DNA of 64,000 nt, taken from assembly GCF_002914585.1 (NCBI RefSeq), contig NZ_PDDM01000019.1, positions 1-64,000 on the forward strand, in the 5' to 3' direction. Both the position numbers and the translations under genes were made by a program. Source of the DNA: Pseudanabaena sp. BC1403. Its GTDB lineage: Bacteria; Cyanobacteriota; Cyanobacteriia; Pseudanabaenales; Pseudanabaenaceae. The first letter of the stretch is position 1; every line of letters begins with the position of its first letter. A model generated the notes under the pieces. The model was not told the origin of the DNA, made no database searches, and saw only the letters and a program-made list of their open reading frames with translations. Shown one piece after another: positions 1 through 64,000 of this stretch.

Positions 1-83
1 TTTTTGATGAATATCTTCCTAAATGGAATTATAGAGCCATTCCTCAAAATAACTGAAATGCATAAGTTATTTATTTTTCATTC

Positions 84-428
84 CTAAGTCCAAATCGTAC
101 CGTTCTCGCAAAACTGCTCTAGGTTTTCCTTACAGTTAGCACAGGTAAGGCAAGAATCGACCAAACAACCCACCCCAACCGTATCTCCTTCTTTAAATGT
201 ATTGACTTTCGCACCAACGTTGGTAACCCGCCCGACGATTTCGTGACCAGGGACGCAGGGGTAGGTAGTACTGTTCCATTCGCTGCGGACGGTGTGCAAA
301 TCGGAATGACATACGCCGCAATATAGAATTTCGATCTGTACATCATGCTTGCCAAGTTCTCGGCGTTCAAAGATAAAGGGGGCAAGGGGAATAGTGACGT
401 TTTGGGCAGCGTAGGCATTCGTTTTCAT
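84..428 (-). pseudogene. Truncated duplicate of zinc alcohol dehydrogenase (N-terminal third only)
   Basis: This reading frame matches residues 1-114 of the intact alcohol dehydrogenase at 583-1632 almost perfectly, and the similarity continues about 45 bases upstream of the start codon. It therefore arose by duplication of the promoter-proximal part. It keeps the catalytic Cys40-His41 and His62-Glu63 zinc ligands and the four-cysteine structural zinc loop, but has no NAD(P)-binding Rossmann domain, so it cannot be an active dehydrogenase. At the codon for Tyr115 the sequence becomes TAG and similarity to the intact copy stops. The bases just beyond (about 58-85) resemble a flank of the palindromic element near 20547-20575, which suggests that a repeat insertion or recombination caused the truncation. 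Confidence 0.85.
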
Positions 429-507
429 CGTTTTTTCACCTGATTATTTGTGTGGATAAACTCACTTAAACGCTTTCACTAAAGCTTCAAACTGAACTAT
501 AGCAATC

Positions 508-562
508 CGAAATGAGTTGTGAGAGGCGCACCCGCAGGGTGCGCCTCTCACAACTCATTTCG
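508..562. repeat. Perfect 26-bp hairpin, 3-base loop
   Basis: Bases 508-533 are the exact reverse complement of 537-562, around the loop GCA. It lies just 3-prime of the intact alcohol dehydrogenase and 5-prime of the truncated copy, so it could act as that gene's terminator, although no T-run follows. It resembles the other long perfect palindromes of the window. Confidence 0.85.
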
Positions 563-582
563 TTATCAGTCGTAAAGGTTTA

Positions 583-1632
583 TCAATCTTGTTTTAACGA
601 AGCCATATCAATGACGAAGCGGTATTTCACGTCGCTTTTCACGAGGCGATCGTAGGCTTCATTGATATTTTGGATGGGAATAAGTTCGATATCGGCAGTA
701 ACATTGTGCTTACCGCAAAAATCCAGCATCTCTTGCGTTTCTTTAATGCCGCCAATTAGAGAGCCGCTCATACTACGCCGACCGAAAATTAGGCTACCCA
801 CCGAAAGCAAAAGCGGATCGGGTGGTACTCCGACTTGAGTGAGGTTGCCGTCCCGTCTCAACAGCAGGAGGTAAGCGTTGATATCATGTTTTGCGGAAAC
901 AGTGTCAAGAATGAAGTGGAAACTATTTAGGTGTTTCTGCATCTCGTCTTCATTTTTAGAGTTGACGACTTCATCTGCTCCGAGCCGCAGCGCATCTTCA
1001 ACTTTGTTCGGGGAGGTAGTGAAGACGACGACATTAGCACCAAGGGCTTTAGCCAATTTCACCCCAACATGTCCTAGCCCACCGAGTCCGACAACGCCTA
1101 CCTTCTGTCCTTTGGTTACATTGTGATAGCGTAAGGGCGAATAAGTCGTAATCCCAGCGCACAGCAATGGAGCAGTTGTCGCAAGATCCAAATTCTTCGG
1201 AATTTTTAGCACAAAATCTTTATCCACGACAATGCTTTCGGAGTATCCACCGTAGGTTATTCCACCATTGTGTTTGTCGGGAGAGTTGTAAGTCCAAATC
1301 GTACCGTTTTCGCAGAACTGCTCTAGGTTTTCCTTACAGTTAGCACAGGTAAGACAGGCATCCACCATACAACCCACCCCAACCGTATCGCCTTCTTTAA
1401 ATTTATTGACCTTCGCACCAACGTTCTTGACCCGCCCGACGATTTCGTGACCGGGGACGCAAGGGTAGGTAGTACTGCTCCATTCGCTGCGGACGGTGTG
1501 CAAATCGGAGTGACACACGCCGCAATATAGAATTTCGATCTGCACATCATGCTTGCCAAGTTCTCGGCGTTCAAAGCTAAAGGGTGCAAGGGGAGTTGTG
1601 GCATTTTGGGCAGCGTAGGCATTCGTTTTCAT
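583..1632 (-). CDS. Zinc-dependent NAD(P) alcohol dehydrogenase (CAD/YahK-type)
   Basis: This is a 349-residue medium-chain dehydrogenase that probably interconverts aldehydes and primary alcohols in the cytoplasm. The GroES-like N-terminal domain has catalytic zinc ligands Cys40, His62-Glu63 and Cys158. The structural zinc lobe uses Cys93, Cys96, Cys99 and Cys107. The Rossmann motif GLGGLG lies at 182-187. Length and motif order fit the cinnamyl-alcohol/YahK-like branch, which includes cyanobacterial AdhA-type enzymes; the exact substrate cannot be read from the sequence. It starts at ATG 1632. It is followed downstream by a partial duplicate of itself and leads a leftward set of stress-type genes (eRF1-like protein, aldolase, PRC-barrel). 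Confidence 0.9.
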   Translation of the reverse strand: MKTNAYAAQNATTPLAPFSFERRELGKHDVQIEILYCGVCHSDLHTVRSEWSSTTYPCVPGHEIVGRVKNVGAKVNKFKEGDTVGVGCMVDACLTCANCKENLEQFCENGTIWTYNSPDKHNGGITYGGYSESIVVDKDFVLKIPKNLDLATTAPLLCAGITTYSPLRYHNVTKGQKVGVVGLGGLGHVGVKLAKALGANVVVFTTSPNKVEDALRLGADEVVNSKNEDEMQKHLNSFHFILDTVSAKHDINAYLLLLRRDGNLTQVGVPPDPLLLSVGSLIFGRRSMSGSLIGGIKETQEMLDFCGKHNVTADIELIPIQNINEAYDRLVKSDVKYRFVIDMASLKQD

Positions 1633-1685
1633 CGGTTTTTCTCCTGATTATTTGTTTAGATAAACTTACTTGAGTAGCTAGGCAC

Positions 1686-1766
1686 AATTGAATATAAAGC
1701 TAGAGCCATAACCTGTGGCGCACGCTGCGCGTGCGCCACAGGTTTCTTGGGTTTTATATTGAATTA
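1686..1766. repeat. Palindromic element upstream of alcohol dehydrogenase
   Basis: The core is a perfect 15-bp stem (1711-1725 with 1729-1743) around the loop TGC. Weaker outer arms AATTGAATATAAA and TTTATATTGAATT enclose it. The right side carries CTTGGGTTTT, as in other hairpins of the window. It sits between two leftward genes and may end transcription of the eRF1-like gene. Confidence 0.75.
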
Positions 1767-1773
1767 AGCCCAC

Positions 1774-2463
1774 TTACTTAGGTGAATTGTTGGCTTCATT
1801 TGCTTCATAAAATGCCCGTGCCTGAGCTAATAGTTGCTCTTCAGTGAGATGTTGTTCGTTGACCACGATCGCCCCAACTATGCGATTAGCAATATTGGGA
1901 TGATTTTCCGTGAGTTCATCTACTAGATAATCCATAGCACTGCTGGCTCCAGTTGAGCTACCAAAGATCAAAATCTGTTCCGCACCTTTTAAGGTTGCGG
2001 CGATCGCATCATAGAAAGACTTAAGTTCAGGTTGCCCCTTAGCATTGTCATGCAGATTGTGGAGATGACGGTGCGTTCCATCTGGGTCGTAAGGGATGAT
2101 ATCCTCAGGCACTGAATCTCGCACTTCTGTTTTATAGATCCGAGCCTCACGGTGATTAATTACAACTAGCAAATGGTTTCCATCCTCAGTTGGATCTGCC
2201 AATTCAGGCACACTGGAACGTTCCAGAAAATGCCGAATCTGCATCAATTCTCTAGTATCGGATAGATCTTTATGCTTGGGAGGATGGAGGACTAGCACTT
2301 CGCCATGCCTTGTATATTTGAGATTGCCGTTATGCTCTTCAGTTACTTCAGCTATTGCCTCAAGCATTGACCGCACGTCATGCCATTGCAAATTATGGGC
2401 GATCGGATGCTGAAAGATCCCTTTGTAAGTGGTTTGATGAACCTTGGACATTGATATTTCCAT
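1774..2463 (-). CDS. eRF1/Pelota domain 3-like protein with N-terminal extension
   Basis: This 229-residue soluble protein has no firm function. The C-terminal half (from about residue 95) has the pattern of bacterial eRF1 domain 3-like 'translational machinery' proteins: a strand resembling LLVVINHREARIY, then EQILIFGSSTG, then RIVGAIVV and a final helix. The same pattern occurs in the smaller protein at 4991-5401 (ESILIFGPSTA, RIVGIETV, QIAAKTRENF), so the two are divergent relatives either side of the island spacer. The N-terminal part (WHDVRSMLEAIAEV, then HGEVLVLHPPKH) is a separate small domain that I cannot name. ATG 2463 is preferred over ATG 2451 because AAGGA lies about 10 bases upstream of it. 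Confidence 0.75.
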   Translation of the reverse strand: MEISMSKVHQTTYKGIFQHPIAHNLQWHDVRSMLEAIAEVTEEHNGNLKYTRHGEVLVLHPPKHKDLSDTRELMQIRHFLERSSVPELADPTEDGNHLLVVINHREARIYKTEVRDSVPEDIIPYDPDGTHRHLHNLHDNAKGQPELKSFYDAIAATLKGAEQILIFGSSTGASSAMDYLVDELTENHPNIANRIVGAIVVNEQHLTEEQLLAQARAFYEANEANNSPK

Positions 2464-2562
2464 TGACTTTATCCTTGGGGTTAATTTTTAGTTGAGATTA
2501 AGCTGTCACAATTTTTGTTTCTACGCCGCTAGCTTGGCTTCAAGGGAGAAATATGCTTTTTT

Positions 2563-3591
2563 TCATGTTCCCACTCCTTCCATCGCAGCATTGTATACGC
2601 CCTGACATGCTGCCCAGTTACACTTAGTTCGATGTAACAGAGCCTGCTGCGCCTTTGATACATTCGCCTCTTTACCTTGCCAAATCTCCAAAGCTGGTTG
2701 CTGGATAGCACGGGCGAAGGAAAATGCCAATGCCCAAGGCGATCGCGATTTGAATCTAAAATTCATCGCATTCAATCGAGCCGAGGCTAGTTCAGCAGAT
2801 TGTCCACCTGACAAGAACGCAATAGTCGGAACAGCAGCAGGGACTACCCGTGATAGACAGTTCACCGTAGCATCAGCCACCTCGTCCACCGATTCCTGTT
2901 GAGAACAGGTCAATCCCGAAAGCACCATATTGGGCTTCAGGATCATGCCCTCTAACATTACCCTCTGTGTGTAGAGTTGGTTGAAGACAGTTCGCAGGAC
3001 TTCCTCTGTAATCTCGCTGCACTGTGACAGACTATGGACTCCATCCATCAGCACTTCTGGCTCGACAATCGGAACCAGTCCAGTTTCTTGGCACAACGCC
3101 GCATAGCGAGCCAGCGATTGGGCATTGGCTTCGATACAACCCCGACTGGGAATGCCATCAGCAATAGTAATCACCGCACGCCACTTGGCAAAACGCGCAC
3201 CCATTTGAAAATATTCCTTGAGGCGATCGCGCAAGCCATCCAGACCTTCGGTAATCTTTTCTCTAGGATGACCTGCCATATCCTTAGCACCGATGTCAAC
3301 TTTAATTCCCGTAATTATTCCTGCATCGGAGAGCACCTTAATAAAAGAAGTGCCATCTTTCTTGTGTTGTCGGATCGTTTCATCGTAAAGAATCACGCCA
3401 CTAATGTACTCACTAAGACTGGGCGTGGTGATAATTAACTCTCGATAAGCCCGTCGAGATTCTTCGGTCTGGGGAATGCTTAACTTTGCGAATCGTCTGT
3501 TACAGGTGGGATTGCTCTCATCCATTGCCAATAGACCCTTATTGTTAGCAACAAGCGACTTTGCAGTTTCCATCAAATCTTGAACATTCAT
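2563..3591 (-). CDS. fda: Class I fructose-bisphosphate aldolase
   Basis: This 342-residue enzyme cleaves fructose 1,6-bisphosphate to dihydroxyacetone phosphate and glyceraldehyde 3-phosphate (and the reverse) in glycolysis and the Calvin cycle, through a lysine Schiff base and without metal. The family signature GMILKPNM puts the Schiff-base lysine at residue 219. KGLLAMDES near the N-terminus and GARFAKWRAV (Lys136) are also typical, and the length is normal. Many cyanobacteria use a class II aldolase for central metabolism and carry class I as a stress-associated extra. Its place between an eRF1-like protein and a PRC-barrel protein fits that. The PRC-barrel gene lies 20 bases upstream, so co-transcription is likely. 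Confidence 0.92.
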   Translation of the reverse strand: MNVQDLMETAKSLVANNKGLLAMDESNPTCNRRFAKLSIPQTEESRRAYRELIITTPSLSEYISGVILYDETIRQHKKDGTSFIKVLSDAGIITGIKVDIGAKDMAGHPREKITEGLDGLRDRLKEYFQMGARFAKWRAVITIADGIPSRGCIEANAQSLARYAALCQETGLVPIVEPEVLMDGVHSLSQCSEITEEVLRTVFNQLYTQRVMLEGMILKPNMVLSGLTCSQQESVDEVADATVNCLSRVVPAAVPTIAFLSGGQSAELASARLNAMNFRFKSRSPWALAFSFARAIQQPALEIWQGKEANVSKAQQALLHRTKCNWAACQGVYNAAMEGVGT

Positions 3592-3611
3592 TTCGGGTTG
3601 GTTTCCATCAT

Positions 3612-4412
3612 TTAAGCTTCCTGTGTAACACCGATTCCAATTGTGTGGGGAGGCTCGTTGGCAATTAAGTCCTCTACCCAGTATCCTTGTCGGTTGTAAT
3701 GAAGATGCAATTTAGTCTCATAATCCAGAGTTAGTAGAGACTCGTCTGTATATTCTGGCGATCGCTTGATAGTTTCGCGAGAATGATTCACAAATACTTT
3801 TGACTCATCCCAACTAACGCGATCGATCCATTGCGGTGAAAGTAGGAGCTTTTTCCCTGACCACCAGTTGGCTGTATTGATGATCAGATAACGAATCGTC
3901 CATGTCTCATCGTCAATAATAAAGTCCTCAATATGACCAATCTCGCCATCTGTGGCTTGGATGTGATAGCCATTCACCGCATCGGTGCTACGCAAGTGGG
4001 AGTCCCACGATTTCTCTTCTCGATTTATTTCCGTCGATAGTTCGGGGTTATGCTGAATGTATGGATAGGCTCCCCACATATATGAACCACTCCAATACAT
4101 CGGGTATCCATAATACCCAAAGTAGGACATTTCAAATTGCTTGGAAACAGGTTTGTGACTACTCAAGGAAGGACTACTTTCAATTTGCTTTTTAGTCAAA
4201 TTGATCGTGATGTCATGTTGTTCCTTAATCACTGCAACCAGCGCATAGGGAGAGAGCAGTACCTGCCGCCCCGTAAGCCAGTTTCCTGTGTCAGCGACTA
4301 AATAGCGAATTGTCCAATACTGATCGTCGAAGTAGAATTCTTTGACTTTCCCGATTTCACCATCAAGGCTATTTAAACTATACCCATTAAGTGTTTTGGC
4401 TTTATTTAACAT
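3612..4412 (-). CDS. Protein with two PRC-barrel domains
   Basis: This 266-residue soluble protein contains two PRC-barrel repeats, at about residues 5-75 and 140-215. Both show the order NGY-(8 residues)-GEIG, then DD-x-WTIRYL, then NW-x-(S/T)G and LLSP. A Tyr/Gly/Trp-rich linker (about 95-120, including SYFGYYGYPMYW) joins them. PRC-barrels occur in photosynthetic reaction-centre H subunits and in many stress or RNA-related proteins. Here no membrane segment is visible, so a stress role is inferred from neighbours only. It is the first gene of the leftward set and faces the operon starting at 4991. Confidence 0.85.
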   Translation of the reverse strand: MLNKAKTLNGYSLNSLDGEIGKVKEFYFDDQYWTIRYLVADTGNWLTGRQVLLSPYALVAVIKEQHDITINLTKKQIESSPSLSSHKPVSKQFEMSYFGYYGYPMYWSGSYMWGAYPYIQHNPELSTEINREEKSWDSHLRSTDAVNGYHIQATDGEIGHIEDFIIDDETWTIRYLIINTANWWSGKKLLLSPQWIDRVSWDESKVFVNHSRETIKRSPEYTDESLLTLDYETKLHLHYNRQGYWVEDLIANEPPHTIGIGVTQEA

Positions 4413-4990
4413 CTTCGATTCCTAATCGCTAAGTATTGTAATTTTTTTTGAATAGAGATTTAGTCGTTAAATAGGCAAGCAATATTAGAAACCATTTAAG
4501 AATTGTCTAGATCCCCCCCAGCCCCCCTTAAAAAGGGGGGAGAATTAAATTCTTCCCCCTTTTTAAGGGGGATTGAGGGGGATCTCTTAGAGCTTTTGAC
4601 CGCAGAAAGTAATTCTTAAATGGTTTCTTAAGTCATCTTTTTTGAATTCCAATTAAAAATGTTTAGACGAAATCAAACATTTTTCTACTTGATACCATTC
4701 TGTTATGAGGATGCTTGAAATCATGTATATGCGATCGCATGAATTGTATGATTAGTGTGAGCTGTATTAAATCTTTACGTGAATAAGATTGTGGCAACGC
4801 AATTAATCATCTTTCTAACAGCAATGGTTTTACTGCATCTCCATTCCCTCTCCCCTCAACACAAGTCTTTGTAAAGATTTGTGAGAATTTCAGACTATCC
4901 ATTTAACTTATACGTTGAACGTACAGGATCTCAAACAACACAATGCGATGTTAATCGATATGTAATGCGATTCAGTAAAGGAGATAGTCG
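4413..4990. other. Divergent intergenic spacer of the stress island
   Basis: The 578 bases separate the leftward and rightward stress gene sets and must hold both promoters. The left part contains a MITE-like element (4488-4627). The right part (about 4640-4990) is AT-rich with no repeat or riboswitch I recognise. AGGAG immediately before 4991 is a good ribosome binding site. Confidence 0.6.
4488..4627. mobile_element. 140-bp MITE-like element with TTA target duplication
   Basis: The element begins GAAACCATTTAAGAATT and ends with its reverse complement. It contains an inner palindrome of C-rich and G-rich arms around CTTAAAAAG. It is flanked by TTA on both sides (4485-4487 and 4628-4630). 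A second copy of the same length, once its own insertion is subtracted, lies at 63174-63496. No coding capacity is present, so transposition would need a transposase supplied in trans. Confidence 0.8.
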
Positions 4991-5401
4991 ATGAGTAAGA
5001 ATAAAGTAGGGCTGTGGATTGACCATAGAAAAGCTGTTGTCGTATCTATTACCGAGAAAGGGGAAGAGATAAAAGAGATAGAATCAGAAGTTGAAAAACA
5101 GCCTCGGCGTTCTGGTGACTCACCTCTTAAAGGTACATACGAACCAGTTCAAGTCCCTGCTGATGATATCCTCCAGAGAACTTTCACAGGAAGTTTAAAT
5201 GTCTACTATGACAAGGTTATTGACTCTATTGGTAGCGCTGAATCTATTCTGATATTTGGTCCAAGTACGGCAAAAGACGAACTCAAAGAACGGCTTAAAG
5301 AGAACAATCTCGATAGTCGCATCGTTGGTATCGAGACGGTTGACAAGATGACAGATCATCAGATTGCAGCAAAAACAAGAGAGAACTTTGCCAAATCTTG
5401 A
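4991..5401 (+). CDS. Small eRF1 domain 3-like protein
   Basis: This 136-residue soluble protein begins KVGLWIDHRKAVVVSI and has the hallmarks ESILIFGPSTAKDEL and SRIVGIETV before a C-terminal helix. That fold pattern is like the third domain of eRF1/Pelota (ribosome-rescue type proteins). Proteins of this kind are called translational machinery or host-attachment-like, without a proven function. It is clearly related to the C-terminal half of the protein at 1774-2463. A good AGGAG ribosome site precedes the ATG. It leads a five-gene rightward operon; the next gene starts 33 bases downstream. Confidence 0.8.
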   Translation: MSKNKVGLWIDHRKAVVVSITEKGEEIKEIESEVEKQPRRSGDSPLKGTYEPVQVPADDILQRTFTGSLNVYYDKVIDSIGSAESILIFGPSTAKDELKERLKENNLDSRIVGIETVDKMTDHQIAAKTRENFAKS

Positions 5402-5434
5402 CGATTTAGCGACACTGAAAAATTGAAAAATTTT

Positions 5435-8122
5435 ATGCAGACTTTAAATCAGACTACAAGTTCATCTAAAAGCCAAAAGCCTAGCACCTTTAAGGATTCA
5501 TCCGCGTCACTCATCAGCATTGCCCAGAGCAATGTGGATGAAGTTCTCCACTTATTTGAAACTGAGTTAGAGGGACTGAGCGAACCTGAAGCTAAGCAGA
5601 GGTTAGATAAATATGGACTAAATGAAATTGCTCGTGAGAAGAAGATTGCGTGGTATGTACAACTGTTGAAAACAGTGACTAATCCTCTCTCGCTTTTACT
5701 GATTGTTTTAGCGATCGTTTCGTTGTTTACTGGAAGTACAACCGCCGCTTTGATCATTTTTATAATGGTACTTTTTGGTGGATTATTGCGGTTCTCGCAA
5801 GAGTTCAAATCGAATAAAGCTGCCGAAAAATTACGGGAAATGGTGAGTGCCAAGGCAACTGTTAATCGCAAGAATGATAGTCAAAATGATAAAAGAGAGA
5901 CTGCATCCCCATCTAAAGATGTCAAAGCCATAACCAAAGGCGCAGAAATTGAAGTAAAGCTGCTAGTGCCTGGAGATATTATTTTTCTATCCGCAGGAGA
6001 TATGATTCCTGCGGATATCAGACTGATTGAGGCGAAGGATCTATTTCTGAGTCAGTCAACTCTCACGGGGGAGTCTCTCCCTGCCGAAAAGCATGTAGAC
6101 CTAAGCGATCGCAATGAGAAAAATCCCCTAGAGCTAGCCAACCTCTGTTTTATGGGTACGGCGGTAGTCAGTGGCTCAGGAACAGCGGTGGTCGTAGAAA
6201 CTGGCGGACATACTTACCTTGCCTCATTAGCAAAAACTGTCAGTGGTAGCAAGCCCCGCACAAGTTTTAATAAAGGTGTCAATGGTGTAACCATGCTGCT
6301 GTTGCGCTTTATGTTGGTCATGGCTCCCTTAGTTTTTTTGATTAATGGCATATTTAAAAAGAACTGGGTCGAGGCGTTTACTTTTGGTTTATCGGTAGCT
6401 GTGGGGCTTGCCCCAGAAATGCTGCCTGTGATTGTCACCGCCAATTTAGCGAAAGGTGCGATCGCGATGTCTGACAAAAAGGTGATTGTCAAAAACATTG
6501 ATGCGATTCAAGACTTTGGCTCAATGAATATTCTCTGTACAGACAAAACGGGGACTTTGACCCAAGACAAAATCGTTTTGCAGAGACACTTAGATCCCTA
6601 CGGACAAGAAAGTACCGATGTTCTTAAATACGCCTATCTCAATAGTTTCTATCAGACTGGTTTAAAGAATTTATTAGATATCGCCGTTCTTGAACATGAT
6701 CAAGAACTTGAATCCTTAGAAATTGAGAAAAACTATCAGAAGTTTGATGAAATTCCCTTTGATTTTGTACGTCGGCGGATGTCCGTTGTCATCGAAGAAA
6801 TGGGAAAACAACATGTGCTGATTTGCAAAGGTGCTGTAGAGGAAGTTCTCAAGGTTTGCACTCAACTTAAAGTCCACGATCGCGTTGAGGTAATGGATGA
6901 TGCCGCTCGCACTAAAGTTGCTGATTTACAAAAATCTCTCAACTCTGATGGATTAAGAGTAATTGCTGTAGCCTATAAAGTGATGCCAACCGATCAAGCC
7001 CATTATGCAATTAACGATGAGAGTGATCTGATTCTACTGGGAAATATTGCCTTTCTCGATCCACCCAAAGATTCTGCTGCGGAAGCGATTAAAGCTCTCA
7101 AGCGCTCTGGTGTTGATGTCAAAATCTTAACTGGCGATAATGAAATCATTACTCAGAAAATCTGTAAAGATGTCGGATTGCCCGTCCAAAATGTTCTATT
7201 AGGTAGTGATATTGAAGCTTTGTCGGACGATAAACTTGCCGAAGTCGCCGCAACCACTACTATTTTTGCAAAATTTTCTCCCACTCAAAAAGCCAAAGTT
7301 ATTCAAGTTCTACGCAAAAAAGGGCTTGTTGTGGGGTATATGGGCGATGGTATCAATGATGCGGCGGCTCTGCGAGAAGCTGATGTGGGGATCTCCGTGG
7401 ATACTGCCGTAGATATTGCCAAAGAAGCCGCCGATATCATTTTATTGGAAAAGAATTTGTTAATTCTCGAATCTGGCGTAATGGAAGGTCGCAGAACCTT
7501 TGCCAATATCATCAAATATATCAGGATGGGGACTAGCTCTAATTTTGGCAATATGTTTAGTGTATTGGGCGCGAGTGCATTACTCCCCTTTTTACCGATG
7601 CAACCAGTCCAGATATTAATCAATAATCTTCTCTACGATTTTTCGCAAACGGGAATTCCCTTTGATGATGTCGATCGCGAAGATTTAGCCAAGCCTCCGC
7701 AATGGAAAATTGATAATATTCAGCGCTTTATGATCTTTATTGGACCGATCAGTTCTGTTTTTGACTATGCGACCTATGCCTTGATGTGGTTTGTATTTGG
7801 GGCAACAACTAGAGACAATCAAGCTCTTTTTCAAACAGGTTGGTTTGTGGAAAGTCTGATGACGCAAACGCTGATCGTTCATGTCATTCGCACTTCTAAG
7901 ATTCCCTTCTTCCAGAGTCGAGCTTCTTTGCCAATGCTGATGATTACCGCTACGATCATGGGCATCGGCTTATATTTACCCTTTTCACCGATCGCCTCAA
8001 GTTTAGGGTTTGTTCCATTACCAGCCGTTTACTTTGTCTGGCTAGCTTTCATCCTCACTTCCTATTGCATCCTGACTCAGTTTGTAAAGACTTGGTTTAT
8101 CAAAAAATATGGCTACAGTTAA
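5435..8122 (+). CDS. mgtA: MgtA-type P-type Mg2+-transporting ATPase
   Basis: This is a large membrane cation pump of the P-type IIIB (MgtA/MgtB) family, expected to import Mg2+ at the plasma membrane. Counting from the possible upstream TTG start at 5423 (899 residues), TGES of the actuator domain is at 215-218, the membrane motif PEMLP at 331-335 and the phosphorylated Asp374 lies in DKTGTLT. GDGINDA follows in the P domain, and hydrophobic segments at both ends form the channel. The ATG at 5435 (895 residues) is taken as the start; neither candidate has a clear ribosome site. Its 3-prime end overlaps the dnaJ-like gene by 14 bases, which shows operon organisation. Ca2+ or another ion cannot be excluded. 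Confidence 0.9.
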
Positions 8123-9032
8123 AACTGACTTTAAAGACTATTACAGCGTCTTGGGAGTGAGCAAAACCGCCACTCCTGAAGAAATCAAGCGAGCATATCG
8201 GAAGATTGCCCGTAAGCATCATCCAGACCTCAATCCTGGGGATGAAGAAGCAGAGGCAAAGTTTAAAGATCTAAATGAAGCGAATGAAGTACTCTCCGAT
8301 CCAGAGAAGCGTGAGAAGTACGATCGCTTTGGACAGCATTGGAACCAACCTAATTACACTGAAGCGCCACCACCAAGTGAAACTAATACTGGGAATGGCT
8401 TCGATCAGTATGGAGACTTTGATTCGTTTATTAACGATCTTCTAGGGCGATCGCAACGTCGAACCTCCAGTGACGGATTTCGCTCTCAAGCACCTGCACC
8501 AGATACCGAAGCTGCGATCGTCCTCACCTTTTCCGAAGCATTTCATGGTGTTCAGAAGCGCTTACAACTTGATAATGATACGATCAATGTTCGCATTCCC
8601 GCAGGGGCAACAACAGGAAGCCGAATTAGACTCAAGGGCAAAGGTCGCCCTAGTCCCTTCTCTCAACAGCGTGGCGATTTGTATCTCACGATTGAATTGT
8701 TACCGCATTCCTTCTTTCACTTTGAAGGCGATCGCTTTGTGTGTAATGTCCCAATTCGTCCCGATGAAGCAGTTTTAGGTGCGGAAATCAATGTGCCGAC
8801 ACCCGATGGCAGCGTGACCATGAAAGTCCCGAAAGGATTACAAACGGGACAATCCCTAAGGTTGCGTGGCAAAGGTTGGACATTGCCCAAAGGCGGACGC
8901 GGTGATTTATTTGCCAAACTTCAGATCGTTACGCCACAAGATCTGAATGCGATCGAGCAAGAATGTTACGAAAAAATCCAAGCCAACACCAGCTTTGACC
9001 CACGCATTCACTTAGAGGAGATTAAGTTATGA
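8109..9032 (+). CDS. cbpA: CbpA-like DnaJ-family co-chaperone
   Basis: This 307-residue J-domain protein stimulates the ATPase of DnaK and binds unfolded clients. The J domain spans about residues 9-75 with the catalytic HPD at 38-40. A Gly/acidic linker follows, then the two beta-sandwich substrate-binding domains ([12 protein letters not shown], and later [14 protein letters not shown]). There is no cysteine-rich zinc finger, so it is CbpA-like rather than canonical DnaJ. It overlaps the pump gene upstream by 14 bases and the CbpM-like gene downstream by 4 bases (ATGA), the usual cbpA-cbpM arrangement. Confidence 0.92.
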
Positions 9033-9364
9033 ACGAAGTTCTTTCAACAAGCCATTCATCAAGTCTCTCAACGATGGTAGTTTCCCTCGAAGGTGAACAA
9101 CTTTACACCTTTGAATATGCCGCATCCTTAACAGAGACTTCAATTACAGTTGTACAGGTTTATGTCGAGTTAGGTGTAATCGAGCCAAACGGAACAATGC
9201 TCCATTCGCGCGAAATTTCTCGAATTGCTCAAATTCAACGCCTGCGTCGGGACTTGGGGCTAAATCTAGTTGGAGCTGCGATCGTGCTAGATATGGCTCA
9301 GGAACTCGCGCAACTACGCGCAAGGCTAAAAGCGCATCAGACCCACCCAGCCAACCAACTATGA
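9029..9364 (+). CDS. cbpM: CbpM-like chaperone modulator
   Basis: This 111-residue protein has the MerR-like layout of CbpM, the specific inhibitor of the CbpA J-domain. It carries an N-terminal helix-turn-helix ([13 protein letters not shown]) and the region [11 protein letters not shown], followed by [25 protein letters not shown] and a coiled-coil tail rich in Leu/Arg. Location directly after cbpA with a 4-base overlap supports the assignment. It should bind CbpA in the cytoplasm rather than DNA. It overlaps the channel gene downstream by 4 bases. Confidence 0.85.
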
Positions 9365-10215
9365 GATATCCCAACCAATTGCCAAAATCAGCACCAAAAA
9401 CACCGCCCGAATCAACTCCCGATCTAGCTATAGATCGAGAACGTTACGAAGTATTGCAACAGTGGGAAGGTTGGCTAGAGATGCCGATGCTAGTGTTGAG
9501 TTTTGCTTGGTTAGGACTGCTGATAGTTGAGCTAGTTTGGGGTTTGAATCCGCTTTTAGAGACGATTGGCGTTACCATTTGGATCATTTTCATTTTAGAT
9601 TTTTGTCTAAAATTCTTGCTTGCGCCACACAAACTTTTTTATCTTAATCACAATTGGCTAATCGCTTTCTCTTTAATCATTCCTGCGTTACGAACTTTAA
9701 AGATCGTGCCAATCCTTCGCTCTTTGCAATCAGTTCATGCTGTGAGAGGGTTGCAGTTGTTGGGGATCATGACTAGAACGAATAGGGGAATGCGCTTGCT
9801 TGGGACTAGTATGGAACGTCGAGGAATTGGCTATGTGTTCGCCCTAACGGTGATCGTCGCTTTAGCTGGTGCGGCGGGAATCTATACATTTGAGCACAGA
9901 CTGACCGATGGGGCAGTTGGTATTGCGGATTACGGTACGGCGCTATGGTGGACAGCGATGGTGATGACCACAATCGGCTCGGATTATTTCCCTAAAACTG
10001 AGGAAGGACGGGTGCTGTGTTTTTTATTAGCGGTATATGCGATCGCCTTGTGTGGATATGCGACAGCGATATTAGCAACATTTTTTGTCGGTCAAGATGC
10101 GGAAAGTGATGAAGCAGAACTTGCGGGTACAAAATCCATTCAAGCATTGCAAGTAGAAATTGCTGCCCTACGCACTGAAATTCAAGCTTTAGCTAAACGC
10201 GATTTAGATCATTAA
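9361..10215 (+). CDS. Voltage-gated-type potassium/cation channel with unusual filter
   Basis: This 284-residue membrane protein is an ion-transporter family channel subunit. Hydrophobic segments start at about residue 40, and an S4-like helix carries spaced arginines (LRTLKIVPILRSLQSVHAVRG). Two final helices bracket a pore loop ending MTTIGSDYFP. The filter TIGSD at 204-208 replaces the canonical TVGYG of K+ channels, so its selectivity is uncertain. A C-terminal heptad-rich segment (EIAALRTEIQALAK) could form a tetramerising coiled coil. It ends the operon with the P-ATPase and chaperones, which suggests coupled ion and protein homeostasis under stress. Confidence 0.85.
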   Translation: MRYPNQLPKSAPKTPPESTPDLAIDRERYEVLQQWEGWLEMPMLVLSFAWLGLLIVELVWGLNPLLETIGVTIWIIFILDFCLKFLLAPHKLFYLNHNWLIAFSLIIPALRTLKIVPILRSLQSVHAVRGLQLLGIMTRTNRGMRLLGTSMERRGIGYVFALTVIVALAGAAGIYTFEHRLTDGAVGIADYGTALWWTAMVMTTIGSDYFPKTEEGRVLCFLLAVYAIALCGYATAILATFFVGQDAESDEAELAGTKSIQALQVEIAALRTEIQALAKRDLDH

Positions 10216-10244
10216 TTTGCGATGGATATCGTATTAGCTATTCA

Positions 10245-10320
10245 ACGATCGCCTAGAACTTACGACTTACAGTAATAGCGATCGGCTTCACGAGATAGAT
10301 GGTTGAAGCGATCGTGTTTG
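10245..10320 (+). repeat. 63-bp HIP1-spaced repeat, copy A
   Basis: This is the first of seven loci with the pattern GATCGCC, then TAGAA(A)T(C)ACGACT, then AGTAATA, GCGATCG, AGATAGAT and TGTT or GGTT, and a third GATCG core. Spacing between cores is 33 then 30 bases. It lies between the channel operon and the nuclease-like gene. Confidence 0.75.
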
Positions 10321-10397
10321 ATTCAGGGTCAGATCTGCTATATTTTACGCTGAATGTCTAAATTAAATCTCAATTGCGTAATTTAGGAGACTGTATC

Positions 10398-11408
10398 TTG
10401 CTTTCAAAACAACAGCTTAGAGGGCTTGTACTAGAAGAGATTATCTTAATCCTACTTAGTAAAGCAGGTTATCGAATCCTAAAATCTGGAGAAGATACTT
10501 CAATTCGAGATGGATCATCAGGTTTAGAGACACAGGGTCGAGGGGAATGGCATCAAATAGACGCTCTAGTTGCTTATGATCATACACCTGCATTTTTGTA
10601 TCCTATTAGACTCGCGTTGGAGGCTAAAGCGTATTTACCAACACCTAACTCTAATGGGAAGGTGGGTATTGGAGTAATTCGTAATGCTGTTGGCGTAGTA
10701 AAAGATCTTAATGAAAACTACTTCTCCGATCGTGAGCAGACATTGAAACTAAAAAGATATAACTATGTTTATTCAATATTTTCACTTTCTGGCTTTACAG
10801 AAAATGCTCAACGTTATGCAGTAGCTCATCAAATTTATTTGATTCAGTACCACCATAATTACCTTTTTGATAATATTAAAAATTTACTAAGCCAATTAGA
10901 AGGGACGACTGCCAGAGAACTTAGGCAATTAGATATTAGAAGAGGATTGAGGTTGGTGTTAGAGAATCCAGACCAACACAGAGGAAATTTACAAGAAATA
11001 TTTAGAAATGAGGCTGAGTTAATAAGAGAATTGTTAGATGAAGTTCGCTATATCGGAAGTTCATATTTTGGTTTGCTTAACGGTGAATATCCTGTTCACA
11101 TTTTTTCTGAACGCCCTATTAATAATCTCGATAGAGATGAATATGTGATCCCTATATGGGTTGATGAGAATGGGATGGTCATAATTGAATTAATGAATAA
11201 CAACCTCTATTTTGAGTTACCTGAAGTTGTAGCCCAAATATTGAAAGAAGTGTGGACAGATAATCTTAGAGTGGCTAACCTAAAAAGGAGAAATTTATCT
11301 TTTATAACTCTGTCTGGAATTATAGGAAATGTTAGACGAAATATAAGGTTGACATTAGATCTCAACTGGTTAGATCAGTATTTATCAGCGCAACAAAATA
11401 TTGAATGA
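10398..11408 (+). CDS. PD-(D/E)XK nuclease-fold protein (restriction endonuclease-like)
   Basis: This is a stand-alone protein of 336 residues. Its N-terminal third has a complete PD-(D/E)XK active-site pattern: Glu14 in helix 1 (LVLEEIILILLSKAGY), GRGEWHQID with Asp55, and LEAKAY with Glu75 and Lys77. The remaining two thirds have no domain I can name. TTG 10398 is chosen because AGGAG lies 8 bases upstream; a TTG at 10374 has no such site. No methyltransferase, helicase or partner is adjacent, so it is either an orphan restriction/defence nuclease or a repair-type nuclease. It contains no GCGATCGC and lies between two copies of the 63-bp repeat, both signs of acquisition. Confidence 0.75.
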   Translation: MLSKQQLRGLVLEEIILILLSKAGYRILKSGEDTSIRDGSSGLETQGRGEWHQIDALVAYDHTPAFLYPIRLALEAKAYLPTPNSNGKVGIGVIRNAVGVVKDLNENYFSDREQTLKLKRYNYVYSIFSLSGFTENAQRYAVAHQIYLIQYHHNYLFDNIKNLLSQLEGTTARELRQLDIRRGLRLVLENPDQHRGNLQEIFRNEAELIRELLDEVRYIGSSYFGLLNGEYPVHIFSERPINNLDRDEYVIPIWVDENGMVIIELMNNNLYFELPEVVAQILKEVWTDNLRVANLKRRNLSFITLSGIIGNVRRNIRLTLDLNWLDQYLSAQQNIE

Positions 11409-11441
11409 AGTGAAACAATCAACTAGAAATATACGCAAGAA

Positions 11442-11520
11442 TTGATCGCCTAGAAATTACGACTTAAGGTAAAAGCGATCGCCTTTAGAAGATAGATTGT
11501 TGGTGCGATCGCCATAACTT
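11442..11520 (+). repeat. 63-bp HIP1-spaced repeat, copy B
   Basis: GATCGCC at 11444, GCGATCGCC at 11475 and again at 11505 give the 33+30 spacing. The intervening segments read TAGAAATTACGACTTA and TTTAGAAGATAGATTG. It lies directly after the nuclease gene. Confidence 0.8.
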
Positions 11521-11647
11521 AGCTATAAAGAGAAACAACATTAATTGCAATTTGTATCGTAATTAATCAATTCATACAGCAAATAAAACAAGTACCTGTC
11601 AGATTAATGATGGAAGCCTAATTTGCCTAATAGATGCGTTACTTTGT

Positions 11648-12766
11648 ATGAATAGAACAAAATTCATTGGCATTGTTGGAGGCTCAATCATTACCACCGT
11701 GGCAACAGGTTACTTACTAAGCGATAAAAGCAATCTTTTAAGGAAGGATATTAAATTGATAGATTCTAGCAATGTAACCCTAAAACCAGACGAAGCTGAG
11801 ATTTTGCATCTCGCATCCCTCGCATCCAGCGCTCACAATGCTCAGCCGTGGTTTGTCCAATACCTCAAACCCTATAACTGGATTATTGGCAACGATAAAA
11901 GTAAGTGGCTACCTGCCGTTGACCCAACTCAGCGAGAAACGATTTTATCAATTGGAGCGTTCATTCAAAATCTAGAATATGCTGCTAGCTCTTTTGGCTA
12001 TATTTGCCACTGGAATTTGCTTGCTAAGACAAATCAGGACGAGCAAGTAGTGTCCGTAAAACTAAATAAAATAGAATCAAAAAATCCATTTGATATCTCC
12101 AAAATCAAAGAGCGCCGAACCGTGCGTTCTAATTTCTTAAATGATGAGCTAAAAACAGAAGATCTCCAATATCTTATGAATTTAGAATCAGAATTTATGC
12201 ACTATCTGCCTGCTGTTAGCAAAGAAGGTCAATTTATCAACGAAGGAACCATAGTCGCCAATCGTATACAAACATACCGAGATCCCGCACAGCAGGAGTT
12301 ATCCGACTGGATTAGATTTTCCACTAAGGATGCTGAGAAATATCGTGATGGACTGACCACAGCAAGCATGGAAATTGAAGGTTTTTCTGGTTGGATAGTA
12401 CGCAATTTTTATAACAAAGATAGCGTGATGAATAAGGATTTCCGAGAGGTGGGTCTGAATAAGGTTAAGCAGCAAGTATCAGAATCGGCAGGTTGGATTC
12501 TAATTACCAGTAAGGATAATTCTGTCGCGACATTGCTGGAGACTGGGCGCAGAATGGAAAGAATTTTTTTAAAAGTACGAGAAAAGAATATTGCCATTCA
12601 CCCAATGACTCAGATACTAGAAGAATCATCAACGCGACAAGAGCTAAATCAAGCGATCGGCATTAGCGAGAATATTCAATTTATTTTGCGAGTGGGTTAT
12701 TTGAAGGATTATCCGCAGCCAGTTTCACTACGCCGCCCCGTTGATTGGTTTATACGATCAACGTGA
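11648..12766 (+). CDS. Acg-type nitroreductase-family protein
   Basis: This 372-residue protein has an N-terminal signal anchor (about residues 5-25) and a nitroreductase-like body. The pattern ILHLASLASSAHNAQPW is the family's FMN-binding start. RRTVRSNF at about 157-164 and the late AGWILITSKDN and NQAIGISENIQFILRVGY regions fit the double-length Acg-like branch, whose members are usually FMN-binding proteins of unknown or sequestering function. The anchor suggests it faces the periplasm or sits on the membrane. It leads a set with CPBP-type membrane proteases, so a role in peptide or metabolite maturation is possible but unproven. Confidence 0.75.
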   Translation: MNRTKFIGIVGGSIITTVATGYLLSDKSNLLRKDIKLIDSSNVTLKPDEAEILHLASLASSAHNAQPWFVQYLKPYNWIIGNDKSKWLPAVDPTQRETILSIGAFIQNLEYAASSFGYICHWNLLAKTNQDEQVVSVKLNKIESKNPFDISKIKERRTVRSNFLNDELKTEDLQYLMNLESEFMHYLPAVSKEGQFINEGTIVANRIQTYRDPAQQELSDWIRFSTKDAEKYRDGLTTASMEIEGFSGWIVRNFYNKDSVMNKDFREVGLNKVKQQVSESAGWILITSKDNSVATLLETGRRMERIFLKVREKNIAIHPMTQILEESSTRQELNQAIGISENIQFILRVGYLKDYPQPVSLRRPVDWFIRST

Positions 12767-12794
12767 GTGGAGCAATACCCTAAAAGGTAAAAAT

Positions 12795-13646
12795 ATGAAA
12801 CGAGAAAAGCGATCGCTAAACCAAATTGGATTTTTTCTACTTTATACTTTTTCGATAAGTTGGCTCTCTTGGCTGATTATTATCATTGGGAACAGATATT
12901 TTAACGCTCTTTGGTATGGTGAGCCTTTATTTTGGATACCTTACGCGATCGGCAGTTGGGGAGCAGTCATTAGTTCCTACATTATTTATCGACAGTTCAA
13001 GGAAGATTTTAGCGAAGCATCTTTTGTTAAGTTTGTCTTTGGTAAAAAAATAGACGGAAAAGTATGGCTGATATTTGGATTATTTACAATTTGGCGTTTA
13101 TTGATGATTTGGCTTGCTTTTGGTATCAATAAGCCTATCTCAATTCTCTCGATAATTATTAACTTACCACTGCTCATTCTTTTAGGTGGATTAGAAGAAT
13201 TAGGTTGGCGGGGAATTTTACAACCTCAATTAGAAAAAGCAATTAATTACTTGCCCTCTATCCTTATAGTAGGAACTATTTGGAGTATATGGCATTTACC
13301 GCTATGGATGATCAAAGGGACAGTCCAAAGTTCATTTCCCTTTGGATTATATTTGTTTTCAGGAATAATTTTAACTGCTAGTTTTACAACTCTCTATAAA
13401 TACACAAACAACTTATTGCTTTGTATCTTAAGCCATGCTTGGTTTAATGGATGTATTGGATTAGCTCTATATGTCGGAAATAATGGAACCTTACAGCTAG
13501 ATTTGAATTGGAAAGTATTTGCAGTTTTTTCCATCGAACTAATAGTGTCTATCATTTTAGGAATCGCGTATAGCCGTAAGAATCCCCTTGTGTTAAACAA
13601 TGATTTCAAAACCAGAAAAAGAAATTTATTTGACAAAAAATCATGA
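12795..13646 (+). CDS. CPBP-family intramembrane protease (EELGWRG)
   Basis: This is a 283-residue polytopic membrane protein of the CAAX/bacteriocin-processing (ABI/CPBP) family. It has the three expected motifs: EELGWRG (paired glutamates and arginine), IWSIWHLPLW (histidine) and ILSHAWFNG. It is the only copy in this cluster with a complete EExxxR motif. ATG 12795 is chosen because the upstream in-frame ATG at 12741 lies inside the previous gene; AAGG precedes 12795. It overlaps the next CPBP gene by 4 bases. Family members cleave within membranes or confer self-immunity to bacteriocins; the substrate here is unknown. Confidence 0.85.
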   Translation: MKREKRSLNQIGFFLLYTFSISWLSWLIIIIGNRYFNALWYGEPLFWIPYAIGSWGAVISSYIIYRQFKEDFSEASFVKFVFGKKIDGKVWLIFGLFTIWRLLMIWLAFGINKPISILSIIINLPLLILLGGLEELGWRGILQPQLEKAINYLPSILIVGTIWSIWHLPLWMIKGTVQSSFPFGLYLFSGIILTASFTTLYKYTNNLLLCILSHAWFNGCIGLALYVGNNGTLQLDLNWKVFAVFSIELIVSIILGIAYSRKNPLVLNNDFKTRKRNLFDKKS

Positions 13647-14452
13647 ATAACAGCAAACTAGAAAATCGCTCACCCTTAAAATTCTTTCTACTTGTTTATG
13701 GGCTTTCGATCCCTTTATGGATAATTGAGACAAGAATTGACGTTAAAGGACTACCATTAGATATTCCCATAACAGATATATTAGCTGCATTTACACCATT
13801 GATAGCGGCTAGCATTCTCACTTACAAAGAAGAAGGATATATTGGTATTAGCAATCTGTTTAAGAGGGTTTTAGACTTTTCAAGAATTACAAAAAAGATA
13901 TGGTACTTGCCGATCGCTTTGCTGCCATTTTTAATGTATTTATTGATATACATAGTAATTCACCTCATCGGATTACCGCTTACGACTAATTTTGATGTTC
14001 CTTTTCTTTCTATCCCTTTTCTTTTTTGTCTATTTTTTATCGGAGCCGTGGCAGAAGAAATTGGCTATATGGGTTATGCGATCGCTCCTATGCAAGAACG
14101 GTTTGGCGCTTTATCAGCAAGTATTCTTATCGGTATACCTTGGGCAGTATGGCATTACCCGTCAATAATTCAACAGGGACACAAACTAACTTGGATAGCT
14201 TGGGCAACTCTCGGTACTGTTGCTGTCAGAGTTCTGATTGTTTGGATTTATAACAACACAGGAGAAAGTTTATTTGCTTGCATCCTATTTCATACTTTGT
14301 TGAATGTAGGAAGACCTTTGTTCCCAAGAGATGGAATACATAATCCGTTGGTTGATTATCCAGAAGTTCACTATTCAATAATGGCAATTACTGCTGTTAT
14401 TGTTGTCTTTCTATGGGGATCAAATACATTGAATCGATATAGATACACCTGA
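13643..14452 (+). CDS. CPBP-family intramembrane protease (EEIGYMGY variant)
   Basis: This is a 269-residue polytopic membrane protein. It has AEEIGYMGYAIAPMQ, PWAVWHYPS and ILFHTLLN as the three CPBP motifs, but the arginine of EExxxR is replaced (Met), as in the EEIGW(T/S)GY branch of the family. It overlaps the upstream CPBP gene by 4 bases. It is paralogous to the broken copy at 16019-16843, and its downstream flank is similar to the region at about 17340-17510, so a segment including gene and flank was duplicated. Confidence 0.82.
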   Translation: MNNSKLENRSPLKFFLLVYGLSIPLWIIETRIDVKGLPLDIPITDILAAFTPLIAASILTYKEEGYIGISNLFKRVLDFSRITKKIWYLPIALLPFLMYLLIYIVIHLIGLPLTTNFDVPFLSIPFLFCLFFIGAVAEEIGYMGYAIAPMQERFGALSASILIGIPWAVWHYPSIIQQGHKLTWIAWATLGTVAVRVLIVWIYNNTGESLFACILFHTLLNVGRPLFPRDGIHNPLVDYPEVHYSIMAITAVIVVFLWGSNTLNRYRYT

Positions 14453-14789
14453 TTTAGCATCAAGCGTCATGTTTTGTATCGTAATCAATCAATTCAATCA
14501 ACTCATTCAGGAAGTCATACGATCGCCTGTCACGCTTAAAGATTTGGTATGAGCGGAAGATATTAACTTATACCAAAACTAAAAATGGCTATGCCATTTT
14601 TAGTTTTGAAAACCCTCATTGGGTTTGGTTTTTAATTCACGAAAGTGTGACAACACTTTCGTGAATTGGTATTAGTCAAACAATGACAAACTGCTGACAG
14701 CTCCGAATTGCAACAGAATAACCACTATCGAATCTCTCCATAAATGTTCATCTTTAAAGAACTTTATAATCTAATTGAGGCAATACTCC
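14453..14789. repeat. Duplicated CPBP downstream region with a 103-base triple-hairpin insertion
   Basis: Two blocks, about 14471-14569 and 14673-14730, match 17340-17446 and 17450-17510 (shared pieces include CGATCGCCT, TTAAAG, CTGCTGACAGCT and TGCAACAGAATAAC). Between them here, and missing in the other copy, is 14570-14672. That segment is bounded by ATACCAA and TTGGTAT and contains hairpins at 14575-14607, 14609-14625 and 14634-14667. It behaves like an inserted palindromic element. Confidence 0.7.
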
Positions 14790-15278
14790 ATGAAAAAAGT
14801 ACCTTTCTTCGATCGCCGCTTATTTCTATTAGGAATATCTTTATGGCTCTATATGATGGGACTAGTTTTCCCAGCGCTTGCCTTTGAGATCGTCAATTAC
14901 AAGACAGTACACTCAGGAATCATCATTGATATGAAGGGAATAGAAGTGACAGCTTGGGGAGTACTCGGATTGTTATTTCTGCAAATACCCGCGATCGGCT
15001 GGTTAGCAAATCCACTTTATTGGCTTTCCTGTGTATTTTTTGTAAAGAAGAAATATCAGCTCTCTATAGCTTTTACTATTACCGCAATTATTGTTGGTTT
15101 TCTAGGAACAATATCCGCATATTGGTTTGCTTTGCCAAATGGCAGTAGTCCTGATAGTCAAATTCTATTAACTAAATTATTACTTGGTTTTTGGTTATGG
15201 CTTGCTGCTCCTACATTTCTGATGATTGTTGATTTTGTCTATCTACAATATAGGAGCCGCTCCAATGCCCATGAATAA
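14790..15278 (+). CDS. Hypothetical membrane protein
   Basis: This is a 162-residue protein with four or five hydrophobic segments and no conserved domain I recognise. ATG 14790 is preferred because GAGG lies 10 bases upstream; the TTG at 14775 is part of that site. The first segment (LFLLGISLWLYMMGLVFP) may be a signal anchor, and the C-terminal tail is basic. It overlaps the next gene by 14 bases, so the two are probably translated together. The nearby CPBP genes are the only context. Confidence 0.65.
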   Translation: MKKVPFFDRRLFLLGISLWLYMMGLVFPALAFEIVNYKTVHSGIIIDMKGIEVTAWGVLGLLFLQIPAIGWLANPLYWLSCVFFVKKKYQLSIAFTITAIIVGFLGTISAYWFALPNGSSPDSQILLTKLLLGFWLWLAAPTFLMIVDFVYLQYRSRSNAHE

Positions 15279-15888
15279 AAAAAAGAGATTCATAAAACTA
15301 AATATATATAAACTGCCAATTTTGTTGGTAGCAATGATTTTCTCTGTACTTAATTTTGAAGATAAGGCGATCGCGCAATCTGCCGATGTGCCAAAACCTG
15401 ATCTTAGCGGAGACTTTAGCAGCATATTTCTACAAGGAAACCGTGGCTTTTATGCTGTTCAAAAGTGGTTAATTATTCAGTCTGTAGAATCAGAAGCGAA
15501 TGGAGGTACTGTAAATTGTCGGTACACCCCGAATGGAGAGATAAGATCGCGCATTCAGAGAGGTGCTATTCTTACGGCTGTTTTTAACAAAACTGCGATG
15601 GGTCGAGTCCCCAATCCCCATACCTCAGCCGATGATGCCATCGTTTTAGACAGTAGTGGCTCCCCTTGGTTGCGGGTAATCGGCACAAGAGAGGAGTTAG
15701 CTTATCCCGTCAAACCTCTGATTTTTTATGACTTAGGAGAATGCTATGTGAGGGCTAATTTAAAATATATTGCTCCCATTAATCCTGATGCAATCAATTT
15801 ATACGATCAAAAAATATCTCGTTCTTACTGTACTAGTAAACCTTTATATTGCTTACCTAGCATCTCTCAATGGCTATCACTAAGATAG
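15265..15888 (+). CDS. Secreted SH3b-like protein
   Basis: This is a 207-residue protein with a basic N-terminus, a hydrophobic signal segment and a likely cleavage after AIA (AIAQS), so it is exported. The body resembles a bacterial SH3 domain: VNCRYTPNGEIRSRI, then RGAILTAV, SPWLRV and CYVRANLKYIAPI. Cysteines in the SH3-like core and in the tail (YCTSKPLYCL) could form disulfides. ATG 15265 has AGGAG 8 bases upstream, better than 15226. SH3b domains usually bind cell-wall peptides or act as periplasmic adaptors. The function is otherwise unknown. Confidence 0.65.
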   Translation: MPMNKKKRFIKLNIYKLPILLVAMIFSVLNFEDKAIAQSADVPKPDLSGDFSSIFLQGNRGFYAVQKWLIIQSVESEANGGTVNCRYTPNGEIRSRIQRGAILTAVFNKTAMGRVPNPHTSADDAIVLDSSGSPWLRVIGTREELAYPVKPLIFYDLGECYVRANLKYIAPINPDAINLYDQKISRSYCTSKPLYCLPSISQWLSLR

Positions 15889-16018
15889 TTATTTTCAGTA
15901 CACCCAATTAACGACGATGGTTTAGTCTGCCTAGATTTTGGGAGTCTTGATCAGCAAGGGATACAGTATCTCCTATTTAATATTTCACATTTCATGAATA
16001 TGAAAAAGAATAAAAATA

Positions 16019-16843
16019 ATGGATAACAGTATATTTAAAAAACACTCACCTATAAAATTCTTTTTGTTGGTTTTGTTACTGTCAATTCCATTCTGGATAT
16101 TGGCTGCTATGACTAGAGATTTAACTGAAGTACTGCCTATAAAGCTGCCAATAAGCGCATTAATGGCTTTTTGTCCTTTATTAGCGGCAGCAATTCTTGT
16201 TTATAAAGAACAAAATATTCAGGGAGTTAAAGAACTTTTAAAACTATCTTTCGACTTTCAAAAAATCAAAGACAAAAAATGGTATATACCAGTTCTTCTT
16301 CTCATGCCCACCATAGCAGCACTTTCTTATCTGTACTTGAAGATAACAGGAGCGATACTACCCGAACCGCCAACACCATTTCTATCTGTTATCATCTTTT
16401 TCTTTGTATATTTTATTGGTGCGATCGGCGAAGAAGTGGGTTGGAGCGGTTATGTTACCGAGCCTTTGCAAAACCAGCATGGGGCTTTTAAAGCTAGTAT
16501 CATCATCGGTTTTATTTGGGCAATATGGCATATTATTCCCTATAGCTAAGCGCATCAAACGCCAGTATGGATATTTTGGCAATGTATCGGCACAGTTTTT
16601 TTGCGAACAATTATGGTTTGGATTTTCAACAATACTAATAAAAGTGTTTTTGCGATGATTCTCTTTCATTCCATGAATAATATAAGTCCGTATCTATTCC
16701 CAAGTAACGGTTCGCATTATGACCCGTTTATCTTTGCTGTTTTATTAGCGATTACAGCGATCGCAATAACTTGGTTATGGGGAACAGAAACTCTGGGTAA
16801 ATATCGTTTTTTAGTCCAATCAGGATCGAGAGGTGAGGCATGA
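16019..16843 (+). pseudogene. CPBP-family membrane protease broken by one in-frame stop
   Basis: The first 176 codons encode a CPBP protein with GEEVGWSGYVTEPLQ and IWAIWH motifs, then TAA at 16547-16549. The same frame continues without shift as AHQTPVWIFWQ, VWIFNNTN, FAMILFHSMNN and LWGTETLGKY to 16843. In the paralogue at 13643-14452 the stop aligns with a glutamine (QQGHKLTWIAW), so a single CAA-to-TAA change explains the break. The third motif (ILFHSMNN) lies after the stop, so the short product should be inactive unless the stop is read through. The final ATGA overlaps the next gene. Confidence 0.8.
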
Positions 16844-17220
16844 CCAACTCAAAGCATATAGGAGAACTGCTGGGACCAACCCTAATGGTAATAGGTGCTT
16901 CAGAGTTTCCGCTTATTCAACCGCATCTCTACGAAGAACAGATTCCACCAGTCGTCTACCTCTCTGGAGTTCTCATGTTCATTGCGGGTTTGGCTATTGT
17001 GCGATCGCATAACCTATGGCAACGTGACTGGACTCTATTGATTACAATCTGTGGCTGGTTCTTGCTGGCTCTCGGACTGTTCCGAATGTTCGCTGCTAGT
17101 TTCTATCGACTTGCCACTGGTAACACGAATTCACTCTTCTTCATGATTGTCGAATGTATCCTATTTGCAATTGGTTCTTTGATAACGTGGAAGGCATATG
17201 CCCGTGACGCTAAATCATAA
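16840..17220 (+). CDS. Hypothetical four-helix membrane protein
   Basis: This 126-residue protein has about four hydrophobic segments: LLGPTLMVIGAS, VVYLSGVLMFIAGLAIV, LLITICGWFLLALGLFRMF and FMIVECILFAIGSLITW. I recognise no family. The start overlaps the stop of the CPBP pseudogene by 4 bases, so it was probably translated with it. It may depend on translation reaching that point, which the new stop codon would disturb. Confidence 0.6.
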   Translation: MTNSKHIGELLGPTLMVIGASEFPLIQPHLYEEQIPPVVYLSGVLMFIAGLAIVRSHNLWQRDWTLLITICGWFLLALGLFRMFAASFYRLATGNTNSLFFMIVECILFAIGSLITWKAYARDAKS

Positions 17221-17234
17221 GGAGGCATTTCAAT

Positions 17235-17283
17235 CCTTTTTAGGAGATAGATTGTTGAGGCGATCTCGATAACTTTGCTATAG
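17235..17283 (+). repeat. 63-bp HIP1-spaced repeat, partial copy C
   Basis: Only the right part of the unit is present: TTTTTAGGAGATAGATTGTT, then GGCGATCTCGATAACTTT. It resembles the right end of copy B and abuts a small remnant of a CPBP gene. Confidence 0.65.
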
Positions 17284-17515
17284 GGGAGCAGAAACTTTGG
17301 GTAAATATAAATTCTCTCAACGAGCTATTTAAGTTTGATTCTATTCATTCAGTTACATTTTGTAGCGTATTCAATCAACTCACTCAAGAAATCAAGCGAT
17401 CGCCTTTCACACTTAAAGCTTTGGTATAAGTGAAAAATATTAACTTCTCCCCTTTAATCGAACAATGGCGAACTGCTGACAGCTATAAGTTGCAACAGAA
17501 TAACTGCGAAGGTTT
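17279..17515 (+). other. Remnant of a further CPBP gene end plus its downstream flank
   Basis: Bases 17279-17312 match the 3-prime coding end of the CPBP pseudogene (16776-16808; GCAGAAACTTTGGGTAAATA against ACAGAAACTCTGGGTAAATA) with one inserted base. Bases from about 17340 match the flank downstream of the CPBP gene ending at 14452. This is a decayed tail of another CPBP copy. Nothing else is seen up to 17632. Confidence 0.6.
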
Positions 17516-17632
17516 GTTGTTTTTATATGAAAGGGATTTCAAAGGTAGGTCAGATATTGTTTGGAAATTTGATGTTTTGGGAACCTAGAAGGTCAGTCTG
17601 AGATATTTAAATCTATTCACACATCATATACT

Positions 17633-18679
17633 ATGAGCCAGAAGTCATCTTCCAACCCGTGGCAAATCCTTAGTAACTCAGCCCTTCTACGCTTTCTGCT
17701 GCTGTTTGGCTGTAGTTGGGCTACGGTGTTGCTGATTAATTATTTTTATACTACGATCGCCCTCTTCACCGCAGCCAGTATCTTTGCGGTGCTACTAAAT
17801 TATCCTGTGGTCTGGCTATCGCTTTATATGCCCAGAAAACTGGCAATTACAGTCACCTTTATCGGGGCAGTCACTTTATTGCTTGGTTTAGCCATGCTGA
17901 TTGGTCTGGAAGTGTTAAATCAGGGACAGAGTTTGCTAACCCAGATTAGAAATACGTTGAACCAGCCAGATCTTTTACCATTTTTGGATTCCCTCAAGCA
18001 ACTGGATATTAGACAAGTAATAGAAACGCTCCAAACGAGTTTAGCATCTGGTTTAGGAGTCGTTAAAAGTATCTTTTCTAGCGTCTTGATCGGGGTTTTT
18101 TGGGCGGTTATCAGCTTGTATATGCTGATTGACGGTGAAAAGCTGTGGAAATTATCGCTGCGGCTATTGCCAGTCGCCTACCGCGATCGCTTTGCTAAAA
18201 CCTTTCAGCAAAGTTTTATCGGATTTTTACGCGGACAACTGCTGTTGATGCTGTTTCTCTCTGGCTCCTCCTTGCTAATTTTTCCATTTTTGGGGGTGAA
18301 CTATGCCCTGTTTTTGGCGATCGTTCTTGGCTTAATCGATTTGATCCCCGGCATTGGAGCCACCTTGGGAATTACGCTAGTTACCCTTTTAGTCTTAGCC
18401 TCCCAAGGAAGTGAGATCGCCTTAAGAGTGTTGATTGCCAGCATCGTGTTAGGTCAAATTCAGGATAACGTAGTGCAACCGAAAGTAATGGGCAATGTCC
18501 TAGAGTTAAATCCTGTGCTGCTATTTCTATCGCTGTTTATTGGCGAACGAATGGCTGGATTATTGGGCGTTTTTCTTGCCATTCCGATCGCTGGTATGAT
18601 TGCCGCATGGATGAGATCAGCCAAAGCAGAACCAAATCCAGTTTTGGAAGAAGTTCCAGAGGAAATTGTCGAACAATAG
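17633..18679 (+). CDS. AI-2E family (PerM/YdiK-type) membrane permease
   Basis: This 348-residue polytopic membrane protein has the AI-2E transporter layout: an N-terminal pair of helices (about 20-80), a soluble middle part, and a C-terminal half with SLYMLIDGEKL, FLRGQLLLMLF, LGLIDLIPGIGATLG and the late VVQPKVMGNVLELNPV and FLAIPIAGMI segments. These are the family's signatures. Members export small molecules or ions; the name autoinducer-2 exporter should not be taken literally. It stands alone, between two copies of the 63-bp repeat. Confidence 0.88.
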   Translation: MSQKSSSNPWQILSNSALLRFLLLFGCSWATVLLINYFYTTIALFTAASIFAVLLNYPVVWLSLYMPRKLAITVTFIGAVTLLLGLAMLIGLEVLNQGQSLLTQIRNTLNQPDLLPFLDSLKQLDIRQVIETLQTSLASGLGVVKSIFSSVLIGVFWAVISLYMLIDGEKLWKLSLRLLPVAYRDRFAKTFQQSFIGFLRGQLLLMLFLSGSSLLIFPFLGVNYALFLAIVLGLIDLIPGIGATLGITLVTLLVLASQGSEIALRVLIASIVLGQIQDNVVQPKVMGNVLELNPVLLFLSLFIGERMAGLLGVFLAIPIAGMIAAWMRSAKAEPNPVLEEVPEEIVEQ

Positions 18680-18689
18680 CAAAATCATT

Positions 18690-18776
18690 CCACCTAAAAA
18701 TCAGGACTCATAGTAATAGCGATCGCCTTTAGAAGATATATCGTTAATGCGATCGTCTAGAAATCACGACTCATAA
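18690..18776 (+). repeat. 63-bp HIP1-spaced repeat, copy D
   Basis: It reads CACCTAAAAATCAGGACTCA, AGTAATA, GCGATCGCCTTTAGAAGATA, TGCGATCG and TCTAGAAATCACGACTCAT, with the 33+30 order of segments preserved. It sits just after the AI-2E permease gene, between it and the convergent MscS gene. Confidence 0.78.
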
Positions 18777-18823
18777 ATAATCCAAAAAAAAAAGATCGGA
18801 CAATTTAAAACGCTGAAAATAAT

Positions 18824-20533
18824 TCATGATGAGATGCCCTTGAAACTATCTTGATTAAACTCTTTATTTAGCAAAAGTGCTTGACGGGGTATACCGATCG
18901 CAATTCCTTCTTTTTGCATTACCATTTGCAGGCGGCGGCGAAACTCTCGACCAACAGCCCATTGCTGAAGCGGTTGAGTCTTGATCCAAATGCGGATCAA
19001 CATTCCTGAATGTTGAAGCTCGTCAATACCTAAGACTTCTGGCAGTTCTAAAATTTTCGATCGCCATTCAGGTTCAGCATAAATTTCCTGAGATAATTTT
19101 TGTAAAACTGCAAAGGCGCGATCGGGATCAGTTTCATAGGATATTTGGATCGTGAGATCGACTCTTGCCCAGTCCTTCGATAAATTCTGAACGATCGAGA
19201 TCGCGCTGTTAGGAATAGTAATTAGCTGTCCTTCATTATTGCGAATTTGGGTAATCCGTAGATTCATTTTTTCGACTAAACCGCCTAAAGTTCCCACCAT
19301 AATTACATCACCGACCGCATATTGATCTTCTAAAATAATCAAAAATCCATTGATGATATCTTTAATCAATCCTTGTGCTGCAAATGAAATCGCTAAGCCG
19401 ACAATTCCCGCACCTGCTAGTAGAGGGATTAAGTCAACTCCAATTACAGATAGTGCCATCAAACTTGCAGCGCAAACCCAAAAAATAGCGACGACATTTG
19501 TTAAAACTTGAGTGATTGTAGATACTCTTAATTCCAAGCGTTGAGAGGGTTTCAACATCATAAAATCCTTCTCTTTGATAATCATCGCAAAGCGAGCAAT
19601 TAGAAGATTACTAATACGGATTAAGACATAGGCGACTAAGATAATTCCTAATACTTGCAGAGGCGTTGAGATAATAAAAGATTGGAGCCAGCGCGTACAA
19701 GGGAATAACCCTAAAATCACAAAAACACTGCTTCCGATAATCCCGATTTGCACAATTTGCAAGATTCGCTGCTGGAGATCGTCGAGATTAAACTGTTGCT
19801 TCAGAGATAGTTGTTGCTGCAATTCGTTAAGGGGGACTACATCAAGTTTTGCATCTAATTGATCATCAATTTGCGATTCCACTACTTGCTTGCGTTTTTT
19901 TAAATATTTTTCCAATTTTGTAATCAGGCGATTAGTCGCAATTGCCGCAATAAAAAGTCCTAATGCTGATAAACTGCGATCGCGTAGGAATGTTGGTTGA
20001 CGTTCCTGATGCGCTCTAATCAATGCATCACCGATAATTCGCGTTAGAGAATTAGCCCATTGAATCGGATCTCCTCCATGTATTTGAGCATCAAGGGTGG
20101 TGACAGTCATTAAATATCGATTGTCAATGTTAATTACAGATTGATCACTTTTTTCATCAAGACTCGTTGTTACTTGCAAGGTATTAGGATCAAAATTGCT
20201 ATTAGCCACACGATTTAGTTCTTCCTCAATCCCTTTTACTCGTTGCTCAAGGGGAAACTTTTGGTTAACTGAGGGAGCCGCCAGCAGGAACAATTGATAA
20301 CCATCTAATTTAACAGGTGCGCTATCAACATTGGCAATATTGGAATTGGAATTATAGCGTCCAGATATCAGTTTGTTTAAGTTTAATAGTTCAGATTGTC
20401 CCCATGCGATCGGAGTAGAATTTAAGAATAGGGATAGGGCGATCGCGCTAACTAAGAGAATAATCAATAGACCAGCATTACGAAACTGCTTTCCCCAAAA
20501 GCTTATTTTGATTTGATTTTGACGATTATTCAT
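18824..20533 (-). CDS. MscS-family mechanosensitive ion channel
   Basis: This 569-residue protein has an export signal (NAGLLIILLVSAIALSLFL, ending near AWGQ). A periplasmic N-terminal domain follows, then several membrane helices and the conserved MscS pore and beta domain (GAGIVGLAISFAAQGLIKD, then EDQYAVGDVI and ITQIRNNEGQLITIPNS). It should open under membrane tension during hypo-osmotic shock and release solutes. ATG 20533 is chosen because the upstream ATG at 20575 lies in a palindromic repeat and would add 14 residues before the signal segment. It converges with the AI-2E gene. Confidence 0.9.
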   Translation of the reverse strand: MNNRQNQIKISFWGKQFRNAGLLIILLVSAIALSLFLNSTPIAWGQSELLNLNKLISGRYNSNSNIANVDSAPVKLDGYQLFLLAAPSVNQKFPLEQRVKGIEEELNRVANSNFDPNTLQVTTSLDEKSDQSVINIDNRYLMTVTTLDAQIHGGDPIQWANSLTRIIGDALIRAHQERQPTFLRDRSLSALGLFIAAIATNRLITKLEKYLKKRKQVVESQIDDQLDAKLDVVPLNELQQQLSLKQQFNLDDLQQRILQIVQIGIIGSSVFVILGLFPCTRWLQSFIISTPLQVLGIILVAYVLIRISNLLIARFAMIIKEKDFMMLKPSQRLELRVSTITQVLTNVVAIFWVCAASLMALSVIGVDLIPLLAGAGIVGLAISFAAQGLIKDIINGFLIILEDQYAVGDVIMVGTLGGLVEKMNLRITQIRNNEGQLITIPNSAISIVQNLSKDWARVDLTIQISYETDPDRAFAVLQKLSQEIYAEPEWRSKILELPEVLGIDELQHSGMLIRIWIKTQPLQQWAVGREFRRRLQMVMQKEGIAIGIPRQALLLNKEFNQDSFKGISS

Positions 20534-20575
20534 AAGGGCGATTATTAAGGAATGGAAAATAAATAACTTATGCAA

Positions 20576-20632
20576 TTAAAACCCAAAATTGGTTGGGGCG
20601 GCGAAGCCGCCCCAACCAATTTTGGGTTTTAA
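20576..20632. repeat. Perfect 27-bp hairpin bounded by AAAACCCAA/TTGGGTTTT
   Basis: Bases 20576-20602 pair exactly with 20606-20632 around GAA. Flanking AGGAATGGAAAAT and ATTTTCATTCCT form a further imperfect inverted repeat. It lies in the divergent spacer between the MscS and ABC exporter genes, so it is not an obvious terminator. The rest of the spacer (20633-20896) shows nothing I recognise. Confidence 0.85.
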
Positions 20633-20896
20633 TAAATTTTCATTCCTAATGATTATTAATGGCATAGAGCGAATTATTTTTATGATTTATATTTGACTCT
20701 AGCTAAATTTTGGCAATCAATACAGAACTTTGCTTAACTTTTGTTGTCATATCTGCAATCAATTATACTTGTTCAATAAGCTAATCATGGGAATATCTTC
20801 CAAATCATGTAAAGTAAAGTCAAGAAAATCCCCAAAAAGGCTCAGGCAAGAGTTTTGAGGAGTATGATAATCGCATAAATTCGTAGAGTTTCACTT

Positions 20897-22879
20897 ATGG
20901 TGTCTATCTATACCCAAAGTAACTCGATCGCTTTGTCACAGGAATTACCTCCGATCCACATACAGGGACTGTACAAGCATTATGGCAAAACTGCGGCTGT
21001 GCGCGGCATTGATCTGGATATCAATCGTGGCGAACTCTTTGGTTTGATTGGACCTGATGGAGCAGGCAAAACGACAATCTTCCATATTCTCGGTGGCGTA
21101 ATGGAAGCTACCGCAGGCAAAGTCCAAATCCTTGGTCAAACTCCGCGAAAAGTCCGCAATTCAATTGGTTACTTAACTCAGCAATTTTCACTGTATTTGG
21201 ATTTGAGTGTCGATGAGAATCTGCGCTATAGTGCCAGTCTCCGCCAAGTTAGCGATCGCCGATTTCAGCAACAACGTCAGAAATATCTGAAACTGATGCA
21301 ACTCGATCGCTTTGGCGATCGCCTTGCGGGAAAGCTGTCTGGTGGCATGAAACAGAAGTTAGCCCTTTGTTGTGCGTTGATTTCGGAACCGAAAGTGTTA
21401 CTTCTTGATGAGCCAACTACGGGAGTTGATACGGTCGCAAGGCGGGAGTTTTGGGATATTTTGGCAGGGTTGACCGCGCAGGGGATCACCATTATCGTGG
21501 CGACACCTGATTTAGATGAAGCCGAACGCTGCGATCGCATTGCTTTGTTATACGACGGTCAGATCAAACAGATGGGAACTCCTAAGCAGTTAAAGGATGC
21601 TCTCAATCTTCACCGTCTAGAAATTTATACATCGGAATTAGCGAAAGCCGATCGCTTACTATTGGATGTGGTGGAATCTTCTGATGGCAATACTAGTAGC
21701 CAAATTGTCGATGTTCAGGTTTTAGGCGATCGCATTGATGTGTTAGTGCGTGAACCAGAGATGGGAGAAGCGGAAGTGCGATCGCTTTTTGCTGCGGCAC
21801 AAATTCCCGATCCCACCATTCGCCAATCGGAACCAACCTTAGAAAATGTATTTATGAATCTGATTCGTAGTCAGGGCGCGATCCCTAAGTTCGTGGTCTT
21901 TCCACGACAGCGACTGGTTGAGCAGATCACCAATCCTGCTGATGCAGCGATCGCCATCCATGCACGGCAGCTTAATCGTACTTTTGGCAACTTTCGCGCT
22001 GTGCAAAATCTCAATTTAGAGATTCGCTATGGTGAGGTCTATGGACTACTCGGAGCCAATGGAGCAGGAAAAACAACAGCGATCAAAATGCTCTGTGGTT
22101 TATTGCCAATAAGCTCTGGTGAGATTTCCTTGGGTGGAGAGAAGGGCAATTTACGCAGTGCTGATTTGCGCCAACGTATTGGCTATATGAGTCAAAAGTT
22201 TACGCTCTATGATGATTTGACGATTATCGAAAATCTTGAATTTTATAGCGGCGTTTATGGAATTCCACCAAGGCAACAACGCCAGAAAATTGCTTGGGTA
22301 TTGGAGATTTGTGGATTGGAAGGACAGGAAAAACTGATGACGGGCAGTTTACCTGGGGGATGGAAACAGCGGGTTGCCTTTGGTGCATCGGTGATGCATG
22401 AACCAGAAATTTTGTTTTTGGATGAACCGACCTCTGGCGTGGATGTATTGGCGAGAAAACAGTTCTGGCAATTGATTAATGACTTCGCCCGCAATGGTAC
22501 AGCAATATTAGTGACGACACACTATATGAATGAAGCCGAACAATGCAATCGTATGTGTTTTATGGTTTCGGGACGGAAGGTTGCTGAAGGCTCAGCAAGT
22601 GAGATTAAGGCGGCGCAAGTCGGACAACTATTTGAGATTGGTGTTGCACAGGTACAAGACAGTTATGAACTATTACGCACCCAGTTTGAGCCTTGGCGCA
22701 TATCCATTTTTGGCGATCGCCTCCATGTGGTTTTAGACGAACCCGATCGCGAAATTCTGCAATTGCGATCGCTGATGCATTCAGCAAATCTGGAGATTCA
22801 CGATATGCAGATTATTCCTTTTTCCTTAGAAGATGCCTTTATTGGTGAAGTGCAAAGGGCAGGAGGAGCGCCGCCATGA
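20897..22879 (+). CDS. ABC transporter ATPase with two fused nucleotide-binding domains
   Basis: This 660-residue cytoplasmic protein carries two ABC ATPase domains in tandem, as in the YbhF/CcmA-type drug exporters. Domain 1 has Walker A GPDGAGKTT (52-60), signature LSGGMKQKL and Walker B VLLLDEPTTGVD. Domain 2 has Walker A GANGAGKTT, a signature that reads LPGGWKQRV instead of LSGGxQ, and Walker B ILFLDEPTSGVD. It would energise export by the two ABC-2 permeases encoded directly downstream. It overlaps the first permease gene by 4 bases. The spacer upstream is shared with the divergent MscS gene. Confidence 0.92.
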   Translation: MVSIYTQSNSIALSQELPPIHIQGLYKHYGKTAAVRGIDLDINRGELFGLIGPDGAGKTTIFHILGGVMEATAGKVQILGQTPRKVRNSIGYLTQQFSLYLDLSVDENLRYSASLRQVSDRRFQQQRQKYLKLMQLDRFGDRLAGKLSGGMKQKLALCCALISEPKVLLLDEPTTGVDTVARREFWDILAGLTAQGITIIVATPDLDEAERCDRIALLYDGQIKQMGTPKQLKDALNLHRLEIYTSELAKADRLLLDVVESSDGNTSSQIVDVQVLGDRIDVLVREPEMGEAEVRSLFAAAQIPDPTIRQSEPTLENVFMNLIRSQGAIPKFVVFPRQRLVEQITNPADAAIAIHARQLNRTFGNFRAVQNLNLEIRYGEVYGLLGANGAGKTTAIKMLCGLLPISSGEISLGGEKGNLRSADLRQRIGYMSQKFTLYDDLTIIENLEFYSGVYGIPPRQQRQKIAWVLEICGLEGQEKLMTGSLPGGWKQRVAFGASVMHEPEILFLDEPTSGVDVLARKQFWQLINDFARNGTAILVTTHYMNEAEQCNRMCFMVSGRKVAEGSASEIKAAQVGQLFEIGVAQVQDSYELLRTQFEPWRISIFGDRLHVVLDEPDREILQLRSLMHSANLEIHDMQIIPFSLEDAFIGEVQRAGGAPP

Positions 22880-23982
22880 ATCGAGTAATGAATCAATGTC
22901 TTAAGGAATTGGAACAATTTCGGCGCGATCGCTTAGGAGTTGCCCTCGCGTTTATTTTGCCCTTCGCCGCATTGCTGATCATCGGCTATGCGATCCGTTT
23001 AGAAGCCAAAAATATTCCCCTTGCAATTCAGGACTTCGATCAAACCTCGCTCAGTCGTGGCTTTATTGAGCGCCTCTATGCCACCAATCAGTTTATTGCC
23101 GCACCATTTCATAGCGCCTCTTTTCCCGATGGACTCGATCGCGGTACGGCGATAGCTCAAATTACGATCCCCCTAGGATTTGCCAATGATGCCATTTCAG
23201 GTCGGGGTACGAATCTGCAAGTGGTGGTTGATGGTAGTGACGTGGTGAATGCAAGGGTGATTAAACTCAGCATTGCGGGTGTTAGTCAGTCGTGGCTGCA
23301 AGCAGTCACGGGTTTGGAGTCCAAGGCGATCGGGGTTGTTGCACAGGTGCGCCTCTGGTTTAACCCCGGCCGACAAGAATCCCTCTTTATTGTCCCTGGA
23401 GCCTACGGCGTAATTCTGGCATTATTTCCGCCCTTGTTAATTGCGATCGCCCTCGTCCGTGAAAAGGAACAAGGCACAATTCTGCAACTCTATGCCACGA
23501 GCCTTGGAGCCGCCGAATTACTATTGGGCAAAACCCTTGCCTATGTGTTGGTAGGGCTTGGTGAAGCGATTATTCTAATCCTCAGTGGCTATATTCTCTT
23601 TGGCGTGGGCTTTGCTGGCGATCCCATCCCTCTGATTATCGGCACACCCATATTTTTGATGGCAGGGGTGCAGTTAGGTTTAGCGATCGCTATTTTTACC
23701 TCAACCCAAAGTGCGGCGGTGCAGGGCATTGGCACGATCAAGGTTTTGACAGCTTTTCTCTTAGCAGGATTCCTATTTCCTCTCAATACTGTGCCATTCC
23801 CCTTCTCGATTGTGTCCTATGCCGTACCTGCCCGCTACTATATCGAGCTTTGTCGCGATGCCTTTGTACGTGGATCTGGCTGGGCTGGCACATGGCATTT
23901 ACTCCTCGCCATGACGCTATTAGCGATCGCGGAGTTTGGTTTGGCTTGGTTAGGAATGCGCCGAATGCAATTATCCGATTGA
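22876..23982 (+). CDS. ABC-2 type permease (YbhS/YbhR-like), first subunit
   Basis: This 368-residue membrane protein has one N-terminal helix (VALAFILPFAALLIIGYA), a large external loop and five or more C-terminal helices, the ABC-2 topology. The motif LVREKEQGTILQLYATSLGAAELLLGK marks the coupling region of this family. With the second permease it should form the exporter channel driven by the double ATPase and connected to the HlyD-type adaptor. The start overlaps the ATPase stop (ATGA) and the next gene begins 11 bases after its stop. Confidence 0.9.
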   Translation: MNRVMNQCLKELEQFRRDRLGVALAFILPFAALLIIGYAIRLEAKNIPLAIQDFDQTSLSRGFIERLYATNQFIAAPFHSASFPDGLDRGTAIAQITIPLGFANDAISGRGTNLQVVVDGSDVVNARVIKLSIAGVSQSWLQAVTGLESKAIGVVAQVRLWFNPGRQESLFIVPGAYGVILALFPPLLIAIALVREKEQGTILQLYATSLGAAELLLGKTLAYVLVGLGEAIILILSGYILFGVGFAGDPIPLIIGTPIFLMAGVQLGLAIAIFTSTQSAAVQGIGTIKVLTAFLLAGFLFPLNTVPFPFSIVSYAVPARYYIELCRDAFVRGSGWAGTWHLLLAMTLLAIAEFGLAWLGMRRMQLSD

Positions 23983-23993
23983 AGGATTTCTCT

Positions 23994-25160
23994 ATGATGT
24001 TTATTTTTGGATTAGATCGTCTATGGGCACATTTATGGGATCGTCGCCTCAGGGCGTTATTGATTAAGGAAACGACGGAACTACTTCGCAATCGTCAGTT
24101 AGTAGGATTTCTAACGATCGCGCCGATTATTACAATGATCATATTCGGTTATGTCCTCAACTCTGATGTTGCCAATTTAAAGCTGAGTATCCTCGATCAA
24201 AACAAAGTCACCATCAGCCGCGAGTTAACCGATGCCTTTACCGCCAATCGCGTATTTTTGCCAACTTATCACACCGATAGTCAATCCCAACTATCCCAGC
24301 AAGTTGGACAGGGCAAAGCCGATGCGGGACTGGTAATCCCGCCCAACTTCAGCCGTGATCTATTGCAAACGGGAAGTGCGGAAGTCCAAGTCGTCATTGA
24401 TGGAATTAATGCCTATGCGTCAGGTTTAGCCAAAGGATATATCGCCCAAATCGTTGCTAACTTTAATGCCAATCTCCTGTTGGATAAACAAGCGATCGCC
24501 TTCATCGATCCCGCTCAACTAAGTCAACCGCAAATGACCTTCCGTTACAATCCTGGATTGGTTGATAGTTGGTTCTTTGTGCCTGGAGTAATTGGCACAA
24601 TAATGACACTCAGTTGTACTCTAGCTGCTGCTGTGGAGGCAGTCCGCGAAAAGGATCAAGGTACATTGGAGCAGCTACTCATGACTCCTGTTGCCTCCAC
24701 TTCCATTTTGATTTCTAAGATCTTGCCAATTTCCATTTTATTAACTGGTACATTGCTCGTCTGTTTTGCCACCAGTCATTTTGTATTTCAAATTCCCTTT
24801 CGCGGTAATTTTCTGCTATTCCTGCTAGTTTCTATGCTCTACATCCAAATCGGTGTGGGCATTGGGCTGACCATTTCCACCCTCTCCAAAAACAAATTAC
24901 AAACGATTCTGATTGGCTTCTTTCTGAATATTCCTCTGATTCTTCTGTCGGGAGCATTGACCGCAATCAACAGTATGCCTCTCTTCTTTCGCTATGTGGC
25001 GGAGTTCAATCCCCTCTATCACTATCTGGTAATTGTACGCGGCATCCTGCTCAAAGGTGTGGGTCTAGAAGTTGTCTGGGGAAATGCGATCGCCCTACTC
25101 GCCTTTGCCGCCGCGATTCTATTTGTCAGTGCTAGTCAATATCGTAAGCAGCTTACCTAA
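23994..25160 (+). CDS. ABC-2 type permease (YbhS/YbhR-like), second subunit
   Basis: This 388-residue partner of the preceding permease has the same topology and the coupling motif VREKDQGTLEQLLMTPVA. ATG 23994 is chosen because AAGGA lies 8 bases upstream; an earlier in-frame start at 23850 would fall inside the first permease gene. The two permeases differ enough to suggest a heterodimer. A 31-base gap with AAGGAGG leads into the adaptor gene. Confidence 0.9.
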   Translation: MMFIFGLDRLWAHLWDRRLRALLIKETTELLRNRQLVGFLTIAPIITMIIFGYVLNSDVANLKLSILDQNKVTISRELTDAFTANRVFLPTYHTDSQSQLSQQVGQGKADAGLVIPPNFSRDLLQTGSAEVQVVIDGINAYASGLAKGYIAQIVANFNANLLLDKQAIAFIDPAQLSQPQMTFRYNPGLVDSWFFVPGVIGTIMTLSCTLAAAVEAVREKDQGTLEQLLMTPVASTSILISKILPISILLTGTLLVCFATSHFVFQIPFRGNFLLFLLVSMLYIQIGVGIGLTISTLSKNKLQTILIGFFLNIPLILLSGALTAINSMPLFFRYVAEFNPLYHYLVIVRGILLKGVGLEVVWGNAIALLAFAAAILFVSASQYRKQLT

Positions 25161-25191
25161 ACATTTCCCAATTTGAAGGAGGAATAATCCC

Positions 25192-26490
25192 ATGACAGAG
25201 CTTAATTTGACCCCATCATCAACTCACGATCCTGCGATTGAGAAAAGCAACACCATCGTGCAGCCACCCGTAACTGAAAACATTCCATCGCCAAAATCGC
25301 ACCCACAATGGCTAGGAATTGCTCTAGGGTTAGGTGCGATCGCGATTATCGGCGTAGGTAGTTGGTATATCTTCCGTCCGCAAACTCAAAATGCGATCGG
25401 CTTTAGTGGACGCATTGAAGGCTATGAAACCGATGTCAGCACCAAATCCTCTGGGAGAGTGGAAGAAGTCACCGTCAGAGAAGGCGATAATGTCACCAAA
25501 GGACAGTTATTAGTCCGCCTCGATGATGCCGAAATTCGCTCTGAACTTCAAGCCGCTTCCTCACAGGTAGTTGCCGCTCAAAAACGAGCGCTCGAAGCCG
25601 AGTTACAGATTTCGGTGATCGAAAATCAACTTGCTGATGCCAGTTTGGGTGTACTGCAATCTGAAGGCGATAGCCAAGGCAAAATCGCTGAAGCCAAGGG
25701 ATTGATCTCCACTGCCGAAGCCTTTGTCGCTCAAGAACAGGCAAGGGTGGAAGAGGCAAAAGCACTATTAGAGCAAACTAGAGTCGATCGCGATCGCTAT
25801 GCTCAACTTGCGAAAGAAGGTGCGGAAACTGCCCAACGCTATGACCTCGCCAAAACTGCCTACAACACGGCATTAGCAGCAGTATATAGTCGTGAAAAAG
25901 CCGTGGAAGCTGCCCGTCAGTCCGTTGGCATCGCAAGAGGCAAATTGCAACAAGCTCAAACCACCACGCTCAATCCCGCTCGCCAATCCACTCAAGTCGC
26001 CAGACTCCAAGCCCAATCTGACCAAGCCCGCAGTCTTTTGGCTGTAGCTCAAGCCGATGTCAAAACCGCCGAAGCCAATCGCCAATTAATCCAAAGTCGA
26101 TTGAATAATCTCACCGTCAACAGTCCCATTAACGGCGTAGTTACAGTTCGCAGTATCGAACTCGGTACGGTCGTATTACCAACTCGTCCGCTCTTACGGA
26201 TTGTCGATCTCAAGTCTGTCTATATGCGCGGATTCATTCCTGAAGGTGATGTTGGCAAAATCCGCGTCGGTCAATCAGCACTAGTATTCCTCGATGCCGA
26301 TCACGATCGCAAAAATCCCCTCAAAGCCACAGTAACGGCGATCGATGCCAAAGCTTCGTTTACCCCCGAAAATGTCTATTTCAAACGCGATCGGACACAG
26401 CAGGTATTTGGAGTAAAACTAGCGATCGATGATTCCAATGGATTCGCTAAAATCGGTATGCCCGTCGATGCTGAAATCGAGTTGAAGTAG
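25192..26490 (+). CDS. HlyD-family periplasmic adaptor of the ABC exporter
   Basis: This 432-residue protein has one N-terminal membrane helix (LGIALGLGAIAIIGVGSWYIF), a lipoyl-like half motif (GRVEEVTVREGDNVTKGQLL), a long Ala/Gln-rich coiled-coil hairpin (about 110-300), the second lipoyl half (NSPINGVVTVRSIELGTVV) and a beta-barrel tail. It should bridge the inner-membrane exporter to an outer-membrane channel, which is not encoded nearby (a TolC-type protein elsewhere is expected). A strong GGAGG precedes the ATG. With the three genes upstream it makes a complete YbhG-F-S-R-like export operon. Confidence 0.92.
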   Translation: MTELNLTPSSTHDPAIEKSNTIVQPPVTENIPSPKSHPQWLGIALGLGAIAIIGVGSWYIFRPQTQNAIGFSGRIEGYETDVSTKSSGRVEEVTVREGDNVTKGQLLVRLDDAEIRSELQAASSQVVAAQKRALEAELQISVIENQLADASLGVLQSEGDSQGKIAEAKGLISTAEAFVAQEQARVEEAKALLEQTRVDRDRYAQLAKEGAETAQRYDLAKTAYNTALAAVYSREKAVEAARQSVGIARGKLQQAQTTTLNPARQSTQVARLQAQSDQARSLLAVAQADVKTAEANRQLIQSRLNNLTVNSPINGVVTVRSIELGTVVLPTRPLLRIVDLKSVYMRGFIPEGDVGKIRVGQSALVFLDADHDRKNPLKATVTAIDAKASFTPENVYFKRDRTQQVFGVKLAIDDSNGFAKIGMPVDAEIELK

Positions 26491-26523
26491 TTTTGAAAAA
26501 ATTTAAGATTCCCATTAATATTT

Positions 26524-26617
26524 GCGATCGCCTAGCAATCACGACTCGTAGTACTAGCGATCGCCTTTAGGAAATGGATGGTTGATGCGATCTCCCATAA
26601 CTCACGACTCACAGCAT
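26524..26617 (+). repeat. 63-bp HIP1-spaced repeat, copy E
   Basis: It reads GCGATCGCCTAGCAATCACG, GTACTA, GCGATCGCCTTTAGGAAATG, GGTTGATGCGATCTCC and CTCACGACTCACAG. It lies right after the exporter operon. Confidence 0.78.
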
Positions 26618-26643
26618 AGCCATTTTAAATTTTAAAACCCTTG

Positions 26644-27033
26644 CTATAGTCTATCTCTGGCGTTCAGCACCCTTGGTAGATTTACTTCAATCCAATCAGT
26701 CAAAGTGGCAACATGCTCGGCAACCTCTTCTCCCATAGGCGTGAGGCTGTACTCGACAAAGGGTGGCACAACAGGGTGAGACACTCGCAGGACAAAACCA
26801 TCTTCTGCTAAGGTTTGCAAGCTTTGGGCGAGCATTTTCTCACTAACGCCCCCGATTTTTCGTCTCAACTCACTAAATCGATGCGTGCCTTGGCGAAGGG
26901 TCATTAGACAGAGTACACCCCACTGACTGCAAACATGCTTGAGGATTCCCCGAGAAGGGCAGGGTTGAGCAAAAAGATCGCCTTTCTCAAGGCGTTCTGT
27001 CAAAGTATTTTGACGATTACTGGGAGGATTCAT
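26644..27033 (-). CDS. HxlR-family transcriptional regulator (QorR/YtfH-like)
   Basis: This 129-residue winged-helix protein of the HxlR type has CPSRGILKHVCSQWGVLCLMTL, the recognition region HRFSELRRKIGGVSEKMLAQSLQTL and the wing VEYSLTPMGEEV. The N-terminal cysteine before the first helix is typical of redox-sensing members. It is divergent from a QorB-type quinone reductase, the same arrangement as ytfH-qorB in Escherichia coli, so it probably represses that gene and itself. A candidate operator touches its start codon. Confidence 0.88.
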   Translation of the reverse strand: MNPPSNRQNTLTERLEKGDLFAQPCPSRGILKHVCSQWGVLCLMTLRQGTHRFSELRRKIGGVSEKMLAQSLQTLAEDGFVLRVSHPVVPPFVEYSLTPMGEEVAEHVATLTDWIEVNLPRVLNARDRL

Positions 27034-27035
27034 AT

Positions 27036-27060
27036 ACTTACCTTTTTGTAGGTACTTACC
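27036..27060. promoter_or_regulatory. Candidate HxlR operator
   Basis: The divergent spacer carries TACCT, six bases, then AGGTA (inverted repeat 27039-27054), inside two direct copies of ACTTACC. It begins three bases from the regulator start codon, so binding would block its own promoter or initiation. The assignment is inferred from position and symmetry only. Confidence 0.5.
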
Positions 27061-27228
27061 AAAAGTTAGTGTATAGCACTATATTGAATTTACAGCAATT
27101 TGCTTTCCAAACCGCCACAAATAAGAATAGAAAACCCATTGCGGGGCTTTGCCCTGTGACTCTTATTGTGGCAGGTTCGAGCAAATTTTGCTTTATGTCA
27201 TCAAAACAAACAGCAAAGAGGTCAAACG

Positions 27229-28080
27229 ATGATTGTTATTACAGGCGCATCAGGAATGTTAGGGCAATTGATCCTGAAAGAACTTTTAAAGTCAGTTCCT
27301 GCTAATGAATTGGTAGCCGCAGTCCGAAGTCCACAAAAGGTCGCGGATTTTGCCAGCTTGGGTGTGCAAGTTCGGCTGATTGATTACAATCGCCCCGATA
27401 CTCTGGAGGCGGCTTTTACGGATGCCGAAAAAGTGTTGCTAATTTCTGGCAGTGAAGTCGGTAGCCGCGTTCCTCAACATGCAAACGTGATCGACGCTTG
27501 TAAAAATACCGATGTAAAATTGCTAGCTTATACCAGCCTCCTGCACGCCGACAGTAGCCCCTTGCCATTGGCTGCCGAACATCAACAGACGGAGATTCTC
27601 CTCCAAGAGTCTGGGTTGCCCCATGTTATCTTGCGTCATGGCTGGTATACAGAAAATTATACTGCTGGTATTGCGGCAGCCCTTGAATATGGTGTTTTAC
27701 TTGGCTGTGCGGGTGAAGGTAAAATTGCCTCAGCAACTCGTGCAGATTATGCCGCCGCTGCTGCTGTTTTATTGACAAGCGATCGCACTGACAAGGTGTA
27801 TGAATTAGCAGGCGATGAGGCATATACTTTGAGCGAGTTTGCGGCTGAACTTAGTAGGCAGTCTGGGAAGACTGTTCAGTATCAGAATCTAAGTCAAGAC
27901 GACTATAGTCGTGCGTTACAAGATGCTGGTTTACCTCAGCCACTTGCCTTGATGCTAGCGGAATCGGATACGGGAGCCTCAAAAGGAGGATTGTTTGACG
28001 ACAGTAAAACCTTGAGTCAATTAATAGGTCGCCCAACTACTCCCCTTAGCGAATCAATTAAAGCTTCGCTAACCACATAA
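27229..28080 (+). CDS. qorB: NAD(P)H:quinone oxidoreductase, QorB-type (NmrA-like SDR)
   Basis: This 283-residue protein of the atypical short-chain dehydrogenase family starts with the Rossmann signature ITGASGMLGQLILKELL. Long stretches (ISGSEVGSRVPQH, AYTSLLHADSSPL, GEGKIASATRADYAAAA and GASKGGLFDDSKTLSQLIG) are very close to E. coli QorB as I remember it. It reduces quinones with NADPH, protecting against electrophile and redox stress. ATG 27229 has AAGAGG 8 bases upstream; the earlier start at 27166 lacks one. The divergent HxlR regulator supports the identity. Confidence 0.9.
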   Translation: MIVITGASGMLGQLILKELLKSVPANELVAAVRSPQKVADFASLGVQVRLIDYNRPDTLEAAFTDAEKVLLISGSEVGSRVPQHANVIDACKNTDVKLLAYTSLLHADSSPLPLAAEHQQTEILLQESGLPHVILRHGWYTENYTAGIAAALEYGVLLGCAGEGKIASATRADYAAAAAVLLTSDRTDKVYELAGDEAYTLSEFAAELSRQSGKTVQYQNLSQDDYSRALQDAGLPQPLALMLAESDTGASKGGLFDDSKTLSQLIGRPTTPLSESIKASLTT

Positions 28081-28090
28081 CAAGTTCTAG

Positions 28091-28290
28091 GCGATCGTGT
28101 TTAAGAGATAGATTGTTCTTGCGATCGCCTAGAAATCACGACTCACAGTATTAGCGATCGCCTTTAGGAGATAGATTGTTGGTGCGATCGCCTAAAAATC
28201 ACGACTCATAGTAATAGCGATCGCCTTCAAGAAATGGATTGTTGATGCGATCACCTAGAAATCACAACTTACATTAATATCGATCGCAAT
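28091..28290 (+). repeat. Three tandem units of the 63-bp HIP1-spaced repeat, copy F
   Basis: Units begin at 28091, 28154 and 28217, exactly 63 bases apart, with a partial fourth core at 28280. Each holds GCGATCG cores 30 then 33 bases apart. The units are diverged copies, not recent identical duplicates. The remaining spacer to 28437 shows nothing else I recognise. Confidence 0.85.
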
Positions 28291-28437
28291 ACATTGCTCC
28301 CCTGAGATCGCCGATCTTGTAGGGGATGCTACTCTGCAAAAATCTTGTTATTACACTTATTAATTGCTTTATCTAATAATTTATGTGATATTCACCCTGC
28401 ATGAGTATTTATTCTGTGATTTACAAAATAATACATA

Positions 28438-28444
28438 GTTAGGC
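28438..28444 (+). other. Integron-like core site GTTAGGC before the SEC-C protein gene
   Basis: The heptamer GTTAGGC lies 32 bases before the ATG of the following gene, and GCCTAAC follows its stop. This is the position and orientation of the R' and R'' core sites that bound integron gene cassettes. No integrase or complete attC hairpin was seen. Confidence 0.45.
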
Positions 28445-28476
28445 GCTCAAAAAACCTAGTATTGGAGCAAGCATTT

Positions 28477-30651
28477 ATGAGAGAGGCAGCCAGAAAAGAA
28501 TCTGAGATTTTTTCGGAGTTAGCTGAAATATGCGCTTCTCCAGGATACCTTCATGCAATTGCATACCTTTGCTATCAGAACGACACAATTAGATATGCTG
28601 ATACTTTAACTCCAGAGGACATGCTTCAGCGACACTCGGATTTTTTGGTGAGAACTGAAATATCAACTCTTATAGGGCTTGCTTGCAAAGAACAACTAAA
28701 TATAGACTTGCCATCGAATGAAGCAATCAAAAGATACATTGACAAGACTGATTCTTTGCTGAAAGAAATTCATGAGTCTATGAAGCCGTCAATAGAATAC
28801 ATATTTGATCCAAGTAAAGTGTGGGATCAGAATTTCAATCCATTTAGAGATGGCTTAGTCTTGAGAGAGGCGATTTTTTACAGTGGAGAAAGTGCATATG
28901 ATTTTCAATACAGAGACCTTTCAAAGATAAAATACGAGAAAGATAACGATTGGTTCTTGAGGAATAAAGGATTTTCTATTCAGCAAATAATTGATGTCGT
29001 GACATCATTGCAATCGCTACAAAACTATAAAACTAATAACGTAGTGCGAGAAATCTCTGATAAAGATCCTAGCGAATGGACTTTTCTTCCAGTATATCAG
29101 TTTACTGCACAAGAAATTAGTGACATCTCAAATATTGCAATTGATACCGTAAAATCTGTTATTGAATCATTCGTAGCATCCATTAGCATTGATGAATTCA
29201 ACTCCCTAGATGACTTTAATCCTCTAAATGCCTATCCAGTTATTCGACTACCAGGGGATGAATATTTATTATTTCAAATTTATAGTTTGGTGCAGGCATT
29301 ATATGAAACACCGTTTTTTTGGTTTAACGATGATGCAGCCTATCGTTCTATGGCGATGCAGCATAGAGGTGAATTTACTGAAAACTTTTCTGCTGAGAGA
29401 TTGAAGCTTGTATTTGGTGAGGATCGTGTATTTACAAATATAGATATCTACAATTCTAAAGTCAAGGCTGGTGAAATTGATGTATTGGTCGTCTTTGCCG
29501 ACAGAGCAATAATTCTACAGGCGAAGTCAAAGAAGCTGACTATTGCTTCACGTAAAGGTAACGATAACAGCTTACAGTCTGATTTTAAGAAAGCTATTCA
29601 GGAGGCATACGATCAGGCTTATCTGTGGTGCGCCACTCTATTAAACGAAAAAAAATATAAGCTTATTGATAAGAGCGGAAATGAGCTAAATATTAATCGA
29701 AAGTACAAGGAAATTTATCCTTTTTGTGTGGTTTCTGAGCATTATCCAGCTCTCTCGTTCCAAGCAGGGCAGTTTTTGAAATTCGAGGAAACTGAAAATA
29801 TCAAGCCTCCATTTGTAATGGATGTTTTTTTGCTTGATGTAATGACAGAGATGTTGCAGTCGCCCTTACATTTCTTGAGTTATGTAAATAGACGAACATC
29901 TTATGGCGAAAAAATTATCTCCACTCATGAGTTAACCATTCTTTCTTGTCATTTGAAGCAGAATTTGTGGGTGGATGCTGAGCATACAATGCTGGTGCTT
30001 GGTGATGATATATGCGTTTATCTTGATGTTGCGATGCTAGTAAGACGAGATGGCGTTCCCGGTTCAGATACCCCTGAGGGAATTTTAACAAAATACAAAG
30101 GGACGATATTTGATCAAATAATAAGGGATATAGATACGCTTGAACACTCTGCAATAATTAGTCTTGGATTTACCTTACTCTCGTTGAATGAAGATGCCAT
30201 TGAGATGATAAATAATGGTATCACTGAATTAATTAAGCTAGGCAGAAAAGATGGTCAACATCATGATCTAACTCTTATGAACGAGGGGGGATCAGGTTTG
30301 ACTATTCATTGCAATGATGATCACGAATCTATATCATTGCCACGTTTAGAAAGTCACTGTGAACAAAGAAAGTACACACAAAAAGCAAGCACATGGTTTG
30401 GAATTTGTATTGGGCAAAAAGTTCCGAGACTAAGATTTGGTATAAACAAAGAATACGAATGGGTTCAGTCTAATGAAATAGATGAATTAGTGCAAGATTT
30501 GCCCAAGCCACAGAACCTTAAAGGAAAAAATAAGATTAATTTTACCCCTGAACCTAGACAATCGAAGAAAGTAGGGCGCAATGAAAAATGTCCATGTGGG
30601 AGCGGCAAAAAATACAAGAAGTGCTGCCTGAAGCAAGAGTGGAGAATGTGA
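28477..30651 (+). CDS. Large protein with NERD/PD-(D/E)XK-like nuclease region and SEC-C zinc tail
   Basis: This 724-residue protein has a mostly helical N-terminal 300 residues that I cannot assign. A nuclease-like core follows: GEIDVLVVFADRAIILQAKSKK, with Asp335 and Lys350 (QxK in place of ExK). A second unassigned region leads to a C-terminal SEC-C zinc motif, CPCGSGKKYKKCC, with Cys705, Cys707, Cys716 and Cys717. ATG 28477 has GGAG 9 bases upstream. It contains no GCGATCGC in 2.2 kb, unlike most neighbours, and integron-like core sites flank it. It is probably an acquired nucleic-acid-acting or defence protein; the activity is not proven. Confidence 0.7.
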   Translation: MREAARKESEIFSELAEICASPGYLHAIAYLCYQNDTIRYADTLTPEDMLQRHSDFLVRTEISTLIGLACKEQLNIDLPSNEAIKRYIDKTDSLLKEIHESMKPSIEYIFDPSKVWDQNFNPFRDGLVLREAIFYSGESAYDFQYRDLSKIKYEKDNDWFLRNKGFSIQQIIDVVTSLQSLQNYKTNNVVREISDKDPSEWTFLPVYQFTAQEISDISNIAIDTVKSVIESFVASISIDEFNSLDDFNPLNAYPVIRLPGDEYLLFQIYSLVQALYETPFFWFNDDAAYRSMAMQHRGEFTENFSAERLKLVFGEDRVFTNIDIYNSKVKAGEIDVLVVFADRAIILQAKSKKLTIASRKGNDNSLQSDFKKAIQEAYDQAYLWCATLLNEKKYKLIDKSGNELNINRKYKEIYPFCVVSEHYPALSFQAGQFLKFEETENIKPPFVMDVFLLDVMTEMLQSPLHFLSYVNRRTSYGEKIISTHELTILSCHLKQNLWVDAEHTMLVLGDDICVYLDVAMLVRRDGVPGSDTPEGILTKYKGTIFDQIIRDIDTLEHSAIISLGFTLLSLNEDAIEMINNGITELIKLGRKDGQHHDLTLMNEGGSGLTIHCNDDHESISLPRLESHCEQRKYTQKASTWFGICIGQKVPRLRFGINKEYEWVQSNEIDELVQDLPKPQNLKGKNKINFTPEPRQSKKVGRNEKCPCGSGKKYKKCCLKQEWRM

Positions 30652-30655
30652 GTTT

Positions 30656-30662
30656 GCCTAAC
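30656..30662 (+). other. Integron-like core site GCCTAAC after the SEC-C protein gene
   Basis: GCCTAAC begins five bases after the TGA stop, followed by a GC-rich stretch (GTCGCGGTAGCGGGCGG) that looks like half of an attC site. The matching other half is not found; the sequence instead runs into repeat copy G at 30725. Confidence 0.45.
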
Positions 30663-30724
30663 ATGTCGCGGTAGCGGGCGGACGAAAGCTCTCTGCGATG
30701 TGTTTGATAGCATCGAACCCTATA

Positions 30725-30815
30725 GCAGATAGATTGTTGATACGATCGCCTAGAAATCACGACTCACAGTAATAGCGATCGCATTTAAGAGATTGCTTGT
30801 TGATGTGATCGCCGA
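30725..30815 (+). repeat. 63-bp HIP1-spaced repeat, copy G
   Basis: It begins inside a unit with AGATAGATTGTTGATACGAT, then CGCCTAGAAATCACGACTCA, AGTAATA, GCGATCGCATTTAAGAGATT and GTGATCGCC. It may be the continuation of copy F, interrupted by the acquired gene. It lies upstream of the isocitrate dehydrogenase gene. Confidence 0.78.
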
Positions 30816-30903
30816 TAATCCTGATTGTTTTGGGCTTTGGGGTAAGGCTATTTTCTAGATAAAACCGATACGAATCAGCTTAACTAAGCCATGTATCATT
30901 TAA

Positions 30904-33171
<2,268 letters not shown>

Positions 33172-33185
33172 TACCAATTGCTGAA

Positions 33186-33302
33186 GCCCTGCACTCAAGT
33201 GCGGGCTAAAAGCTCAAACCCGTTGAAACGGGTTAATTTATAGTATTCTGTAGTCCACTTCAGTGGACTTGAGCTTTTAGCCAAGAACTTGAGTTCTTGG
33301 TT
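33186..33302. repeat. Cloverleaf-like repeat, copy 1
   Basis: Nested inverted repeats: GCTAAAAGCTCAA pairs with TTGAGCTTTTAGC and encloses two hairpins (AACCCGTTGAAACGGGTT and AGTCCACTTCAGTGGACT). Small hairpins flank it on both sides (GCACTCAAGTGC and CCAAGAACTTGAGTTCTTGG). It lies between convergent icd and the HerA-like gene, so it may also end transcription of both. Confidence 0.85.
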
Positions 33303-33336
33303 TATTTGCATAAATCTTATAGATTACAGCGATTGC

Positions 33337-35073
33337 TTAAAGTCGCTTAACTTTACTTTTAAGAACCTTTTCTTCAACCTCATTAATTTGGACTTCTCGC
33401 AACCTCGTTGCATAGGCAGGGAAAGGAAATCCAACCAGCAAAGGTGATGGAACTTCGGGCTGATGGATAAACATGCTGCCAGATTTCAATAATAGCGATC
33501 GCTTCCGACAAGCACCTGTCAAGAAGTTATACTCAGGGCGTTCCACTTCGGCGGAGTCCAGACGACCAACTACCCGCACCGCCGCCTGTCCAACCACACG
33601 CCGCTCCACCTCTGAGGCGGTTTGTTGTGCGCCGATTAAGATAATGCCAAGCGATCGCCCTCGTTCTGCGATTTCTACTAGCAAATCTTTAATAGGACTG
33701 CGACCTTCCTTTGGTGCGTATTTATTTAATTCATCAAGAACGATAAAGACAACGGGATATTGACCGCGCTTTTCCTTTTCCATGAAGAGCTTTTGGAGCA
33801 ATACACCCACCACAAACTTTTGGGCTTTGCTGCCGAGCTTGTTAATATCTGCGATCGTTAGCTGATATTCCGCATCAAGGGGATCGAGTTTATATTTTTG
33901 CAATTCTTCCGCAGGTAGATCGCCGCGAATGAGATGTCCCATTTCATCAGCAATTCCCCATAAACGCCGCGTTAGAGCCTCCGCAGTGGCAGGAGCATTC
34001 CGTCCTAGCCATTTCTGATCGGGATTCTCGACTAACTTCTCTTCAAGAAATTCAATCAAATCTCGAAATGTTTCCACCTTATCTTTGTCTTCTTCCCCAT
34101 AGGTATCATCTAAGTCCAGACTAGCTCTAGGCAAAAATCCTAGCTTCTTATCATATTTGTCATTGTCCATCGCCAATCGAGCAAGACGTTCTTCGACAAT
34201 ACTTGCTAAAAAACCTATGTTCCCGCGCTCCAGATCGTCTCCTGCAAATAGAAAGCGAAATAGGCGATCGCGACAAAATTCGCGCATCCCCCACACATAA
34301 GCTGAGATATTATCAGAACGTTGATCGAGGTGTGGCTCTATCTCTAGTGTATTTTTCTTCGGCGCAACACAAAACCGTACATCTCGAAATGGCTCTACAG
34401 GTAGATCGAGAGCATGATAAGTATTGCGATCTTCTTCACGCATTTTATTGTTTGCTTTATCTAAGAAGAACAAATCTTCCCCTTTGACATTAAAAATCAG
34501 CGCCTTAGTATTTGCTCTTTTAGAACCTAAAGCCGCCGAATTAAAAATGGAATGCAGTAAAAATAAAGCAAAAGAAGTCTTTGTTGCCACTCCCGAAATC
34601 CCCGAAATATTGACATGAGCGCCCTTCGTCCCATCGATAAATTCATAATTCAAATAGGCAGGACTCCCATTTCGCATAATTCCTGCGGAGATGCGCTGCT
34701 CCATGCCATCGAAATTCAACGCAAATCTCAGGTTCTCATCTTCAGCTAAATAAACAGCATCGCTCGGTTGTGGCGGTAAATATTCTTCAGGCTCAATCCG
34801 CGTGACTTGGATATGGGCGGCATAGGATACATTGACGGGCATACTGCCATTGGTAACCAGAAATGTATCTGTATCAAATTGCGTCCCCTCATGGATGGTT
34901 CGCACATGATCAACAACACCATAAAAGTTGACAATCCCTTTTTTGTCAGGGCGATCGGTTTTCACTTGCACGACATCATCGAGACGAAGGACTTTGCCAT
35001 CACTCACCGCCACCCAAAACTCAAGTGGGGTAGCATCTTTGGTTCCTAATATGTATCCAATCGGCTCGATCAT
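33337..35073 (-). CDS. HerA-like (DUF87-type) P-loop ATPase
   Basis: This 578-residue protein has an N-terminal HAS-barrel-like part (about 1-120) followed by a FtsK/HerA-type ATPase. The P-loop is GISGVATKTS, Walker B is VVFIVLDELNKYAPKEG, and RGRSLGIILIGAQQTASEVERRVV is the typical HerA segment with the sensor glutamine. Such hexameric motors move along DNA and often pair with a NurA-type nuclease, but none is adjacent. ATG 35073 (MIEPIGYILG) is preferred; the earlier frame start at 35127 adds 18 residues in AT-rich sequence without a ribosome site. Confidence 0.85.
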   Translation of the reverse strand: MIEPIGYILGTKDATPLEFWVAVSDGKVLRLDDVVQVKTDRPDKKGIVNFYGVVDHVRTIHEGTQFDTDTFLVTNGSMPVNVSYAAHIQVTRIEPEEYLPPQPSDAVYLAEDENLRFALNFDGMEQRISAGIMRNGSPAYLNYEFIDGTKGAHVNISGISGVATKTSFALFLLHSIFNSAALGSKRANTKALIFNVKGEDLFFLDKANNKMREEDRNTYHALDLPVEPFRDVRFCVAPKKNTLEIEPHLDQRSDNISAYVWGMREFCRDRLFRFLFAGDDLERGNIGFLASIVEERLARLAMDNDKYDKKLGFLPRASLDLDDTYGEEDKDKVETFRDLIEFLEEKLVENPDQKWLGRNAPATAEALTRRLWGIADEMGHLIRGDLPAEELQKYKLDPLDAEYQLTIADINKLGSKAQKFVVGVLLQKLFMEKEKRGQYPVVFIVLDELNKYAPKEGRSPIKDLLVEIAERGRSLGIILIGAQQTASEVERRVVGQAAVRVVGRLDSAEVERPEYNFLTGACRKRSLLLKSGSMFIHQPEVPSPLLVGFPFPAYATRLREVQINEVEEKVLKSKVKRL

Positions 35074-35143
35074 GTCGTTAATTATTAAGTTTGAGAATTT
35101 GAGAGCAAGAGAGAATTTGCATAGCAAGTTCTCTCTTGTTTGA

Positions 35144-35181
35144 AATCACCGTAGGAGCAATTCATGAATTGTCCCTACGGT
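35144..35181. repeat. Inverted repeat TCACCGTAGG...CCTACGGTGA
   Basis: An imperfect palindrome (AGCAATTCATGAATTGTC centre, two mismatched positions). Repeats of this GTAGG-AATTCATGAATT-CCTAC type are widespread in cyanobacterial spacers. It lies just 3-prime of the START-like gene and could be its terminator. Confidence 0.75.
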
Positions 35182-35203
35182 GAAGCGGAAGCACTTTTGT
35201 TTT

Positions 35204-35899
35204 TTAGTTTCTATTTGCAACTTCTCGTTTAATCGCCTGTAATGTATCACCTAAAGCTTCTTTGAAAATTCCATAGAACGCATCAGTAGGAGTACCACTC
35301 TTAGGCTGAGCATTGACAGTGTAAGTAATCAGAATTTGATTGGCAGGACGACGTGGTACTGAGGAGACGGGTTCAATTTTCCAGTAGCCTTCCATTTGGG
35401 CAAGATCGCCATCAATAAGTCGAAAATCGATTTGTTTGCGATCAGTTTCTTGAATAGCAAGCTTGGTGCGCGAAACAATCGAAACTAAGAAGACTTGACG
35501 CGAATCCACTTGCTCAATCACTTTACGAGTGCCACGATTTTCGATGATCTTGCTGGAAGTCATGTTGGGAATAAATTTATAAAGGTTGGCATAGTCAGTC
35601 AAAACTCGCCAAACTGCATCAGGTGAGGCAGTGAGTAGTACTCGCGCTACATATTTACCGCTGCTACCTGTGACCACTGTTTGCCCTTTGCGCAATGAAT
35701 CACGCTGCACTGAGGGCAGACGATCAACTGGACCATCAAAGAGTGCAGCACGGGCAGGGAGGGTTGGAGTGCAGCAAGCGATCGCGATCGCCATAAACAT
35801 TGCCGAGCCTGCGGAAATTTTTGTCACGATTTTCTTGCCTAATTTCTGATCTAGTTGTTGATGAGACTGCATAAACTTTGGATAGGATGAGTCTGTCAT
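35204..35899 (-). CDS. Exported SRPBCC/START-like (polyketide cyclase type) protein
   Basis: This 231-residue protein has an N-terminal signal segment (SAGSAMFMAIAIACCTPTLPARA) and a SRPBCC fold that binds hydrophobic ligands. It shows ARVLLTASPDAVWRVLTDYANLYKFIPNM at the start of the fold, KVIEQVDSRQVFLVSIVSRT in the middle, and FYGIFKEALGDTLQAIKREV as the long C-terminal helix. The ligand is unknown; a lipid or pigment in the thylakoid lumen or periplasm is possible. It is divergent from trpF, with 18 bases between the start codons. Confidence 0.82.
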   Translation of the reverse strand: MTDSSYPKFMQSHQQLDQKLGKKIVTKISAGSAMFMAIAIACCTPTLPARAALFDGPVDRLPSVQRDSLRKGQTVVTGSSGKYVARVLLTASPDAVWRVLTDYANLYKFIPNMTSSKIIENRGTRKVIEQVDSRQVFLVSIVSRTKLAIQETDRKQIDFRLIDGDLAQMEGYWKIEPVSSVPRRPANQILITYTVNAQPKSGTPTDAFYGIFKEALGDTLQAIKREVANRN

Positions 35900-35917
35900 G
35901 GAATTAATTTATTGTGT

Positions 35918-36622
35918 ATGTATATCAAAATTTGTGGCATTACGAAACTCGATCAAGCCCAAGTGATCGCGCAAATGGGAGTCGATGCGCTTGGTTTTAT
36001 CTGTGTATCCTCTTCACCACGATATATCAACCCAACTGCGATCGGGCAAATCACATCTAGTCTACTCTCTGCCCAGCCTGAGATTGCCAGATTATCAGAG
36101 ATCGATTTGATTGGGGTATTTCTTAATTCCAGTATCAGTGAAATTAGTGAAACAGTTGCGCTAGCTGGACTAAACGCGGTGCAACTACATGGCGATGAAT
36201 CTCCAGAATTTTGTGATCAACTGCGATCGCATCTAAGTGCTACTCACCCGAAAATAAAGCTAATTAAAGCATTACGAGTCAAAGATCAAATAGGTTTAGA
36301 GCAAGCACATCTTTTTAGTAATACAGTTGATGCGGTTTTACTTGATGCTTATGATCCGCACATGGCGGGAGGCACTGGCAAAACTCTTGATTGGCAAATG
36401 TTGCGCGATTTTCGCCCAGCTTGTGACTGGTGGTTAGCGGGAGGCTTATCACCTGAAAATGTTGCCGATGCGATCGCTTTAGTAAATCCACATGGTTTAG
36501 ATGTATCAAGTGGGGTCGAATGGACTGCTGGGGATAAAGATTTGTCGAAAGTTAAGCAATTTGTGCAGAGATGTAATGGCGATCACGTAGTAGCAGTAGC
36601 CCAGCACTCAAGTGCTGGCTAA
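35918..36622 (+). CDS. trpF: Phosphoribosylanthranilate isomerase
   Basis: This 234-residue TIM-barrel enzyme performs the third step of tryptophan synthesis, the Amadori rearrangement of phosphoribosylanthranilate. The N-terminal signature MYIKICGIT carries the catalytic cysteine. VQLHGDESPEFC, LLDAYDPHMAGGTGKTLDW (with the catalytic aspartate) and the phosphate-binding LAGGLSPENV and GLDVSSGVEW are all present. ATG 35918 matches the family start; TTG 35912 would add two residues. The last residues (QHSSAG) and the stop are encoded by a cloverleaf repeat that overlaps the gene end, so the tail is not part of the conserved enzyme. Confidence 0.93.
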   Translation: MYIKICGITKLDQAQVIAQMGVDALGFICVSSSPRYINPTAIGQITSSLLSAQPEIARLSEIDLIGVFLNSSISEISETVALAGLNAVQLHGDESPEFCDQLRSHLSATHPKIKLIKALRVKDQIGLEQAHLFSNTVDAVLLDAYDPHMAGGTGKTLDWQMLRDFRPACDWWLAGGLSPENVADAIALVNPHGLDVSSGVEWTAGDKDLSKVKQFVQRCNGDHVVAVAQHSSAG

Positions 36623-36714
36623 AAGCGCAAGTCTGCTGAAGCAGACTAAAAAATAATTTTCCGTAACCCGTTTCAACGGGTTTTAGCTTTTAGCCCGCAC
36701 TTGAGTGCTGGGCT
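36599..36714. repeat. Cloverleaf-like repeat, copy 2, overlapping the trpF end
   Basis: It starts within trpF with GCCCAGCACTCAAGTGCTGG and ends GCACTTGAGTGCTGGGC. Inner hairpins are AGTCTGCTGAAGCAGACT and AACCCGTTTCAACGGGTT. The outer stem is GGCTAAAAG with CTTTTAGCC. It lies between convergent trpF and the photolyase gene. Confidence 0.83.
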
Positions 36715-36725
36715 TAAGTGCGAGC

Positions 36726-38177
36726 TTAGGGGCTAGCTTTGCAATCTTTATAGAGCTGCTTGAACTTTTGCTGCTGAATATTGTGATCAACGATTGGCAA
36801 AGGATAATCACGTTTCTTGCACTGATGCGGTGGAATATTACCACTTAAAAGCTCAGCCGTAGTTAAGCCCTGCAATTCAGGTAACCAACGCAAAATATAT
36901 TCACCCTCAGGATCATACTTACGAGCTTGCGAAGCAGGATTGAAGATCCTTAAAGGTTTTTGATCCATGCCACTAGAAGCACTCCATTGCCAACCGCCAT
37001 TATTTGCCGCCAGATCCCCATCCAGTAATTTCTGCATAAAATAGCGCTCACCCCATTGCCAATTGATTATCAAATCTTTGGTTAAAAAACTAGCGACAAT
37101 CATTCGACAACGGTTATGCATCCAGCCTGTTTGATTAAGCTGACGCATCGCCGCATCGACAATCGGATAGCCTGTGCGCCCCTCGCACCATGCCACAAAT
37201 TTCTCCTCGTCATCATCCCAAGGGAAATCTCGCATCTGCGGACGATATGCACCTGTTTCTAGTTCAGGAAAATAGTACAAAACATGTTGATAAAATTCGC
37301 GCCATGCTAATTCCTGTTTCCATGTAGTGATCCCCGTGGCTTCTTCTTCACTACGTACAAGCTGCTCAGCCGCGATCGCTTTTTCCCAAACTCTTCTAAT
37401 TCCCACAGTCCCAAATCGCAAATGTGGACTTAATGTCGATGTACCAGCATGGGCAGGAAAATCACGTTCGGTTTGATAGCGCAAGATCCCATGACCATCG
37501 CAAAATGTTTCTAATAATTGCAGAGCCTCAGCTTCTCCCGATTTCGGTAAAGTTATGTCGTTAATAAATTTTAGTTCGCGCAAACTTGGGAAAGAAATTA
37601 CAGGCAGATTTTCATAACTAGCTAAACCCCTTAATTTCTGGGGAGCATCAAAAGGCTTAGGCTTAGGCTTACTTTGCCAATTCCGCCAAAAAGGGGTGTA
37701 AACCTTGTAAGGTTCACCAGATTGGGTAGCGATCGCATCGGGAGCAATCAAACCAATATCAATAAAACTCTGAACTTTAATTCCTAACTCTTGCAAGGCA
37801 AGAGTTGCAGCGCGATCGCGTTTGATGGCAAAGGGTTCGACATCTTGATTAAAAAAGACATGACTTGCATTAACTGCCTTGGCTAATTCACAAATCGACT
37901 GAATAGGCTGACCATACATAAATAATAAATCGCTGCCCAACCGCCGATAGTTAGCTTGCAACTCCCGTAAACACCCCAGCATAAAGTCAACCTTGCTACC
38001 CTCGGTCACACCATCATCAAGAATGTCAGGATCAAAAATAAACACCCCCAGCACGATCCCCTGATCCCCAACTTGGGCGATCGCCTCACTCAGCGCAGGA
38101 TTATCATCAATTCGCAAATCTCGCCGATGCCAGACTAAAACGATATTTTTCCCAGAGCTACTGGCTATTTGAGGCAT
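36726..38177 (-). CDS. Deoxyribodipyrimidine photolyase (class I, 8-HDF type)
   Basis: This 483-residue flavoprotein repairs cyclobutane pyrimidine dimers with blue light. The N-terminal antenna domain begins LVWHRRDLRIDDNPALSEAI. The FAD domain contains TWKQELAWREFYQHVL, GRTGYPIVDAAMRQLNQTGW, MHNRCRMIVASFLTKDL and NNGGWQWSASSGMDQKPLRIFNP, the strongest photolyase signatures. The Asn-Asn-Gly-Gly-Trp-Gln-Trp segment and length fit the cyanobacterial enzyme that uses a deazaflavin antenna. A cryptochrome role cannot be fully excluded. It converges with trpF across a repeat. Confidence 0.93.
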   Translation of the reverse strand: MPQIASSSGKNIVLVWHRRDLRIDDNPALSEAIAQVGDQGIVLGVFIFDPDILDDGVTEGSKVDFMLGCLRELQANYRRLGSDLLFMYGQPIQSICELAKAVNASHVFFNQDVEPFAIKRDRAATLALQELGIKVQSFIDIGLIAPDAIATQSGEPYKVYTPFWRNWQSKPKPKPFDAPQKLRGLASYENLPVISFPSLRELKFINDITLPKSGEAEALQLLETFCDGHGILRYQTERDFPAHAGTSTLSPHLRFGTVGIRRVWEKAIAAEQLVRSEEEATGITTWKQELAWREFYQHVLYYFPELETGAYRPQMRDFPWDDDEEKFVAWCEGRTGYPIVDAAMRQLNQTGWMHNRCRMIVASFLTKDLIINWQWGERYFMQKLLDGDLAANNGGWQWSASSGMDQKPLRIFNPASQARKYDPEGEYILRWLPELQGLTTAELLSGNIPPHQCKKRDYPLPIVDHNIQQQKFKQLYKDCKASP

Positions 38178-38304
38178 AACTATTGACGGTTGTATATTTA
38201 AATCACAGATCTATTCTATACAGACTAAAAACTCATGATTTGCAGGATTTCAATAGGCAAGTCAAAATTGCGATCGCGCCAATTATCTCGATTAGTCACC
38301 TCGC

Positions 38305-40119
38305 TTATATTTTGCGCTTCATGACTACAAAAGTGATGTCATCATATACTTTGTTAGAACCGATAAACTCACGGATATCTGTAATTACAATTTCTCTAAT
38401 TTGATCGACGGGTTTCTCATGGGCTTCCCTGATAACTTGAGTCAAACGTTCGAGTCCATAATATTGTTTGCTTTGGTTCTCAGCTTCAGGAATACCATCA
38501 GTGTATAGCAAGACTATATCTCCCAAATTCAAGTAGATTTCTACTTCAAAAATGAATTCAGTAATCTCATCAGTTAATCCAATTGGAAAGCCTAAAGAGT
38601 CTGTATCAATAATTTCGATTTCTCCATTTGCTCGAATTACAATTACACTTTCATGCTGTCCACTTAAACAGAGTTTGTTGTCATGATAATCCATAAGGAT
38701 CAGACTCAAACTTTTATCGCAATTCATTCGTTGAAGATTTTCATAAATCGTCTGATTAACTGTAGATAAGAACTTAACAGGATTTCTTTCTCCATTAATC
38801 AGTAAAGTACGGATCGCGGTTTGTACCATGATCATGATTACTCCACTTTCTAATCCATGCCCTGTAACATCCCCGATCCCAATTTTAATTTGCCCATTGC
38901 GCTGTAAAACATCATAATAATCACCACCTACTTCATCCGCAGGCTCCATAAATCCCACAATATCTAATTCTTCAATTCTTTTTAATTCTTTTGTTCTTGG
39001 TAAGATCATCTCTTGTAATTTTCGAGTAACCGCTAACTCTGAACTCATTCGATAATTTTCTACAGTTAACCTCTGATTCAAAGAATTAATTTCCCGATTA
39101 GCTTCTACTAATTCGTGGGTACGCTCCTCAATGATATCTTCTAAATTTTTATTGACTTGATCTAACTGGGTATAGGCTTGATCTTTGAGAACAACTTGCT
39201 CTTTTAGTTTTTCTGCAACGCGATTATTCTCAGCGACCAATGCCAAGACTGCGATTGTAGTAATTAGCATTACTCCCATAAATAATTGCAAGAATATTAG
39301 AGAGTTACTCTCCTGAGAAACCTTATAAAAAATTCCTGATTTATAGGCAGTACTTATGGCAGCAGCCATAGCAACAATCATCGTAATTAGTGTTGTGATT
39401 CTTGTGCCAAACCGAAACGCCGACCATAGTAGCGGTGGCAATAAAAAATACTCAATTGGTTGATTTTCTATAAGTGCAAAATAAGAGGTTATAACTAAGA
39501 TTAACAAGCATAAAAATAGCTCTTTATAATCAAATTTCTGCTCAGTTTGATGATGCGATATTATGTTTGACTTCTTACTCCACCATGCACAAACTAAAGG
39601 CGCAAATAGTAAAACTCCTATCGCATCGCCAACCCACCATCCCCATGTAACACTCAAGTAAATATTCCATGGAATTAAACCTGCCGAAAGGACTATTAAA
39701 GTCCCTAGTAAAGCTTGTAAAAGAGTGCCACTAAAAGTGATTGCAAGAGTAAACTTGACAAAATGTTTAACGTACCCAAATAAATTATTTGTCTTGTTAA
39801 AATACAATACTAATGTGGTAGAGACTAAAGCGCCGATCGCAGGTATAGTCCCTCCACAAATCGCAAAAAGAAAAGGTACTTTAGAATTAAGAAAGCTATT
39901 TAAAGTAGCTCCCAAAAATACTCCTAACCATCGCGATCGCCCTCTTGCCAATAAAGCTCCAACCGCTATACCAGCAGGAGGCCAGACTGGCGAACCTAGC
40001 TGTGATTGGGGTATCTTTAAAACTAATGCGCTTAAGACGAAGTAAAGCACTGCAATAATTAAATTATCAATCCACCAAGTGGTGCTGATTGTTTTTTTTA
40101 GCTTTGTAGGTAATTTCAT
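38305..40119 (-). CDS. MASE1-domain membrane protein with SpoIIE/RsbU-type PP2C phosphatase
   Basis: This 604-residue protein has an N-terminal MASE1 sensory membrane domain of about eight helices (roughly residues 15-300, with SQLGSPVWPPAGIAVGALLARG). A coiled coil follows (ERTHELVEANREINSLNQRL), then a SpoIIE-type serine phosphatase: LQEMILPRTKELKRI, GFMEPADEVGGDYYDVL, IGDVTGHGLESGV and DIVLLYTDGIPEA, which contain the metal-binding aspartates. It should sense a signal in or near the membrane and dephosphorylate an anti-sigma-antagonist type protein. No partner kinase or STAS protein is adjacent. Confidence 0.88.
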   Translation of the reverse strand: MKLPTKLKKTISTTWWIDNLIIAVLYFVLSALVLKIPQSQLGSPVWPPAGIAVGALLARGRSRWLGVFLGATLNSFLNSKVPFLFAICGGTIPAIGALVSTTLVLYFNKTNNLFGYVKHFVKFTLAITFSGTLLQALLGTLIVLSAGLIPWNIYLSVTWGWWVGDAIGVLLFAPLVCAWWSKKSNIISHHQTEQKFDYKELFLCLLILVITSYFALIENQPIEYFLLPPLLWSAFRFGTRITTLITMIVAMAAAISTAYKSGIFYKVSQESNSLIFLQLFMGVMLITTIAVLALVAENNRVAEKLKEQVVLKDQAYTQLDQVNKNLEDIIEERTHELVEANREINSLNQRLTVENYRMSSELAVTRKLQEMILPRTKELKRIEELDIVGFMEPADEVGGDYYDVLQRNGQIKIGIGDVTGHGLESGVIMIMVQTAIRTLLINGERNPVKFLSTVNQTIYENLQRMNCDKSLSLILMDYHDNKLCLSGQHESVIVIRANGEIEIIDTDSLGFPIGLTDEITEFIFEVEIYLNLGDIVLLYTDGIPEAENQSKQYYGLERLTQVIREAHEKPVDQIREIVITDIREFIGSNKVYDDITFVVMKRKI

Positions 40120-40411
40120 TGGTTTAAAGAGTAAGTCTCGACATTTTTGATTCTGCGTTGCAGTTGATGATTGGGGCAGAGATCTAGTCGAGGCATTTCC
40201 TGTGATCCCAAAAGCATAAGAGGTAAATTTTTCATAAAAAATTAAGCTAATGTCAGGGAACCGTAAATATTACGCCCCTCAAACATAAATTATCAGTTAA
40301 TAAATGACCAACAGCTCAAAGTTTATGCTTGGATAGGACAGGGGGCATCACCCTCCGCCTTAGGGTCAGTAGAACGGAAATAAGACTAAGTAACTATTCA
40401 GGAATAATTCT

Positions 40412-42946
40412 ATGCAAACAAATGTTGCTAATCAAACCAGCAATATTACGGTAGAAGACGATCGCACAGGTTTAAGTATCGAAACCCTCAAACGTGCCTT
40501 TGCCGATAACCTGTTCTATATTCAAGGCAAACTCGGATCGCAGGCAAACTTCACCGACTACTACATGGCGCTATCGTACACAACACGCGATCGCCTCTTA
40601 CAACGTTGGCTGCAAACCCTCAAGGTCTACCACGAACAAGACATCAAAACCGTCTATTACCTCTCCGCCGAATTTTTGATGGGGCGACATCTTGGTAATA
40701 GCTTGATTAATCTGGACTTGTACGAAGCGATCGCCCAAGCCGTTAAAGAGTCAGGACTCGATCTGACCGAATTGCTAGAGCAAGAACCCGATCCAGGACT
40801 GGGTAACGGTGGACTCGGACGCTTAGCAGCCTGTTTCCTCGACTCACTAGCCACCCTCGAAATCCCTGCAATGGGCTATGGAATTCGCTATGAATTTGGG
40901 ATTTTTAACCAATCAATTCAACAGGGCTGGCAGGTAGAAATTCCTGATAAGTGGCTGAAATGTGGCAATCCTTGGGAAGTCGTGCGTTACGAATCTACCG
41001 TCCAAGTCAAATTTGGCGGACATACTGAAGTTTATAACGATGATCGCGGTCGCCCACACACGCGCTGGATTCCTAGTTTCACGGTCGAAGGCATTCCCCA
41101 CGATACCCCTGTTCCTGGCTATCAAACTAATACCGTCAATACGCTACGTCTCTGGAAAGCCGAGGCAGGTGAAGACTTTAACTTCCAAGCTTTTAACTCT
41201 GGCGACTATGACGGTGCAGTGGCAACCAAGATCAAATCGGAAACCATTTCCAAAGTTCTTTATCCCAACGACAACACGCCCCAAGGTCGTCAATTGCGTT
41301 TAGAGCAGCAGTTCTTCTTTGTATCCTGCTCACTGCAAGACATCATTCGTCGCCATCTTAAAAAGTATGGTCGTCTAGACAACCTTGCTGATCATGCAGC
41401 CGTGCAGCTAAATGACACTCACCCAGCCATCAGCATTGCTGAAATGATGCGTTTGTTGGTAGATGATCATCAAATGTTCTGGGATGAAGCATGGCGGATT
41501 ACCCAAAGCACCTTTGCTTACACTAATCACACTCTCATGCCTGAAGCGCTCGAAAAATGGGGTGTGCCTCTATTTGAGAGCCTTCTGCCTCGTCATTTAG
41601 AAATCATTTACGAAATCAATCATCGCTTCTTGCAAGATGTACAAACTTGGTTTCCTGAAGACAATGAGTTGCTATTGCGCCTATCGATTATCGAAGAAGG
41701 TGGCGGCAAAAAAGTACGGATGGCAAACCTCGCTACCGTTGGCAGTCATGCAGTTAATGGTGTCGCAGCTTTGCACACCGAATTACTGAAAGCTGATGTA
41801 TTGAAAGACTTCTACAAGCTTTGGCCAGAGAAGTTTAATAATAAAACTAATGGAGTCACTCCTCGACGTTGGGTATTACTAGCCAATCCAGCTTTGTCAG
41901 GTTTAATTAGCGAAAAAATTGGTGATACTTGGCTGAAGCATCTTGACGAACTTCGTAAACTTGAATCTTTTGTTGATGATAAAGATTTTCGCGATCGCTG
42001 GAGACAGATCAAACAGGCTAACAAGCAGAAAATCGCCGATTATATCCGCACTCACAATGGCGTAGAAGTGGATGTTAATTCCATCTTTGACATTCAAGTA
42101 AAGCGGATTCACGAGTACAAGCGTCAGCATCTTGACCTACTCCACATTATTGGTTTGTACTTGAGAATCAAACAAAATCCTAGTATCAACATTACTCCAC
42201 GCACCTTTATCTTTGGTGGTAAAGCCGCCCCTGGATACTTCATGGCGAAGTTGATTATTAAAGCAATCAATGCAGTTGCTGATGTCGTTAATCGCGATCC
42301 CGATGTGCAGGGGCGAATTAAAGTCGTCTTCCTTGCTAACTTCAGCGCCTCACTCGGTCAGTTGATTTATCCTGCTGCTGACTTGTCCGAACAAGTCTCC
42401 ACCGCAGGTAAAGAAGCTTCGGGTACTGGCAACATGAAGTTCACGATGAATGGCGCTTTGACCATTGGTACTCTTGATGGCGCGAATATTGAAATTCGTG
42501 AAGAAGTCGGTGATGATAATTTCTTCCTCTTCGGTTTAACGGCTGCGGAAGTTGAACAGAAGAAAGCCGAAGGATACAATCCTCAAACCTATTATCAAAG
42601 CAATGAAGAACTTCGCAATGTTCTCGATCGCCTAGGTATGGGATATTTCTCCCCTGGCGATAAAGACTTGTTTAAGCCGCTTGTTGATTCATTGATGTAT
42701 CACGATGACTATATGTTGTTGGCGGATTATCAAGCCTATTCGGATTGTCAGGCTAAAGTCAGTGCTACTTATCAAGATGTTGAGAAATGGACAACTATGA
42801 GCATTCTCAACGTAGCAAGATCTGGCAAGTTCTCTTCCGATCGCACAATCAAAGAGTATTGTGATGATATCTGGAATGTGAAGCCAGTGAAAGTGGATAT
42901 GGAACCCTATGATCCTGCAAGGGCAACTCTCAATGTTGGCGGCTAA
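40412..42946 (+). CDS. glgP: Glycogen phosphorylase
   Basis: This 844-residue enzyme releases glucose 1-phosphate from glycogen using phosphate and pyridoxal phosphate. Signatures include YYLSAEFLMGRHLGNSL near residue 80, EPDPGLGNGGLGRLAACFLDSLA, LNDTHPAISIAEMMRLL and the cofactor site ASGTGNMKFTMNG, where Lys676 forms the Schiff base. The length is normal for bacterial enzymes. It supports night-time glycogen breakdown in a phototroph. The 292 bases upstream carry no recognised regulatory element; a hairpin terminator lies 18 bases after the stop. Confidence 0.96.
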   Translation: MQTNVANQTSNITVEDDRTGLSIETLKRAFADNLFYIQGKLGSQANFTDYYMALSYTTRDRLLQRWLQTLKVYHEQDIKTVYYLSAEFLMGRHLGNSLINLDLYEAIAQAVKESGLDLTELLEQEPDPGLGNGGLGRLAACFLDSLATLEIPAMGYGIRYEFGIFNQSIQQGWQVEIPDKWLKCGNPWEVVRYESTVQVKFGGHTEVYNDDRGRPHTRWIPSFTVEGIPHDTPVPGYQTNTVNTLRLWKAEAGEDFNFQAFNSGDYDGAVATKIKSETISKVLYPNDNTPQGRQLRLEQQFFFVSCSLQDIIRRHLKKYGRLDNLADHAAVQLNDTHPAISIAEMMRLLVDDHQMFWDEAWRITQSTFAYTNHTLMPEALEKWGVPLFESLLPRHLEIIYEINHRFLQDVQTWFPEDNELLLRLSIIEEGGGKKVRMANLATVGSHAVNGVAALHTELLKADVLKDFYKLWPEKFNNKTNGVTPRRWVLLANPALSGLISEKIGDTWLKHLDELRKLESFVDDKDFRDRWRQIKQANKQKIADYIRTHNGVEVDVNSIFDIQVKRIHEYKRQHLDLLHIIGLYLRIKQNPSINITPRTFIFGGKAAPGYFMAKLIIKAINAVADVVNRDPDVQGRIKVVFLANFSASLGQLIYPAADLSEQVSTAGKEASGTGNMKFTMNGALTIGTLDGANIEIREEVGDDNFFLFGLTAAEVEQKKAEGYNPQTYYQSNEELRNVLDRLGMGYFSPGDKDLFKPLVDSLMYHDDYMLLADYQAYSDCQAKVSATYQDVEKWTTMSILNVARSGKFSSDRTIKEYCDDIWNVKPVKVDMEPYDPARATLNVGG

Positions 42947-42963
42947 CATCTAAATTGCAAATA

Positions 42964-42990
42964 AGAAGGGCTCGCTAAGCGAGCCCTTCT
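42964..42990 (+). terminator. Hairpin terminator of glgP
   Basis: AGAAGGGCTCGC pairs exactly with GCGAGCCCTTCT around TAA, followed by TTGTTT. It lies 18 bases after the glgP stop. Confidence 0.82.
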
Positions 42991-43021
42991 TGTTTACAGA
43001 AAAATTTCTATCAAGTTATTT

Positions 43022-44035
43022 ATGAAAATTGCCTTTTTCAATACTAAGTCCTACGATCGTCAATCGTTTAATGTTGCTAACGATCAACATCAGCACGAAA
43101 TAGTTTTTTTTGAATGTCATCTTAGCCATGAGACTGTTTCCCTTGCCATAGGGTTTCCTTCCATATCCATTTTCATTAATGACTATCTTGATGCAAAAAT
43201 GTTGGAGAAGTTGGCTCAAGGCGGCACAAAATTAATTGCTCTAAGATCGGCTGGATTTAACCATGTGGACTTAGCTGCTGCATCTCATTTGGGAATAACG
43301 ATTGTGCGTGTTCCAGCTTATTCCCCTTATGCAGTTGCCGAACATGCGATCGCCCTAATTTTATCGCTCAATCGTAAAGTTCATCGTGCCTATAACCGCG
43401 TTAGAGAAGGTAACTTCTCTATTGAGGGATTACTTGGTTTTGATTTGCATGGGGCAACTGTGGGTGTGATTGGCACTGGTCGAATTGGTGCAATTTTTGC
43501 CCAAATTATGCACGGATTTGGTTGTAAATTAATCGGCTATGATGCTTATCAAAATCCTGTTTGTTTAGAAATGGGAATGGAATACGTGCCAATGCCCGAA
43601 CTCTTCGCTCAGTCAGATATTATTTCACTCCATTGTCCACTTACGCCCGATACGCATTATTTGATTAATGCTGAAGCGATCGCCCAAATGAAAACTGGGA
43701 TGATGTTAATTAATACAAGTCGCGGTGCATTAATTGATACTCAGGCGGCAATCGATGGTCTAAAATCAGGCGCGATCGGATATCTCGGTATCGATGTGTA
43801 TGAGCAGGAAGCGGATTTGTTTTTTGAAGACTTGTCCAATGAAGTTATTCAAGATGATACATTTCAGCGATTACTAACGTTCCCAAATGTAATTGTTACA
43901 GGGCATCAGGCTTTCTTTACTAGCCAAGCTCTAGCAAATATCGCCGAAACTACTCTTACCAATATTACTGAATTTGAACGGGTTGGAAATTGTGTAAATG
44001 AGGTGAAGATCGAAAATGCGATCTCCTCGAAATAA
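43022..44035 (+). CDS. ddh: D-2-hydroxyacid dehydrogenase (D-lactate dehydrogenase type)
   Basis: This 337-residue NAD-dependent enzyme of the D-lactate dehydrogenase (LdhA/Ddh) group reduces pyruvate or a related 2-oxo acid. It begins [13 protein letters not shown], typical of this branch. It has the NAD-binding [16 protein letters not shown], the active-site loops [13 protein letters not shown] and [15 protein letters not shown], and the late [13 protein letters not shown] and [11 protein letters not shown], which carries the catalytic histidine. It follows glgP, with which it could serve fermentation of glycogen in the dark. A terminator separates the two, so co-transcription is not certain. 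Confidence 0.92.
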
Positions 44036-44039
44036 AAAC

Positions 44040-44102
44040 AACTAAAACCCAATATTAATGGCGTGCGGCGTTGCCACACAACATTAATATTGGGTTTTAG
44101 TT
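44040..44102. terminator. Bidirectional hairpin between convergent genes (AAAACCCAA family)
   Basis: AACTAAAACCCAATATTAAT (44040-44059) pairs exactly with 44083-44102. The 23-base centre is GC-rich and only partly paired. The right arm includes the stop codon of the diguanylate cyclase gene. It probably ends both convergent transcripts. Confidence 0.75.
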
Positions 44103-44942
44103 ACTGCTATATACAGCCCGATCACGACCTTGATTTTTGGCTAGATATAAGCCCTTATCAGCAGATTCAATGAGACTTCTTGGATGTATGTTCTTCTCAG
44201 GCATAGTTGTGGATATGCCAACACTTACAGAAACGCAATCTTTGACAAAAGAGGCTTCGTGTGGGATGTGGAGAGCGGCAATGGCAATACAAATTTCTTC
44301 AGCGATAAAAGTGGCTCCTTCTCTTAGAGTATTAGGCAATATCACCGCAAACTCCTCACCACCATAACGAGCCACCAGATCGGCAGGACGACGTATACAA
44401 GACTCGATCGTCTTTGCTACCGCCCGCAAACAATCATCGCCCATAGGATGTCCATAGCGATCGTTATAGCGCTTAAAAAAATCTACGTCACAGATCAACA
44501 AAGAAAGTGGCAAATGTTCTCTAGCTAAGCGTTGCCATTCTTTGTCTAATCTCTGATCAAAGGCTCGACGATTAGCAATTTGGGTCAATCCATCGATAGT
44601 TACTTCACGGGCAAGTGACAGAGCTCGATCATAAAGCAAGGCTTCGATCGTGTCACTATGAGATGTAGTGGTGTCAAGAATGATTTCTAGATCACTTTTT
44701 TCACTTGAGAGTCTATCTAAAAGTAATCTCAAAGCTGTTTCTGTCTGTTGGCGATCAAGAATTTCAGTTTGCAGACGATGATTAGCTTGCGTTAGCTGTT
44801 CTCCTTGAGAAATTTTTGTATTTAAAAGCTCTTTTAAGCTTATATTCTGCGATCGCAATGATTCGATTTCTTGCTCCAAACGGTCAACTTTAGCCAAGAA
44901 AAGTTGTTCATTAGTAACTAGTTGGTTGTTTTCAGTTTCCAT
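44097..44942 (-). CDS. Diguanylate cyclase (GGDEF domain)
   Basis: This 281-residue soluble protein has an N-terminal coiled coil of about 100 residues (LAKVDRLEQEIESLRSQ) and a C-terminal GGDEF domain. The domain shows DGLTQIANRRAFDQRL, LICDVDFFKRYNDRYGH and RYGGEEFAVILP, so the active-site loop is GGEEF and synthesis of cyclic di-GMP is expected. ATG 44942 is preferred; the TTG at 44969 has no better ribosome site. No sensor domain is visible, so signal input may come through the coiled coil or a partner. Confidence 0.9.
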   Translation of the reverse strand: METENNQLVTNEQLFLAKVDRLEQEIESLRSQNISLKELLNTKISQGEQLTQANHRLQTEILDRQQTETALRLLLDRLSSEKSDLEIILDTTTSHSDTIEALLYDRALSLAREVTIDGLTQIANRRAFDQRLDKEWQRLAREHLPLSLLICDVDFFKRYNDRYGHPMGDDCLRAVAKTIESCIRRPADLVARYGGEEFAVILPNTLREGATFIAEEICIAIAALHIPHEASFVKDCVSVSVGISTTMPEKNIHPRSLIESADKGLYLAKNQGRDRAVYSSN

Positions 44943-45486
44943 ACTTTTCTGATCTGTTGGCTTAAGCAATTTTAGAACAGCTTTAAGAAATTGCCAAACT
45001 TACAGCCACAATATCTCAATAAACCACTTAAATTTTGCTAAAAATGTTGCAAAATAACAGTTTTAATAAAATTGTGAGTAACCAAACTTATGTATTTTAT
45101 AAAATCTACATAAAGCTTGGCTTTCATAGCTATAGGCACTTGATCCTTGGACATAAAAATAAAAAAGGTGGTGCAGCGCTTTGCGCCGCACCACCTTTTT
45201 TTGAGTAAATGAAACACAATAAATTTTCTAAAAGGTTTGTTTTGCAAGTCTTATAGAAAATTTGTTAGTTAAGGGTTCAGATGAAACTCACTTTCCGCTC
45301 TTATTTTACTAAAAAGAATATTCACAAGAAAAAAGCTTATATAGCGAGTGTTTTCAGCTTTAGCCATAAAAATCACTATTTTGATATTGTCAATAACGAC
45401 ACATTAATAGGATTATTTATTATTAATTTATCTCAAAATTACTAAAATTCTGATTGTCTAGTTGTAAATATTTTTAGGCTTCAATT
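44943..45486. other. Intergenic spacer before the transposase remnant
   Basis: The 544 bases are AT-rich. They hold a strong hairpin at 45161-45202 but no reading frame or RNA motif I can support. Confidence 0.55.
45161..45202. repeat. Hairpin AAAAAAGGTGGTGC...GCACCACCTTTTTTT
   Basis: A GC-rich stem with A- and T-runs at both ends, the form of a bidirectional intrinsic terminator, but no gene ends beside it. It belongs with the other intergenic palindromes. Confidence 0.75.
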
Positions 45487-45912
45487 ACGAGCGGAATCTA
45501 TGCTCAAATCATTGTTTGTCTTAACAAGACTAGCAGTTACTTTACACTCTCTATTGAGCCTCTGGTTAAAGCAACGATTGCTCTTGGTACTATGGTTTAC
45601 ACTGACGAATATGCTATCTACAACCCTTTACAAGATTGGGGCTATGCTCACAAAACTGTTTGTCATGGGGTAGGCGAATATGCTAGAGATGAGGATGGTG
45701 ATGGCTTTTGTGAAGTTCATGTCAATACAATGGAAGGCTTTTGGTCGCTTTTACGCTCTTGGTTACGACCTCATCGTGGTATTTCTCAAGAAAAGTTACC
45801 TTTGTATTTGAGCTTCTTTGAGTTTGTTCATAATGCCAAGAGGAGGGGTAAAGCTTTGCTGAGTGCTTTGCTAGACTCCCTACTTTCTTTACCTCCCCGA
45901 AACACCTATTGA
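45487..45912 (+). pseudogene. IS1595-family (ISXO2-like) transposase remnant
   Basis: An open frame without its own start encodes the C-terminal part of an ISXO2-like DDE transposase: IEPLVKATIALGTMVYTDEY (with the second catalytic aspartate), HKTVCHGVGEYARDEDGDG and CEVHVNTMEGFWSLLRSWLR. The tail (PHRGISQEKLPLYLSFFEF) is also typical. The zinc-binding N-terminal half and the first aspartate are missing, so it is inactive. The frame is intact from about 45487; an internal ATG at 45592 would give 106 residues. No terminal inverted repeats were identified. Confidence 0.82.
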
Positions 45913-45951
45913 GCCATTATCTTTTTTCATAGATCTCACCTCTTCTCCTAT

Positions 45952-48900
45952 CTAAATCTCATTAATCAATTGCAGCAACGCATCAGTCGTCACCTTACCG
46001 CTCATATCTGTACCCTCCAGCAAGCTATCCGCCAGATCTCGCTTATGAGTATGTAGATCGACAATCTTCTCCTCGATCGTTCCCTTAGCGACAAGGCGAT
46101 AAATCGTGACAGGGCGCTTTTGACCGATGCGATGGGCGCGATCGCTAGCTTGATCTTCCACCGCAGGATTCCACCAAGGATCCATATGAATCACATAATC
46201 CGCAGCAGTGAGATTCAGCCCTGTGCCACCAGCTTTGAGGCTAATGAGGAAGACATCACCTTCACCTGCTTGGAAAGCTTCTACGCGCTTTTTGCGATCT
46301 TTGGCGGGAGTACTACCATCGAGATATTGATAGCTGATCTTTTGAGAATCGAGATAATCACGGATGATATGTAGATGATCGACAAATTGGCTGAATACTA
46401 AAGCCTTATGCTTATTGTCCAGAAGCTCGCTAACCACTTCACCAAAAAGCTGAAGCTTAGAACTCGGTAAAGGAATATCGGGTCTGACCAGCTTGGTATT
46501 GCAACAGGCGCGACGCAATTTCATGATTTCCGCGAGAACTTGAAGATGCTTTTGTCCTGCATTTGCCTCGGTACTAGTTAACTTCGCGACTGCCTCACGA
46601 CGCAGTGCTTCATAAAAGGCGAGTTCCTCTTTAGTTAGTTCCACTTGCAGCGTGACTTCCGTGCGCGATGGTAGCTCTTGCAGTACTTGGTTTTTGGTTC
46701 GACGGAGAATGAAAGGCTGAATTAACTTTTTGAGTTGATTACGGGCTTCTCTGTCCTGCGATCGCTCGATCGGATTGGCATAGTTCGTATTGAAATTATC
46801 AAGGGAACCTAGTAGTCCTGGGTTAATAAACCGAAATAGATTCCACAGTTCGCCGAGATGGTTCTCGATTGGCGTGCCAGTGGTGATTAGTTTGAAACCG
46901 CTTTGGAGATTCATTGCTGCTTGCGATCGCTTTGTGGCTGTGTTTTTAATTGCTTGCGCCTCATCAAGTACAACTGTTTGCCATTCGACTTTAGCGAGCA
47001 TTTCCCCAACTTCTTCCTGTTGGAGCAAGCCATAGCTACAGATCACCATGTCAAAGGGTTGGAGATTGTCTAACACCTTTTGGCGATCGCCTGTACCAAA
47101 CACAATCACATTCAATGTTGGCGCAAATTTGGCGGCTTCACCGATCCAGTTCATACAAACAGAAGTTGGCGCGACAATCATCGTTGGACCTTGCGGAGCG
47201 CGAGTGAGGATCAAGGCAAGAGATTGCAAGGTTTTACCTAAGCCCATATCATCGGCTAAGCAAGCACCAACACCCCAATGCGCCAGCCTAGCTAACCATG
47301 CAAATCCATCGATTTGGTAATCCCGTAAATCGGCAAGCAATGTCGATGGTAACTGCGGTTCAAAGTTCCGCATTTCTTTGATTCTTTTGACATGAGCTTT
47401 CCAGTGCTTATCGGATTTAAGATCATCGATTTCATCCACAAAATCTTCAAGAGCTAAGGCGGCGAGAGGATGGAATCTTGTGCCTTTGCCATGTTTCTCG
47501 GATAGACGACGGAACTCATCGAGTCGATTGCGAAACTGCTGAGTTAAAGCAATAAATTGACCATCGCCAAGAGGAATAAAACGGCTAGGAGTTTTATCGA
47601 GTAGTTCCAATAGATGCTGCATATCTAGCACTTTGTCATCGCCCAAGCGTAATTCGCCTTCAGCCGAGAACCAATCACGGCTTTGATTAATCGACATCCT
47701 AAAATCACCAAAGCCAGCCCGATGACTAATTTTCATCTTCTCGCCTTCTGGCCATTCCAAGACAATGCGATCGCCTAATGCTTGCAGTTCCAGTAATAAT
47801 TCCAAACAAAACTCAGGATCATCAATCGTCCATTCGCTCTCATGCTCTTCAAAACTTTCTAATGTCAGACAAGCTGCGATCGCTTCATTTGCAAGCTTTT
47901 TCTCTTCTTTTAAATTGCGAGTTGCTTGCAAGCGCTTCCCATCGATTTCAGCTAGTACTGTTGCGCCACCTGCCCCTGGACGATAGTATGCCCCTGCATT
48001 AGCAAAGGGACGCGCTAATATAGCCACCTTCAATCCATTCCCCGCTGGCAAAATATGGACATGGGGCTTGCTATCCGATGGCACTTCCTCAGCGTCACTT
48101 ACACCGCCGCCAATATCCGAATGCACAGTCACAATCGAAGAGATCCCATGAATCGCTGCAAGTACTTTATCCTTCGCGGCTACAGGAATTTCGAGGCGGT
48201 TTTTTCTGCCAATAATTTCGGTGATGCGGCGATGGGATTCATTCACCTGTGTCACTTTTAGGCGCGTGGGGCTTTCCTTGGTGACGACAAAATTTTGCCC
48301 ATCCTTTAATTGTGGCGAAAATTCTAAAATTAGGCGATCGCCTTTTCCTGCCTTGACTAATAACTCTGGTTCACCCTTGGCAATATCGACACGAGTAGTT
48401 GGTGAATCTTCCCAAAACACTAAGGGATGCCCAATCAAGGCGCAGATCGTATCTTCGTCAAATTCATATTGGCTCTGTCCATAATATCCGTGATAGGAAT
48501 AGACCTGCACATGGGAGCAGACGATAATATCTTGCGGAGTCATGTAGGGAAACTCGTGTACAGACTCCTTCAAACGCTTTACTGCGATATTCCGCCCTGC
48601 ACTCCATACGCCTTTAGCATTGATTTTCTGTTCTCTCGGCTGGATCGTACATAAGCCCTTATTAAAGGTAATAAACCATACCAAACGCTGCGGTGAAGTA
48701 TTGGCTGATTTTGTTTGTTCCTGTGGCGACTTGCTGAGATTCAATAAAGCATTTAGGCTCAGTTCCCAAGTCTCTTGAGGACGAATCAAATTGACAATTG
48801 AGGAGATTTGATTACCTTGTCTTAATTTTTGAGCATGTTTTTGATGAATAGAATTGGCTGCTAGTTCTCCCAATAGCTCTGCTGTTTCCATTGATATCCA

Positions 48901-50172
48901 ATGATATTCAGCATTAACGGACTGTTTAAGCAATGGTTCCAGAATTCTGGGTAATTCAATTCTGGATTTTTCAGGATTTACCCAATAGAGACAGAGTGCA
49001 CTAAAAAATGCTTCAAGACAATGACTTTCGGTATGATTGTGAATATATTCACTACTTAGCAAGTCTTTTTGTGGAATATCTCCCAATTGGAATTTCAAGA
49101 CTTTTTGTAATCGACTATAGGTAACCTGCAACCAGTGATTTGTCTGCTTTGCCATAATCGCCGTATAGCCTTCGGCTTCGCGCATACTCTCAGCAGTACC
49201 TTCCTGAATCAGCGCCAATATAAAAAATAGCCCTGGTTCACCACTAAAGTAAACTTGACGTTTGCCTGTGGCTTTTTTGATCATCTTCAGTGATTGCCGA
49301 AATTGCGCGATCGCCATCTCGCGATCGCCTTTCAAGAAATGCAGCCAAGCTAATAAGGCATCTCCAGCATTTTTGTAGTCACTAGATAGGCGATCATATG
49401 CTTCTTGGGCGGTCTGCAAATCAGCCCGCAATAAACTCTGCTCCATCAAAACCAGTATTAGCGGATCTGTACAGCGATCGCCTTTCGCTTGAAACTCCTG
49501 CCGCAGGATCGTCAAAGCCGCATCCGTAGACTTCAGTTTCAGCATTCCATTGGTCAAAATTGTGGCTAAAGCGATTTCATAAAACTCTATACTTAAGGTC
49601 TGAAACCACTCAGAGTCAAAGGGATTACAACTGGCTTGATACAAAATTGCATCTAAGGTGATTTTTTGCTGGGAATAGCCATAGCGATAGAAGTCTTCAA
49701 ACTGCTTGGTAACAAACTTTATATCTTGGCGATAAATCCCAATCCTCACTTCACGAATAAACTGCGACTCACTCCTGAAAGTGCGTGAGTCGGTTCTTCC
49801 ATAAGATGGTACAGGGAGTTGCAATTCGATCGCACTAACAATCTTCTCGAAATTTCCTGATCGAACAGCATCACGCAACGCAATATCCACTAAATAGGTA
49901 TTGCATTGTGTACCTTGAGAGCGGTCTTGAGTGAGCAAATTTAATTTTAAAAAGCGATCAACATATCCCTTTAAACTTATGGCAGTAAAATGCTTATTGT
50001 CCTTGTCTTTAAGTCCAATCTGAAGTAAACAATCAAAATATACACTGCGATTGATTGGCTCATAGGCGATCGCAAATATCTGGATCATCTGCTTCTCTAG
50101 TGCTGACAATTTGTTATAAATTGCGGTCAGGCTTTCATAGAGTTTGGTAGAACCAGCTAGAGAATCAAGCAT
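45952..50172 (-). CDS. Large SNF2/SWI2-family DNA-dependent ATPase
   Basis: This 1406-residue protein ends in a complete SNF2 motor. The Q-motif region DLRDYQIDGFAWL is followed by Walker A DDMGLGKT near residue 972, DEAQAIKN near 1070, and the helicase C domain with LDGSTPAKDRKKRVEAFQ and RAHRIGQKRPVTIYRLV near 1350. The first 900 residues include an N-terminal helical part with TPR-like character and beta-rich segments I cannot assign. Bacterial SNF2 proteins remodel protein-DNA complexes or release stalled RNA polymerase; some belong to defence systems. No partner gene is adjacent. Confidence 0.9.
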   Translation of the reverse strand: MLDSLAGSTKLYESLTAIYNKLSALEKQMIQIFAIAYEPINRSVYFDCLLQIGLKDKDNKHFTAISLKGYVDRFLKLNLLTQDRSQGTQCNTYLVDIALRDAVRSGNFEKIVSAIELQLPVPSYGRTDSRTFRSESQFIREVRIGIYRQDIKFVTKQFEDFYRYGYSQQKITLDAILYQASCNPFDSEWFQTLSIEFYEIALATILTNGMLKLKSTDAALTILRQEFQAKGDRCTDPLILVLMEQSLLRADLQTAQEAYDRLSSDYKNAGDALLAWLHFLKGDREMAIAQFRQSLKMIKKATGKRQVYFSGEPGLFFILALIQEGTAESMREAEGYTAIMAKQTNHWLQVTYSRLQKVLKFQLGDIPQKDLLSSEYIHNHTESHCLEAFFSALCLYWVNPEKSRIELPRILEPLLKQSVNAEYHWISMETAELLGELAANSIHQKHAQKLRQGNQISSIVNLIRPQETWELSLNALLNLSKSPQEQTKSANTSPQRLVWFITFNKGLCTIQPREQKINAKGVWSAGRNIAVKRLKESVHEFPYMTPQDIIVCSHVQVYSYHGYYGQSQYEFDEDTICALIGHPLVFWEDSPTTRVDIAKGEPELLVKAGKGDRLILEFSPQLKDGQNFVVTKESPTRLKVTQVNESHRRITEIIGRKNRLEIPVAAKDKVLAAIHGISSIVTVHSDIGGGVSDAEEVPSDSKPHVHILPAGNGLKVAILARPFANAGAYYRPGAGGATVLAEIDGKRLQATRNLKEEKKLANEAIAACLTLESFEEHESEWTIDDPEFCLELLLELQALGDRIVLEWPEGEKMKISHRAGFGDFRMSINQSRDWFSAEGELRLGDDKVLDMQHLLELLDKTPSRFIPLGDGQFIALTQQFRNRLDEFRRLSEKHGKGTRFHPLAALALEDFVDEIDDLKSDKHWKAHVKRIKEMRNFEPQLPSTLLADLRDYQIDGFAWLARLAHWGVGACLADDMGLGKTLQSLALILTRAPQGPTMIVAPTSVCMNWIGEAAKFAPTLNVIVFGTGDRQKVLDNLQPFDMVICSYGLLQQEEVGEMLAKVEWQTVVLDEAQAIKNTATKRSQAAMNLQSGFKLITTGTPIENHLGELWNLFRFINPGLLGSLDNFNTNYANPIERSQDREARNQLKKLIQPFILRRTKNQVLQELPSRTEVTLQVELTKEELAFYEALRREAVAKLTSTEANAGQKHLQVLAEIMKLRRACCNTKLVRPDIPLPSSKLQLFGEVVSELLDNKHKALVFSQFVDHLHIIRDYLDSQKISYQYLDGSTPAKDRKKRVEAFQAGEGDVFLISLKAGGTGLNLTAADYVIHMDPWWNPAVEDQASDRAHRIGQKRPVTIYRLVAKGTIEEKIVDLHTHKRDLADSLLEGTDMSGKVTTDALLQLINEI

Positions 50173-50295
50173 ATCAGGGTTTGTATTGTGACTAGATGAT
50201 TAGAAGAATTTGCGATCGGTGGCAGCAAAACAAATCCAAATTTTGTACTGTATTTGTTGCCAATTACTAATCTTAGCAAAAATTTGGTTTTCAAT

Positions 50296-50354
50296 ACAGA
50301 TCAAAATCCAAAAGATAAACAGCGCCACCGTTTATCTTTTGGATTTTGATCTGT
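50296..50354. repeat. Perfect 25-bp inverted repeat with 9-base loop
   Basis: Bases 50296-50320 pair exactly with 50330-50354 around AGCGCCACC. It sits upstream of both the leftward SNF2 gene and the rightward thioredoxin gene. The flank TTGCATTGCTATA resembles that of the hairpin at 55889. Nothing else is recognised in 50173-50512. Confidence 0.83.
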
Positions 50355-50512
50355 CCTAGAGCTCTCTTGCATTGCTATAAGTACTTGTACGAAACAAAAC
50401 CACCCCAATTTTATTTATGTAATCTCAATCTAGTCCTCATCTGCCACTCATTTTTCTAACCTTTAATAGATTCTATATTGAATTTCTTCCAATATTTAAC
50501 CGAGTAATTTCT

Positions 50513-51010
50513 ATGAAAGCTAGGCTCTTAACCTCACTTGCTGCGATTTCCTTACTAAGCTTTGGCACGGCGATCGCACTAGTAATGCCAGAATCTCTTC
50601 AACAATCTCTATCCGAGGCGATCGCAGGTGAAGCTGCTTATGCCCAATCTGCTTCAGTCGGTGGACCTCTTGCCAAGAAATTGCATGGTAAGCCAGTGGT
50701 TGTTGATATTTATGCGAGTTGGTGTCCTGCTTGCCAAAATATTGCCCCCACCCTTTCTCAACTGAAAAGAGACTACGCTGGCAAAGTTCACTTTGTGGTG
50801 CTAGATGTATCTGATCGATCTTCTACTGCCAGATCTGAGGCGATCGCCAAAGAGTTAGGACTCAGCGCTTTCTTTGCTGCCAATAAGACTCAAACAGGTT
50901 CGTTAACTATCGTCGATCCATCCACAGGCAAAGTCTTGTCGCAACACCGCAATAATGCCAATAAAGCTACCTATACAAAGGTCTTAGATGCAGCTTTATC
51001 TAAAAAATAA
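50513..51010 (+). CDS. Exported thioredoxin-fold protein (WCPAC)
   Basis: This 165-residue protein has an N-terminal signal segment (LLTSLAAISLLSFGTAIALV) and a compact thioredoxin domain. The active site is YASWCPAC with Cys71 and Cys74, and the conserved cis-proline region appears as GSLTIVDPSTGKVLSQHRNN. It should act on thiols in the periplasm or thylakoid lumen. The following gene is a tandem paralogue with the same active site, and a CcdA-like transporter follows that, so these form a thiol-redox relay. Confidence 0.87.
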   Translation: MKARLLTSLAAISLLSFGTAIALVMPESLQQSLSEAIAGEAAYAQSASVGGPLAKKLHGKPVVVDIYASWCPACQNIAPTLSQLKRDYAGKVHFVVLDVSDRSSTARSEAIAKELGLSAFFAANKTQTGSLTIVDPSTGKVLSQHRNNANKATYTKVLDAALSKK

Positions 51011-51072
51011 GGCGATCGCCTATCCCAATCCCTTTGACCTTCAATTATCAATATTCGTCATCAAAAAATTCT

Positions 51073-51705
51073 ATGAAAATTAAGTATCTTGCTTCATTAG
51101 CAGCGATCGCGCTCTTGAGTACGGGTGTATTTATTGCTTGCGCTACACCTGAAGCATCCAAAGACAATGCTGCCACAACCACTACTGCAACTAAACCCGA
51201 TCCTTGTGCTGCGAAGAAAGCTGATCCTTGCGCTGCGAAGAAAGCCGATCCTTGCGCTGCAAAGAAAGCTGATCCTTGTGCTGCGAAGAAAGCTGATCCT
51301 TGCGCTGCGAAGAAAGCTGATCCTTGCGCTGCTAAATCTGCCTCTGGCGCTTCTATTGGCGGTCCTCTTGCTCAAAAGTTGCAGGGCAAGCCCGTTGTGG
51401 TTGATGTCTATGCAAGTTGGTGTCCTGCTTGCAAAAATATTGCCCCAACTGTTTCTGAACTGAAGAAAGAATACGATGGCAAAGTCGAATTTGTGGTACT
51501 AGATGTATCGGATAAAGCCACCACGGCGACGGCGGAAGCTACTGCTAAAGAGCTAGGACTAAGCCAGTTTTTGGCAGAGAACAAAACTCAAACTGGTTCG
51601 CTCACAATTGTTGATCCTGCTACGGGGAAGATTTTGGCTCAACATCGCAACAATGCCGACAAAATGGCTTACACCAAAGTTTTGGATGCCGCGCTGACAA
51701 AGTAA
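51073..51705 (+). CDS. Thioredoxin-fold lipoprotein with six DPCAAKKA repeats
   Basis: This 210-residue protein starts at ATG 51073. A lipobox (STGVFIAC) puts the lipid-anchored cysteine at residue 23. A Thr-rich linker leads to six 8-residue repeats, DPCAAKKA five times and DPCAAKSA once, giving six cysteines eight residues apart. The thioredoxin domain follows, with WCPAC (Cys117, Cys120) and the tail GSLTIVDPATGKILAQHRNN, close to the upstream paralogue. The regularly spaced Cys and Lys may bind a metal or form mixed disulfides with the domain. A hairpin terminator ends the gene. Confidence 0.88.
   Translation: MKIKYLASLAAIALLSTGVFIACATPEASKDNAATTTTATKPDPCAAKKADPCAAKKADPCAAKKADPCAAKKADPCAAKKADPCAAKSASGASIGGPLAQKLQGKPVVVDVYASWCPACKNIAPTVSELKKEYDGKVEFVVLDVSDKATTATAEATAKELGLSQFLAENKTQTGSLTIVDPATGKILAQHRNNADKMAYTKVLDAALTK
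51199..51342 (+). repeat. Six 24-base in-frame coding repeats
   Basis: Units of GATCCTTG(T/C)GCTGC(G/A)AAG and AAAGC(T/C) encode DPCAAKKA. Third-position differences show that they are not all recent copies. Slippage could change the copy number between strains. Confidence 0.92.
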
Positions 51706-51710
51706 TTCCA

Positions 51711-51747
51711 AAACATTCCATTTGTCTTAGACAAATGGAATGTTTTT
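51711..51747 (+). terminator. Hairpin terminator of the thioredoxin lipoprotein gene
   Basis: AAACATTCCATTTGTC pairs exactly with GACAAATGGAATGTTT around TTA, and a T-run follows. It lies between the lipoprotein and the CcdA-like gene, so part of the transcription may stop before the latter. Confidence 0.83.
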
Positions 51748-51771
51748 CATTTCTCATCTTAGGAAACTTAT

Positions 51772-52650
51772 ATGAATCATCTTCAGAAACCCGATCGCGA
51801 TACTGATGATCTGGTTATGCAAACTACTACAGGCAAGAAAACCAGTTCTAAAATCCCTAAAAAATGGTTTGTTTTTGGAGGATTAGCACTTCTAGGTTTT
51901 GCACTCGCTCTATTAATTATTGACCCAGTATCTAAAGGACTGGAATATGCCATATCTGTTGTGGAAAATCGCTATCAGGAATGGTTCGCGCAACAAGACA
52001 CAGCTAATCCAATGGTACTAATGCCTCTCGCATTTATTGGTGGCTTGATTGCCAGCATTTCCCCCTGCATTCTTGCCATGCTGCCCATAAATTTGAGCTA
52101 TATCGGCACTCGCAATATTACCTCTCGTAAAGATGCCTTGATCAAAGCAGGAATGTTTGTACTTGGCAATGTGATTATTCTTAGCCTATTTGGATTAGTT
52201 TCTTCCTTCGCAGGATTTGTAATCGTGGAATATCGCGGCCACATTAATGTGGTTGTTGGAGCGATTATTTTAATCATGGGATTCGGTTTATTGGGCTTGA
52301 TTAGGATTCCTTTACCTCAAATTAATGTTGGCGGATCTAATCTTGGTCCTTTTGGGGTTGGTTTAACCTATGCTTTGGTTAGTTCTCCCTGTGCTAGCCC
52401 TGTACTGTTTGCAGTGCTTGCAGCTTCGGCGGCAAGTGGTTCGCAAGTTCTATCGGTGCTGACTATGGTAAGTTATGCGTTGGGCTACACGATTGTGATC
52501 TTCTTATCTAGTCTGCTGACTGGCTTCGCTAAACAAGCCAAACTGCTGCTGAAATACTCAGAAGGAATTACCAGATTCGGCAGTATTGCGCTGATTTTGG
52601 CAGGAATTTACTATCTATTTATAGGTATAAAGTGGTTTATTGGCGGTTAA
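51772..52650 (+). CDS. CcdA/DsbD-like thiol-electron transporter
   Basis: This 292-residue protein has about seven hydrophobic segments. It contains two cysteine motifs in the CcdA pattern, ISPCILAMLPINLSYIG in the first core helix and SSPCASPVLFAVLAASA in the fourth. These pass electrons from cytoplasmic thioredoxin across the membrane. An extra N-terminal helix (about 25-45) and a Gln/Trp-rich loop precede the core. Cyanobacteria use CcdA for cytochrome c maturation, but here the partner is more likely the adjacent exported thioredoxins. AGGAAA lies before the ATG. Confidence 0.87.
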   Translation: MNHLQKPDRDTDDLVMQTTTGKKTSSKIPKKWFVFGGLALLGFALALLIIDPVSKGLEYAISVVENRYQEWFAQQDTANPMVLMPLAFIGGLIASISPCILAMLPINLSYIGTRNITSRKDALIKAGMFVLGNVIILSLFGLVSSFAGFVIVEYRGHINVVVGAIILIMGFGLLGLIRIPLPQINVGGSNLGPFGVGLTYALVSSPCASPVLFAVLAASAASGSQVLSVLTMVSYALGYTIVIFLSSLLTGFAKQAKLLLKYSEGITRFGSIALILAGIYYLFIGIKWFIGG

Positions 52651-52998
52651 GTTCTATTGGTAGTAAATTAAGAATTTTGGGGATAGATATGTATGGTAGA
52701 ACAACTGGTAATTATTGATTCAGGTCACGTAGATTATACTGTGACAATCCATGCAAGAGATTCATCATCTAAGTTCTACATAACGTCAGAAATTGTAGCT
52801 GCTGTCGATTGTGATAGTGTAAAAGCAAAACCCAAGAATAGAATGGCGGCGCGAAGCGCCGCCATTCTATTCTTGGGTTTTATGTCCTCACTTTTGGAAA
52901 TTAAAAAAACGAACCCAATAAGGTTTTTAAAATCACAAAATGGTATAGCCAATTTGTGATTTGGTATAACATCAAAATCGCCGAAAATCGCTAAAGTA
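52651..52998. other. Intergenic spacer with palindromic element
   Basis: It carries the perfect hairpin at 52827-52881 and an open frame (52693-52959) that I regard as spurious because it runs through that hairpin and matches no family I know. No other signal is seen. Confidence 0.55.
52827..52881. repeat. Perfect 26-bp hairpin of the AAAACCCAA family
   Basis: Bases 52827-52852 pair exactly with 52856-52881 around GAA. Its ends AAAACCCAAGAAT and its centre GGCGGCGC-GAA-GCGCCGCC are shared with the hairpin at 59642-59698. Confidence 0.88.
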
Positions 52999-53631
52999 AT
53001 GTCAATTCTAGAGACAAATCAAGACTGGTTAGTTAATGATGAGAGCCAATGTCTTCCCCTTAAAACTGAGAAAAATGATTTGCAAGAAGATTCATTTACA
53101 CCGCCCTATCGACTCTATCGATTCCTCACAGATATTGAAGATATCATCTGGCAAGAAAAAGATGACCGTTTGCGATTACAAAAAATTTGTCCATTAGTTC
53201 GTCGATTATTAAATAGTTCAGAATGGATATTAACTAGTTTTTTGCTTCCCGATCGCGAAACAGGTTGGTCAGTCCAAATGCTCTATGATGAGCCAGATTT
53301 TGCGCTAACGGTGCAGACCGTCGCTTGGTCGCCGCAGCGTACTTCGTCAATTCATAATCATGCAACTTGGGGAATTGTGGCGTTGATTGATGGTGCAGAG
53401 AAAAATACCTTTTGGCAGCGATCGCCTACTCCAGACTTTCCAGATCGCATTGTCAAAACAGGCGAACATATACTTATGACAGGTGATATTCTCTGTTTAA
53501 TGCCCAATGCAATTCACCAAATTGAAGTGATTGGTGATGAACCCACAATTAGTTTGAATATCTACGGTATAACTGACTATAGTAAACGTTTTGAGTTTGA
53601 TGTAGAGCGGCGCACCGCTAGAGTTTTTTAA
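52999..53631 (+). CDS. Cysteine dioxygenase-like cupin
   Basis: This 210-residue cytoplasmic cupin resembles bacterial cysteine dioxygenases, which oxidise cysteine to cysteine sulfinate with an iron held by three histidines. The first motif is SSIHNHATWGIVALIDGAEKN (two of the histidines) and the second is MPNAIHQIEVIGDEPTISLNIYG. The N-terminal part (LTDIEDIIWQEKDDRLRL) fits the same family. The true substrate may be a different thiol. It lies just after a thiol-redox gene set and 47 bases before a sensor kinase gene. Confidence 0.72.
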   Translation: MSILETNQDWLVNDESQCLPLKTEKNDLQEDSFTPPYRLYRFLTDIEDIIWQEKDDRLRLQKICPLVRRLLNSSEWILTSFLLPDRETGWSVQMLYDEPDFALTVQTVAWSPQRTSSIHNHATWGIVALIDGAEKNTFWQRSPTPDFPDRIVKTGEHILMTGDILCLMPNAIHQIEVIGDEPTISLNIYGITDYSKRFEFDVERRTARVF

Positions 53632-53678
53632 ATACAAGGATGACTCGAAGCACCTTACATCCTTCTTAGCGAAAAATA

Positions 53679-55124
53679 ATGTCAATGCATAAATCAATCA
53701 GAACAGCGATTTCTAATCTACTTGGTAAGCGAGTTTCTACCACCTCACTTCAGTTTCGTTTGACCGTAGAACTGATTGCACTGTCCGTCATTAGCTTAAT
53801 GGGGGTATCTGCTTGGGCAGGTTGGAGCATGGAACAGACTGTAGTTAATGGTCATAAGCAAATGCTGGAGTACATTGCGATGCGTTTCCCCGATCTAGTG
53901 GAAATGTATATGGAAACGGGCGGAATTAACGCAGGAATAGAACGCACATCTAGCAAGGTCTCGACTTCAGATTTATCGGTTTTGGTTAAGAGTGCTGATG
54001 GACGAATTCTTGCTAAATCTGCGAATAATCATGACCTATCGGCAGACTTGACAAATATTGGTTATAACGAAGTACCAACTACACCAAAGGTAGTCCAAAT
54101 AGGCGATCGCTATGCAGTCATGTGTGGTAGCGCTCTTATCGTAGATGGAAATATAGTTGGAAAAGTCTATCTCTCGCAAGATATCACCAATGAACAACGT
54201 CAACTAAATAATGGCATTTATGGATTAGCGATCGTCAGCACCATAGCAACTGGGGTTTTGATCTTAGCGATCGCTCTGCGAATTCGCAAAGCCCTTGTCC
54301 CTTTACAGCAAATGAGTCAAATGGCAAGTGTAATTTCTATTGACGACTTAGGTGGGGCGAAACTGCAACTAGCTAAGGCTCCTGATGAGATTTTGGGATT
54401 AGCACAGGCATTTAATGAAATGCTGCATCGGCTGTCAGGTTCTTGGGAGCAGCAGCATCAATTTGTCGGCAATGTATCCCATGAATTACGAACTCCCTTA
54501 ACCGTTATCTGTGGTTATTTGCAGAGCTTATTACGGAGAGGTGACAATCTCAGCGTTTATCAAAAACAAGCCCTCGAAACCGCCAGCGCTGAGACTGAGC
54601 GTACAATCCAAATGCTCCAAGATTTGTTAGACCTCGCAAGGGCGGACAGTGGTAATTTACAGTTTCGTCAAGATCCCGTCTTTCTAAATACTTTAGCTGC
54701 GGAAGTTGCAGGCATGAGTGAGAAAGTCAGCGATCGCTCGGTAAAATTATTATCAACCGATCAAGATATAGTTGCTCTGGCTGACCAAGATCGGCTGCAA
54801 CAAGTGTTAATTAACTTAGTTGATAATGCGATTAAATATTCTACTGATCCTGTGGAAATTCAATTAGCAACTAAAGATGAGCAAGCGATAATTCATGTTT
54901 GCGATCGCGGTATTGGTATTTCTCTAGCCCATCAACATCGTATCTTTGAGCGTTTTTATCGCAGTGATGATCCTTCCACACGCTCCAGAGATGGCACGGG
55001 ACTGGGACTAGCGATCGCAAAAAGCCTAGTAGAAGGAATGGATGGAAGAATAACTGTGCTCTCCAAACCCAATGAAGGTAGTATTTTTACAATTACTTTA
55101 CCGATATGGAATCCACAACGATGA
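53679..55124 (+). CDS. Sensor histidine kinase with HAMP domain
   Basis: This 481-residue membrane kinase has two helices bracketing a periplasmic domain (about residues 45-180). A HAMP segment follows (ALRIRKALVPLQQMSQMASVI), then a HisKA domain with the phosphorylated His268 in FVGNVSHELRTPLT and a HATPase domain (LINLVDNAIKYS, DRGIGI and GTGLGLAIAKSLVEGM). It should phosphorylate the OmpR-type regulator encoded next, with which it overlaps by 4 bases. The stimulus is unknown; the thiol and cupin genes upstream hint at redox or sulfur signals. Confidence 0.92.
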   Translation: MSMHKSIRTAISNLLGKRVSTTSLQFRLTVELIALSVISLMGVSAWAGWSMEQTVVNGHKQMLEYIAMRFPDLVEMYMETGGINAGIERTSSKVSTSDLSVLVKSADGRILAKSANNHDLSADLTNIGYNEVPTTPKVVQIGDRYAVMCGSALIVDGNIVGKVYLSQDITNEQRQLNNGIYGLAIVSTIATGVLILAIALRIRKALVPLQQMSQMASVISIDDLGGAKLQLAKAPDEILGLAQAFNEMLHRLSGSWEQQHQFVGNVSHELRTPLTVICGYLQSLLRRGDNLSVYQKQALETASAETERTIQMLQDLLDLARADSGNLQFRQDPVFLNTLAAEVAGMSEKVSDRSVKLLSTDQDIVALADQDRLQQVLINLVDNAIKYSTDPVEIQLATKDEQAIIHVCDRGIGISLAHQHRIFERFYRSDDPSTRSRDGTGLGLAIAKSLVEGMDGRITVLSKPNEGSIFTITLPIWNPQR

Positions 55125-55801
55125 ATAATCGCATTCTTCTAGTTGAAGACGATCCCAAATTATCTAAGTTTATCGAATCAGAACTTAGTTTAGAAGGCTA
55201 TGAAGTTACTGTGGCATTCAATGGTTTAGATGGATTAACTATAGCCCGTGACGATCAGCCTGATCTAGTGATTTTGGATTGGATGCTGCCCGAAATATCA
55301 GGACTAGATGTTTGTACAAGGTTACGCAAAACGGGAGTGCAAGTACCAATTATTATGCTGACCGCAAAAGATGAAATAAGCGATCGGGTGACGGGGTTGA
55401 ACTCAGGAGCTGATGATTATCTCACCAAGCCTTTTAGTATTGAGGAGTTACTAGCCAGAGTTAAAGCCAGAATGCGGCGGATGTATCCCGAAATTTCTGA
55501 CAACTTACAATTTGAAGATATCACTTTAAATCGCCTATCCCATGAGGTGTATCGGGCTGGACAGAAAATAGTTCTTACGGCAAAAGAGTTTGATCTATTG
55601 GAATTTATGTTGCGACATCCCCAACAAGTACTATCCCGTGACCAAATTCTCGAAGCTGTATGGGGTTATGACTTTATGGGTGAGTCTAATATCATCGAAG
55701 TCTACATACGGGCGCTGCGAATTAAATTAGAAGACAATAACTCTAAACGCATACTGCACACTGTACGTGGAGTTGGTTATGTATTACGAAATAATGCCTA
55801 A
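55121..55801 (+). CDS. OmpR/PhoB-family response regulator
   Basis: This 226-residue protein has a receiver domain (RILLVEDDPKLSKFIESEL, phosphorylated Asp53 in DLVILDWMLPE, and Lys in DDYLTKPFS) and a C-terminal winged helix (LTAKEFDLLEFMLRHP, AVWGYDFMGESNIIEVYIRA and LHTVRGVGYVLR). It is the partner of the upstream kinase. ATG 55121 overlaps the kinase stop as ATGA and fits the receiver start; 55106 would add five residues. A hairpin terminator follows directly. Confidence 0.92.
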   Translation: MNNRILLVEDDPKLSKFIESELSLEGYEVTVAFNGLDGLTIARDDQPDLVILDWMLPEISGLDVCTRLRKTGVQVPIIMLTAKDEISDRVTGLNSGADDYLTKPFSIEELLARVKARMRRMYPEISDNLQFEDITLNRLSHEVYRAGQKIVLTAKEFDLLEFMLRHPQQVLSRDQILEAVWGYDFMGESNIIEVYIRALRIKLEDNNSKRILHTVRGVGYVLRNNA

Positions 55802-55807
55802 AATCTA

Positions 55808-55854
55808 GAGAAATTTTTGGAAGCGGCGCTAAGCAGCGCTTCCAAAAATTTCTC
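55808..55854 (+). terminator. Hairpin terminator after the response regulator
   Basis: AGAGAAATTTTTGGAAGC pairs with the reverse complement GCTTCCAAAAATTTCTCT around a short GCGCT-type inner stem. It starts seven bases after the stop codon. Confidence 0.78.
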
Positions 55855-55888
55855 TGTACTACTCACCAAGCCTCAATAGCAGGCTTTC

Positions 55889-55949
55889 AAAAAAACGATT
55901 TTGGTGTTTCCAGCGCTAAAAGCGCTGGAAACACCAAAATCGTTTTTTT
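55889..55949. repeat. Perfect 29-bp hairpin
   Basis: Bases 55889-55917 pair exactly with 55921-55949 around AAA, with A- and T-runs at the ends. The following flank (ATGAGAATAGCC and CTCGCATTGCTATA) recurs beside the hairpins at 63041 and 50296. Confidence 0.85.
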
Positions 55950-56051
55950 AATGAGAATAGCCGAGCCATCTCTCGCATTGCTATATTTGTTCATATACTG
56001 CTATAGAATACTAGATCTAGTATTAAACCAAGCATTACAAGATTTCGACTC

Positions 56052-57206
56052 ATGGAAGATAAGTTGATGTTGATGATTCCAGGCCCAACACCTGTGCCTG
56101 AACAGGCGCTGTTGGCACTGGCAAAAGCTCCCATCGGACACCGCAGCGGTGATTTTAGCAAGGTCATGGCAGATGTGACCGCCAAGCTCAAGTGGCTACA
56201 CCAAACTACTAATGATGTATTAATTCTCACCGTAAGCGGTACGGGGGCAATGGAAGCAGGCATCATTAATTTCCTCAGCAAAGGCGATCGTGTCCTTGTT
56301 GGGGATAATGGCAAGTTTGGCGAACGCTGGGTCGAAGTCTGTCAAGCATATGGTGTGAATGCCGAAGTAATTAAGGCTGAATGGGGTAAAGCCCTTGATC
56401 CCGAAGATTTTCGCGCCAAGTTAGAGGCGGATACTAACAAAGAGATCAAGGCAGTAATCATTACCCATAGTGAGACCTCGACAGGTGTTCTCAACGATCT
56501 TGTCGCAATTAATCGTTATGTTAAAGCTCATGAAAAGGCTTTGATAATCGTTGATGCTGTTACCAGTTTGGGCGCAATGAATGTTCCTATCGATGAATTG
56601 GGACTAGATGTAGTCGGTTCTGGTTCTCAAAAAGGCTATATGATTCCTCCTGGCTTGGGATTTGTGGCGGTCAGTCCTAAAGCGTGGGAAGCCTATAAAA
56701 CGGCAAATCTACCAAGGTTCTATCTCGATTTAGGCAAGGCTCGTAAAGATGCTGCTAAAAACTCCACGCCTTTCACTACTTCGGTGAACATGGTAATGGC
56801 TCTGCAAGCTTCGCTTGATATTATGCAACGTGAAGGTTTAGAGAATATCTTCGCCCGTCATCTACGTCATCGTGAAGCAACTCGTGCGGCGATGAAAGCT
56901 CTCAATCTGGGCTTACTAGCTCCAGATGATGCAGCTAGTGCGTCAATCACATCGGTAGTTCCACCTGAAGGTTTGGATGCGGAAAAGATTCGCGCCACGA
57001 TCAAGAAGAAGTTTGATATTGTCATGGCTGGTGGTCAAGATCATCTTAATGGCAAGATTTTCCGCATTGGTCATCTAGGCTTTGTTGGCGATCGCGATAT
57101 TCTCACTGCAATTGCTGCCCTCGAAGCCTCTATTTCGGCTCTTGGCTACACTAATTTCACTTACGGTGCTGGTGTAAAAGCTGCGATCGAAGTTCTGAAC
57201 GGTTAA
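56052..57206 (+). CDS. Class V aminotransferase (alanine/serine-glyoxylate type)
   Basis: This 384-residue pyridoxal-phosphate enzyme transaminates glyoxylate with alanine or serine. That is a step in photorespiratory glycolate metabolism in cyanobacteria. It begins MLMIPGPTPVPEQALLA, has FGERWVEVCQAYG, the cofactor region IVDAVTSLGAMNVPIDELGLD and the Schiff-base Lys194 in GSGSQKGYMIPPG. Homologues are often annotated 'soluble hydrogenase 42 kDa subunit', a historical misnomer; no hydrogenase features are present. The gene stands alone. Confidence 0.92.
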   Translation: MEDKLMLMIPGPTPVPEQALLALAKAPIGHRSGDFSKVMADVTAKLKWLHQTTNDVLILTVSGTGAMEAGIINFLSKGDRVLVGDNGKFGERWVEVCQAYGVNAEVIKAEWGKALDPEDFRAKLEADTNKEIKAVIITHSETSTGVLNDLVAINRYVKAHEKALIIVDAVTSLGAMNVPIDELGLDVVGSGSQKGYMIPPGLGFVAVSPKAWEAYKTANLPRFYLDLGKARKDAAKNSTPFTTSVNMVMALQASLDIMQREGLENIFARHLRHREATRAAMKALNLGLLAPDDAASASITSVVPPEGLDAEKIRATIKKKFDIVMAGGQDHLNGKIFRIGHLGFVGDRDILTAIAALEASISALGYTNFTYGAGVKAAIEVLNG

Positions 57207-57228
57207 TTTGTCTGCTTCATAGGTTTGT

Positions 57229-57346
57229 AGCCCTGCACTCAAGTGCGGGCTAAAAGCTCAAACCCGTTGAAACGGGTTAATCGAAAGTATTCTTTAGTCC
57301 ACTTTAGTGGACTTGAGCTTTTAGCCAAGAACTTGAGTTCTTGGCT
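57229..57346. repeat. Cloverleaf-like repeat, copy 3
   Basis: Nearly identical to copy 1 (33186-33302), with the same outer stem GCTAAAAGCTCAA/TTGAGCTTTTAGC and inner hairpins. The loop bases differ slightly (TCGAAAGTATTCTTTAGTCC). It is 3-prime of the aminotransferase gene. Confidence 0.85.
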
Positions 57347-57360
57347 CGTTTGCGTAATTC

Positions 57361-57403
57361 CAATCCATAAAAAAAGGCGCTTTGCGCCTTTTTTTATGGA
57401 TTG
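57361..57403. terminator. Bidirectional terminator between convergent genes
   Basis: CAATCCATAAAAAAAGGCGC pairs exactly with GCGCCTTTTTTTATGGATTG around TTT. The right arm includes the stop codon of the leftward lipoprotein gene. Confidence 0.85.
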
Positions 57404-58311
57404 ATTGAAGTATAAGCACTTGGGCATTTATAGCCTTCATCTTGGTTTTGAGGTTTAGTTGGGATTTGTTTAGTGGGAATATTGCTTTCACATAGAAGTA
57501 ACTTTGTGACTTTTTGATTAGCATCATCACTAGCGATCGCATAGACAATTCCCGTATAAGCTTTTAATCCATCTTTTAAAGGAATCGCATTATTCTGCAC
57601 CAGATCTCCCAAGATTGTAATTTTGTAGCTATAGAACTCTGAATTAAGCGATAGCCCCGATTTTAACTGATTGATATCTTGAGAGAATTGTCCCTGCTCT
57701 TGGAATATTTGCTGCTGTGATCGCATGATTACACGAATATAGGATTTGCCCTCTGCTTCACGAATTAGTAATGATGAGCTAACTAAATCAGGCGATCGCA
57801 AGATTTTGACATCTTTGGCAACAGTTGTACTATCTGAAACCTTAGTTAATTGTTGTGGTTGAGTATCCAAAACTGTGGGACGAGGTTGCTCAGGAACCGC
57901 ATTGGCAATTTTCAACTTTCCATCATTGTCGATTTCATAAATAGTTTGAGTGGTGAGATCGCCAAAAACAAGATCGAGTTGCTGAGGATTTGTGCTGGAA
58001 TTGACTTTGAACTTACCTGCGATCGCGGTTTTTCCTAATGACAAATCACCTGATGGCGAATTATTAGACAGAATATAGACATTGCCATCAACTTCATTTT
58101 GGTTTTCAAAAATTGCTATGCCAGTTTTGACTCCATCTTGATTTTTGAATTCCCAAGTTCCTGCTAGTTTGTAATTGGTTGAGGTTTTGGCGCGATCACC
58201 CATGCTATTACAACTGATCAATCCAACCGTGATACAGGGAATTGCGATCGCTTGGCAAAACATTCTCACTACAATAGTTTTGACATTTTCTCGGAAAATT
58301 ATTTTTCGCAT
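57394..58311 (-). CDS. Lipoprotein with a type IV pilin G/H-like C-terminal region
   Basis: This 305-residue protein has a signal peptide with lipobox VGLISC, which puts the lipid-anchored cysteine at 34. The middle part (GTWEFKNQDGVKTGIAIFEN, YEIDNDGKLKIANAVPEQPR) resembles the N-terminal part of cyanobacterial secreted proteins with beta-barrel repeats. The last third (SYIRVIMRSQQQIFQEQGQF, then NSEFYSYKITIL) matches the C-terminal fold of cyanobacterial GspH/PilA-like pilins, without the pilin N-terminal helix. It is therefore not an ordinary pilin. Its role on the cell surface is unknown. Confidence 0.65.
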   Translation of the reverse strand: MRKIIFRENVKTIVVRMFCQAIAIPCITVGLISCNSMGDRAKTSTNYKLAGTWEFKNQDGVKTGIAIFENQNEVDGNVYILSNNSPSGDLSLGKTAIAGKFKVNSSTNPQQLDLVFGDLTTQTIYEIDNDGKLKIANAVPEQPRPTVLDTQPQQLTKVSDSTTVAKDVKILRSPDLVSSSLLIREAEGKSYIRVIMRSQQQIFQEQGQFSQDINQLKSGLSLNSEFYSYKITILGDLVQNNAIPLKDGLKAYTGIVYAIASDDANQKVTKLLLCESNIPTKQIPTKPQNQDEGYKCPSAYTSINP

Positions 58312-58352
58312 ATTTACACCTATTTAGCCCATGCCATAGCTATCAGTAAACC

Positions 58353-58802
58353 TTAATAAACATATTTAAGAATCACAATTAGAATAGAAGCGATCGCTGA
58401 GCAGATCAAAATAAGCTCAAATTTTTGAAAATGCTTACCTTTAATCGGTCTTAGATAACTAGATGGGAATATTGATTCATCTTCCTCATCAAACACCTGA
58501 ACTTCGTATAGTCCCAAGGCTTTTTCAACACGCACCGAAATTCCCATTGTTTTAATATAACCTCTCCTAATATCGATTAAAATCAGTAAATTCCCAATTC
58601 CAAACATCACAATAATACAAATAAATAGAATTGTTTCGGGAAGTGATGGCTTTACTGAACGTTGTACAATCCAACCAATAAACACTGTAAAAAGAGTAAT
58701 CGCAGTACTAACGATGCTAAAGACTCTAGCTCTCATTTCTCTTAGTCTTTCTTGAGCTGTGCCACGTACTGCTAATAAGATTGACGTTTTATCATTACTC
58801 AT
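58353..58802 (-). CDS. Hypothetical membrane protein
   Basis: This 149-residue protein has two helices near the N-terminus (IVSTAITLFTVFIGWIV and TILFICIIVMFGIGNLLIL) and a C-terminal helix (ELILICSAIASILIVILKYV). A soluble segment lies between them. I recognise no family. It starts nine bases after the stop of the dCMP deaminase gene, so the two are probably co-transcribed leftward. Confidence 0.6.
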   Translation of the reverse strand: MSNDKTSILLAVRGTAQERLREMRARVFSIVSTAITLFTVFIGWIVQRSVKPSLPETILFICIIVMFGIGNLLILIDIRRGYIKTMGISVRVEKALGLYEVQVFDEEDESIFPSSYLRPIKGKHFQKFELILICSAIASILIVILKYVY

Positions 58803-58811
58803 ACAACAATT

Positions 58812-59369
58812 CTAAATAAATAAGCGTAGTTCAGAAGTTGGAGAATTCAGAAATAAATCTGCTCTTTGCAAGACGGATGCTGATATCTTAATCTGCTTGA
58901 GAGCTACCAAGCCCTCATTTACAAAGGATTGACATAGAGCTGCGTTATTACCTTTATTAAAAGTCGTCTCATAAAAAACTTCGCGAATACCCGCCGACAC
59001 CACCAGCTTTAAGCAAGAAATACATGGTTCTAAAGTCACATAAATACTCGCGCCATCGGTGGAAATTCCATGTTTAGCTGCTTGGGCGATCGCATTGGCT
59101 TCTGCGTGAACTGCCCTTGAGGGGAAATCTTTGTTCACAGTGCAATCACTCATATCTGGATAACAATAACCTTGTGTAGTGCAGTGGACTGAACCTGAGG
59201 GTGAGCCATTGTAACCTGTAGCAAGTACCTGCCTGTCTTTGACAATTACTGCACCTACGGGGAAAGCTAGACAGGTTGATCGCATAGCAGCAAGTTTGGT
59301 CAGCAGCATAAAGTATTCATCCCATGTGGGGCGTTGTTTCAATGCAGCATTTTCGATCAATTCTGTCAT
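58812..59369 (-). CDS. dCMP deaminase family protein (ComEB-like)
   Basis: This 185-residue zinc enzyme deaminates dCMP to dUMP, feeding thymidylate synthesis. It starts with RPTWDEYFMLLTKLAAMRSTC and has VGAVIVKDRQVLATGYNGSP. The zinc ligands are in VHAEANAIAQAAKHG (His plus the catalytic Glu) and LEPCISCLKLVVSAGI (two Cys). Length and signatures are typical of the deoxycytidylate deaminase group. No competence genes are adjacent. Confidence 0.9.
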   Translation of the reverse strand: MTELIENAALKQRPTWDEYFMLLTKLAAMRSTCLAFPVGAVIVKDRQVLATGYNGSPSGSVHCTTQGYCYPDMSDCTVNKDFPSRAVHAEANAIAQAAKHGISTDGASIYVTLEPCISCLKLVVSAGIREVFYETTFNKGNNAALCQSFVNEGLVALKQIKISASVLQRADLFLNSPTSELRLFI

Positions 59370-59745
59370 GAGAGATAAATAATTATGGAGTTTGAGGAAT
59401 AGTGCAAAATAGTTTACCGCAATGTCTAGAGCTTATCATAGGCTGCATGAAGCTATACTCACGGCACTTTACGCCCAAACCAGAACCAATAAAATTTTAA
59501 AAGTGGTGATTTGCACGACTTTTAAAATTTTATTGTGGTTCGTTTGATTGAAAATAACTCATCGGAGAATATGCGATTTTTATAGCGATCGCCAAGCATA
59601 TTAGTCCAAAACACAAAGTGGCGCAGCCATTTTGTGTTTTTAAAACCCAAGAATACGATTGGCGGCGCGAAGCGCCGCCAATCGTATTCTTGGGTTTTGA
59701 TTTGTAATACAAATGGCGACAGCTATACAAGTCTTTGAATGGTGA
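59370..59745. repeat. Spacer filled by three palindromes
   Basis: Hairpins lie at 59482-59540 (ACCAATAAAATTTTAAAAGT with a near-exact partner), 59608-59640 (AAAACACAAA...TTTGTGTTTT) and 59642-59698 (27-bp perfect stem of the AAAACCCAA family, GAA loop). No gene is supported here; the small leftward frame at 59530-59730 is an artefact of the palindromes. Confidence 0.8.
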
Positions 59746-60840
59746 TTATTCTTCAAACTGCCAACGATCTTGAGATGCGGTTTCGTCGAAGAATCGTTTA
59801 GGTCGCAAAGTTAGGGTGATTTTACCCAATAACTTCACATCTGGAGAGGACTCAAACCATGCAAACTTGAGATTGCCATCTTCATCAGCGATCGCAAAAT
59901 AGCCATTTTCATCCCAATCCTGTTGGGCGCGATCGACTAGTACTAAAATATCTTCTGCGCGATCGCGAATTGAACTAACCACTTCTTCTTGAGCGATCGC
60001 GGCTTGCAAAGTATTTGTATTACAAGAAACGATCACTCCATCTTCCGCTTCATGTACCACAAACCATCCTGGGAGAGTTGCCCATGTAGACTCTCCAGAG
60101 GAATGCACAATCCCAAAAGGTTCAATTTCATTAGCGGAGGAAACTGCTGTGAACTGTTCGCTTGACATTGGCAAAGTTCCGACGACAGGCAAAATCCGAG
60201 GAATACTATCTTCGGCATCGTAACGGAAGTTAGGCAGCTTGGGAGCTTTCTTTTTGGTGGGGTTAGCCATGTCGGTGAGCAAACGTTCGATCGCCGATCT
60301 TGCCTTTTCGCTATGGGCAAAGCGCAATCCTCGCGCAATCAATCTCGTGCGTTCCTGCGGATCGATTTTGCCTTGAGCCGCTTTCAGAACTTGCAATACG
60401 ACTGCATCCCCAGGGTGGCGAGTAAATCCTTCTGGTAAATTTGCCACTGAAGAAGCTTCTTTAATTGCCTTGACGACATCTTTGGCTTCCAAAACATCAA
60501 GATTCTTCTCAAGGGCAAAGGTTGCCATCGCTACTCTTTCGGACTGATTGAGTACACGCAACTCATTGAGAATGTCACTTCCCTTTTGCTCAAAATGGGC
60601 AAGTACAATAGCAGCAGCATTACCTGCTTGTAGGCTGGCATATACCTGTGAAGCAACGACAATCTGATTTTGTTGAACTGGCTCAAAACCCGTGTTTTCA
60701 AAAATTGCGAGGGAATTCTCGCCCATTTTTTGCAACATTTGGCAAGCAATCCCCCACTGCACCCAAGTGCCTTCTTTATGGCGCAAGAGTCTCAAAAGCC
60801 CTTCAGAATCAGTTGGAAGTGTGGGTACTGGGGTTGGCAT
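59746..60840 (-). CDS. raf1: RuBisCO accumulation factor 1 (Raf1)
   Basis: This 364-residue chaperone helps assemble RbcL dimers into the RuBisCO octamer. The N-terminal alpha domain shows LLRLLRHKEGTWVQWGIACQ and FENTGFEPVQQNQIVVASQVYASL, the clearest Raf1 signatures. A linker follows (about 190-210, PTKKKAPKLPNF), then the beta domain responsible for dimerisation (LPGWFVVHEAEDGVIVSCNT and the tail KLLGKITLTLRPKRFFDE). It is found in cyanobacteria and plants, which supports the host assignment. It stands alone, with palindromes downstream and a cloverleaf repeat upstream. Confidence 0.92.
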   Translation of the reverse strand: MPTPVPTLPTDSEGLLRLLRHKEGTWVQWGIACQMLQKMGENSLAIFENTGFEPVQQNQIVVASQVYASLQAGNAAAIVLAHFEQKGSDILNELRVLNQSERVAMATFALEKNLDVLEAKDVVKAIKEASSVANLPEGFTRHPGDAVVLQVLKAAQGKIDPQERTRLIARGLRFAHSEKARSAIERLLTDMANPTKKKAPKLPNFRYDAEDSIPRILPVVGTLPMSSEQFTAVSSANEIEPFGIVHSSGESTWATLPGWFVVHEAEDGVIVSCNTNTLQAAIAQEEVVSSIRDRAEDILVLVDRAQQDWDENGYFAIADEDGNLKFAWFESSPDVKLLGKITLTLRPKRFFDETASQDRWQFEE

Positions 60841-60943
60841 AGTTGTAACTGGAAGTAAATTAGAAATGAGAGCGATCGCTTCGCTCTGCCATATAACTTT
60901 ATATCATCTCACCTTAGAGGCTTGATCCCACAGCCACACAAAT

Positions 60944-61068
60944 AGCCAAGAACTCAAGTTCTTGGCTAAAAGCTCAAGTCATCTAAAGATGACTAAATCA
61001 AATCAACCTGTTGTTTCAACCCATTTCAACGGATTTTAGTTTTTAGCCCGCACTTGAGTGCAGGGCTA
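60944..61068. repeat. Cloverleaf-like repeat, copy 4 (diverged)
   Basis: Begins AGCCAAGAACTCAAGTTCTTGG and ends GCCCGCACTTGAGTGCAGGGCT. The outer stem GGCTAAAAGCT against AGTTTTTAGCC is weaker. Inner parts (AAGTCATCTAAAGATGACT) are still paired. It lies 3-prime of carA. Confidence 0.78.
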
Positions 61069-61074
61069 TTGGTC

Positions 61075-62247
61075 TTAAGCAGCAACTTGCTTGTGATTAT
61101 TTTTATGTTCGCGCATTGAGTTCACAAAACGCTCGAAGAGATAATCGGCATCGTGAGGACCGGGGCTGGCTTCAGGGTGATACTGCACTGAGAAGATAGG
61201 TAGGGTTTTATGTTCTAAGCCTGCGACGGTGCGATCGTTGAGATTAATATGGGTCAACTTTGCAGCGGACTCATCAAAGGATTCACCTGTGAGCGCAAAA
61301 CCATGATTTTGACTGGTGATTTCCACTCGGCGATCGGCGTTTTCGGCTTGGTTTTGGGCAGGTTGATTGAGTCCACGATGTCCAAACTTTAGCTTGAAGG
61401 TGTCACCGCCCATCGATAAACCGAGAATCTGATGTCCTAAGCAAATACCAAACATGGGCTTGTCAGAAGCTAGCAGCGCTTTAGCGGTTTCAATGCCTTG
61501 AGTGACGGCGGCGGGATCTCCAGGGCCATTGGATAGGAAGATTCCATCGGGATTGTAGGAGAGAATTTTTTCGGCAGGGGTGTCAGCGGGGACGACGATC
61601 ACGCGGCAACCGTAGCTAGCAAGGCGACGAAGAATATTGCGCTTGACACCGAAATCGATCGCAACAACAGTCATGGCTTCACCAGTTAACTGCGATGGTT
61701 CGATGAATTCCCATTCAGGTAAGGTTTTGTCAGCCCATTCATAAATGCGATCAGTCGAGGCGGCTTGAGCAAGATTTTGACCTTGCATCGAAGGAGCTGC
61801 TTTTACTTGCGCTAATAAGACTTCAGGATCAAGAATTTCCGTGGAAATACCGCCATTCATCGCACCCAGCGATCGCAACTTACGGGTAAGAGCGCGAGTA
61901 TCAATTCCTGCAATGCCGACGACATTATGAGCTTTGAGGTAATCGGGCAAAGACTGACGCGATCGCCAATTACTGGGGACAGCCGTAATGTTACGCGCAA
62001 TTACGCCACGCACCTGTGGGCGATCGGACTCATCATCTTCGGGCGTTACGCCTGTATTGCCAAGTTCAGGGCAGGTAAAAGTTACAATTTGACCACGGTA
62101 ACTGGGATCGGTCATTACCTCTTGGTAGCCAGTCATACCAGTATTAAATACTACTTCGCCGATCGCGGTTCCTGATGCGCCAAACGCATAGCCACGGTAA
62201 CAAGTACCATCCGCCAAGACCAAAATCGCTGCTTGCTTTGTTGCCAT
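61075..62247 (-). CDS. carA: Carbamoyl-phosphate synthase small subunit
   Basis: This 390-residue glutamine amidotransferase subunit supplies ammonia to CarB for carbamoyl phosphate, used for arginine and pyrimidines. It begins [15 protein letters not shown] and has [20 protein letters not shown] and VRGVIARNI. The class I amidotransferase domain has the catalytic Cys269 in [17 protein letters not shown] and the His-Glu pair in [14 protein letters not shown] 62247 matches the family start; an upstream GTG at 62277 would add ten residues without support. carB is not in the window. Confidence 0.95.
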
Positions 62248-62340
62248 ATCTTCAAATACTCGTTCGTTGCTGTCCACTGTTCAGATACTTATTTTGGACA
62301 CTAGCGGACATTCTAAACGTTATCTAGGTCACAAGATCAA

Positions 62341-62371
62341 AAAAGAAGGCTTGCATTGCAAGCCTTCTTTT
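62341..62371 (-). terminator. Hairpin terminator of the VOC protein gene
   Basis: AAAAGAAGGCTTGCA pairs with TGCAAGCCTTCTTTT. It lies immediately 3-prime of the leftward gene at 62375, with a T-run on the reverse strand (62336-62344). Confidence 0.8.
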
Positions 62372-62374
62372 GAT

Positions 62375-62893
62375 TTAGTTAAGAACTTCAGCTATTTCAA
62401 TTACTTGACCATCGGGGTCTTTGACCAAAAAGTTGAGCGGCTTTTCACTACGGACTTTGTGTTTAATACCTTTGACTTGAATCTGCAACAAGAGTTGCTC
62501 TACACAATCGCGATTAAAGCAAATATGTCGTCCTCGGTTTGCGTCGGTAGCATTAGCCCCAGGGACAATGTGCAATTGTATGTTTTTCTTTAACTGATAC
62601 CATGCGCCTTCCATGTCTGCTGAATATTTGGATTGAGAGCGTCTAGCTTCAGCAGGAATATAAATGGGATCGGCAGGTGCGCCCATGCCATATTCATAGC
62701 CATAGTAATAATGTAGCGGCACATCTGCGATCGGCAGCTTTAACTCGCCTTCGTAAAAATATCGTGCTTGATCAAGATTTGATACCATGATCGTATGTAC
62801 TTTAGGTGCGCTGGTGAGGAACATCCACATGGCAACAGCATATGCCCCAAGCAGCATAACCATGATGCCTTGAGTAGAAAACAGTGACTCCAT
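62375..62893 (-). CDS. Membrane-anchored VOC (glyoxalase-fold) protein
   Basis: This 172-residue protein has an N-terminal helix (GIMVMLLGAYAVAMWMFLT) and then one vicinal-oxygen-chelate domain. The domain starts VHTIMVSNLDQARYFYEGEL and ends NFLVKDPDGQVIEIAEV. A Tyr/Gly-rich insert (YYYGYEYGMGAPADPIY) follows the first strand pair. Possible metal ligands are His in the first strand, His in GRHICFN and Glu in VIEIAEV. The substrate is unknown; methylglyoxal-type or dioxygenase chemistry are options. Proteins of this anchored form are known in cyanobacteria. Confidence 0.75.
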   Translation of the reverse strand: MESLFSTQGIMVMLLGAYAVAMWMFLTSAPKVHTIMVSNLDQARYFYEGELKLPIADVPLHYYYGYEYGMGAPADPIYIPAEARRSQSKYSADMEGAWYQLKKNIQLHIVPGANATDANRGRHICFNRDCVEQLLLQIQVKGIKHKVRSEKPLNFLVKDPDGQVIEIAEVLN

Positions 62894-63040
62894 CGGAAAG
62901 CAACTACATATTAGAGACTAAGCTTTTTTAGTTTAACGCAACTGTAATAGGTTTAAGTCATTGAGTAACATTTTGGCGATAAATCTTGCATTTTTCTCTT
63001 TAGTTTAAGAATAATATTTTCTTCAGCTATTCTCATTTTA

Positions 63041-63139
63041 AAAATCGGTTTTGATGAAAGTCCGCCTTTGGCGGACTTTCATCAAAACCGATTTTAGATT
63101 TTTCAGCGCCGTAGGCGCTGAAAAATCTAAAATCGGTTT
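63041..63139. repeat. Two overlapping perfect 26-bp hairpins
   Basis: Hairpin 1 pairs 63041-63066 with 63070-63095 (loop TTT). Hairpin 2 pairs 63085-63110 with 63114-63139 (loop GTA). Bases 63085-63095 (AAACCGATTTT) belong to both, so the two cannot form fully at once. Outer flanks GCTATTCTCATT and AATGAGAATTGC form another inverted repeat. Confidence 0.85.
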
Positions 63140-63173
63140 CATAATGAGAATTGCTGTATTTTCTTAGATCTAA

Positions 63174-63496
63174 GAAACCATTTAAGAATTGTCTAGATCC
63201 CCCCCAGCCCCCCTTAAAAAGCTACGGTGTACACACAAGTCATAAAACCTATTCAAGTCAACAATTAATCGCCCCCTAACCCCCAATTCTGGGGGAACAA
63301 GAAAATAAAATTCTTTCAAAGTCCCCCAGAATTGGGGGATTTAGGGGGCTGAGATAAATCGAAACGTAGACAGTTGACTTGTGTGTACACGGTAGCTTAA
63401 AAAGGGGGGAGAATTTAATTCTTCCCCCTTTTTAAGGGGGATTGAGGGGGATCTCTTAGAGCTTTTGACCGCAGAAAGTAATTCTTAAATGGTTTC
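63174..63496. mobile_element. Second copy of the 140-bp MITE, interrupted
   Basis: GAAACCATTTAAGAATT and its reverse complement bound the element, flanked by TAA on both sides (63171-63173 and 63497-63499). Removing the 174-base insertion and one 9-base duplication leaves 140 bases, the same length as the copy at 4488-4627, with nearly identical sequence. Confidence 0.85.
63222..63395. mobile_element. Nested 174-bp palindromic element with 9-bp target duplication
   Basis: The ends CTACGGTGTACACACAAGTC and GACTTGTGTGTACACGGTAG are 20-base inverted repeats with one mismatch. Both sides show CTTAAAAAG (63213-63221 and 63396-63404), which occurs once in the uninterrupted MITE. The centre contains a second palindrome (CCCCCAATTCTGGGGGA and TCCCCCAGAATTGGGGGA). 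It carries no gene. Confidence 0.88.
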
Positions 63497-63633
63497 TAAA
63501 TCTAAAAAACACCAAATTTTGCTAAGTCGCCAATTTTGGAATCAAGAAATTGCCGATAAATGTAGATGTGCATTCAATTGTGGACTAAAAGCTCAAATCC
63601 GTTGAAAAAGGTTTAGAAGTATCTCGCATTTAT

Positions 63634-64000
63634 TTAACCTTCATCACCAAGATAAGCTTCAATTACTGCCCGATCGCTTTTAACAATTTCGGGCTTGCCG
63701 ATCGCAATTAATTGTCCAAAATCTAAAACGGCAATGCGATCGCATAGTCCCATTACTAAAGGTACGTGATGCTCGATCAGAAGAATTGTGAGTTCAAAGC
63801 GATCGCGCAAACTGCGAATAAAATCACTTAATTGCCCTTTTTCATTAGGATTCATTCCTGCGGCAGGTTCATCTAGTAATAATAATTTTGGTTGTAGCGC
63901 AAGAGCACGAGCAATCTCAAGACGGCGCTGATCACCATAGGAGAAATTTTTGGCTTTAACATCAGCACGATCGCTCAGTCCTACAAGTTCCAATAATTCT
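63634..64000 (-). CDS. livG: LivG-type ABC transporter ATPase, 5-prime end outside the window
   Basis: The visible 122 or so residues are the C-terminal half of an ABC ATPase of the branched-chain amino acid (LivG/NatA) type. They contain the signature NFSYGDQRRLEIARAL (SYGDQ for LSGGQ), Walker B LLLLDEPAAGMNP, the H-loop LLIEHHVPLVM and the tail CDRIAVLDFGQLIAIGKPEIV. The AAGMNP segment is typical of amino acid and urea importers. The frame stays open to the window edge (…ELLELVGL), so the start and Walker A are not seen. In cyanobacteria this is likely a neutral amino acid permease component. Confidence 0.9.
   Translation of the reverse strand, partial: ELLELVGLSDRADVKAKNFSYGDQRRLEIARALALQPKLLLLDEPAAGMNPNEKGQLSDFIRSLRDRFELTILLIEHHVPLVMGLCDRIAVLDFGQLIAIGKPEIVKSDRAVIEAYLGDEG

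Follow-up and report, generated by a model that had tools for sequence, protein, structure and literature searches.

A thioredoxin with a cysteine-repeat tail in Pseudanabaena and a possible regulated thiol system of the cyanobacterial envelope

Introduction

The transfer of electrons from cytosolic thioredoxin through CcdA to exported thioredoxins follows an established pathway logic. The closest described systems are the pairs of CcdA with CcsX/HCF164 or TlpA/ResA, in which thiols are reduced across the membrane in the DsbD manner. The part available of a review of lumenal thiol chemistry has cytochrome c maturation and disulfide formation as its topics (PMC3842002). Here we describe a locus of Pseudanabaena sp. 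BC1403, found in a 64,000-nucleotide stretch of contig NZ_PDDM01000019.1 (hereafter, the window). It resembles these systems in combining a two-cysteine CcdA with an exported, probably membrane-tethered thioredoxin, and in that electrons presumably come from cytosolic thioredoxin. It differs from them by a poly-cysteine tail, a thiol dioxygenase, a two-component system and a patchy distribution, and some of the related loci have their own trxB and trx genes.

Other known proteins share single features with this locus. Like the precursors of HvfA/EGKCG oxazolins and of bufferins, the protein studied is exported and carries repeated short cysteine motifs in variable number, and one related locus (L070) includes DoxX. 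Unlike them, it has the motif [ND]PC[AGS] rather than EGKCG, the array is fused to thioredoxin or YHS domains, a thiol dioxygenase lies next to it, and neither the Pseudanabaena genome nor 32 of the 34 genomes with the repeat possess an MNIO gene. The cupin of the window recalls 3-mercaptopropionate, mercaptosuccinate and cysteine dioxygenases by its profile, its HxH...H motif and its predicted fold, but unlike the known enzymes it is linked to cysteine arrays. The repeat motif strings gave no match in the literature searched, most subscription journals lying outside it.

Results

Two exported thioredoxins and a CcdA-type transporter

The genes lying between positions 50513 and 55801 of the window, all on the forward strand, probably form one functional neighbourhood, and the evidence for both the genes and their linkage is strong. 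An earlier note, made from the sequence alone, had described two tandem exported thioredoxins, both with a WCPAC motif, beside a CcdA-like transporter, and the analysis bears this out. The two thioredoxin ORFs, at 50513..51010 (165 aa; PF00085 2.5e-12) and 51073..51705 (210 aa; PF00085 7.9e-13), score 47.1 and 48.8 bits against a cut-off of 23.5, and both have the CxxC. They are followed at 51772..52650 by a CcdA/DsbD-type electron transporter (292 aa) matching DsbD_TM (PF02683; 4.6e-12; 46.1 bits, cut-off 27.1).

The first thioredoxin (WCPAC codons at 50720-50734) has neither repeat nor lipobox. It was placed in the family by alignment A1 and, judging by eye from its N-terminal sequence, would be exported. 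For the second, also in A1, we used the ATG at 51073, aligned across the family, as the start; the mechanical ORF list has TTG at 51034. Its WCPAC motif (51418..51432; W116, C117, P118, A119, C120) is invariant in the 16 rows of A1, while other relatives show the variants WCSAC, WCSKC, WCAGC, WCAAC and WCPGC. This second protein is a probable lipoprotein: a candidate lipid-attachment cysteine, C23 (VFIAC, 51139..51141), follows a hydrophobic stretch, and the corresponding residue is present in most of its relatives, not all. The classic lipobox consensus is L-x-x-C; with F-I-A-C23, the candidate has an atypical Phe at -3. In the AF2 model (mean pLDDT 63.7, pTM 0.50), residues 1-95 lie under 50 and an ordered part of helices and strands comes after residue 97, the repeat region being predicted, from 16 rows, to be disordered.

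The two cysteines of the transporter, C99 and C207, one in each half of the membrane domain, are kept in all 31 distinct relatives aligned. Two weaker CcdA paralogues (33% and 29% identity) are encoded elsewhere in the Pseudanabaena genome. Of 21 cyanobacterial loci, 20 have a ccdA gene after those for the thioredoxins; in the remaining one (L006), the contig ends at the match. We also scanned 25 thioredoxin-type loci, 23 of them distinct (L115 and L118 repeat others) and with flanks of unequal length: trxB was found nearby in 8 of the 23 and a cytosolic-type thioredoxin in 12. In the window itself, the interval from ccdA to the cupin contains neither trxB nor a cytosolic trx; TrxB homologues are encoded elsewhere in the genome. 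The thiol relay proposed in the earlier note is thus supported, and extended, by the conserved CcdA cysteine pair and by the trxB and cytosolic-type trx genes near related loci. Such a relay is not obligatory for the array, since stand-alone arrays occur with no ccdA nearby.

The cysteine repeat

The second thioredoxin contains six DPCAAKKA/DPCAAKSA units (51199..51336; 24-bp period; TRF score 240) with a cysteine every eight residues, the last unit being DPCAAKSA and the others of the DPCAAKKA type. This six-fold repeat, first read in the letters, is backed by TRF (51199-51332, period 24, 5.6 copies, 93% matches), which gave four rows in total for the 64 kb, two of them describing one other array. 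The restriction of the repeat to the second thioredoxin holds in the window and fails in L011, L013, L014 and L015, where the first copy has it too. Complete second thioredoxins of Pseudanabaena carry 2 to 7 units, so that repeat number varies between sequences of this genus; absence of the repeats from all close homologues, which the earlier note had named as an argument against its reading, is not what these relatives show. Paired lysines, by contrast with what had been proposed, do not characterize the repeat: among 323 units, the pairs after [ND]PC[AGS] are mostly AK (89), GK (79) and SK (75), and lysine-free arrays exist (DPCAG, L047).

Of 262 steps from one unit to the next, 244 span 5 to 8 residues. 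Within the arrays, each of the 323 [ND]Px[AGS] units carries a cysteine and no array cysteine falls outside the motif, an identity that is partly built in because the arrays were found by a cysteine-containing motif. Units of the NPF, NPY and NPG types were found at array edges or singly (L035, L008, L039, L050). Since 385 of 977 pairs show a synonymous difference between their cysteine codons (216 TGT, 107 TGC), this identity does not come only from recent copying.

A cupin and a two-component system linked to the array

A cupin of the cysteine/3-mercaptopropionate dioxygenase kind, with an HNH...H motif, is encoded at 52999..53631. It has no Pfam or NCBIfam match at 0.01; its profile A3 matches PDB 3uss (1.3e-14), and its AF2 model (pLDDT 88.1) matches 4tlf in Foldseek (E 2.8e-13, TM 0.71/0.76, about 21% identity). 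By sequence profile and predicted fold, it is a relative of thiol dioxygenases. H119, H121 and H173 are invariant in 13 rows of A3 and are candidate iron ligands of a three-histidine site.

The cupin gene lies inside the available flanks in 15 of 21 cyanobacterial thioredoxin loci (in two pieces in L017), and in each of the six others the contig breaks off on one side or on both. Within 12 kb, it accompanies repeat-bearing thioredoxin loci in 18 of 23 genomes (including G042, with a cupin in two pieces) versus 0 of 7 for repeat-free loci. It is also found within 12 kb of 9 of the 13 stand-alone or YHS-type array places, several of which (L067-L071, L103, L107-L109) have the kinase and regulator described below as well. 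By hand tally, all 34 repeat genomes contain the cupin versus 50 of the 352 others, a co-occurrence inflated by an 11-row branch of the cupin tree that is never beside an array. This starred branch includes the second cupin of the Pseudanabaena genome, and at L125 and L133, both belonging to it, ferredoxin-like genes are next to the cupin, a setting known from nif regions. Among the 36 other rows, 31 are near an array (exceptions L132, L134, L136, L137, L138), many rows of the tree having been picked for carrying arrays; the tree omits broken or short cupins (L007, L017, L019, L121) and the cupin of L135, which the first-Met rule removed. An open stretch of L134 contains 20 residues that resemble an array. 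Of the 24 best-scoring cupins, 22 have an array within 12 kb (exceptions G281 and G279, cupin on another contig), a figure leaning towards linkage because A3 was made from array-linked cupins.

The cupin is followed by a sensor histidine kinase (53679..55124; HisKA, HATPase_c) and an OmpR-type response regulator (55106..55801; Response_reg, Trans_reg_C). CzcS/SilS/CopS (TIGR01386, heavy-metal subfamily) is the best NCBIfam family for the kinase, at 225.6 bits and below the cut-off of 292.55. CzcR/SilR/CopR is among the best for the regulator, which reaches the cut-off of none of the 25 NCBIfam families among the matches listed. Unlike these known proteins, the kinase has a single invariant cysteine in its sensor region, C149 (codon 54123-54125), found in 22 of 22 aligned rows together with other invariant residues of the region. 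From a topology drawn by eye, C149 is probably extracytoplasmic.

Distribution and neighbours of the arrays

The [ND]PC[AGS] array was found in 61 distinct cyanobacterial ORFs, as a thioredoxin fusion (41), a YHS fusion (7) or alone (13), and in 34 of the 386 cyanobacterial genomes searched. The 61 ORFs and 323 units leave out L037, a cut copy of a YHS fusion; of the stand-alone ORFs, two come from a single gene with a broken frame (L121) and another stops at a contig end (L095). These array counts are lower bounds, because profile A2 passed over real arrays, L124 and L135 at the least. Weak matches, judged by reading where a locus was given and otherwise by score, were left uncounted (e.g. 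G061, G065, G122, G164, G326, G379). Counts of loci and of genomes are not independent, as some organisms appear in both sets (L009/G279, L010/G190, L011/G293, L016/G130). The thioredoxin family itself is patchy (39 of 386 genomes at E up to 1e-25), and some of its members carry no array. On plasmids, every match at E <= 5e-4 (6 of 15 records) came from cyanobacteria, and the strongest of the rest stood at 3e-2; viral contigs gave no match to one strict DNA pattern of the repeat.

Among the YHS-array fusions, PF04945 is above its cut-off in five of the six tested, which places them close to YHS/TRASH proteins, and one cysteine comes after the array in 7 of 7. In the accessible part of PMC4626032, an Asp and three Cys ligands are described for a copper-sensing YHS; compared by eye with that description, the array-fused domains lack the three metal-ligand cysteines, and we dropped the fusion as direct proof of copper binding.

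Among the neighbours of the loci, which were searched for chosen genes, neither a metal transporter nor a copper oxidase or metal ATPase turned up; L104, L106 and L111 (18-19 kb each) have none of the chosen partner genes beside the array. The stand-alone array of L070 adjoins a DoxX protein (DoxX 7.3e-14; 30.6 bits for the HvfX family, under the cut-off of 80). The MNIO family PF05114 has no match in the Pseudanabaena genome, matches 2 of 14 control genomes and, by hand comparison over the 386 genomes searched, occurs in 2 of the 34 repeat genomes (G042, G116); an MNIO-modified peptide is unlikely for most carriers. A flavoprotein beside the stand-alone array of L071 was considered as a mercuric reductase, whose hallmark is a C-terminal cysteine pair. 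It has a CxxxxC, no adjacent cysteine pair in its last 20 residues and a score of 384.4 against TIGR02053 (cut-off 454.45), and is thus disulfide-reductase-like and not MerA by this cut-off. In its counterpart at L070, the CxxxxC is absent.

Discussion

We propose, with about an even chance of being right, that the locus encodes a regulated envelope thiol system, in which a flexible, exported poly-thiol chain is kept reduced by a TrxB-Trx-CcdA-Trx relay of its own and, controlled by the sensing of thiols, serves as a sink for soft metals or oxidants. We infer the electron flow, the reduced state of the tail, its ligand and the regulation as follows. NADPH-thioredoxin reductase and cytosolic thioredoxin would give electrons to CcdA, from which they would pass through the membrane and reach the exported thioredoxin domains. 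In the second protein, the thioredoxin domain would be tethered to an unfolded tail with cysteines eight residues apart, acting in the periplasm or lumen as a multivalent thiol sink reduced by the relay. This tail may bind soft metal ions such as Cu(I), which we find slightly more likely, or take up oxidants and mixed disulfides. In other cyanobacteria, this sink would be a small protein by itself or be joined to a YHS domain. The two-component system, with its invariant cysteine, probably senses the thiol or metal state and controls the gene set, and the thiol dioxygenase would dispose of small thiols or report them. By sequence, the three roles that the earlier note had offered for the array (metal binding, disulfide reservoir, substrate of the thioredoxin domain) are indistinguishable; the last cannot be its whole function, because stand-alone arrays have no fused thioredoxin.

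A purely redox role, with the array as a disulfide/thiol reservoir or a flexible electron wire to distant substrates and no part for metals, is possible, though we would not call it probable. It would fit the neighbours identified, which are proteins of thiol chemistry, namely CcdA and TrxB, the thioredoxins, the thiol dioxygenase and the kinase with its invariant cysteine, and the fact that no metal transporter was identified. However, it sits poorly with arrays that have neither thioredoxin nor ccdA beside them, and the 5- to 8-residue spacing with a proline before each cysteine is unlike the CxxC pairs of known relays. A passive role of the array, as a low-complexity spacer that joins the thioredoxin to its lipid anchor and has grown by replication slippage, is improbable: variable copy number, variable spacing, predicted disorder and the array-free thioredoxins of the family would agree with it, but the cysteines are retained throughout despite synonymous codon variation, the array also forms proteins of its own and is joined to a second type of domain, often among the same neighbouring genes, and cupin linkage tracks it (18/23 vs 0/7).

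Two readings drawn from described systems fare worse. Cytochrome c maturation is general in cyanobacteria, whereas the present family is patchy; that the locus encodes an ordinary CcdA/CcsX (HCF164-like) pair for this process, the tail being incidental, is therefore highly unlikely. The two other CcdA paralogues of the Pseudanabaena genome, the linkage with the cupin and the two-component system, and a family member located on a plasmid near transposases also speak against it, even though CcdA with a membrane-tethered lumenal thioredoxin is a known plastid pathway in the part available of PMC3842002. We give equally little credit to a metallophore precursor like HvfA/EGKCG oxazolins or bufferins, modified by an MNIO (DUF692) enzyme. 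The broad layout is similar, with an exported cysteine-repeat protein adjoining a DoxX protein in L070, and EGKCG precursors, as presented in the accessible part of PMC12452194, also vary in repeat number and have DoxX neighbours; against this stands the rarity of PF05114 among the carriers, a model that too diverged an enzyme would escape.

Returning to the regulated envelope thiol system, a cysteine chain combined with a sensor, a thiol dioxygenase and electron import suggests an undescribed envelope defence. A wider version of this proposal is tentative and rather doubtful as a whole: a mobile NPCA poly-thiol module, interchangeable between a free form and forms borne by thioredoxin or YHS, would be an unmodified exported chelator or sink, which a dedicated NADPH-to-lumen thiol relay would recharge and a histidine kinase would switch on, reading the thiol or metal state by means of a single extracytoplasmic cysteine, with the circuit closed by a thiol dioxygenase. 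If the proposal is true, a renewable exported thiol sink would be a route to metal or oxidant tolerance different from MNIO-made metallophores. What looked like an odd repeat now belongs to a defined gene set that lends itself to testing and is found again in other cyanobacteria, the laboratory strain Picosynechococcus sp. PCC 7002 among them. In this strain, a stand-alone array lies on plasmid pAQ7, whose gene table is without a gene for it on the array's own strand.

The cysteine array is a recurrent module

The window encodes two tandem thioredoxins with a WCPAC motif and an export-like N-terminus (50513-51010 and 51073-51705), followed by a CcdA/DsbD_TM protein (51772-52650). The second (protein 2), which shares 96% identity with its closest named locus, a Pseudanabaena, carries six DPCAAKKA-type units. 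The window most probably derives from a Pseudanabaena; in addition, genome G190, assigned to this genus, has the sequence of Pseudanabaena sp. lw0831 (L010). TRF detects the repeat in the gene for protein 2 (51199-51332, score 240), and the observation of the earlier note is confirmed apart from two points given below. In the AlphaFold2 model of protein 2 (mean pLDDT 63.7; 16 aligned rows), residues 1-95 score below 50 and an ordered helix/strand domain follows residue 97.

Such arrays recur: 61 distinct ORFs in the loci retrieved have at least two [ND]PC[AGS] units. Simple sequence marks assign them to thioredoxin fusions (41), YHS fusions (7) and stand-alone arrays (13, including two pieces of one broken gene). 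Five of the six YHS fusions tested exceed the Pfam cut-off, and in one genome (G351, locus L102) a single ccdA has a YHS fusion on one side and a thioredoxin fusion on the other. Over 262 steps, the Cys-to-Cys spacing is 5 residues in 25, 6 in 86, 7 in 102 and 8 in 31. Cys occupies 323 of 323 [ND]Px[AGS] units within arrays, a count that cannot demonstrate an absence of decay since the search motif itself includes Cys; no Cys lies outside the motif. NPF, NPY and NPG units exist, at array edges or singly, and 385 of 977 within-array pairs of Cys codons show a synonymous difference. Unit number varies across Pseudanabaena, one plasmid included: two in L003, L005 and L007, five in L002, six in the window and L001, and seven in L061. 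The paired lysines, previously proposed as a feature of the repeat, are not general among arrays. The restriction of the repeat to the second thioredoxin holds in the window but not in several relatives, where the first thioredoxin bears the array.

A contig of a MAG labelled Candidatus Gracilibacteria SU_1_2 encodes a thioredoxin-array protein near-identical to that of Hydrococcus rivularis, and is therefore probably misbinned cyanobacterial DNA.

Distribution and gene neighbourhood

Of the 386 genomes of the cyanobacterial phylum set, 39 matched the thioredoxin-family profile (E ≤ 1e-25), 42 the array profile (1e-4, weak false matches included) and 84 the cupin profile. We read the thioredoxin-family sequences of the 30 genomes with a best-band match (E ≤ ~1e-55), nine weaker genomes being excluded. 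These sequences bear arrays in 23 genomes and none in G049, G073, G077, G090, G230, G238 and G267. Of the 23 genomes with such arrays, 18 have a cupin gene at a distance of up to 12 kb, versus none of these seven. The genomes are akin to one another and therefore do not represent independent events. In G238, the cupin adjoins a YHS-borne array, not the array-less thioredoxin.

The neighbourhood is conserved. In 21 cyanobacterial loci (distant match L022 excluded; flanks shortened in several), ccdA comes next in 20, a window-type cupin is found in 15 and the kinase in 11. Commonly, regulator, kinase and cupin are encoded together on one strand and point away from the thioredoxin-thioredoxin-ccdA run. 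The arrangement is different in the window, L001 and L005, where cupin and kinase (52999-53631 and 53679-55124 in the window) lie downstream on the strand of the thioredoxins and ccdA. Among 23 distinct thioredoxin-type loci scanned, trxB was found in 8 and a cytosolic-type thioredoxin in 12; the window locus has neither in place, and TrxB homologues are encoded elsewhere in its genome.

Picosynechococcus plasmids carry the same regulator (65-66%), the same kinase (55%) and the same cupin (54-57%), oriented divergently from a stand-alone array. Downstream of this array come a 131-aa protein, whose only match (MauE) is sub-cut-off, and a protein with a VTT domain (TVP38). The Leptolyngbya array instead precedes a DoxX protein and the cupin. 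None of the sought partner genes lies beside the array in L104, L106 and L111. Among the 13 stand-alone or YHS-type places, 4 lack a cupin in the surrounding 12 kb, some of these being at contig ends.

The Pseudanabaena galeata plasmid pPg_02 (NZ_CP112876.1, L061) carries the run thioredoxin, thioredoxin-array, ccdA, trxB-like gene and thioredoxin. Because this run is plasmid-borne, with Tn3, ISKra4 and IS630 transposases close by, the set may be mobile. The stand-alone array ORF of pAQ7 (NC_010474, Picosynechococcus sp. PCC 7002; L067:8887-9192, +) is missing from the PLSDB gene table, which is known to be incomplete; an opposite-strand ORF, SYNPCC7002_RS16885 (WP_156785491.1), is annotated in its place, probably erroneously, and PCC 73109 and PCC 7117 show the same pattern. 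The same plasmid region carries another thiol function, the ergothioneine genes egtB and egtD (L067:1445-3753, -).

The associated cupin and kinase

The window cupin has no match in Pfam or NCBIfam. Its profile (13 rows) matches 3-mercaptopropionate dioxygenase 3uss (1.3e-14) and mercaptosuccinate dioxygenase (2e-14), its model (pLDDT 88.1) matches structure 4tlf (E 2.8e-13; TM 0.71/0.76), and H119, H121 and H173 are invariant among the 13 rows. Profile and model thus place it as a predicted thiol dioxygenase. In a tree of 47 cupins, 11 form a separate array-less branch, to which the second cupin of this genome belongs; of the remaining 36, 31 lie near an array, many having been picked for this linkage. 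This second, thiol-dioxygenase-like cupin (G000:C14:112720-113334) adjoins ferredoxin-like genes, a setting shared by a relative from a different cyanobacterium (L125).

In the kinase, C149 is present in 22 of 22 distinct sequences (down to 33% identity), between two apparent membrane segments, and is the sole Cys column conserved throughout. H59, D168 and several other residues of this region are also invariant in these 22 kinases, a set made up of related sequences. The conservation of C149 is compatible with thiol or soft-metal sensing.

Possible function of the array

The locus is best read as a thiol-relay system of known type carrying an unassigned poly-thiol module, and the interpretation in the earlier note is partly supported. 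The relay, as earlier proposed, is very probable because trxB and a thioredoxin share the gene run in many relatives. The array is likely a client or cargo of this relay, given how commonly it is fused to thioredoxin or linked to ccdA; the stand-alone arrays, which lack a nearby ccdA, temper this reading.

Soft-metal binding and redox buffering by the array are nearly even. Metal binding is favoured by the multivalent thiols of the array, by the heavy-metal-like kinase, whose best family is TIGR01386, and by the DoxX gene at array locus L070, a neighbour also present in the clusters of known copper peptides (PMC12452194). Against metal binding, the kinase scores below the TIGR01386 cut-off, the YHS domains lack the Cys metal ligands, and no metal pump was identified among the chosen neighbour genes sought. 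For redox buffering, the neighbours of nameable chemistry act on thiols.

MNIO modification of the HvfA or bufferin kind is generally unlikely because PF05114 is absent from this genome and present in only 2 of 34 repeat genomes (G042 and G116). A literature search, with most subscription journals outside its scope, yielded neither a paper containing the motif strings nor one linking Pseudanabaena, thioredoxin and CcdA.

Other elements in the window

Two identical GC-rich palindromes, GGCGGCGCGAAGCGCCGCC, lie at 52845-52863 and 59661-59679 (chance expectation 0.00), the former as part of a longer hairpin-like sequence in the ccdA-cupin intergenic region. A 63-bp tandem repeat of 3.1 copies (28091-28287) contains GCGATCGC sites.
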